NCBI GenBank assembly: GCA_903866255.1
Contig: CAIPMW010000108.1
Coordinates: 1 to 34,372 of the forward strand
Source: an uncultured Chlorobiaceae bacterium
GTDB taxonomy: Bacteria; Bacteroidota; Chlorobiia; Chlorobiales; Chlorobiaceae
Direction of reading: 5' to 3'
Length of the DNA: 34,372 bases
The notes below the pieces were generated by a model. It was given only the letters and a program-made list of their open reading frames with translations. It searched no databases and had not been told where the DNA came from. Every line of letters starts with the position of its first letter. Within the stretch, counting starts at the first letter, position 1. Positions 1-34,372 of this stretch are shown here, piece after piece. Both the position numbers and the translations under genes were made by a program.

Positions 1-120
1 CGTTCCCAGAAAGCTTGTGCTCGGAAAAATAGTTATAATTACAACTTGCATTCTCTTGAAAATCAGGGATAAATATATGGTAACGTATTTTATTTTATAA
101 ATATATTTCTTTCATCGTTA

Positions 121-1515
121 TATTTCTCCCGGGAAATCAGGATATACACCCATGAAGAGTTACGCAAACGTGTTTTTGCCGTTCTTGAAGAGGTACGTCC
201 CGAACGCAAAAAAGGAGACGGAAAAGCGGATGCAAGCACCGGGCGTCCCGGTATGGAGCAATGGGCAATTCTGGTACTTGGTGTCGTTCGGCTGTCACTC
301 AATCTTGATTACGATCGGCTTCATGATTTGATCAATCACCACGATACCCTTCGCCAGATGCTTGGCCATAACGACTGGACGGATAAAACCGCTTACAAAC
401 TCCAGACCATCAAGGATAATGTTCGACTGTTTACCCCCGAACTGCTTGATCGAATCAACCATGAAGTGGTGCTTACCGGTCATGCTCTGGTAAAAAAAAA
501 GAGCAGGAAAATCTCATACCTCTAATGGCACGAGGTGATTCATTTGTGGTTGAAATCCATGTCCACTTTCCTGCTGATACCAGCCAGTTATACGATGCCA
601 TGCGCAAAGTTCTTGAAGTGAGCGCAACCTTGTCCGCGCTTCAAGGTTCAACCCAATGGCGTCAGTTTGCTCATAACATCCGGGGTATAAAAAGACTGCT
701 TCGCGTTGTGCATAAGCTCAAGAACTCGACATCGAAAAAGCCCGAAAAGAAAGCGCTCAAAGATCAGGAAATAAAGCAGGCACACTGTGAATTATCTTGC
801 CGCAGCAAACTATCAGCTACAACGGGCAGTGAGTACCGGCGCAGAATTTGGCGCTCTGAATCCTTTGCTGCTCAGCAAGCTGAATCACTATGTTGCTCAT
901 GCTGAAGTGCAAATGGATCAGATTCGTCGTCGGGTGCTCAACGAAGAGGTTATACCTCATTCCGAGAAAGTGTTTTCCATTTTTCAGCCACACACCGAGT
1001 GGATCAGTAAAGGCAAGGCTGGCGTACCGGTTGAGTTGGGATTAAAAGTCTGCGTTATCGAAGATCAGTACCGTTTCATCCTGCATCATCAGGTGATGGA
1101 AAAGGCTACCGATAGTGATATTGCGGTCTCCATTATTGAAGCTGCCAAAAAGCGTTTTCCAAACTTACAGGCTATCAGTTACGATAAAGGTTTTCATACT
1201 CCAATGAACCAGATCGAACTGAAAAAGCATCTCGAAAAAGTTGTTCTGCCGAAAAAAGGCAAACTCTCAAAAATCGACAAAGCTCATGAATCCGAACCGG
1301 AATTCAGGAAATTGAGACGGCAGCATTCGGCTGTCGAATCGGCAATCAACGCACTTGAGGTTCATGGTCTGGATATATGCCTTGACCATGGTATCAAAGG
1401 ATTCAAGCGCTACGTTGCCTTTGCGGTGCTGGCTCGCAACATTCATCGTTTCGGAGTGCTTTTGTCACATCAGGATGCAAAACGACATCGAGGGGCGTAT
1501 AAAAAAGCCGCCTGA
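121..1515 (+). pseudogene. ISNCY-like DDE transposase, frameshifted remnant
   Basis: This is a DDE transposase in three reading-frame segments: about 121-525 (HEELRKRVFAVLEE, then DYDRLHDLINHH), about 492-785 (DSFVVEIHVHFPAD) and about 775-1515. The last segment carries the catalytic-core landmarks, with YDKGFH around 1190 and RRQHSAVESAINALEVHG around 1320, where an Asp and a Glu of the DDE triad are expected. It resembles the ISNCY family as I remember it. The first break lies in a run of nine A (492-500) and is a -1 change. The second, near 780-790, is a +1 change in an ordinary sequence context. No ATG is in frame upstream; the frame is open back only to position 73. With two breaks and no start, I call it dead. 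Subfamily placement is uncertain. Confidence 0.8.
495..501 (+). other. A AAA AAG slippery heptamer in the transposase remnant
   Basis: In the upstream frame the codons read AAA (496-498) and AAG (499-501), preceded by A at 495. This is the A AAA AAG heptamer used for -1 frameshifting in dnaX and in several IS families. A -1 slip joins the first transposase segment exactly to the second, and the zero-frame stop follows at 523-525. A weak hairpin with 5-bp arms (ACCTC/GAGGT) starts about 16 bases downstream, further away than usual. A simple indel in the homopolymer explains the break equally well, and a second, signal-free break downstream argues that the gene is dead in any case. Confidence 0.35.
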
Positions 1516-1734
1516 TCAGGCTCTGAAAAAAGCTTTTATTACCAATTCGCAGGGAAGAGTACGCTCGCGATGAAGCTTTTGAAAGCAAAATTCAGTAGTT
1601 TGCTCTTGTCATATCCTGAAAAACTCAAAAACATCTCCGCTGGGTCAAAAATAGACAGGTTTTGATCGTGATGGGGTTGTCAGATTTTCAAAAAACAGGC
1701 GTTTTCTGTCAGGCACTATTTATTTGGAGAAGAG

Positions 1735-1945
1735 ATGAGGTTGTGCCCCGGGTTATGAGCTCGATATTAAATTTTCTGCTTGACAATCTCGTCTTTTGGT
1801 CGAAGAACTTGGACAAAAAAAAGATGCCATAGAAGAGGGGCTGAAACTGTTGCTGCAAGTGCAATGTCAAAAAGCAATCAGGAATTTTCGAGGAAAACTG
1901 AAATGGTCCGGTAATATCAATGATGAGATGAGGGAGAAGGGCTAA
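1735..1945 (+). pseudogene. Broken VapB-like antitoxin gene, no toxin
   Basis: The frame ending at the TAA 1943-1945 reads VEELGQKKDAIEEGLKLLLQ, then QKAIRNFRGKLKW, which matches the C-terminal half of short VapB-type antitoxins (DUF2191-like) as I know them. Upstream in the same frame is LDIKFSA, a TGA stop at 1781-1783, then QSRLL. The spacing between LDI and KKDAIEEG equals that of intact homologues, so the gene seems to have acquired a nonsense codon. A good ribosome binding site (GGAG, 1726-1729) sits 5 bases before an ATG at 1735, but that ATG is in another frame, so the N-terminus is also damaged. No PIN-domain toxin follows, because the next gene is on the other strand. It is probably a remnant of a toxin-antitoxin pair lost beside the insertion sequence. 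Confidence 0.5.
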
Positions 1946-1954
1946 CGACTGATT

Positions 1955-2317
1955 TCACCTGCTGCTGAAGGAAGTGGCGGGGGGGGAAATGTCAGGCGCT
2001 TGTTTATGCAGATGAATGGCGATCCACACTGCTCCGTCGGAAACGCTCAGAACCGTGTGGGGTGTTCCTGCAGGCAGAAACAGATAGTCGCCTGATTTCA
2101 GGGTAACAGTCTCTCCTGCAACAACAAGCTGTGCGCTCCCTTGAAGGAGGGCCACCCATTCGTCCTGTGTTTGTACGTACTCGGTCTGAGCAACTTTGGA
2201 GGAACTCACGATGCGCTCAATGACGAGGTTCTGGAGCGCCAGAAGAGATTCAATGCGTTCGCCATCAGAGGGAGGTGCTGCGTTGTCAAATAAATTCCCA
2301 ACTTGCATCGTATTCAT
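1955..2317 (-). CDS. Small cupin-domain protein
   Basis: A 120-residue single-domain cupin. The core runs from about residue 45 to 105, with SAQLVVAGETVTLKSGDYLFLPAGTPHTVL. The G-D-x-x-x-x-P-A-G-x-x-H block is the second half of the cupin metal-binding motif. The first motif (EWVALLQGSAQLVV) lacks the usual His-x-His pair, so metal binding, if any, is atypical. The N-terminal part (NLFDNAAPPSDGERIESLL) resembles small cupins that are annotated without function. It is the last gene of the minus-strand run, 37 bp after guaA, with which it is probably co-transcribed. Substrate and reaction are unknown. The ATG start at 2317 is the only one that keeps the whole domain. Confidence 0.75.
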   Translation of the reverse strand: MNTMQVGNLFDNAAPPSDGERIESLLALQNLVIERIVSSSKVAQTEYVQTQDEWVALLQGSAQLVVAGETVTLKSGDYLFLPAGTPHTVLSVSDGAVWIAIHLHKQAPDISPPATSFSSR

Positions 2318-2354
2318 CTCAAAAGCCTGATCAATAATGAGAACGATTCACCTG

Positions 2355-3896
2355 TCACTCCCACTCAATTGTTGCCGGTGGCTTCGACGAAATATCATAA
2401 GCCACCCTGTTAATACCGCGCACTTCGTTGATAATCCTGTTTGAGACGCGGGCCAGAAAATCGTGAGGCAATGGAGCCCAGTCGGCAGTCATGCCGTCGG
2501 TGGATTCGACCGCCCGAAGGGCCAGCACGTTTTCGTAGGTGCGTTTGTCGCCCATGACGCCAACTGACTGGACTGGAAGAAGAACCGCAAACGCCTGCCA
2601 GACATGGCTGTACAGGCCGCTGGATTTCAGCTCTTCGATATAGATTTCGTCAGCTTCCCGCAATACATCAAGCCTCTCTTTATTGACGGATCCAAGCACC
2701 CGGACGGCAAGACCGGGACCCGGGAAGGGGTGGCGCATCAAAATATCCTCGGCAATGCCGAGCTCACGCCCTACGGCGCGAACTTCATCCTTGAAGAGTT
2801 CACGAAGTGGCTCAATCAGCTTGAGCTTCATCCGCTTCGGCAGCCCGCCAACATTATGGTGCGACTTGATGGTCGCCGATGGGCCTTTGACGCTCACGCT
2901 CTCAATCACATCAGGGTAGAGAGTGCCCTGTACCAGAAACTTCTCATGAGCCATCTGCTCTTCAAAAACCTGAATAAAGGTTTTTCCAATAATTTTGCGC
3001 TTCTTTTCAGGTGAGGCAACATTTTTCAGCCGTTTCAGGAAGAGGTCGGAAGCATCGACCAGAGATACCCTGAGGCCCAGTGTCGAGAGAAAGCTCATCA
3101 CTTTTTCAGCCTCATTTTTTCGCAACAGTCCATTATCGACAAAAACGCAGTGCAGTTGCTTGCCGATTGCCTTGCCGACCAGAACCGCCGCAACGGTGGA
3201 GTCAACTCCGCCGCTGATGCCGCAGATGACCGTCTCTTTGCCCGCTTTGTACCGAATCTCTTCGATCTGGTGGTCGATAAAACTTTTTGACGACCAGTCG
3301 GGGGCGATGCCTGCAATATCGAGAAGAAAGTTTGAGAAGAGTTGTTTGCCGTAGAGGGTGTGCTGCACTTCGGGGTGAAACTGCAGGCCATACACTTTCA
3401 GTGCAGCTCTGCTGCCGCAGCTTTCAAAAGCGCAGATTTCAGAGTTTTCGCTGCTGGCTGTTGCCCTGAACCCTTCGGGAAGTCGTACCACTTTGTCGCC
3501 ATGGCTCATCCAGACATCTGAATCGGGAATATTGTGAAAAAGCAGACTCTCCTTGTCGTCATCACGGGTAACAAGAATTTTGGAGCGTCCGAACTCATGT
3601 TTTGATGATGAGGCTACCTCTCCCCCAAAATGGTTGGCGATTGCCTGCAAACCATAGCAGATGCCGAGGATCGGAATGCCAAGTGAAAAGATGCCGCTGT
3701 CAGGCAGGATTGCTGATTCATCGTAGACACTTGTCGGGCCGCCCGAGAGGATGATTGCTTTGGGGCGGTGTTCCCTGATTACATTCGGTGTGGTGTTATA
3801 GGGAAGAATTTCAGAGTAGATACCCAGTTCGCGAATACGACGGGCGATCAACTGGGTATATTGAGAACCGAAATCAAGGACGACTACTGATTGCAT
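2355..3896 (-). CDS. guaA: GMP synthase (glutamine-hydrolysing)
   Basis: Converts XMP to GMP using ATP and glutamine, the last step of guanine nucleotide synthesis, in the cytoplasm. At 513 residues it is the usual length for the two-domain enzyme. The N-terminal class I amidotransferase domain has the nucleophile Cys80 (GICYGLQ) and the partners His174 and Glu176 (LQFHPE). The ATP-pyrophosphatase domain has the P-loop SGGVDS at 228-233. The C-terminal dimerisation domain ends with the family signature [14 protein letters not shown]. All key residues are present. It lies 34 bp downstream of the penicillin-binding protein gene and 37 bp upstream of the cupin gene on the same strand, so it is probably expressed from a shared transcript. 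Confidence 0.97.
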
Positions 3897-3930
3897 AAAC
3901 AGAGTGTTGTGAGGTTAACTGATCAGGAGT

Positions 3931-6240
3931 TCAAAGGGATTGTAGCGCTTTCGGCTTGGGTTTTGGCGCAGGTGCAGGCACTGTCGCAGGTTTTTGTGGT
4001 TTGGGGGCTACACTGTTGCTCGCTGGAGCTGCGCTGTTGGGGCTGGAAGGCGCTGCCGGGGCCTCTTGCGCTGGAGTTGGAGCGGCGGCGGCATGGCCCT
4101 GATAGTACTGAAATCCCTTGGGGGTGTAGTACTCAATATAGACATCGCTGCCCAGCAGGTCAGACGGGGTGTTGGTCTCTGCGGACATTGGAACAGCAAT
4201 AACCGTTTCAGGTATATGGAAGTACCTGTTCTCAAGCTTCAGCGTTGGATCACTGTAGCAGCGTTTCATAAACCCGGCCCACACAGGAAGAGCGGCGCGT
4301 GCGCCCTGGCCATACTCCATTGAGGTAAATTTGATACGTTCATCATCAAATCCGGTCCAGACAACGGCAACAAGTTGAGGGGTAAATCCGGCAAACCAGG
4401 CATCCCTCATGCTTTGTGTTGTGCCTGTTTTTCCTGCAGCTTCAACATTAAAGCCGTAACGGGCACGGACAGCCACTCCGGTACCTTTGTTGATCACATC
4501 TTTCAGCATCGAAACCATTACAAAGTTTGATGTGGAGTCGATGGCAAATCGCCTGTTTGGAGTGTACTCCGACAAAATCCGGCTATGTTTATCTTCAATT
4601 TTCAGTATGGATATTGGCTCGTTCCAAAAGCCGTTATTTGCAAATGTTGAAAAAGCTCCGGCCAGTTCAAGTGGTGACACCTCTGCGGTTCCAAGGGCTA
4701 TAGAGAGGTTCGAGGGCATGGGAGAGGTGATGCCCATTTTTCTTGCATGGCTGATAATATCTGCTGTGGTGAGGTTCTCGTAGGCAAGCCGCACGGTAAC
4801 CTGGTTGAGTGAGCGGCTTAAGGCTGAGCGGAGTGTTGTCATTCCTCCCGAGGAGCCATCGGAGTTTCGTGGCGACCAGATTCCGTTGCCGCTATTGAGG
4901 GCAAGAGGCTGGTCAAGTACCTGGAAGTTTGCCGGGAGCCCTTTGTCGATAGCCGTTGTATAGACGAATGGTTTGAACGTTGAACCCGGCTGCCGTCTGG
5001 CTTGCCAGACATGGTCGAATTGGTACTTGTAGTCATCGGATGAGAATCTGTTGCCGCCAACCCAGGCCTTGACATGTCCATTGGTCGGGTCGATCGCAAC
5101 CAAAGCAACCTGAATTCGGGTTTTTTCCAGCAGTAGATCGTTCAGCCATATTTTGTCGGCCTTGAGTCGTACCATGGCCTGTTGATCTGAAAATCCATTA
5201 TCCCTCAGCTCTTTGAACCGCTCACTTTCCATGATGATCTGGTTCTTGAGCGACTCCGGCCATCTCCATGCACGGTCAAAAGATGCCTGCAGTTCGGCCA
5301 GATGTTCTGCGGCAGCCTGCTGGGCATACTGCTGCATACGGCTGTCGAGTGTAGTCTGGATGGTAAGGCCATCGCGGTACAGGTCAACATTGCCAAGCAG
5401 CGCAGCAGGCTTGATGGTCTGACGAATATATTCTGTAAAATATGGGGCAAGTCCCTGATGGCTGACGGGTGTGTATTTGAGAACTAATGGGCTCTTTTTC
5501 GCGGCTGCAGCCTGTTTTGGCGTTATAAATTCCTCCTTTTCCATCAGTGAGAGTATAAGGTTCCTTCTGCTGATAGCGCTGGTCGGGTTTTTTGCAGGAT
5601 TGTAGGCGGTCGGGTTTTTCAGCGTGGCAATAAGTGTCGCGCTTTCAGGCAGCGTCAGCAGATATGCTGATTTGCCGAAATAGGTGTGAGCTGCAGCTTC
5701 GACTCCATAAGCTCCGGAACCAAAATAGACTGTGTTGAGATAGAGTGCCAGAATCTCATCTTTTGTATATGTTTTTTCAAGCTCAATTGCGGTAAGCAAC
5801 TCTTTCACTTTCCTGGAGACAGTGCGTTCCTGTGTCAGATAGAGATTTTTTGCAAGCTGCTGGGTAATGGTGCTCGCCCCCTGCCATCGACTGCGCATTT
5901 TTATGATATTTTCACCCATTGCCAGAACCAGTCGCCGCATATCGACACCCCAGTGGTTATAAAAGGCTACATCTTCAGTGGCAATAAGGGCATAGCGGGT
6001 CGAACGAGGAATAGATTTGAGCGGGATAAACGTGCGATTTTTCAGGAAAAATTTATGCAGAAGCACGCCATCCTCTGAATAGACAAGAGAGGCAAGGTCG
6101 GGGTTTGGATTTTCGAGTTCCTCAATGCTTGGGAGACCAAGAAAAGATTTTGCTGCATAACCTGCCACAGAGGTGACCAGCGTCAGGGCGATGAGTGATG
6201 CTATAAAAAGAAATTGTGTTTTGGAAAATATTTTACTCAC
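3931..6240 (-). CDS. Bifunctional penicillin-binding protein 1A (GT51 + transpeptidase)
   Basis: A class A penicillin-binding protein of 769 residues that polymerises and cross-links peptidoglycan at the outer face of the inner membrane. A single N-terminal membrane anchor spans about residues 9-29. The glycosyltransferase 51 domain has catalytic Glu89 in TEDVAFYNHWG, then QGASTITQQLAKNL and KVKELLTAIELEKTYTKDEI. The transpeptidase domain has Ser420-Thr-Phe-Lys423, the SxN motif at 477-479 and KTGT at 604-607. The last 50 residues or so are a Pro/Ala/Lys-rich, low-complexity tail, probably periplasmic and disordered. The start is GTG at 6240. The hydrolase gene upstream ends only 9 bp away, which suggests an operon. 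Whether the closest paralogue is mrcA or pbpC cannot be settled here; domain content favours the PBP1A type. Confidence 0.95.
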   Translation of the reverse strand: MSKIFSKTQFLFIASLIALTLVTSVAGYAAKSFLGLPSIEELENPNPDLASLVYSEDGVLLHKFFLKNRTFIPLKSIPRSTRYALIATEDVAFYNHWGVDMRRLVLAMGENIIKMRSRWQGASTITQQLAKNLYLTQERTVSRKVKELLTAIELEKTYTKDEILALYLNTVYFGSGAYGVEAAAHTYFGKSAYLLTLPESATLIATLKNPTAYNPAKNPTSAISRRNLILSLMEKEEFITPKQAAAAKKSPLVLKYTPVSHQGLAPYFTEYIRQTIKPAALLGNVDLYRDGLTIQTTLDSRMQQYAQQAAAEHLAELQASFDRAWRWPESLKNQIIMESERFKELRDNGFSDQQAMVRLKADKIWLNDLLLEKTRIQVALVAIDPTNGHVKAWVGGNRFSSDDYKYQFDHVWQARRQPGSTFKPFVYTTAIDKGLPANFQVLDQPLALNSGNGIWSPRNSDGSSGGMTTLRSALSRSLNQVTVRLAYENLTTADIISHARKMGITSPMPSNLSIALGTAEVSPLELAGAFSTFANNGFWNEPISILKIEDKHSRILSEYTPNRRFAIDSTSNFVMVSMLKDVINKGTGVAVRARYGFNVEAAGKTGTTQSMRDAWFAGFTPQLVAVVWTGFDDERIKFTSMEYGQGARAALPVWAGFMKRCYSDPTLKLENRYFHIPETVIAVPMSAETNTPSDLLGSDVYIEYYTPKGFQYYQGHAAAAPTPAQEAPAAPSSPNSAAPASNSVAPKPQKPATVPAPAPKPKPKALQSL

Positions 6241-6249
6241 GATGACATC

Positions 6250-7215
6250 TTAAGGTTGAAGCTTGTAATAGTGTTCTGCACGCTCAAAATGCTGTTGAAG
6301 CTCGCGTGCAAAGTGAGCGGTCTCTTCGAGCATTGGCAGGTGACCAAGCTCCATGAACTTTGCCAGATGTGTTGGTGACGCAGATTCTGCTTTGCGTTTT
6401 TTGTAGAGCGAAAGAGTGCCTTCAGGGGGAATGGTATTATCAGCCATGCCAACACTGCACAGCAGGGGAGAGGCGATAGCGAGTACATGACGGGTATAAG
6501 CTCTCAACACATCTCGATCAATCGAAAATCTACCCACCGCATTTGTTGCATCTTTGTCTGATTGGGTGAAATCCTCGATCAGAACATCCTGATATTCACG
6601 GGGAATCTTTTTCGTGGCGGCCCGTTTGATAAACATGCTCCGTAATGGTTCAAGCTGAAAAACATTGCGAAAATTCAGGGAGACATCAATCAGCCCCCCA
6701 AGCATAATGAGTCCGAATGAGGTCCAGGGGGTCTCTTCAAAAATGCCACAAGCAATGATGGTTGCAGAAACGAGCGCATCGGCGTACCGAAGGCAGAGTT
6801 CTGTGGCAACCATGCCACCCATTGAGTGACCAACGATATGAAGCTTTCTTGATGTATTGAGTCCAAGATGCTCAATGAGTTCACCGGCCTCATCAGCAAA
6901 ACCCTGAATAGTAAATGCAGGATTGTAGCCCTTGATGATTGTTTTTCCGGTGCCACTCTGGTCATAAATTACACACCGGTACTGTGCAGAGAGAGCTTTT
7001 ACCATTGGTTTCCAGTATCGGCAAGAGACTGCCCAGCCATTTACAAACAGCACCACTGGCTTGTTTTGCGACGAAGGATCGGCATCAGCAGAGTCTTCAT
7101 AGTACAGCTTGCATCGGACTGAGGCTAAATAACCCATGATAAATGACTGTATGGTTTCTTGTTCAAGAACAATGGGGACAATATAAACATATAATAATGT
7201 TTCTTCAGTTTTCAC
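6250..7215 (-). CDS. Alpha/beta hydrolase
   Basis: An alpha/beta-hydrolase-fold enzyme of about 295-321 residues. Visible elements are the oxyanion strand VVLFVNGWAVSCRYW, the nucleophile elbow GHSMGG (Ser131 counted from the GTG at 7215), an acidic candidate in VGMADNTIPPE and a catalytic His in LGHLPML near the C-terminus. The spacing fits the Ser-Asp-His triad. Substrate unknown; the family includes esterases, lipases and C-C hydrolases. The start is uncertain: GTG at 7215 gives an extra 26 residues not needed for the fold, and ATG at 7137 begins MGYLASVRCKLYYED, which looks more like a natural N-terminus. Neither has a clear ribosome binding site. It is the first gene of the minus-strand run ahead of the penicillin-binding protein. 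Confidence 0.85.
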   Translation of the reverse strand: MKTEETLLYVYIVPIVLEQETIQSFIMGYLASVRCKLYYEDSADADPSSQNKPVVLFVNGWAVSCRYWKPMVKALSAQYRCVIYDQSGTGKTIIKGYNPAFTIQGFADEAGELIEHLGLNTSRKLHIVGHSMGGMVATELCLRYADALVSATIIACGIFEETPWTSFGLIMLGGLIDVSLNFRNVFQLEPLRSMFIKRAATKKIPREYQDVLIEDFTQSDKDATNAVGRFSIDRDVLRAYTRHVLAIASPLLCSVGMADNTIPPEGTLSLYKKRKAESASPTHLAKFMELGHLPMLEETAHFARELQQHFERAEHYYKLQP

Positions 7216-7325
7216 TCAAGAGGGAGTGTCTGCCGAGGTTTTGCGACTCTGCTGCGCAATGACTACATTGTCAATTCTCAAAATGAACAGATGTTTTTTT
7301 TCATGATTCAGCAGTTAACTACATA

Positions 7326-7997
7326 ATGGAATATTCAGTTACAGCTTTGCTCCCTTCCCTGGTGGACTTTATTCTTCACATAGATACACATCTTCAGCTT
7401 TTGGCTGCGGAGTATGGTTTTTGGCTTTATGGTATTCTTTTTTTTATTGTTTTCTGCGAAACAGGGCTTGTTGTAACCCCTTTTCTGCCGGGCGACTCCC
7501 TTCTCTTTGCAGCGGGCTCACTTGCCTCAATGCCGGACTCTTCACTTAATCCCCATCTGCTTTTTTTACTCTTTTTTATTGCCGCAGTGCTTGGTGATAC
7601 GCTGAACTACCAGATTGGTCACAAGGTTGGTCCTAAAGTATTTCAGTACGAGAACTCCCGTTTTTTCAATACAGGACATCTCATAAAGACTAATGCTTTT
7701 TTTGAAAAATATGGAGGCAAGACGATTATCATAGCTCGTTTTGTGCCGATTATCAGAACATTTGCCCCTTTTGTTGCTGGTATTGGTGCCATGAGTTACG
7801 GTATATTCATCATGTACAATATTGTCGGTGCGCTGCTTTGGGTTGGTTTGTTCAGTTACGGTGGCTACTTTTTTGGGCAACTTTCCTTTGTGCAGCATAA
7901 TTTCAAGCTGTTGCTAGTTGCCATTATTGGATTCTCTCTGTTACCACCAGTGTTCGAGTATCTGAAGCACCGGTTTGGTCAGCAGCAGGATATTTAA
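7326..7997 (+). CDS. DedA-family inner membrane protein
   Basis: A 223-residue polytopic membrane protein of the DedA (VTT/SNARE-associated) family. Some members of this family move undecaprenyl phosphate or phospholipids between leaflets and support envelope integrity. Diagnostic motifs are the acidic re-entrant segment [20 protein letters not shown] (about residues 38-57) and [18 protein letters not shown] (about residues 138-155) with its conserved Arg residues. Hydrophobic stretches at both ends and between these motifs account for four to five membrane segments. It is transcribed away from the alpha/beta hydrolase gene, the two start codons being about 110 bp apart. Nothing in the context shows which lipid it handles. 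Confidence 0.93.
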
Positions 7998-8322
7998 AAA
8001 TGTTTGTGGATTGTTGATAACTTGTTGATTTATTGTCTGATGCGTTGAATTACAGACAGGGAGATTGTCGTTTTGTTTTGTCTAACTCGCTTTAATAAAA
8101 TAACTTGTCGGTTTTAAGTCTATAGCTTTACAGTTTTGTTGTTCAATTGCGGCAATTAACTATGTGCTGTTTATTAACAGGGTAAATGTTGATAACCTCT
8201 AATCCCGCAATGGGATGAGGTTAATATATCGTTCAGGATGGGGAGGTGACCGCCTGAATTTTAAAAAAAAATCGTTATATATTCACAGATTTTTTTATAA
8301 TCAATGCCTTTTCAGATGGTAT
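7998..8322 (+). other. 325-bp non-coding gap with two predicted hairpins
   Basis: There is no plausible gene here. The reading frame that opens at 8215 runs straight through the tRNA and is not coding. Two inverted repeats lie close together. The first, at 8194-8222, pairs AACCTC and ATCCC with GGGAT and GAGGTT around a five-base loop, with a two-base bulge. The second, at 8232-8258, pairs TTCAGG with CCTGAA and is followed by a short T run and an A run. The second could be a weak terminator for dedA, or the two could belong to a small structured RNA. The rest is AT-rich with no recognisable signal. Confidence 0.45.
8296..8301 (+). promoter_or_regulatory. Candidate -10 box for tRNA-Pro
   Basis: An exact TATAAT lies 21 bases before the first base of the tRNA, a spacing that would give a short 5' leader. 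No good -35 box is present at 16-18 bases upstream, so the call rests mainly on the -10 match in an AT-rich stretch. Confidence 0.35.
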
Positions 8323-8396
8323 CGGCGTATAGCGCAGCCTGGTAGCGCACTTCCTTGGGGTGGAAGGGGTCGTGGGTTCGAATCCCGCTACGCCGA
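8323..8396 (+). tRNA. tRNA-Pro(GGG)
   Basis: The 74-nt sequence folds as a standard cloverleaf. The acceptor CGGCGTA pairs with TACGCCG, with discriminator A at 8396. The anticodon stem CTTCC/GGAAG surrounds the loop TTGGGGT, giving anticodon GGG at 8357-8359 with G at position 37, as in proline tRNAs. The T arm is GTGGG/CCCGC around TTCGAAT. It reads the proline codons CCC and CCU. The CCA end is not encoded. The radical SAM gene starts 45 bp downstream with no clear terminator between. Confidence 0.95.
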
Positions 8397-8441
8397 CTCT
8401 CTTACCTTCTTGTTAATCCTCACGGTTCTGTATATTTGCGC

Positions 8442-9698
8442 ATGGACACTTTGGCCAAATTACAGATTCTTTCAGGTGCAGCCCGTTATGATGCCTCCTG
8501 CGCTTCAAGTGGCAGCAAGCGTGAAGCTTCCGTCGGTGGAATCGGCAATACCTCGCAGAGCGGGATATGCCACTCCTGGTCGGATGATGGTCGTTGCATC
8601 TCACTGTTAAAAATTCTGCTCTCCAACGATTGCCGCTATGATTGCGCTTATTGTGTGAACCGTTCATCCAATGCTGTTGAGCGTGCCTCCTTTACGGCAC
8701 GGGAAGTGGTTGACCTTACTCTTGAGTTCTATCGCCGCAACTATATTGAAGGCCTGTTTTTAAGCTCGGCGGTCATGCAGAGCCCCGATGTTACCATGGA
8801 CCGGATGGTCAAGGTTGTCGAAACCTTGCGCCAGGAAGAGCAGTTTGGCGGGTATATTCATCTTAAAATTATTCCTGGCTGCAGTAGTGATCTGGTTCGA
8901 AAAGCTGGACTCTACGCCGATCGTATCAGCGTCAATATTGAGCTGCCGTCGCAGGTATCCCTGCAACGTCTTGCTCCCCAGAAACATAAAAACGCTATTC
9001 TGGAGCCTATGGCGCTTATTGGCCGGGAGATAACATCAAGCCTGGTTGAGCGCAAAGCTGACCGTCGAGCGCCCCGATTTGCTCCCGCAGGGCAGAGTAC
9101 ACAGATGATTATCGGGGCCAGCCCTGAAAATGATTTTCAGATCTTGCGTCTCTCTCAGGGACTCTATAAAAAGATGCATCTCAAACGGGTGTATTATTCA
9201 GCTTATGTGCCCGTGTGTGAGGATAATCGTCTTCCCGTGCTGGCTTCACCTCCATTGCTGCGAGAGCATCGCCTTTATCAGGCAGACTGGCTCCTGCGCT
9301 TCTACGGTTTCTCAGCAGAGGAGATTCTCTCTGATGATCTCCCTTTTCTTGACGAAACGTTTGATCCCAAGACAGCATGGGCGCTCCGTCACCCCGAGTT
9401 TTTTCCAGTCGAAATCAATCGGGCAGATTATGCTACACTGTTGCGTGTGCCTGGTATCGGTGTCACCTCTGCCAAACGTATTATCGCGGCACGTCGCTTT
9501 TCAGCGATTACACCTGAAGGGATGAAGAGAATCGGGGTGGTCATGAAACGGGCGAAATATTTTATCACCAGTTCAGGCAGGACTTTTGAAAAGTCACTCG
9601 TCGGTACGCCAGCTCTTGTCCGTCAGCAACTCCTGCTTGGCGATGCAACTGCAACGTTGCCTCCCCGGCAGCTTGTTTTTCCTGGTTTCTCCTTATGA
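8442..9698 (+). CDS. Putative DNA modification/repair radical SAM protein with HhH
   Basis: A 418-residue radical S-adenosylmethionine protein that matches the family described as putative DNA modification/repair radical SAM protein (TIGR03916 type). The N-terminal ARYDASCASSG block is typical of the family. The 4Fe-4S motif is Cys64-x3-Cys68-x2-Cys71 (CRYDCAYC), followed by a TIM-barrel-like middle. A helix-hairpin-helix, the usual non-specific DNA-binding unit, lies at about 323-350 (INRADYATLLRVPGIGVTSA). The ATG at 8442 is chosen because the upstream part of the open frame overlaps tRNA-Pro. The stop overlaps the start of the DUF4130 gene by 4 bp (ATGA), implying translational coupling and a joint function. 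The chemistry and the DNA substrate are not known to me; repair of a DNA lesion by radical chemistry, as in spore photoproduct lyase, is an analogy only. Confidence 0.9.
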   Translation: MDTLAKLQILSGAARYDASCASSGSKREASVGGIGNTSQSGICHSWSDDGRCISLLKILLSNDCRYDCAYCVNRSSNAVERASFTAREVVDLTLEFYRRNYIEGLFLSSAVMQSPDVTMDRMVKVVETLRQEEQFGGYIHLKIIPGCSSDLVRKAGLYADRISVNIELPSQVSLQRLAPQKHKNAILEPMALIGREITSSLVERKADRRAPRFAPAGQSTQMIIGASPENDFQILRLSQGLYKKMHLKRVYYSAYVPVCEDNRLPVLASPPLLREHRLYQADWLLRFYGFSAEEILSDDLPFLDETFDPKTAWALRHPEFFPVEINRADYATLLRVPGIGVTSAKRIIAARRFSAITPEGMKRIGVVMKRAKYFITSSGRTFEKSLVGTPALVRQQLLLGDATATLPPRQLVFPGFSL

Positions 9699-10441
9699 AA
9701 GCCACGAAGCGATACCTCTATGATGGAACTGCCGATGGTCTCTTCTCAGCCATTTCGTGGATTCTTGAAGAGGAGGCCGATCCGGAAAACGTTGTTCTTG
9801 CAGAGCGGGAGCAGACGCTTTTTGAGGATGGCTTGTTCATCAATACCGATAGTATTCAGGCAGAACAGCTTTTTTCAAGGCTTCGCAATCGTGCGTCCGA
9901 TGCAGCGTATACCCTTTACCTGTTCATGCTGGCCGAAAAGGAGGGGATGGAGAGCAGCTTGCTTCACTATATTTCGCTTGTTTATAGGTATGGAGATACG
10001 GTCAGTGGTTACCTGACGCATCCGGCTGTGCGGGATATTGTTTCCATTGCCAAAAAAGCCGGGCGGGAGCTGCACCGCATGAAAGGGCTCCTCCGGTTTG
10101 AAAAGCTCCAGGATGGTGCCTACCTTGCCAAAATGGAGCCCGACCACAATATTATTCAGCCCCTTGCCTCCTATTTTCGTACGCGGCTGAGGGCGCAACA
10201 CTGGTTTCTTTACGATGTCAAGCGTCGTACTGCTGCCCGATGGAGTAATGGTGTGCTGCAGTTTGGTACCATCGAACAGTTTATTACTCCTGCTCTCTCA
10301 GAGGATGAAAAAAAGGTGCAGCTCTTGTGGCAGACTTTTTTTAAAACCATCGCAATTGCCGATCGCAAAAATCCCCGACTTCAGAAATCGAATATGCCCA
10401 TGAAGTATTGGAAATATCTCACGGAGAAGCAGGGTGAGTGA
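9695..10441 (+). CDS. DUF4130 protein, partner of the radical SAM protein
   Basis: A 248-residue protein of the DUF4130 / probable DNA metabolism family (TIGR03915 type), almost always encoded next to the radical SAM protein found here. Recognisable blocks are YLYDGTADGLFSAI at the N-terminus, AGRELHRMKGLLRFEKL (about 125-140), MEPDHNIIQPLASYFRTR (about 150-167) and WFLYDVKRRTAARW. In some bacteria this domain is fused to a uracil-DNA-glycosylase-like domain; no such fusion is visible here. It is predicted to be soluble and cytoplasmic, with no signal peptide. Its start overlaps the upstream stop by 4 bp, so the two proteins are probably made in a fixed ratio and act together. Function unknown; a DNA repair or modification role is inferred from the pairing. 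Confidence 0.88.
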   Translation: MKATKRYLYDGTADGLFSAISWILEEEADPENVVLAEREQTLFEDGLFINTDSIQAEQLFSRLRNRASDAAYTLYLFMLAEKEGMESSLLHYISLVYRYGDTVSGYLTHPAVRDIVSIAKKAGRELHRMKGLLRFEKLQDGAYLAKMEPDHNIIQPLASYFRTRLRAQHWFLYDVKRRTAARWSNGVLQFGTIEQFITPALSEDEKKVQLLWQTFFKTIAIADRKNPRLQKSNMPMKYWKYLTEKQGE

Positions 10442-10530
10442 ATACGGGAGAATGCAATTAACCCGCCTGAACATGAGGGCTAATACAAGCAAGCATGGTG
10501 CCAGGATGTTCTTGTTATCAGTGCTAAAAA

Positions 10531-10564
10531 CAAAAAGAACCGGCAGTTGAGTCGGTTCTTTTTG
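10531..10564. terminator. Bidirectional intrinsic terminator
   Basis: A perfect 12-bp inverted repeat (10531-10542 with 10553-10564) around a 10-base loop. Each arm carries AAAAAG...CCG, so either strand gives a G/C-containing stem with a run of five U at its 3' side. It lies between the plus-strand DUF4130 gene and the minus-strand nfnB gene, exactly where a shared terminator for convergent genes is expected. Confidence 0.85.
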
Positions 10565-10582
10565 TCGCAATTGTGGAATAAT

Positions 10583-12019
10583 TCAGTTCGCAGTGGTGTT
10601 CATCAGCTTCTCGTGAATGGCCGCAGCGGCAGTTCTTCCTGCTCCCATGGCAAGAATAACGGTTGCGCCACCAGTTACAATATCTCCGCCTGCATAGACA
10701 TTCTCCTTGGACGTCGCCATGGTGTTCATATCGACAACGATGGTATCGCGTTTGCTGACATCAATATCCGGTGTTGTCTGCTTGATAAGGGGGTTTGAAC
10801 CATTGCCGATGGATATGACAGCCATATCGATCGGAAGAATAAATTCAGAATCTTTAATTGGCACCGGGCGCCTTCTTCCTGAATCATCCGGTTCTCCCAG
10901 CTCCATTTTAAGACATTTTGCGCCTGTCAGCCACTGCTGATCATTCCCCAAAAATTCCAGCGGGTTCATGAGCATGAGGAATTCAATCCCCTCTTCTCGT
11001 GCATGATGAACCTCCTCTTTGCGGGCGGGCATCTCCGCTTCAGAACGGCGATAGACAATGTAGGCATGTTCCGCTCCAAGCCGTTTGGCGGTGCGTACAG
11101 CATCCATAGCCGTATTGCCGCCACCAAATACCGCTACATTTTTGCCCTGGCAGTTGAAGACCGGGGTGTCATTTTCGGGGAAATCGTATGATTTCATCAG
11201 GTTTACCCTTGTCAAAAATTCATTGGCCGAATAGACACCAACCAGATTCTCTCCAGGGATACCCATAAACCAGGGGAGACCAGCCCCGACACCTATAAAT
11301 ACGGCGTCAAAACCCTCCTCCTGAAGGAGTTCATCAACAGTGATCGAACGACCTGCGACGGCATTTGGCACAAAGGTGATGCCAAGCTTTTTCATGCCAT
11401 CAATTTCGGTTTGTACAATAGTTTTAGGAAGGCGGAATTCCGGGATGCCGTACATCAGTACACCACCAAGTTCGTGCAGTGCTTCAAAAACAGTGACTGC
11501 ATGGCCAAGCTGAGCAAGGTCATTGGCGCAGCTCAGACCAGCAGGGCCACTGCCGATGATGGCCACTTTTTTGCCTGTCGAAGCGTGTATAACGGGCAAC
11601 TCAATATTACCGGTTTCGCGCTCATAATCTGCGGCGAAGCGCTCAAGATTACCGATTGCAACAGATTCCCGCTTTTTGGTGAGAATGCATAATTTTTCAC
11701 ATTGGTCTTCCTGGGGACAAACCCTTCCACAGATTGCAGGAAGAACATTGTCCTCCTTGATTTTTTTTGCAGCGCCAAGAAAATTGCCATCAGCAATCAT
11801 CTTGATAAACTGGTCAATTTTGATGTTGACCGGGCACCCCTTGATACAGGCAGGGTCTTTACACTGAATACACCGAAGAGCCTCCTGCTTTGCCTGCTCA
11901 GGCGTATAGCCCAGGTTAACCTCTTTGAAGTTCTTGTTTCTTCCTTCAGGATCTTGTGCCAGCATTACCTGGCGAGGAATAGCAAGGCGTTCTTTTGTTG
12001 TGATTGATTGTTGCTCCAT
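10583..12019 (-). CDS. nfnB: NADP-reducing transhydrogenase large subunit (NfnB/GltD-like)
   Basis: The large subunit of the electron-bifurcating NADH-dependent reduced ferredoxin:NADP+ oxidoreductase, in the cytoplasm. Of its 478 residues, the N-terminal domain holds Cys ligands for two 4Fe-4S clusters (Cys50, 53, 58, 62 and Cys97, 101, 107, 111). The FAD-binding glycine motif GSGPAG is at 156-161. The NADPH-binding motif GGGNTAMD is followed by YRRSEAEMPA, whose Arg pair is typical for the 2'-phosphate. The same fold occurs in the small subunit of glutamate synthase (GltD), but the gene lies 90 bp downstream of an NfnA-type partner and no glutamate synthase large subunit is near, so Nfn is preferred. 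The enzyme would balance ferredoxin, NADH and NADPH pools for biosynthesis. Confidence 0.88.
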   Translation of the reverse strand: MEQQSITTKERLAIPRQVMLAQDPEGRNKNFKEVNLGYTPEQAKQEALRCIQCKDPACIKGCPVNIKIDQFIKMIADGNFLGAAKKIKEDNVLPAICGRVCPQEDQCEKLCILTKKRESVAIGNLERFAADYERETGNIELPVIHASTGKKVAIIGSGPAGLSCANDLAQLGHAVTVFEALHELGGVLMYGIPEFRLPKTIVQTEIDGMKKLGITFVPNAVAGRSITVDELLQEEGFDAVFIGVGAGLPWFMGIPGENLVGVYSANEFLTRVNLMKSYDFPENDTPVFNCQGKNVAVFGGGNTAMDAVRTAKRLGAEHAYIVYRRSEAEMPARKEEVHHAREEGIEFLMLMNPLEFLGNDQQWLTGAKCLKMELGEPDDSGRRRPVPIKDSEFILPIDMAVISIGNGSNPLIKQTTPDIDVSKRDTIVVDMNTMATSKENVYAGGDIVTGGATVILAMGAGRTAAAAIHEKLMNTTAN

Positions 12020-12109
12020 AGTGGTCTTTCTTTAAAAAAAGAGAGTTTTTTATGCAAATAAAGCTATACCCGTAAAACGAAGGGAGGTAAAAATATTATG
12101 GTGGCCTGT

Positions 12110-12955
12110 TTATAGCTGCTGTTGCAGGTTACACTTGTGAACGAAGCTCTCTGCCGATTGCTTCTCTTCGGTCAGATAGATCTTGTTGCGGTCGGTCAGG
12201 TTCTTAAAGTCGACCAGGTGGGCATCGAACTCTGGCCCATCAACACAGGCGAATTTGATTTCGTTGTTGATTGTTACCCTGCAACCTCCACACATGCCTG
12301 TTCCATCGACCATAATAGGGTTCAGGCTGACAACGGTTGGTATGTTGTATGGGCGTGTCACCTCCGCAATGGCCTTCATCATCGGGATTGGTCCGATGGC
12401 AAGCACGTAGTCGATTTTTTTCCCGGAATCAATCAATTGCTGCAGTTTCTGGGTGACAAAGCCATGAAGGCCATAAGAGCCGTCATCGGTGGTAATGTAG
12501 GCTTCATCACTAACCGCCTTCATCTCCTCTTCAAGGATGACAAGATCTTTTGAGCGAGCGCCGTTAATGGTAATCACGTAGTTGCCAGCCTCCTTCAGGG
12601 CAACGGCAGTTGGGTAGGCTATGGCAGCACCTACCCCACCTCCAATACTGACCGCAGTACCAAAATTCTCAATGTGCGACGGGGCTCCAAGCGGGCCAAC
12701 AATATCATTGATCGTATCGCCAGCCTCTTTGCGGTTCAGCTCCTTTGTTGACTTGCCCATTCCCTGAACAATAATGGTGATGGTACCCTTTTCCGGATCA
12801 GAGCCTGCGATGGTGAGCGGAACACGTTCGCCGGTTTGGCCCACTCTGATCATCACAAATTGACCAGCTTTTCTCTTTTTGGCAATACGAGGAGCTTCAA
12901 TTTCAATTTTTTTGATATTTTCAGCTAAAAATTGTGCGGAAACAATTTTATACAT
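12110..12955 (-). CDS. nfnA: NADP-reducing transhydrogenase small subunit (NfnA/SudB-like)
   Basis: The small subunit (281 residues) of the ferredoxin:NADP+ oxidoreductase, related to the PyrK and sulfide dehydrogenase electron-transfer subunits. The N-terminal FAD-binding barrel contains RVPLTIAGS. The NAD-binding domain starts with SIGGGVGAA. The C-terminal 2Fe-2S site is GTGMCGGCRV with FACVDGPEFD. In Nfn enzymes one ligand can be an Asp, which fits three Cys in this block. It is the first gene of the pair. A candidate promoter lies about 60 bp upstream in the gap shared with the divergent hisH. A sulfide dehydrogenase (SudAB) role is the main alternative, as the two pairs cannot be separated by motifs alone. 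Confidence 0.87.
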   Translation of the reverse strand: MYKIVSAQFLAENIKKIEIEAPRIAKKRKAGQFVMIRVGQTGERVPLTIAGSDPEKGTITIIVQGMGKSTKELNRKEAGDTINDIVGPLGAPSHIENFGTAVSIGGGVGAAIAYPTAVALKEAGNYVITINGARSKDLVILEEEMKAVSDEAYITTDDGSYGLHGFVTQKLQQLIDSGKKIDYVLAIGPIPMMKAIAEVTRPYNIPTVVSLNPIMVDGTGMCGGCRVTINNEIKFACVDGPEFDAHLVDFKNLTDRNKIYLTEEKQSAESFVHKCNLQQQL

Positions 12956-13020
12956 TGGTTCTTCGATTTCGTATGATGATGGAGACTTACCAGACTTTTT
13001 TGGCGAGGCAAAAACTCCCC

Positions 13021-13050
13021 ATTATAAACAATAAACAGCCAATATAAAAA
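13021..13050 (-). promoter_or_regulatory. Candidate nfnA promoter
   Basis: On the minus strand an exact TATAAT (plus positions 13021-13026) lies about 65 bases before the nfnA start codon. A weak TTTTTA at 13045-13050 stands 18 bases upstream of it as a possible -35 box. An inverted repeat CCAAT-6-ATTGG (13039-13054) overlaps this region and could bind a regulator. Low confidence, since the sequence is AT-rich. Confidence 0.3.
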
Positions 13051-13127
13051 TTGGGTTTTAAAAAGGATTTTTTGCGCAATTGTTTTCTTTGCTGTTGATT
13101 TTTCGTCAATACAAGCATTATTATTTT

Positions 13128-13733
13128 ATGGTTTTTATTGCCGACTATGGCGCGGGAAATCTTCGCTCTGTCCTCAAGGCATTTGACTATCTCGGTGTCA
13201 AGGCTATGGTCAGCAATGATCCTGCGAAGCTTGCCGGGTATACAAAGGTTGTTCTTCCTGGAGTTGGCGCTTTCGGTCAGGCCATCGAGTCACTCAATGC
13301 ATCAGGTTTTACCGAAGCGGTGCTTGAGCATGTGGACAAAGGGGGGCAACTTCTTGGAATATGTCTTGGTATGCAGTTGCTGCTGACCGACAGTGAGGAG
13401 ATGGGTGCCTGGAAGGGGATGGATTTGATCCCTGGAAAGGTGCGCCATTTCAAAAGCGACACCGACAAGATTCCCCAGATAGGGTGGAATGCTGTTGATC
13501 AGCAGAAAGAGAGTATCCTGTTCAAGGGAATTCCGGATCATTCGTTTTTCTATTTTGTACACTCCTATTATTGTGAGCCGGAAGTGCCTGATGCCATTGC
13601 GGCCACAACCTGGTTTGCGGGAAAAAACTTTTGTTCGGCTATTGAAAAAAATGGTATTTTTGCTGTCCAGTTTCATCCCGAGAAAAGTTCGGACGCTGGA
13701 ATACAGGTACTCAAAAATTTTGCTGACTGTTAA
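13128..13733 (+). CDS. hisH: Imidazole glycerol phosphate synthase, glutaminase subunit
   Basis: HisH releases ammonia from glutamine for HisF, which forms imidazole glycerol phosphate and AICAR in histidine synthesis. At 201 residues it has the normal length. The class I amidotransferase nucleophile is Cys79 in GICLGMQ, with His183 and Glu185 in QFHPEKSS. The N-terminus FIADYGAGNLRSV is typical. The ATG at 13128 is chosen; the longer open frame from 13080 adds 16 residues that do not resemble the family. HisF is not in the window, so the partner must be encoded elsewhere. hisA follows 21 bp downstream of its stop. Confidence 0.96.
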   Translation: MVFIADYGAGNLRSVLKAFDYLGVKAMVSNDPAKLAGYTKVVLPGVGAFGQAIESLNASGFTEAVLEHVDKGGQLLGICLGMQLLLTDSEEMGAWKGMDLIPGKVRHFKSDTDKIPQIGWNAVDQQKESILFKGIPDHSFFYFVHSYYCEPEVPDAIAATTWFAGKNFCSAIEKNGIFAVQFHPEKSSDAGIQVLKNFADC

Positions 13734-13754
13734 CACCTTTTTTTGTTACCGATT

Positions 13755-14525
13755 ATGTTGATTATTCCGGCTATTGACATCAAAGACGGGAAGTGCGTCA
13801 GGTTGACCAGGGGTGATTTCAGTCAGAAAAAAATTTACCTCGATAATCCCCGGGATATGTCCATAATCTGGCGAAAGCAGAATGCCAAAATGCTTCATAT
13901 TGTGGATCTTGATGCTGCTCTTACCGGAGAGATGATCAATTTTGAGAAAATCAGGGAGATCGTTGTTAATCTTGATATTCCTGTACAGGTGGGTGGAGGT
14001 ATTCGCTCTGTTGATGCCGTGAAGAGATATCTTGATATTGGTGTCGGCCGTGTGGTTATCGGTTCTGCGGCGGTTACCAACCCGAAGCTGATCGAAGAAC
14101 TTCTGAACCTATACAAGCCATCGAAAATTGTTGTTGGTATTGATGCTGAAAACGGTATACCCAAAATAAAAGGTTGGACCGAAAGCAGTCAGCTCAAGGA
14201 TTATGATCTTGCCATGCAGATGAAGGGGATGGGTATAGAGCGGATTATTTATACCGATATTGCCCGTGATGGAATGATGCAGGGGTTTGGCTATGAGAGC
14301 ACCAAGCGGTTTGCTGAAAAGGCCGGGATGAAAGTCACTGCATCTGGTGGTGTCACCAATTCAGGTGATTTGAAAAGACTTGATGAACTCAAAGTTTATG
14401 GGGTAGATTCAGTTATTGTTGGCAAAGCCCTCTACGAATGTAATTTCCCTTGTCAGGAGTTGTGGTATAGTTTTGAAGAGGAGATGGCTCTGGATCATAA
14501 TTTTTCGACAGCACGTAAAAAATAG
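13755..14525 (+). CDS. hisA: ProFAR isomerase
   Basis: HisA is the phosphoribosylformimino-5-aminoimidazole carboxamide ribotide isomerase, which makes the HisF/HisH substrate. The product is 256 residues. Asp8 (PAIDIKDGKCVRL) and Asp130 (GIDAENG) fit the acid/base pair of the TIM barrel. Phosphate-binding GGGIRS is at about 80-85, and a second phosphate loop is ASGGV. The ATG at 13755 gives the canonical N-terminus MLIIPAIDIKDGK. The gene sits between hisH and scpB with very short gaps, so the five plus-strand genes from hisH onward are probably co-transcribed. Confidence 0.96.
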   Translation: MLIIPAIDIKDGKCVRLTRGDFSQKKIYLDNPRDMSIIWRKQNAKMLHIVDLDAALTGEMINFEKIREIVVNLDIPVQVGGGIRSVDAVKRYLDIGVGRVVIGSAAVTNPKLIEELLNLYKPSKIVVGIDAENGIPKIKGWTESSQLKDYDLAMQMKGMGIERIIYTDIARDGMMQGFGYESTKRFAEKAGMKVTASGGVTNSGDLKRLDELKVYGVDSVIVGKALYECNFPCQELWYSFEEEMALDHNFSTARKK

Positions 14526-14542
14526 CAGATAATAGCCATCAG

Positions 14543-15178
14543 GTGCAGACGCATGATGTACACTTGCAGCAACAGATTGAGGCGCTTGTTTTTGCTTCAG
14601 AAGAGGCTGTTACCCTTCAGACGATAAGGCACATTATCGGCAAGGAGCTTGATTCAGGCCAACTGCAGACTCTTGTTGACACACTCAACAGAGAGTATGC
14701 TGAAACAGGAAGGACGTTTCAGATTCACCGTATAGCCGGTGGGTACCGTTTTCTGGCCAGACCTGAATACGGTGAGATCCTTAAAAAACTTCTTGCTCCA
14801 AAAATCCACAAAAGGCTTTCCCGCTCTCTACTTGAAGTTCTTGCCGTTATTGCCTATAATCAGCCTGTTACCCGTGGGCAGATTCAGCAAATTCGAGGTG
14901 TCAGCCCTGATTATGCCATCGACCGTTTACTGCTTCGTGGTTTTATTGAGATGCGCGGGCGGGCAGATTCTCCAGGAAAACCCTTGCAATACGGAACGAC
15001 AACAGAATTTCTTGATCTCTTTCACCTCTCATCACTCAAGGAGCTGCCAAAACTTCGCGAGATAAAGGAGATTCTTCAGGAACAGGAGGAGCAGGAGTAC
15101 CTGACTCGACAAGAGGGCATGGATGGAACTTTACCCTATAATAACCAAGAGGAGACGATGGACAAGTATGAAAAATAG
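14543..15178 (+). CDS. scpB: Segregation and condensation protein B
   Basis: ScpB is a winged-helix partner of ScpA and SMC in the condensin-like complex that organises and segregates the chromosome. It has 211 residues from a GTG start at 14543, 17 bp after hisA. The first winged helix covers roughly residues 8-85 (QQIEALVFASEEAVTLQTI, GGYRFLARPEY). The second is around 95-165, with LLEVLAVIAYNQPVTRGQI and IQQIRGVSPDYAIDRLLLRG, the most conserved ScpB block. The Glu-rich C-terminus is variable in the family. Its end overlaps the rluB start by 11 bp. scpA and smc are not in the window. Confidence 0.94.
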   Translation: MQTHDVHLQQQIEALVFASEEAVTLQTIRHIIGKELDSGQLQTLVDTLNREYAETGRTFQIHRIAGGYRFLARPEYGEILKKLLAPKIHKRLSRSLLEVLAVIAYNQPVTRGQIQQIRGVSPDYAIDRLLLRGFIEMRGRADSPGKPLQYGTTTEFLDLFHLSSLKELPKLREIKEILQEQEEQEYLTRQEGMDGTLPYNNQEETMDKYEK

Positions 15179-15911
15179 CATCAAAGAAGATGAGGTGAGA
15201 ATCAATCGTTATCTGGCCTCATGCGGTATTGCATCACGGCGGGCAGCCGATCAACTGGTTCTTGATGGACGCGTTATGGTCAACGGCAAGGTGGTAATAA
15301 CACCGGGGATAAAGGTCAGTCCTTCGCGTGACGAGGTTATTGTTGACGGCGAGCGCTTTGCCCAGCCTGAACATCGCAAGGTGTACATCCTCTTCAATAA
15401 GCCAAGAAACGTTATAACAACGAACAGTGATGAAAAGAATCGCGAGATGGTGCTTGATTTTATTGATGTCAAGGAGCGGGTTTTTCCTGTTGGCCGACTC
15501 GACAGAAAGACAACAGGTGTGATTTTGCTGACGAATGACGGAACTCTGGCACATAAATTAATGCACCCCTCGTCAAATGTGAAAAAAGAGTATATTGCTG
15601 AGCTTGCTGAAAAATTTACGCCAAATCTTCTGGGGCAATTGACCGGAGGAATGCGTTTGAAGGATACCGGGGAAAAAGTCAGTCCCTGCAGGGCAAAAAT
15701 ACTGGACGAAGGGATGCAGGTGCTGGTGAGCATTCATGAAGGAAAGAACCACCAGGTGAGAAGAATGTTCGAAACCCTCGGTTTTGAGGTTAAACGGCTT
15801 GAGAGGGTTGCTTATGCAGGCCTCCTGGCAGGAGAACTCCGGCGGGGCGAATGGCGATATCTGAGCCGCAATGAGGTTCAGGAACTCTACAAGTTAACGG
15901 AGAGCCCATAA
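15168..15911 (+). CDS. rluB: rRNA pseudouridine synthase, RluB/RsuA family
   Basis: A 247-residue pseudouridine synthase that isomerises a uridine in rRNA, most often in 23S rRNA for RluB-type enzymes. An S4 RNA-binding domain lies at about 10-58 (VRINRYLASCGIASRRAADQ). The catalytic domain carries VGRLDRKTTGVILLTNDG with nucleophile Asp112, then the family block NHQVRRMFETLGFEVKRLER. The ATG at 15168 overlaps the end of scpB; a longer frame from 15123 would duplicate scpB coding sequence and is not needed. scpB next to rluB is a common order in bacteria. Assignment between RluB, RluE and RsuA rests on length and S4 presence. Confidence 0.92.
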   Translation: MKNSIKEDEVRINRYLASCGIASRRAADQLVLDGRVMVNGKVVITPGIKVSPSRDEVIVDGERFAQPEHRKVYILFNKPRNVITTNSDEKNREMVLDFIDVKERVFPVGRLDRKTTGVILLTNDGTLAHKLMHPSSNVKKEYIAELAEKFTPNLLGQLTGGMRLKDTGEKVSPCRAKILDEGMQVLVSIHEGKNHQVRRMFETLGFEVKRLERVAYAGLLAGELRRGEWRYLSRNEVQELYKLTESP

Positions 15912-15921
15912 GCGATCAGCC

Positions 15922-15943
15922 GGTTTTGTAAACGTACAAAACC
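15922..15943 (+). promoter_or_regulatory. Perfect hairpin before the HhH beta-barrel gene
   Basis: GGTTTTGTA at 15922-15930 pairs perfectly with TACAAAACC at 15935-15943 around the four-base loop AACG. It lies between the rluB stop and the start codon at 15953. No U run follows, so it does not look like an ordinary terminator. It could be an operator, an RNA processing site or a translation-control hairpin, because it ends nine bases before the ATG. Confidence 0.45.
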
Positions 15944-15952
15944 ATTACGGCG

Positions 15953-17989
15953 ATGAAACAGCTTCCTGTTTTTTTTAAACGTCATCTACCCTTGAGGTTT
16001 ATGACGTTTTTGATTGTTATGGCCGCACCTTTTTTTTCTTGTCAGGCACTCTGTGATGAAAACGACAATCTTCAGGGGTTACTTAACAATGCGGAATCGT
16101 CGACAACTATTGAGCGGTTGATTGAGACGCTTGATCTGTTGAAAAAAAATAAAATTTTGATCAATGAGGCCGAGGTTGACGAGCTTCGCCAGCTTCCATG
16201 GCTGAACAGCGCCGATGTTCAGGCAATCCTTCGCTATCGAAGGGAAAAAGGGCAAATTCACTCCATGCAGGCGCTTCAGACCATTATTGGAAAAGAGAAA
16301 ACGGCAAGTATTGCCCCTTTTATTCGTTATAAAAAAGAGAAGCTTGTCCGTATAACCTCAACACCAAAAGCTGTGGAGGTTGACGGCTCGTTGTATACCC
16401 GTTTGTTTCGGGAGACAACACCGCGAAAAGGTATTCTGAACGGCAATTATGCCGGAGAAAACTATAAACTGTATCATCGGGCAGAGTTTTCTGTTCCTCA
16501 TGTATCGGCCAGTCTGGTTCAGGAAAAAGATATCGGAGAGCCGGATATGGCCGATTTTACCTCGCTGAGTATTAATGTCTTTGACCTTGGTGTTCTGAAA
16601 AGCGCCGTTCTTGGCAACTATAAGCTTAATTTTGCGCAAGGGTTGCTTATGGGACAGGGGCGCTATTTTTCCAAAGGCACCAATCCGTCCGGGAGTGTCC
16701 GCCTCTTTTCGAAGCGCCTGCTGCCTTATGCCTCCAGTTCTGAATTTGGCTTTCTTCAGGGGGCGGCCACAACGCTGAAGCTCGATCCTTTTGAAGTGAC
16801 GGCATTTTATTCGGCAAACCATCTTGATGCAGTCATCAACGATGCTGGTGTCATTACCAGTTTTGGTACATCGGGCTACCATCGTACAGATCTTGAAATT
16901 GGCCGAAAAGATAATGTTACTGAAACCGTTTCCGGAGCGAATCTTCTCTATCATTATCAAGCGGGACTTTTCAGTGGCACAGCAGGGGGAAGCGTGCTTC
17001 GCTACAGCTATCCTTATCCGTTCGATGCACTCGAACCGGGTGCTGCCTTGAGTACGATCTCCTCTGGCACGCTCTACAGTGTTGAGACAGATCTTTCCGC
17101 TGGTCAGTTCACTCTCTTTGCCGAGACGGCATTTTCACAACATCCTGATGGAGTTTCATGGATTGCCGGGGCTGAATGTCAGGTTTCTCTTATTCTAAGC
17201 GCCGTTGTGGCCCGCAGATGCTATGGAGTGGATTATTTTTCCCCTTTTGCCGGGGCTTTTGCTGAACGGGGAGATGGAGCGTCAAATGAGGATGGATACT
17301 ATATTGGTGTCAATGCCAAGCCGAGCGATCGGCTTACCGTCGGTGGTTATTATGATTTGTTCACTTTTCCTGTTTTGGGTAGTAACTGTCACTATCCCTC
17401 TGATGGTAACGATATTCGTCTCTTCATGAACTGGAAACAGTCATCATGGCTTGCATGGAACATTCAGCTTCAGCGTAAATACAAGGAGGAGCAAAAAAAT
17501 CAGGGGAGTTCAACGGTTGCTCACTGGTCAGCTCTTCCTCTTGTTACCAATCGAGTTCAGCTCGATTGCGATGTTACTCTCCTTGATCGGCTTCGTCTTA
17601 GAACTCGGGGGGAGTTGAAACAGGTGGTCAAAAAATATCTCGCCGGAGATCAATCCTTTTATGGCAAAATGCTTTATCAACAGGTGGGGTACACTGTGGG
17701 GAACTATGGTCTGAAGGGACGTTTCTCCTTTTTTGATACCAGTGATTATGATGCAGCCATCTATGCTTATGAGGATGATCTCCCCCTGACCTCCAGTCTT
17801 GGAGTCTATGACGGGCGTGGCAAATCACTTTTTCTTCTGGCAACATGGCAGGTGATGAAGCAGATGAAACTCGGCGCACGATTTGAAACAACCTGGTATG
17901 ATGATCGTGTGGTGTACAGCAGTGGCAATGACGAGCGTGCAACCAGCGCTCCCGGATCATTTCATCTCGGATGCTTGCTGTCGTTCTGA
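15953..17989 (+). CDS. Secreted HhH protein with predicted outer-membrane beta-barrel
   Basis: A 678-residue protein with three visible parts. Residues about 13-34 form a signal peptide (LPLRFMTFLIVMAAPFFSC), so it is exported. Residues about 68-126 form a ComEA-like helix-hairpin-helix (INEAEVDELRQLPWLNSADV, then MQALQTIIG), a fold that usually binds DNA. The remaining 550 or so residues show alternating short strands, many aromatic residues at regular intervals and a terminal FHLGCLLSF ending in Phe, as in outer-membrane beta-barrels. I remember similar architectures in Bacteroidota and Chlorobiota without an assigned function. DNA uptake or envelope-bound DNA handling is an inference. The gene is last in the hisH-hisA-scpB-rluB run, 41 bp after rluB. 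The alternative is a structural barrel in which the HhH has lost DNA binding. Confidence 0.75.
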   Translation: MKQLPVFFKRHLPLRFMTFLIVMAAPFFSCQALCDENDNLQGLLNNAESSTTIERLIETLDLLKKNKILINEAEVDELRQLPWLNSADVQAILRYRREKGQIHSMQALQTIIGKEKTASIAPFIRYKKEKLVRITSTPKAVEVDGSLYTRLFRETTPRKGILNGNYAGENYKLYHRAEFSVPHVSASLVQEKDIGEPDMADFTSLSINVFDLGVLKSAVLGNYKLNFAQGLLMGQGRYFSKGTNPSGSVRLFSKRLLPYASSSEFGFLQGAATTLKLDPFEVTAFYSANHLDAVINDAGVITSFGTSGYHRTDLEIGRKDNVTETVSGANLLYHYQAGLFSGTAGGSVLRYSYPYPFDALEPGAALSTISSGTLYSVETDLSAGQFTLFAETAFSQHPDGVSWIAGAECQVSLILSAVVARRCYGVDYFSPFAGAFAERGDGASNEDGYYIGVNAKPSDRLTVGGYYDLFTFPVLGSNCHYPSDGNDIRLFMNWKQSSWLAWNIQLQRKYKEEQKNQGSSTVAHWSALPLVTNRVQLDCDVTLLDRLRLRTRGELKQVVKKYLAGDQSFYGKMLYQQVGYTVGNYGLKGRFSFFDTSDYDAAIYAYEDDLPLTSSLGVYDGRGKSLFLLATWQVMKQMKLGARFETTWYDDRVVYSSGNDERATSAPGSFHLGCLLSF

Positions 17990-18002
17990 GTTTACAGTGT
18001 TG

Positions 18003-18950
18003 TTACTTTTTATCGGCGGCCCTCATCAGCCTGTCACGAATTGCCCTGCCGAGCCCTTGGTCTGAAGGCAGTTCGCAGTAGATGATTTGTACACCTTCGG
18101 CATCACAATGCCGGAAAAAGCTGAAGAGCTTCCGCCCATACTCTTCGAGACTTTCGCAGAGCTTGTGCATTGAAACGCCTTGCGGAGGCTCCGAAAGGCC
18201 GATATAGGCTGATGATGGTTCGATAACCATTTTTTCATGAGCATGGCAAAGGACAATTGCAGCCTTGGGGGCATAATGCGGGTATTTCAGTCCGGGACTT
18301 TTCGGGGGCATCTGTTGGTCGGTGGTTGCCGGTGTTGCAATGGCCGGAACAATGGCCTGTAATTGTTCCAGGGTGATAGCGCCGGCTCTCAGCAGGAGAG
18401 GCTGTGATTCGGAACAGTCAACAATGGTTGATTCCAGGCCGATCGCACTTGGTGTGCCGCAAAGCACGCAGTCAATTTTTCCCTCAAGATCTTCATAGAC
18501 TGCCTCCCAACTGGTGGCGCTGGGTAGTCCCGAAAGATTTGCCGAGGGAGCGGCTACCGGGCAGTGTGAGAGACGGAGAAACTCCCGGGCGATTGGATTG
18601 ACCGGGCATCGGATACCAACGGTTTGCAGGCCTGCGGTGACGGTATCGGGTACAGAAGGATTTTTTTTCAGCACCAGCGTCAGCGGCCCCGGAAAAAAGT
18701 GTTCAATAAGCCTCTTCGCGTCGCCGTTAATCTCATCGGCAACATCAGCAAGTTGCTCGACACTGTAGATATGAACAATCAGCGGGTTATCCCCCGGACG
18801 CCCCTTTGCCTTAAAAATCTGTCTGATTGCTTGAGGATGGCAGATGCCAGCCCCAAGGCCGTAAACTGTTTCAGTTGGAAAGGCTACAACTCCGCCCGAG
18901 TTAAGAATGGCAGCGGCCTCTTCGGGTGAATGGGTCAGTATGGTCTGCAT
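18003..18950 (-). CDS. L-threonylcarbamoyladenylate synthase (Sua5 type)
   Basis: Makes threonylcarbamoyl-AMP from threonine, bicarbonate and ATP for the t6A37 modification of tRNAs that read ANN codons. The 315 residues contain an N-terminal YrdC domain (GVVAFPTETVYGLGA, KGRPGDNPLIVHI, HFFPGPLTLVLKK, APSANLSGLPSAT) and a C-terminal Sua5 domain joined by a linker with SPGLKYPHYAPKA. This makes it the long Sua5 form rather than the short TsaC. It ends 13 bp from the convergent HhH barrel gene, with no clear terminator between. The kinase-like gene lies 26 bp upstream on the same strand, so the two may be co-transcribed. Confidence 0.95.
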   Translation of the reverse strand: MQTILTHSPEEAAAILNSGGVVAFPTETVYGLGAGICHPQAIRQIFKAKGRPGDNPLIVHIYSVEQLADVADEINGDAKRLIEHFFPGPLTLVLKKNPSVPDTVTAGLQTVGIRCPVNPIAREFLRLSHCPVAAPSANLSGLPSATSWEAVYEDLEGKIDCVLCGTPSAIGLESTIVDCSESQPLLLRAGAITLEQLQAIVPAIATPATTDQQMPPKSPGLKYPHYAPKAAIVLCHAHEKMVIEPSSAYIGLSEPPQGVSMHKLCESLEEYGRKLFSFFRHCDAEGVQIIYCELPSDQGLGRAIRDRLMRAADKK

Positions 18951-18976
18951 GAAAAGTATCGTGGAGGTAATGAGGC

Positions 18977-19600
18977 TTAGAGAAAGAGGAGAGTACCGAG
19001 GAGACCGACGGTAGCGCTGATCAGGGGTATGGCAAGATTATCATCAATCTTGAAGTCGCCGATACGTACCACAAGCGCTTCAGTTATGGTTGCGGCAAGA
19101 GCCATTGTTAGGCCGATAAACACATTGAGACCGGGTACAATGGCAACTATCAGCAACGCGGAGAAAAAAAAAGCGATACTTCCCTCCAGGCTTTTTGTGC
19201 CGAAATGGTGTTTCCCAAAAATTTTTCCGACAATAGCCGCCAGTGTATCGGAAACAGCAACCATTGTGAATGCGGTGACGGCAATGATTTTTGGAAAAAA
19301 GAGTACCAAAAGCAGAGCGGCCATAATGATGTGTGTTGCGCCATTCAGATACGCTTTGTTCCCTTGCAGCTCATGCGTTCTCAGCATGGAACCAAACGAT
19401 TTATAATACCATGTGGAAACCGTACCTGAAAAATTTTTCAGAAGGTCAACCATAAAGAATCCGCAAAAAAGTGGCACAAGCAAAAGAAGGGCCAGTTCCC
19501 TGCTGATAAACCAGTAGATCACAGGAATCGACAGGGAGGAGAGGTGAATTGCTTTGCGCGCAATCTCATAGCGGAGTTCCAGTCGATCTGTCTCTTCCAT
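18977..19600 (-). CDS. Dolichol/phytol kinase-like membrane protein
   Basis: A 207-residue protein with about six hydrophobic segments, resembling the SEC59/VTE5-type dolichol or phytol kinase family that is also related to CDP-diacylglycerol synthases. The N-terminus RLELRYEIARKAIHLSSLSIP carries the conserved Arg-Lys-x-x-His near the first membrane segment. The central block AVSDTLAAIVGKIFGKHHFG TKSLEGS contains the D-x-x-A-x-x-x-G-x-x-x-G motif and the K-S-x-E-G segment that define the family. It would phosphorylate a prenol with CTP. In a chlorophyll-making organism phytol or farnesol salvage is a reasonable guess, but dolichol-like or lipid roles cannot be excluded. It is followed by the Sua5 gene after 26 bp. 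Confidence 0.8.
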   Translation of the reverse strand: MEETDRLELRYEIARKAIHLSSLSIPVIYWFISRELALLLLVPLFCGFFMVDLLKNFSGTVSTWYYKSFGSMLRTHELQGNKAYLNGATHIIMAALLLVLFFPKIIAVTAFTMVAVSDTLAAIVGKIFGKHHFGTKSLEGSIAFFFSALLIVAIVPGLNVFIGLTMALAATITEALVVRIGDFKIDDNLAIPLISATVGLLGTLLFL

Positions 19601-19814
19601 AGTTAACTAAAGTGCGCGGTGAAACGTCGAAAAATGTTTGTTGAAGAATGTGCTTGCAGATTATTCTGCATGAACCTGAATGTACACTGAAATCCTGGTA
19701 AGAGAAAATGTATAGTGGACTGCCATGGCAAGGGCGTATTGCAATCCGCCCCTGCAAATGTCCCTTGGTTACTCAATAACGCTTAGTTATTCGTATTCTT
19801 TTTCAAATATTGTT

Positions 19815-20642
19815 CTAAATCGCCTCCTTCAAATTCATCACCGACCAGTAATCGAACACAGGCCCGTCAATGCAAGTAAAGGTGGAGCCAACCATGCAGC
19901 GACAGCACTTGCCCATGCCGCAGTGCATCCGTCGCTCCAGTGAGACAAACATGCGGTTCATCGGTAACCCAAGCTTGTCAAGATAGCCACAGACGAACTT
20001 GAACATGATCGGTGGCCCGCAGACAATGGCGTAACTGTTCTTGACATCGATGGAGATATCATTGAAGAGATGGGTGATCATGCCGGTCTTGCCTCTCCAT
20101 TCCGCATCTCCATGCTCCACAATGGTATGCAGGCGGATATGGTTGATCATCTCCCACTCCGTAAACTGCCAGGTGAAAAGCAACTCCGATGGCTCTTTTG
20201 CGCCATAGAGAAGATTGATGTCAAGAAAGCGGTCGCGATGCTCGTTAATCCAGAAGAGGGGCGCGCGGAGCGGGGCAATACCCAGTCCGCCAGCAATCAG
20301 GAGGACGTTGTGCCCGGCCATCTCATCCATCGGGAACGATGACCCAAATGGCCCCCGTATTGCTACATAAGCCCCCTCTTCAATGGTGAAAAGCGCCGAA
20401 GTGACGTGGCCAGCCTTGCGGATGCATAGTTCAAGTGACTCATGGTTTGAGCTGGAGCTGGAAATCGAGATCGGCACATCGCCGTATCCGGGCAGCTCCA
20501 GCATAAGAAACTGGCCAGGTTTGAAGCGAAAGAATGCTCGTTCCTGAGGATCAACAATACGAAGTTGAAAAAGCTTCTCCTGCTCTGTGAGCCTGACAAT
20601 ATTGGTGATTCGGCATTTAAACCCTATATCAGTGTTCATCAT
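19815..20642 (-). CDS. HydG/AsrB-like FAD/NAD(P) oxidoreductase subunit
   Basis: A cytoplasmic ferredoxin-NADP reductase-like subunit related to the sulfhydrogenase gamma subunit (HydG) and to anaerobic sulfite reductase subunit B. It has an FAD-binding barrel ([20 protein letters not shown]), an NAD(P)-binding domain ([26 protein letters not shown]) and a C-terminal 2Fe-2S site in [16 protein letters not shown] with a fourth Cys at FTCIDGP. I place the start at the ATG pair 20640-20642, giving about 275 residues as usual for the family; an upstream ATG at 20732 overlaps the beta-subunit gene by 40 bp and adds a non-family N-terminus. It follows the HydB-like gene by about 50 bp. No hydrogenase or siroheme subunit follows: the next minus-strand gene is the prenol kinase. 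Confidence 0.85.
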
Positions 20643-20692
20643 CTCTGAGCGTCTATTAAAATCAGGCGCCGATGAAGCGAAATCCTCGCAGT

Positions 20693-21772
20693 TTATGTTC
20701 TGGCGGGGGATGACGAAACGCAGGTCAGGCATGACTCCTTCTCCATTCTGAGGTCGTTGATAACATCTTTTGGGTTAATCCCGGCAAGGCAGGCTCTTCC
20801 GCAGCGGTTGCAACCAACGCAAATCTGCTGATTGCCGTTTTCAGCAAATCCGCGATGCTGATGATAATAGCGATACTTCAGGCGGTCACCATTTTTTGGA
20901 CGAAAATTATGTCCGCCCGCCACCACGGCAAAGTCGACAAGGTTACAGGAGTAGAGCCTTTTCTCTCGTCTGGCCTCCTTCAGACTGGTTTCAAACGACT
21001 CGGTGAGCGAGTAGCAGTAACAAGATGGGCAGACCATAGCGCAGGTGCCGCAGTTGAGGCACTTCTGGCCCCATTTTTCCCAGACGGGGGAGTCAAACTC
21101 AATATCAAGAATACTCGGAAGGGCAGTAACGTCAATCTCGGTTGTAAAGCCATGCTGAATGATTTTGCGGCGCTCGACAAGGAGGCAGTTGTCTTCGTCA
21201 AGTGGATCACGGGTCTCAAACTCCTTGAGAAAGTTGAAGGCCTTTGATGAGTTGATGGAGAGATAATAGTTGTCACCAATATCGGAGCAAAAGAGGTTAA
21301 AGCCGGTTGTGACCGTGTGGTGGCTCATCGATTTGCAAAAACAGTCGGGCAGTGGCAGATGATCCATGCCGATCACAAAGCTGTTTTTGCGCCTGGCCAG
21401 ATAGTAAGGCGACGGAAAATGGCCCTTGAGCAGCACATCGTCGAGAATATTGAGGGCGCTGATGTCGCACGCTCTAAGTCCAACAAGCACCACAGGCTCT
21501 GACTCGTAGTGTATCCACTGCTCCCAATCGTCTCCGTGAAAGGTAAAGCGCGACAGCTCCTCACGGAAGGGAAGAAAGAAATGCTTGGCCGACGATGCTG
21601 TAGCGCTATAGTCGAAGGCAATGTCGTCAACCGCCTGCACCGGTTTGAACTGGTATATCGCATTGCCCTGCGTGTCGGTATCAACCTGTTGTGGCCCGAA
21701 GGAGCTGTTACTCTTGACAAGCAGGTCAATGAATCTCCTGAACTCCTTTTTTGAAATGACTTTATAGATCAT
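20693..21772 (-). CDS. HydB/AsrA-like iron-sulfur electron-transfer subunit
   Basis: A 359-residue iron-sulfur protein similar to the sulfhydrogenase beta subunit (HydB) and anaerobic sulfite reductase subunit A. Two 4Fe-4S clusters are indicated by Cys238/241/244/248 ([11 protein letters not shown]) and Cys318/321/324/328 ([11 protein letters not shown]). The N-terminal part contains [17 protein letters not shown], the conserved Arg-x-Cys-Asp block of the family. It would pass electrons between the flavin subunit encoded just downstream and a catalytic partner. In Pyrococcus-type operons the order is hydB-hydG-hydD-hydA; here only the first two are present. It may serve a hydrogenase or sulfur enzyme encoded elsewhere, or act as a stand-alone NAD(P)H:acceptor module. 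Confidence 0.85.
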
Positions 21773-21898
21773 CGATCATGTTCCCTTATTCATCTCTTGT
21801 GAGCAGTTGCCGTAACAGCAAGCCTTATCGTCAAAGGTACACAAAAGCCCGCTGCAATAAAATTCATAACGAGCTTCTGCGCGAATGAAAGAGCAAGC

Positions 21899-23245
21899 TC
21901 ATCTTCTCTTTTCCAGAAGATATACCTTGTCGTTTTTCCTCACTGGTGCACATTTGAAGGTGACATTATCGCCTTTTACCGCATCCATATCCGGCAGGTC
22001 ATTGGTGAAAAATGTATCGGCCATCACCGTGACCACACCGGTTTTTGGGCCAAGAATGGAGAGCTTTTCACCCCGGTTAAGGCCACGGGCCAGGATGAGC
22101 ATCTCTGCAACACCTGCTTTCGGGTAGTATTTTTTGATCTCTCCGATATAGGTTTTTTTCTCCTGTGCCAGAGAGCCATACTCTCGCGTCCATGCCTCAA
22201 GAGGTTTTCCAAAATAAAACCCCGCAGAGAATCCACGGTTATAGACCTGGGCCAGCTTATGATTAAGTGCTATGGTCAGGTTGCTGTACCTGCTCCTGAA
22301 CTCCTCGTCGGAGCGATGGAAGGTGCAGAGGTCGAGCGCACTGCGGTAGGCGGAGGTTGTAGCCTGAACATATTCAGGGCTGCGGCTTCGTCCCTCAATC
22401 TTGAATCCGCTGATCCCTGCATCGATGAGCACATCAAGAAACTCAACAGCGCAAAGATCTTTTGGGCTCATCACATAATCAGTCCCAAGCTCCAGCTCTT
22501 CATTCTCCTCTGGATCAGTGATAATATACTGCCTGCGGCAAGGTTGCACACACTGGCCCCGATTAGCCGATCGGCCAAAAAGCTCCTGCGACATAAAGCA
22601 GCGCCCCGACACGGCAACACACATTGCACCGTGTACAAAGCACTCAATGCGTACAGCAAGCTTGTCGCTTTTTATCTTGCCAGTGATATGGCGCACCTGC
22701 TCGAGTGTCAGTTCCCTCGCCAGCACGATCATTGTTGCACCAAGAGAGGTATAGAACGTAACGGCATTGTAGTTGCTGACTGATGCCTGGGTGGAAATAT
22801 GAAAAGGCATGCCCGCATTCCGGCAAGCATCGATAACTGCCATGTCCGAGCAGATCACCGCATCAATGCCCGCAGCTTTGGCTGCCATCACCGTTTGAGT
22901 CATCTTCTTGAGTTCACCATCATAGACAATGGTATTGAGCGCAAGATAAGCTTTGGCCATGTATGCCGCGCAGAGGGCTTTGACGGCAGGGAACTCTGCC
23001 GGGGTGAAATTGCCGCTTCCGGCACGCATGTTATACCCCTCGGCCCCAAAGTAAACAGCATCCGCTCCAGCCTTCAGTGCGGTCACCAGACAGGTCATGT
23101 CGCCAGCGGGGGCGATAAGTTCAACGGGTGGCTCTTTTATGGAGTTATCCTCGGGAGTTGAGAGTAACTCTGGATTGGTCAAGGGCATCGGCGATTTTCG
23201 TTCGTTGGGAAGTATTAAATTGTATTGAGCTGATAATGTACTCAA
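21899..23245 (-). CDS. Peptidase U32 family protein (TrhP/YegQ-like)
   Basis: A 448-residue member of the U32 family. It carries the family signature [19 protein letters not shown], followed by [13 protein letters not shown], and the N-terminal block [15 protein letters not shown] with AGADAVYFG. Several U32 members once called collagenases are now known to act in tRNA or rRNA hydroxylation (TrhP, RlhA); the Cys-rich signature fits iron-sulfur ligation in those enzymes. The C-terminal beta-barrel-like part ([19 protein letters not shown]) fits the YegQ branch, so tRNA 5-hydroxyuridine formation is my preferred role. The start may be the ATG at 23188 (MPLTNPEL), since the first 19 residues look dispensable. 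It is transcribed away from the MsbA-like gene and 126 bp from the HydB-like gene. Confidence 0.88.
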
Positions 23246-23400
23246 GGTAAAAGAGAAATCCTGTTCAGTAAAGTCGGATTAATAAATGCATCAGGTCGGC
23301 CATTCCATGATTTCTCAAGCCATATCTGCTCGCTGTTGTAAAGACGTGGGTGAAACCGTAGATTGGGAAAAGATTGTTGGGTGAACAGGTAACTTTTCTG

Positions 23401-25302
23401 ATGAAATTATTTTTAAGGCTGGTTCGTTACCTTCTTCCTTCAAAGGGGAAGATTGCGCTTGTTATTGTTGTCAGCATCATCTCCTCTCTTCTCGGGGTGG
23501 TTTCGATCTATTCGATGCTTCCTCTCCTTAATGCGGTTTTTAATGCTGACAGGAGCATAGAAGCACCATTCCATCCGGGAACTGCGGCTTTGGATAAAAA
23601 GAGTCTGGAGAGTAACAGCACGTCAGGCATATCTGGTATTAAGGGCATTGATACACAAAAGTTGAAGGCTTCGGCGACTGAGGCGTTTGCAGATCTGTTT
23701 CATGCTGAAACCAAAGAGCGGACGTTGCTCAATATTTGTCTATTTTTGATTGCCTCGTTTGCGGTCAAAAATCTTTTCGTCTACCTGAATGGCCAGCTCA
23801 TCTTCAGGATACAGACCAAGACCGCCAAAAGGCTGCGGGACGATGTGTTCAGCAATATCATTGAGATGCATCTTGATTATTTCAACAAAAATCGGGTTGG
23901 CAACTTGATGAACCTGGTTTATAATGACGTTCAGGCGGTGAACAATGCGGTGAGTTCGACGTTTGTTAATTTTTTGCAGAATCCATTTTCAATTTTTGTT
24001 TACGTCACAGTGCTTTTTGTGTTGAGCTGGAAACTGACGCTGTTTGCCTCCTTAACCTCACTGCTCATTTTTTTTGTTATTCGGACTATTGGTGAACAGG
24101 TGAAAGAGAATGCGGCAAATTTCCGCACTAAAATGGGGGATATGAATGCGGTTTTGCAAGAAAAATTCAGTGGCATCAAGGTTATCAAGTCCAGCGCGTT
24201 TGAAAATGTAGAGTTTGAAAGATTTCAGGTGTTTACTCGTGATTTTCGAAACCTTGATATACGGATAGCGAGGCTCCACAACATTATCAGTCCACTTAAT
24301 GAAACGTTGCTGGTGTCGGCTATTGCCTTTGTCCTCTGGTTTGGTGGTTTGCAGGTCTTCGAGGGGCGGTTGACCTCATCTGAACTTATTTTGTTTGCTT
24401 TTACTCTTTATTCCGCGATGGGGCCCATCAAGAAATTTGGTGAGGTAAATAATCAGTTGGCAGTTGGAATGGTCTCTGCAGAGCGCTTGTTTGAACTGCT
24501 TGATACGGTACCAGATATTGAAAACGGTACTCGTGCGATTATCGGCTTTTTGCATGATATCAGGTTTGAGGATGTCTGTTTTAAATACAGCAAGGAGGCA
24601 GATGCTCCGAATGTACTCGACCATGTCTCGTTCGAGATCAAGAAAGGGGAGACGGTTGCCCTTGTCGGCCAGTCCGGCTCAGGCAAGTCAACAACGGTTG
24701 ATCTGCTGCTGCGCTTTTACGATGTTGATTCAGGTAGAATTACCATTGACGGGATTGATATTCGCGAGTTCGATTTCAAGCAGTTGCGCTGCATGATTGG
24801 TGTGGTGAGCCAGGAGGTTATTCTGTTTAACGACACGATTAAGGCAAACATTGCTTATGGTACTCATGAAGCTATTGGTCATGACAGGGTGATTATTGCG
24901 GCAACAATGGCAAATGCTCATCAGTTTATCGAAGAAAAGCCGGAGCAGTATGAGACTTTGATTGGAGACCGGGGTGTCCAGCTTTCCGGTGGACAACGCC
25001 AGCGGCTGGCCATTGCCCGCGCAATGGTGAAAAATCCTGAACTGTTGATTTTTGATGAGGCAACCAGCGCCCTCGATAATGAATCCGAAAAGGTGGTGCA
25101 GCATGCAATTGATCATGCTTTGGAGAATCGTACGGCGCTTGTGGTAGCACATCGCCTGTCGACTGTCAGAAATGCTGACAGGATTATTGTTATGGATCGG
25201 GGCAGGACTGCTGAGTCGGGCAGTCATGAAGAGCTGCTTGAGGCTGGTGGTTTATACAAGCATCTGTATGATATTCAGTTTGCGGGAAAAGCGGAAGGGT
25301 AG
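23401..25302 (+). CDS. MsbA-like ABC exporter (permease-ATPase fusion)
   Basis: A half-size ABC exporter of 633 residues that, as a dimer, probably flips lipid A-core or another glycolipid across the inner membrane. The N-terminal half contains about six membrane segments, with an unusually long Ser/Lys-rich periplasmic loop between the first two (about residues 45-110). The ATPase half has Walker A GQSGSGKS (423-430), the signature LSGGQ (528-532), and Walker B LLIFDEA with Asp552 and Glu553, followed by the H-loop AHRLST. All catalytic residues are present. The ATG at 23401 is chosen over the TTG at 23374. It leads the plus-strand envelope gene group, which supports a lipid A role, but MsbA-like proteins also export peptides or other lipids. 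Confidence 0.9.
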   Translation: MKLFLRLVRYLLPSKGKIALVIVVSIISSLLGVVSIYSMLPLLNAVFNADRSIEAPFHPGTAALDKKSLESNSTSGISGIKGIDTQKLKASATEAFADLFHAETKERTLLNICLFLIASFAVKNLFVYLNGQLIFRIQTKTAKRLRDDVFSNIIEMHLDYFNKNRVGNLMNLVYNDVQAVNNAVSSTFVNFLQNPFSIFVYVTVLFVLSWKLTLFASLTSLLIFFVIRTIGEQVKENAANFRTKMGDMNAVLQEKFSGIKVIKSSAFENVEFERFQVFTRDFRNLDIRIARLHNIISPLNETLLVSAIAFVLWFGGLQVFEGRLTSSELILFAFTLYSAMGPIKKFGEVNNQLAVGMVSAERLFELLDTVPDIENGTRAIIGFLHDIRFEDVCFKYSKEADAPNVLDHVSFEIKKGETVALVGQSGSGKSTTVDLLLRFYDVDSGRITIDGIDIREFDFKQLRCMIGVVSQEVILFNDTIKANIAYGTHEAIGHDRVIIAATMANAHQFIEEKPEQYETLIGDRGVQLSGGQRQRLAIARAMVKNPELLIFDEATSALDNESEKVVQHAIDHALENRTALVVAHRLSTVRNADRIIVMDRGRTAESGSHEELLEAGGLYKHLYDIQFAGKAEG

Positions 25303-25583
25303 AACGCGACTCGTGCTTTTCGCTATGCCCGCGTGTTTGATGTGTATATCCGGGATTGGCCCAGGCTTGGCTCTGGTCGAACAATCGGTGGAGATGGCAA
25401 AGTATTTTGGAAAAAGCGGATACTAATAAAATAGCGCACACGAATTTTTTAAAAAAAAAGAATGCTCGATACTATCAATTTTGATAAATCAATGACTTAA
25501 AATGTTTCTCAGTGTGAGATTTTTGGCTTACGCAGAGGGTTCTGAAGCGATAAGGTTTTATTATTTTTTTGACAATGAAGTAA
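25303..25583 (+). other. 281-bp non-coding gap at the composition change
   Basis: Base composition drops sharply here, from the mixed composition of the exporter gene to the very AT-rich FkbM genes. A TATCAA-TT-TTGATA palindrome sits at 25473-25486. A TTGACA at 25569-25574 is too close to the next start codon to be its promoter unless the start is further inside. A short open stretch to 25426 resembles nothing I know. No terminator with a clear stem and U run is visible. Confidence 0.4.
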
Positions 25584-26321
25584 ATGATAAATGTATTCAA
25601 TAAAATTAATAAATTTTTTTTGCTACTCAATAAATCATTATTTAGTGTTTTTGTAAGATTTCATTATTCTCAATTTGGAGAGGATATTGTTCTTGCTGAG
25701 CTGCTAAAAAATGAGCTTCGCGCTGGTTTTTTTGTAGATATTGGATGTTATCATCCAATAAAATACTCTAATACCTATAGACTCTATAAAAAAGGGTGGC
25801 GGGGTATAAATGTTGATATGGAAGAAGATAAAATTAGCCTTTTTAATATCATAAGGCCAGGAGATTATAATGTCTTGAGCGCTGTTTCTGATAAACAAGA
25901 GAATGTAACTCTTTATAGGTATGGTAAATATGGTGTTGGCTCGACAATTGATCCCGGTTGTGCAGCAAAAACAACTGAAAAAATTTTTGATAAACAACAG
26001 GTTTTAACAAAAACTCTTAATGAGATAATCGAAAAAAGTCCATATAAGGGAAACCAAATTGATATTCTTTCAATTGATGTCGAAGGCATGGATTTCCGGG
26101 TTTTGAATTCGCTTGATTTCGAATTATATAAGCCAAAAATTATTATTATTGAGGATCATAATACCAATATAGAGACAGTATTAAAAACAAATATCTCGAT
26201 TTTTCTCATAAATAAAGGGTATGTCTTGCGAAGCTGGACTTTTTACTCTTTAATATTTATTTTGCCAAATGCAGATATATTGAAAAAAAGAGAACATTTA
26301 TCAATGATAGATAAAAATTGA
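25584..26321 (+). CDS. FkbM-family methyltransferase (first of two)
   Basis: A 245-residue S-adenosylmethionine-dependent methyltransferase of the FkbM type, which commonly O-methylates sugars or polyketides. The SAM-binding motif is FVDIGCYHP (50-58) followed by the acidic strand end GINVDME (74-80). The conserved SIDVEGMD is at 163-170. An N-terminal hydrophobic patch (FFLLLNKSLFSVF) may be peripheral to the membrane. The gene is much more AT-rich than the exporter before it or the glycosyltransferases after it, and rich in AAA, AAT and ATA codons, which suggests recent transfer. It is followed after 50 bp by a second FkbM gene of the same composition. A glycan of the LPS core or O-chain is the likely substrate by context. 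Confidence 0.82.
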   Translation: MINVFNKINKFFLLLNKSLFSVFVRFHYSQFGEDIVLAELLKNELRAGFFVDIGCYHPIKYSNTYRLYKKGWRGINVDMEEDKISLFNIIRPGDYNVLSAVSDKQENVTLYRYGKYGVGSTIDPGCAAKTTEKIFDKQQVLTKTLNEIIEKSPYKGNQIDILSIDVEGMDFRVLNSLDFELYKPKIIIIEDHNTNIETVLKTNISIFLINKGYVLRSWTFYSLIFILPNADILKKREHLSMIDKN

Positions 26322-26371
26322 AATTAATTATAAACATCTAACCATATTGAATTGTCTTAGATACTGGAAAT

Positions 26372-27217
26372 ATGCCTAAAATATTGGAAAAAATCGGAGA
26401 TAATATCCTCTCAAAAGTTAATTTTACAATAAAAAGAAAATTAAATAATAAGAATATTTTTATTCCGGTTATTAATGGTGTGAAAGTTGGTGTAAGTGGA
26501 GAAAAATGGATGTCAGGAGTTCTGAAGGAAGTTTTTAAATATGCTTCTGAAGGCACTTTTTATGATGTTGGAATAAATCTTGGTCAAACCATGATAAAGG
26601 TTATGACCTTAAATGAAAATATAAGCTATGTTGGTTTTGAACCAAATCCATCTTGCTTGTGTTATTTGCAATACCTTATTTCTGCAAATAAATGGTACCA
26701 TAATATTGTAGTTCCAGTTGGGCTTGCAGATTCTGATCGTTTGTTGCCTTTATATGGCTCTGGTGACACAGATCCAGAATCAACAATTATTAAAGAGTTA
26801 CGGCCAACAGGCAATTTTGTGCTGAAAATTGTTCCTGTTTTTCGTTATGAGTCAATTAAAAAGGATCTTTTCAATAAAAAGGTTTCTGTGGTAAAAATTG
26901 ATGTGGAAGGTTCGGAATTAGAGGTTATAATAAGTTTGAGTTCGCTGATTGATAAAGATCGACCCATAGTCATTATGGAGGTATTGCCCCGTCAGCATGA
27001 TGATCCGTTTAAATCCAATCGTAATAAAAAAATGATTGATTTAATGAAGAATCTTCAGTATTCTTTTTATCGAATAGTAAAATCATCTCATGATACTTAT
27101 GCGGGGATAGCTGCTGTTAGTGATGTTGGTGATTATGATGATCCTGTCATGAAAGACCATATTGTGATTCCAAATGAACAGGTGACAAGAATAAAAAATG
27201 TAATGACTATTATATAG
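26372..27217 (+). CDS. FkbM-family methyltransferase (second of two)
   Basis: A 281-residue FkbM-type SAM-dependent methyltransferase. Motif I is FYDVGINLGQT (63-73), the next acidic strand is YVGFEPNP (86-93), and the KIDVEGSELE block is at 175-184. It shares the fold but little sequence with the preceding FkbM gene, so this is probably not a recent duplication. It has the same strong AT bias and codon use as its neighbour. The GT9 gene begins 18 bp downstream with a return to normal composition, placing the edge of the AT-rich block sharply near 27220. Likely to methylate a sugar of the surface glycan built by the neighbouring transferases. Confidence 0.82.
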   Translation: MPKILEKIGDNILSKVNFTIKRKLNNKNIFIPVINGVKVGVSGEKWMSGVLKEVFKYASEGTFYDVGINLGQTMIKVMTLNENISYVGFEPNPSCLCYLQYLISANKWYHNIVVPVGLADSDRLLPLYGSGDTDPESTIIKELRPTGNFVLKIVPVFRYESIKKDLFNKKVSVVKIDVEGSELEVIISLSSLIDKDRPIVIMEVLPRQHDDPFKSNRNKKMIDLMKNLQYSFYRIVKSSHDTYAGIAAVSDVGDYDDPVMKDHIVIPNEQVTRIKNVMTII

Positions 27218-27235
27218 GCGTGCTTTTCGAAAAGT

Positions 27236-28321
27236 ATGAAATTCACTCCCCAAAGCATTCTCATTATCGTTCAACGCTCCAACGGTGATGTCTTTTTGAG
27301 TTCACCATTGATTGATGCGCTTTTTTGTGCTTATGGCAGTCCACGCATAGATCTTTTGGTCAACAGTGATACTCTTGCCATAGCGGAGACTCTCCCGCAT
27401 ATTGACCGGATACATGTATTTTCCTATAAAGCCGCAGGAAAGGGTCGGGGAACCCAGACTACAGACTTGCTCAAAAAAATTACCCGTCGTTACGATTTGA
27501 GCATCAATCTTACGGCGAGCGATCGCTCTGTGCTGTTTGCGCTGGTTGCCGGACGACAGGCTATCAGTGCAGTGGAACCTGACCGGAAAAAATCGTGGTG
27601 GAAGCGCTTGCTTCTGTCGGCGCATTACGATTTCGATTCCCGCCAGCACATCATCGAGAACAACACTACAGCTCTTGACTTGCTGGGTATTGGCTCTGGC
27701 AAACCGACGGTTCGTTCGTATTATTCTGAGATGGCATCCAAAAGAGTCGGCAGGATGCTGGTTGAACGAGGTATTCGCGAATTTGTTATCGTTCATCCTG
27801 GTGCGCAGTACGACTACAAGGTCTATCCGGAAAAACTCCGCAATAAGCTACTCGAACGACTTGATAGCCTTGGTGTACCACTCGTTGTTACAGGGTCGAA
27901 AAGCGTGCTTGATCTGGAGATTAAACGGGGGCTTCCGAAGTTTGCCAATCTCCATGATTTTATCGGTTTGACCAGCATGGAGGAGCTGATTGCGCTTAGT
28001 GAGCGATCAATTGCCTATATTGGGGCGGATACGCTGACGATGCACATTGCGGCATCGCAGAACAAAAGGATTTTTGCCATTTATGGGCCGACCATACTCA
28101 GTATGTGGTCGCCGTGGTGCAATGATCTCCGTAAGGGGACCCGAATGAACAGGCCAGTGCAGACCTACGGGAATGCCACTGTCTTTCAGGCAGACATGCC
28201 TTGCGTTGCCTGTGGAAAGGCGGGTTGTGACGATCATCATGGTGCAAGTGAGTGCTTGAGCCATATTTCTCCAGATGTCATCTTTAACCAAATCAGCGAG
28301 TGGCTAACAACATATCGGTAA
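27236..28321 (+). CDS. Glycosyltransferase family 9 (heptosyltransferase-like)
   Basis: A 361-residue GT9 transferase of the ADP-heptose:LPS heptosyltransferase type, acting at the cytoplasmic face of the inner membrane. The N-terminal ILIIVQRSNGDVFLSSPLI matches the family start, where the usual basic/Gly-Asp acceptor site occurs. The sugar-nucleotide site IGADTLTMHIAAS is at about 262-274, with IYGPT close after. A C-terminal Cys cluster (MPCVACGKAGCDDHH) is common in GT9 proteins. Its stop overlaps the next gene by 22 bp, so the run is likely a single operon. The donor sugar is inferred from the family. Confidence 0.88.
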   Translation: MKFTPQSILIIVQRSNGDVFLSSPLIDALFCAYGSPRIDLLVNSDTLAIAETLPHIDRIHVFSYKAAGKGRGTQTTDLLKKITRRYDLSINLTASDRSVLFALVAGRQAISAVEPDRKKSWWKRLLLSAHYDFDSRQHIIENNTTALDLLGIGSGKPTVRSYYSEMASKRVGRMLVERGIREFVIVHPGAQYDYKVYPEKLRNKLLERLDSLGVPLVVTGSKSVLDLEIKRGLPKFANLHDFIGLTSMEELIALSERSIAYIGADTLTMHIAASQNKRIFAIYGPTILSMWSPWCNDLRKGTRMNRPVQTYGNATVFQADMPCVACGKAGCDDHHGASECLSHISPDVIFNQISEWLTTYR

Positions 28322-29058
28322 CTGTCCTTACCAAAAATTCCGAAGCCTGGATTGGCGAGTGTCTGAGTGCTCTTGAAGTGTTTGCCGAGGTGGTGATCAT
28401 CGACAATGGTTCGACTGACGATACAATATCCATCGCTACGGGTTTCAGAAATGTGGCCCTCTATGAGCATCCATTTATAGGGTTTGGCCCGCTGAAAAAC
28501 CTGGCAGTTGATAAAGCCTCTAACGACTGGATTTTGTCGGTTGACAGCGACGAGGTTGTTACGCCGGAGCTGGCCAGTGAGATTCTGAGTCTCAATCTTG
28601 ATTGTAACCGACTTTATGCCATAGAGCGCGACAACTATTACCATCGTCGCCTCATCCGGGGCTGCGGCTGGCAGAACGACATTGTCCAGCGCCTTTTCAA
28701 CAGGAAGAGCACCCGATTTAACGGGAAGTTGATCCATGAAGGACTCGAAAAAAAAGAGAACCTGAAAACAGAGATTTTACAGGGCAAGCTGAAGCATTAC
28801 AGCTACGACAATGCGTCGCAGCTTATCCATAAAATGCAGCAATACTCTTCACTCTGGGCTGAGGAGCATCAGGGCAATACACAAGCATCACCTTTCAAGG
28901 CACTATTGACGGGAATGTTAACTTTTTTTAAGTCATACGTGCTCAAGAACGGGTGGGTTTATGGTTACGAGGGACTGTTGATCTCGATTTCAAACGCAAA
29001 TGGTGCTTTTTATAAATACATCAAGCTTTATGAAGCCGACAGCTCACATCGCCTGTAG
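28300..29058 (+). CDS. Glycosyltransferase family 2 (WaaE/KdtX-like)
   Basis: A 252-residue GT2 transferase. The GT-A fold is seen as SVTVLTKNSEAWIGECL, nucleotide-binding DNGST at 35-39 and the DxD-type metal site VDSDE (81-85), then WQNDIVQRLFN and an HEGLE block typical of WaaE/KdtX-like beta-glucosyltransferases acting on LPS core. The GTG start at 28300 lies inside the end of the GT9 gene (22-bp overlap), and the end overlaps the next gene's ATG by 29 bp. The tight overlaps imply co-translation of core-synthesis enzymes. Confidence 0.88.
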   Translation: MANNISVTVLTKNSEAWIGECLSALEVFAEVVIIDNGSTDDTISIATGFRNVALYEHPFIGFGPLKNLAVDKASNDWILSVDSDEVVTPELASEILSLNLDCNRLYAIERDNYYHRRLIRGCGWQNDIVQRLFNRKSTRFNGKLIHEGLEKKENLKTEILQGKLKHYSYDNASQLIHKMQQYSSLWAEEHQGNTQASPFKALLTGMLTFFKSYVLKNGWVYGYEGLLISISNANGAFYKYIKLYEADSSHRL

Positions 29059-29848
29059 TCTTGTTATAACGACCTATAACTCGCCCGACGTGCTTGACCT
29101 TGCTATCCGGAGTGCCCTTGCCCAATCGGAGCCACCCTGTGAAATCATTGTCGCTGACGATGGCAGTACGAGTGATACCGCAATACTCGTTGAAGCTCAT
29201 AACGCAGCCTCCAGGATACCGGTTACTCATGTGTGGCAGGAAGACCGGGGGTTCCGGGCTGCCGCATCACGAAATGGGGCAATTGCTGCCGCAAGGGGCA
29301 ATTATATTGTTATCATCGATGGGGATATGTTGCTGCATAGCGACTTTATCAGGGATCATAAACGAATGGCGCTTAAGGGTACTTTCATCCAGGGGTCGAG
29401 GGTGCTGCTTTCAATGGAGAACACCCGCCAGCGGCTTGAAACAAGGCGGATCTCTGTTTCCCTGTTCGAAAAGGGGCTTGGAAATCGTAAAAATGCGGTG
29501 CGTTCTCCTCTCTTGTCAAGGCTTTTTGTTATGAAGGGTCGTGCGCTGAACGGAATAAGAAGCTGTAACATGTCGTTTTTCAGGGAGGATTGTCTTCGGG
29601 TCAACGGATTCAATGAGGATTTTGTCGGGTGGGGACGTGAAGATAGCGAATTTGCTGTTCGACTTATTAATTGTGGTATTTTTCGGCGCAATGTCAGGTT
29701 CAGTGCCATAGCATACCATCTCTGGCACAAGGAAAACTTGAGACACTCGATAGCACAAAATGATCAAAGGCTTGAACAGGCTATTGCTGGCAAGCTGACC
29801 AAAAGTCCGAACGGCATTGACAAGTATCTGGTAAACAAAAAATCATGA
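29030..29848 (+). CDS. Glycosyltransferase family 2 with galactosyltransferase C-terminal region
   Basis: A 272-residue GT2 transferase. DDGST is at 43-47, and the metal site lies in IIDGDMLLH. The C-terminal half has the GWGREDSEF block (200-208), seen in chondroitin-polymerase and beta-1,4-galactosyltransferase-like proteins, which selects donor and acceptor. The ATG at 29030 begins MKPTAHIACSLVITTYNSPD; the open frame from 29000 would add only ten residues that overlap the previous gene. The stop overlaps the next ATG by 4 bp. It probably adds a hexose to the LPS core or another glycan; the exact sugar cannot be read from the sequence. Confidence 0.88.
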   Translation: MKPTAHIACSLVITTYNSPDVLDLAIRSALAQSEPPCEIIVADDGSTSDTAILVEAHNAASRIPVTHVWQEDRGFRAAASRNGAIAAARGNYIVIIDGDMLLHSDFIRDHKRMALKGTFIQGSRVLLSMENTRQRLETRRISVSLFEKGLGNRKNAVRSPLLSRLFVMKGRALNGIRSCNMSFFREDCLRVNGFNEDFVGWGREDSEFAVRLINCGIFRRNVRFSAIAYHLWHKENLRHSIAQNDQRLEQAIAGKLTKSPNGIDKYLVNKKS

Positions 29849-30711
29849 AAATCAGCGCGTTTACCTTCATCAAAAATGGAGCGATTTTTGGCTTTCCTTA
29901 TATAGAATCGATTTGTTCCGTACTGCCAATTGTCGATGAATTTGTTGTCAACGTCGGCGAAAGCGATGATGACACCCTCGGCAAGATTAAGGAACTCAAT
30001 GATCCAAAGATACGGATTATTCAGTCGTGCTGGAACGACAAGATGAAGGTTGGCGGCTATGTTTATGGGCAGCAGAAAATGATTGCCCAATTTAATTGCA
30101 CTGGTGACTGGGCATTTTATCTTGAAGGAGACGAAATTGTTCATGAGAACGATCTGAAAAAAATCGTTGACGCCTGTCGGAACCATCTGGACAATGAGCG
30201 GGTCGAGGCGTTAACCTTTGACTATTACCATTTTTATGGTAATGCGAACAGTTATCTTGATTCACCCGGATGGTATCGGAGGGAGGCCAGGATAATCAGA
30301 AATTCCATAAGGTCTTATGCCCCGGACGGACTGTACTGGCATGTGCTGACCAGCAAAAGCAAAATTGCCCGCTATCCTAATGCCGTCCATACTGGTGCAT
30401 CAATATACCACTATGGGTGGGTGCGGAGCCAGGAGGAGATGAATCGGAAATCGGAGCATGTGCAGAAGTATTGGAATAAAAATCATCGGCGAATTGACTA
30501 TGGCGAGATAGACCAAAAGATTATCTGTCAGTTTGCCGGTTCTCATCCAGCAATTATACGTGAATGGCTTCCGAAAGAGGAAGGGCTCTTTCGTGCTAAT
30601 CCTGGTCACCTGCTCACTCCTCGGGAGAAAAAGCATCGGTTCATGTTACGTTTTGAACGCTGGTTCGGACTGGAGCTGAGTAAAAAACATTTCATTATCA
30701 TCAAACCCTGA
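29845..30711 (+). CDS. GT2-like glycosyltransferase
   Basis: A 288-residue protein of the GT-A/GT2 type. The N-terminus KISAFTFIKNGAIFGFPYIE, the VGESDDDT block at 37-44 (in the place of the nucleotide-binding Asp motif) and LEGDE at 93-97 (in the place of DxD) support a glycosyltransferase. It lacks the textbook DDGS signature, so it belongs to a divergent branch. YYHFYGN and the HYGWVRSQEEM block later in the protein are typical of that branch in Bacteroidota-like genomes, as I remember. It starts 4 bp inside the previous gene. The donor and acceptor are unknown. Confidence 0.75.
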   Translation: MKISAFTFIKNGAIFGFPYIESICSVLPIVDEFVVNVGESDDDTLGKIKELNDPKIRIIQSCWNDKMKVGGYVYGQQKMIAQFNCTGDWAFYLEGDEIVHENDLKKIVDACRNHLDNERVEALTFDYYHFYGNANSYLDSPGWYRREARIIRNSIRSYAPDGLYWHVLTSKSKIARYPNAVHTGASIYHYGWVRSQEEMNRKSEHVQKYWNKNHRRIDYGEIDQKIICQFAGSHPAIIREWLPKEEGLFRANPGHLLTPREKKHRFMLRFERWFGLELSKKHFIIIKP

Positions 30712-30836
30712 TTACTGATATGTGCCTGCCAGATTGCCTCCACGGTAATTCCCGAAACAATATATAGTCGTCTACTCGCGTCGCTCGGGGCATTTTTCGT
30801 GCGTCAGGGCACTGCTCAACCATACATACTCTTATT

Positions 30837-31781
30837 ATGAACTCTTCGATTATTCTTCTGCCGAATTGGATAGGAGATATGCTTCTTGCGCTTTCAATCG
30901 TTGCCAGACTTCCCGAGCATCGTCGTTCAAACACCACTCTTCTGGTTCCAAAGCAGATGGGTGGTTTGGTCAGGATGTTGTGCGATCTTCCCCAGATTCT
31001 GTTTGCCCGAAGCGATGAGGCAGAGAGAAGATCTACAGTGGCTGCCGTTCGTCGCGGGCGCTTCAATACGATCTACCTGTTGCCATTCTCATTTTCTTCA
31101 GCTTGGTTTGCGATGAAGGCAGGTGTGCCTGTCAGAAGAGGCTTGTCTCGCGAAATGAGGCGATTTCTGTTAACCGATCCGTTGTCAGGAAGCATCAGGG
31201 ACAAGTCGGCCCATATCACACAAGAGTATGCCAAAATTCTTGAAATGCCATATTTTTCATCCGAAGAGTGGAATGGTGTAACGGTAAAGCCAGATACAAC
31301 ATATTCTGGATCCATTGTTTACTGTCCCGGTGCAGCTTATGGGCCTGCAAAAAAATGGCCTCATTTTCCTGAACTGGCGATCTTGCAGGAGGGTTATAAC
31401 ATTGTTGTGCTCGGAACAAGTGCTGATCGGGAATCGGCACAGGAGATCTTTCGAATGGCGCCTGAAAGGACTACAGACCTGACCGGAAAAACTTCGCTGA
31501 CTGAGGCTGCGGCTCTCATGTCCGGCGCCCATGCAGTCATCTCGAACGACTCGGGGTTGATGCATCTTGCCGCTTACATAGGTACTCCCGTTATCGGGCT
31601 GTTTGGTTCCACCAGTCCGGTATGGACTCGTCCCATCGGGAAAAAAAGCATTGCGATGAATGTTCCAGAGCCATGCACTCCCTGCTTCGAACACACCTGC
31701 AGGTATCAGCACTATCGGTGTCTCGAAAATATTACACCGGATGCAGTGTGTGATGCGATGGAAAAGCTTTGCAGAGTCTGA
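30837..31781 (+). CDS. waaF: Lipopolysaccharide heptosyltransferase II-like (GT9)
   Basis: A 314-residue GT9 enzyme close to WaaF, which adds the second heptose to the LPS inner core. The N-terminus SIILLPNWIGDMLLALSIV contains the PNWIGD signature (9-14) that separates WaaF from WaaC. SNDSGLMHLAA is at about 236-246 and GLFGSTSP shortly after, both for the ADP-heptose site. A C-terminal Cys cluster (EPCTPCFEHTC) is present. It is preceded by a 125-bp gap that may hold its own promoter, although none is obvious, and it is the last plus-strand gene before the convergent ligase gene. Confidence 0.88.
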   Translation: MNSSIILLPNWIGDMLLALSIVARLPEHRRSNTTLLVPKQMGGLVRMLCDLPQILFARSDEAERRSTVAAVRRGRFNTIYLLPFSFSSAWFAMKAGVPVRRGLSREMRRFLLTDPLSGSIRDKSAHITQEYAKILEMPYFSSEEWNGVTVKPDTTYSGSIVYCPGAAYGPAKKWPHFPELAILQEGYNIVVLGTSADRESAQEIFRMAPERTTDLTGKTSLTEAAALMSGAHAVISNDSGLMHLAAYIGTPVIGLFGSTSPVWTRPIGKKSIAMNVPEPCTPCFEHTCRYQHYRCLENITPDAVCDAMEKLCRV

Positions 31782-31901
31782 TCCGGCTGGCTGGTCGAGG
31801 CAGGCCTTTTTGGCGGTCGGCTCTTCAGCTTTTCGGGTTTATTGCCATGGGAGTGATGGAGATTGTAAGTACCTTTTATTTTATGGTTTTATGGTGTCCC
31901 G

Positions 31902-33116
31902 TCAGCTATAATCATTGTAGAGTATGGCACTGAAAAAGATGAACAGCATTGTGGTAAAGTGCCCAAGCAGGTAACAGTCGCTCAGCATGATGACCGCAAA
32001 CAGGATTGGCAGGGTGAGACCAAAATGTTTTTGGAGCGCCACATTGGAATGCAAGGAGATTCTGATTTCCGCATAAAGGATTGACAGAAGCGATGCGAGG
32101 CCGATCACTCCGAACTGTACCATTTCGAGAATATACATGTTATGGGGGTGGGAAGTGGCGAGAAGTGTCGGTGTGTTGCGTTTATTGACCGTTTCGTACT
32201 CGCGGCTGAAGTCTCCTGTGCCGACGCCGAACAGGGGATTATTCTGGATAATCTCGAAGGAATTTTTCGTAAAGGCAATTCTAAGACCGACGGAGGTGTT
32301 GTTGCCGTCGCCATAGTGTTCAATTTCTGAAATGGCCAGCTTGATCCTGTCTCTGAAAGTACTGCTGACGTTGTAGATCATGAAAGTAAATACTGGAAGT
32401 GCGATAGCCGTAATCGTGAGGGCGCGAAGCAGGTTTTTGCTGTAGTACTGGAAGATGACGATGCCGATCATGACAAAGAAAATGATCTGTCCAGCTCGCC
32501 CGTTGGTCATAAATAAGTTGATTGAGAGGAACAGTGCAGCCATTGCAGAAAATTGCTTTTTCCTGTTTCCTGACGCCGGATCGAGCAGCAGGTAAAAGAG
32601 CGCTATATAGATGGCGATAGTCAGAAAAGGGGAGTAGGAGATGCGTCCCATGAATGCAATTGGATCACCTTCGTCGGTCATGTAGTGGCTCGGAGGGATG
32701 ACCTGGAACCACATGAGAAATGACAAAGCACAACTTATCAGCATGGCTGCCATGAATGCGCCGATTGCGGTTTCGGCTGACTGTCTGTTGAAAGCCATCA
32801 TGAAGACGGGCAGAAACAGCAGAATGGATTCTTTGGCGATAATATGTAAGCCGGTCGGCAGGTCGCTGGTCCAGATGAGCCCGATGAGGTGCAGCAGCAA
32901 GAAGGCGAGTATTGCCCGGATTAACATATTGTTGCGTATCTTTTCGATGTCATTTCTGAAATTTGCCTGTATCAGCCAGAGCAGTACGATTATCACTCCC
33001 AAGATGTTTGGGAGTGCTACCGAGATGGGCAAAAAAAAGCCGAAAGCAATGAGGAGCAGCGAGTTCAGATTGTAAAGCGTTGTTTTAACATTGCTTTTTT
33101 GGAGTGCCGTGTTCAT
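31902..33116 (-). CDS. O-antigen ligase/polymerase-like membrane protein (WaaL/Wzy)
   Basis: A 404-residue polytopic membrane protein with about ten to twelve hydrophobic segments, of the O-antigen ligase family (Wzy_C). The large periplasmic loop holds NNPLFGVGTGDFSREYE and then TSHPHNMYILEMVQFGVIG; the H-x-x-N/HN block is the catalytic region in WaaL proteins. Such proteins join O-chain to lipid A-core at the periplasmic face, or polymerise O-units. With LPS core genes convergent to it, ligase is preferred over polymerase. It begins 49 bp after the GT9 gene on the same strand and is probably co-transcribed with it. Confidence 0.85.
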   Translation of the reverse strand: MNTALQKSNVKTTLYNLNSLLLIAFGFFLPISVALPNILGVIIVLLWLIQANFRNDIEKIRNNMLIRAILAFLLLHLIGLIWTSDLPTGLHIIAKESILLFLPVFMMAFNRQSAETAIGAFMAAMLISCALSFLMWFQVIPPSHYMTDEGDPIAFMGRISYSPFLTIAIYIALFYLLLDPASGNRKKQFSAMAALFLSINLFMTNGRAGQIIFFVMIGIVIFQYYSKNLLRALTITAIALPVFTFMIYNVSSTFRDRIKLAISEIEHYGDGNNTSVGLRIAFTKNSFEIIQNNPLFGVGTGDFSREYETVNKRNTPTLLATSHPHNMYILEMVQFGVIGLASLLSILYAEIRISLHSNVALQKHFGLTLPILFAVIMLSDCYLLGHFTTMLFIFFSAILYNDYS

Positions 33117-33165
33117 TTATTTCAATTCTTTGGTTGTGGGCAATGAAAATTTTCCGATACTTAAT

Positions 33166-34182
33166 TCATTGTCTCTGGTGAGCATGGGTGAATTTGTGTA
33201 CAGGCACTCTTTCAAGCATTCTGCTCAGGCCCCTCTTTACGACATGGTTTTCGATATCGATCACGTCGGGTGTTGGCGAGACGATGACCTCCTGTTGTGT
33301 GCTCAAGGGGGAGAACTCTTTACTGTCAGCCGGATTCTGCCTGTACAGGGCTACCAGAGGGGTGTCGGAGCATGCGGCGATGTGTACCAGTGACGTGTCG
33401 GGGGTGACGAGAAACTTGAGTTTTTCCACGATCAGCCAGACCTCATAGAGATTCAGTGTTGATGGTGAGGGCAGAACGTTGTTGTACGGCTTCTCCAGTT
33501 TCCTTTTTTCAACAATCTCTCCGGGTGCAGAAAAAATGACAAACCTCTCTTCAGGGAAGCTTCTGATGAGTTCGGACCACTGTTCGAACGTTCGATGGCC
33601 ACCGGGAGTGCCAGCGCTGATATTTATGCCTATATATGATGCTGGAGGAAGCGTTTCCAGGAATGAAGTGATTTCAGTCGAAACCGGCATTTTTGGTATG
33701 TAAGGGGGGCAAGGTTGCTGTGGTGCGTTATCGATTACCCCCATCAGCGCAAGGTTCCTCGTCGATTCATGAACGCCAGGTCCGAGATCGATGAGGTGGT
33801 TATAGAGGGTTTCGTGCCCGGTGTTACGATGGCTTACCTTGTATTTTGCCCGTATGATCAATGATTGAATATAAAAATGGGTTGATGGATGGTTTTTCGG
33901 ATTGAACAAGAGATCGTATTTGTGGGGGAAAAACTTGAAAAGGTATCTTTTCAGGTCACGTTTTGCATGATAGACTGCGGTCACATTGGAATCTGCGCTG
34001 AAAAAATCAAAAATGATCCGGGTGAAAGCAATAATATAGATGGAGAGTTCAGGATATTTTTTTCGAAGGGCGGCGATCAGCGGGGTAAGCATGATAGCGT
34101 CTCCGTAGCATTCTCTGGCAAGAATAACAACACTCCTGAGTTTGCCATCAAAGAGAGATGCCGATTGTCTGCGTCTGCCCAT
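33166..34182 (-). CDS. Glycosyltransferase family 9 (heptosyltransferase-like)
   Basis: A GT9 transferase of 338 residues. Family landmarks are VVILARECYGDAIMLTPLI near the start, ISAGTPGGHRTFEQW in the middle, VTPDTSLVHIAACSDTP as the donor site, and ALYRQNP after it. The ATG at 34182 is chosen; the TTG at 34203 would add seven residues. It is a third GT9 gene in the locus and differs from the other two, lacking their C-terminal Cys cluster. It is the first gene of the minus-strand pair with the ligase-like gene. Confidence 0.85.
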   Translation of the reverse strand: MGRRRQSASLFDGKLRSVVILARECYGDAIMLTPLIAALRKKYPELSIYIIAFTRIIFDFFSADSNVTAVYHAKRDLKRYLFKFFPHKYDLLFNPKNHPSTHFYIQSLIIRAKYKVSHRNTGHETLYNHLIDLGPGVHESTRNLALMGVIDNAPQQPCPPYIPKMPVSTEITSFLETLPPASYIGINISAGTPGGHRTFEQWSELIRSFPEERFVIFSAPGEIVEKRKLEKPYNNVLPSPSTLNLYEVWLIVEKLKFLVTPDTSLVHIAACSDTPLVALYRQNPADSKEFSPLSTQQEVIVSPTPDVIDIENHVVKRGLSRMLERVPVHKFTHAHQRQ

Positions 34183-34211
34183 GACTTTAGTGGTTGAAAA
34201 CAAGTTTGTGG

Positions 34212-34244
34212 TGAATTATTCAGCTATTTAGCCTGAATTATTCA
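34212..34244. repeat. Two 11-bp direct repeats, 22 bp apart
   Basis: TGAATTATTCA occurs at 34212-34222 and 34234-34244, 22 bp start to start, about two helical turns. Each copy is nearly palindromic. They lie 30-60 bp upstream of the GT9 start at 34182 (minus strand), where a regulator would bind. The sequence is AT-rich, so chance is possible. Confidence 0.35.
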
Positions 34245-34372
34245 TGAATGAACAAAAAAAAGGGTGGAAAAGATATCGCAATTGCTTATATTATTGGTAG
34301 TTAAAGTCAATAAATAAGACACAATATCTATGCCGCCCTTTGAACAGAATATAGTCATACCACAGAGTACTC

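Follow-up and report, generated by a model that had tools for sequence, protein, structure and literature searches.

A gene for a helix-hairpin-helix (HhH) domain joined to a predicted outer-membrane barrel, found in DNA of an uncultured Chlorobiaceae bacterium, raises the question of whether such a protein takes part in DNA uptake. The stretch analysed here, called the window, comprises 34,372 nucleotides (GenBank assembly GCA_903866255.1, contig CAIPMW010000108.1). The open reading frame (15953–17989, forward strand, as are all features of the protein given below) has an ATG start that is kept in 16 Chlorobiaceae homologues, spans 678 codons (678 aa) and is present as a single copy in its genome, which is 99% complete. 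Residues 1–34 (15953–16054) resembled a type I signal peptide on inspection, with a basic n-region (KRH), a hydrophobic core and an A-x-C/A cleavage site between QALC and DEN. This feature was also found in 16 homologues. The HhH domain follows at residues 65–125 (16145–16327), where the match to Pfam HHH_3 (E 7.2e-9) exceeded the curated cutoff. The predicted barrel occupies residues 144–678 (16382–17986) and ends with a Phe codon (17984–17986). The initial annotation, which described an exported ComEA-like HhH joined to a barrel with a terminal Phe, was thereby confirmed: the observation of an exported HhH domain followed by a large predicted outer-membrane barrel is real.

The approximately 540 residues after the HhH domain matched no Pfam or NCBIfam family. 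Besides HHH_3, the protein had no Pfam match up to E 1, and hence no Plug domain, TonB-dependent barrel or PF00263; by the last of these, it does not belong to the secretins (PilQ). A sequence profile searched against the PDB did not identify the barrel, as only the HhH portion gave meaningful matches. Two AlphaFold2 runs with 16–17 Chlorobiaceae homologues predicted about 24 amphipathic strands with moderate confidence (mean pLDDT 59.7 and 62.8, pTM 0.51 and 0.56). With these models, Foldseek returned large outer-membrane barrels only, namely TonB-dependent receptors, ushers and AlgE (E about 1e-9 to 1e-7; TM 0.25–0.48, computed from low-confidence models). The best matches over most of the length were TonB-dependent receptors (Cir, FepA, BtuB), which likewise consist of a large barrel with an N-terminal domain. 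Their fold has 22 strands, and about 24 were counted in our low-confidence models; the TM was only about 0.4, and the HhH domain replaces the plug. The identity as a TonB-dependent receptor was rejected due to the lack of a Plug domain in Pfam. The region is a predicted outer-membrane barrel, the closure of which the models do not prove. If the number of strands is even, the N-terminal HhH domain would face the periplasm or lie within the pore. The C-terminal Phe was present in 44 of 45 Chlorobiaceae-group sequences versus 36 of 72 others. Across 117 sequences, 59 barrel positions were at least 80% conserved, including 18 Gly and 19 charged residues. The charged residues at the most conserved positions were of both signs, a pattern that is not DNA-specific.

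The helices of the HhH domain were modelled confidently (pLDDT approximately 80–87). In the profile search against the PDB, the ComEA structures 8dss, 8dfk and 2duy matched this region, and the scaffold residues N71, A73, L78, P82, R96 and L108 were kept in at least 85% of the 117 homologues. NCBIfam matches to ComEA were below threshold only (TIGR01259, 25 bits versus a cutoff of 152). The domain had been proposed to be a DNA-binding unit, and the alignment of the 117 homologues did not support one of the canonical kind. Hairpin 1 (residues 82–86, PWLNS, 16196–16210; usually PWL-x in Chlorobiaceae) contained the G-h-G motif in 0/117 homologues. Hairpin 2 (residues 110–116, TIIGKEK, 16280–16300), which is two residues shorter in the window protein and in Chlorobiaceae than in most relatives outside the Chlorobiales, contained it in 16 and lacked it in 101. 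The hairpin residues were thus lost across homologues, entirely for hairpin 1 and mostly for hairpin 2, and the glycines were also lost in the clade with the gene in a comEC operon. The ComEA of the same genome (G000 contig 23), a separate small and probably membrane-anchored protein, served as an internal control and had PGVG and KGVG hairpins. ComEA and the barrel protein have in common an HHH_3/ComEA-type HhH pair outside the inner membrane. However, ComEA is small, is either anchored or periplasmic and has G-h-G hairpins, whereas the window protein has degenerate hairpins and otherwise consists of a barrel. A similar degenerate hairpin, of the P-G-L-S type, is known from the HhH-like domain of the T2SS minor pseudopilin GspK, to which some homologues matched weakly; GspK is part of the pseudopilus tip and, unlike the protein studied here, has no barrel. 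The domain thus has the fold of an HhH but lacks the classical residues for gripping DNA, and in this respect it is nearer to the GspK type. The lost hairpin residues refute canonical DNA binding, but not a role in DNA uptake.

The immediate surroundings of the gene were ordinary. Upstream, the run hisH-hisA-scpB-pseudouridine synthase is conserved in the Chlorobiales, and so is the L-threonylcarbamoyladenylate synthase gene located downstream on the opposite strand. The initial annotation had noted that the gene lies at the end of a run with scpB; a functional link was rejected, as the neighbourhood is housekeeping synteny of the Chlorobiales only. Promoter and terminator signals in the region did not exceed the chance level. 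Elsewhere in the window, two overlapping genes (8355–10441) encode a putative DNA repair pair, a radical-SAM protein (TIGR03916, with an HhH match) and a TIGR03915 protein. The gene of a 207-aa protein without an NCBIfam family (18977–19600, reverse strand) is a conserved neighbour of the threonylcarbamoyladenylate synthase gene; 32 loci had this arrangement, almost all of them from Chlorobiales.

A search of 148 Bacteroidota and Chlorobiota genomes with profile A3, built from 41 diverse members (cutoff E ≤ 1e-40), detected the HhH-barrel protein in 118 of them: in all 31 Chlorobiaceae and in 87 of the 117 others. At this cutoff it was missing from families f14, f10, f13 and f27 and from parts of f5, f8 and f18. 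Weaker, divergent matches adjoined porD in some members of f18 and f13. The homologues were full-length (approximately 620–770 aa), had the HhH domain at the N-terminus in every case and shared 24–88% identity phylum-wide, so the architecture is not due to chance. The same domain order, which had been suggested as a check, was found throughout both Chlorobiota and Bacteroidota, and the proteins are an old, single-copy, unnamed family of these groups. Among the genomes, G005 is presumably that of Chloroherpeton thalassium, and G106, which carries the gene, is taken by us to be that of Cba. tepidum TLS. In the literature library searched, no paper described this protein, and an HhH protein is not named in the main text of the paper on the C. 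tepidum vesicle proteome.

In 48 loci outside the Chlorobiaceae, a PorV/PorQ-like barrel of approximately 278 aa was encoded directly upstream on the same strand, and the two genes overlapped or were at most 12 bp apart in most of these loci. The match of this partner to NF033709 was under the cutoff (E 5e-21). Outside the Chlorobiaceae, the partner was present in 79 of 87 barrel-bearing genomes versus 0 of 30 barrel-less genomes (Fisher p 7e-21, a value inflated by the related genomes). The best match to the partner in families f2, f3 and f4 was approximately 370–404 aa long and had its own C-terminal HhH domain, so HhH domains recur on both outer-membrane proteins. Loci L134–L143 (e.g. L135:1414–2577) contained this combination of a PorV-like small barrel and a C-terminal ComEA-type HhH, which is apparently undescribed. 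In another locus (L083:8070–10850, reverse strand), a PorV-like domain formed part of a 926-aa protein, the gene of which immediately precedes that of the barrel; no Pfam family matched the remainder of this protein. Within the Chlorobiaceae, no partner was detected in genus g1, to which the window belongs, and five g2 genomes encoded a distant one, approximately 54–64 kb away in the three checked. The proposal of a single-protein device could not be upheld, given the partner in most lineages outside the Chlorobiaceae and the separate ComEA and ComEC encoded in the window's own genome.

The comEC gene (PF03772) was present in 148/148 genomes, and its presence was therefore uninformative as co-occurrence evidence. 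In family f5, every barrel-bearing genome (75/75, from 9 genera) had comEC as the next gene downstream of the barrel gene and in the same orientation, in the order PorV-like, HhH-barrel, comEC. The median distance from the barrel end to the Competence domain was 721 bp, and the gene gaps in four loci were +3, +2, −1 and −10 bp. Such adjacency was absent from the 67 genomes checked outside f5, and the two genes are not linked in the window's genome. Decay within f5 was shared: in genome G246, the partner was gone and both barrel and comEC were broken, while the flanks were intact. G180 lacked the barrel together with the N-terminus and start of comEC, and G191 lacked the partner and had a frameshifted comEC. 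The joint decay can be explained in part by adjacency, with one deletion spanning both genes. In genus g62 (f5; L165, L166, L168), neither partner nor barrel separated a merR-like gene from comEC, which was intact. ComEC was kept without barrel or partner in one f5 genus (about 35 genomes sampled), in f14 and in other groups, which indicates that ComEC does not need the barrel. No replacement barrel was evident in the reading frames neighbouring comEC in families without the HhH-barrel protein. An association with comEC or type IV pilus genes had also been suggested; the former was found in one family, and the latter was not, as the window's genome had no match to PF00263.

This secretin domain was absent from 72 of the 148 genomes, including all five f5 genomes sampled. 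The only secretin of G106 was encoded within a Tad pilus operon that also encodes RcpC/CpaB and a T2SSE ATPase. Natural transformation is a standard method in Cba. tepidum (PMC3842273), and Tad pili could contribute to it. In Riemerella anatipestifer, transformation without pili uses two proteins that are both essential, RA0C_RS02645, with an HhH at residues 236–301, and RA0C_RS04915, a proposed outer-membrane barrel, and a Riemerella screen concluded that a unique transformation machinery must exist there (PMC8459023). These are two separate proteins, in contrast to the single protein studied here, and they are likened to it by description, not by sequence; f14, which is Flavobacteriaceae-like in appearance, lacked the HhH-barrel in our sample.

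The comEC operon, the shared decay, the co-occurrence with the partner, the HhH domain on the PorV-like protein, and the ComEC and canonical ComEA of the window's genome together with its lack of a secretin led us to hypothesize, tentatively and with slightly less than even confidence, that the HhH-barrel protein is the outer-membrane part of a DNA-uptake route without a type IV pilus secretin. The same is suggested by G106, taken to be the genome of transformable Cba. tepidum, in which the barrel is present and the only secretin is Tad-associated. Beyond the architecture and the gene linkage, we infer the steps of this route. Extracellular DNA would be bound and then threaded through the barrel, and the PorV-like barrel might assist its passage in most lineages. 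The HhH domain at the periplasmic mouth might act as an adapter or plug, to which ComEA or the partner could dock, for example, and not as a G-h-G DNA grip. ComEA would next capture the DNA, and ComEC would transfer one strand into the cytoplasm. A broader claim sees in the HhH-barrel protein, accompanied by the PorV-like barrel in most lineages, the missing outer-membrane DNA importer of those Bacteroidota and Chlorobiota that transform with no type IV pilus secretin, as a new kind of non-secretin channel feeding ComEA and ComEC; this is possible but more doubtful. The uptake hypothesis is weakened by the loss of the hairpin glycines, by the restriction of comEC adjacency to one family and by the occurrence of ComEC without the barrel elsewhere. 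It is also weakened by the partner being undetected in the window's own genus and by porD, which adjoins the barrel in more families than comEC does.

The product of porD is a T9SS extended-translocon protein (PMC10994853). The gene adjoined the barrel–partner pair in 14 families (59 genomes), with opposite orientation in all but one genome (58 of 59). Together with the PorV/PorQ-like nature of the partner, this would fit a T9SS-derived accessory module for outer-membrane export or surface attachment, in which the HhH domain is a protein–protein adapter. We consider this explanation, the main rival of the uptake hypothesis, unlikely. The PorV/PorQ barrels of the T9SS resemble the partner but have no sequence match to the HhH-barrel protein itself, and the divergent porD neighbour may be old synteny only. 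Moreover, PorD was detected in 0/31 Chlorobiaceae, all of which have the barrel, and SprA in 0/61 Chlorobiaceae versus 12/12 non-Chlorobiaceae control genomes. Conversely, f14 lacks the barrel although PorD is present, as is SprA in both members tested for it. Membership of the family in the T9SS was rejected based on this distribution, although it may derive from the T9SS or be connected with it as an accessory.

The retention of the barrel in all Chlorobiaceae, which lack the T9SS, is also consistent with a generic transporter or porin of the outer membrane, the substrate of which would be a polysaccharide, lipid or nutrient. Its degenerate HhH would then serve as a periplasmic plug or in docking, and the comEC operon would be a lineage-specific chance. 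The HhH without G-h-G would agree with such a function, as would the nutrient receptors and AlgE among the best Foldseek matches, the conserved residues, among them Gly and both positively and negatively charged ones, and the lack of a partner in the window's genus and of a secretin in its genome. Overlapping or abutting genes in 75 genomes of 9 genera are, however, improbable for unrelated functions, and the HhH is specifically of the ComEA type by profile. We regard a generic transporter as equally unlikely. The single-protein DNA receptor of the initial annotation, in which a canonically DNA-binding periplasmic HhH would be joined to a pore within the same protein, agrees with the ComEA-type scaffold, the export, the predicted barrel and the linkage to comEC in f5, but is very unlikely given the hairpins without G-h-G, the separate canonical ComEA and the partner barrel in most lineages.

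A phylum-wide barrel that shares an operon with comEC in 75 genomes is a testable candidate for the way in which DNA passes the outer membrane of transformable bacteria that have no PilQ secretin. Naturally transformable Cba. tepidum, to which we attribute G106, carries the gene and is a ready test organism. If the protein were instead a T9SS-era or nutrient barrel, it would still be present in every green sulfur bacterium sampled, as a conserved but unnamed protein of the outer membrane.
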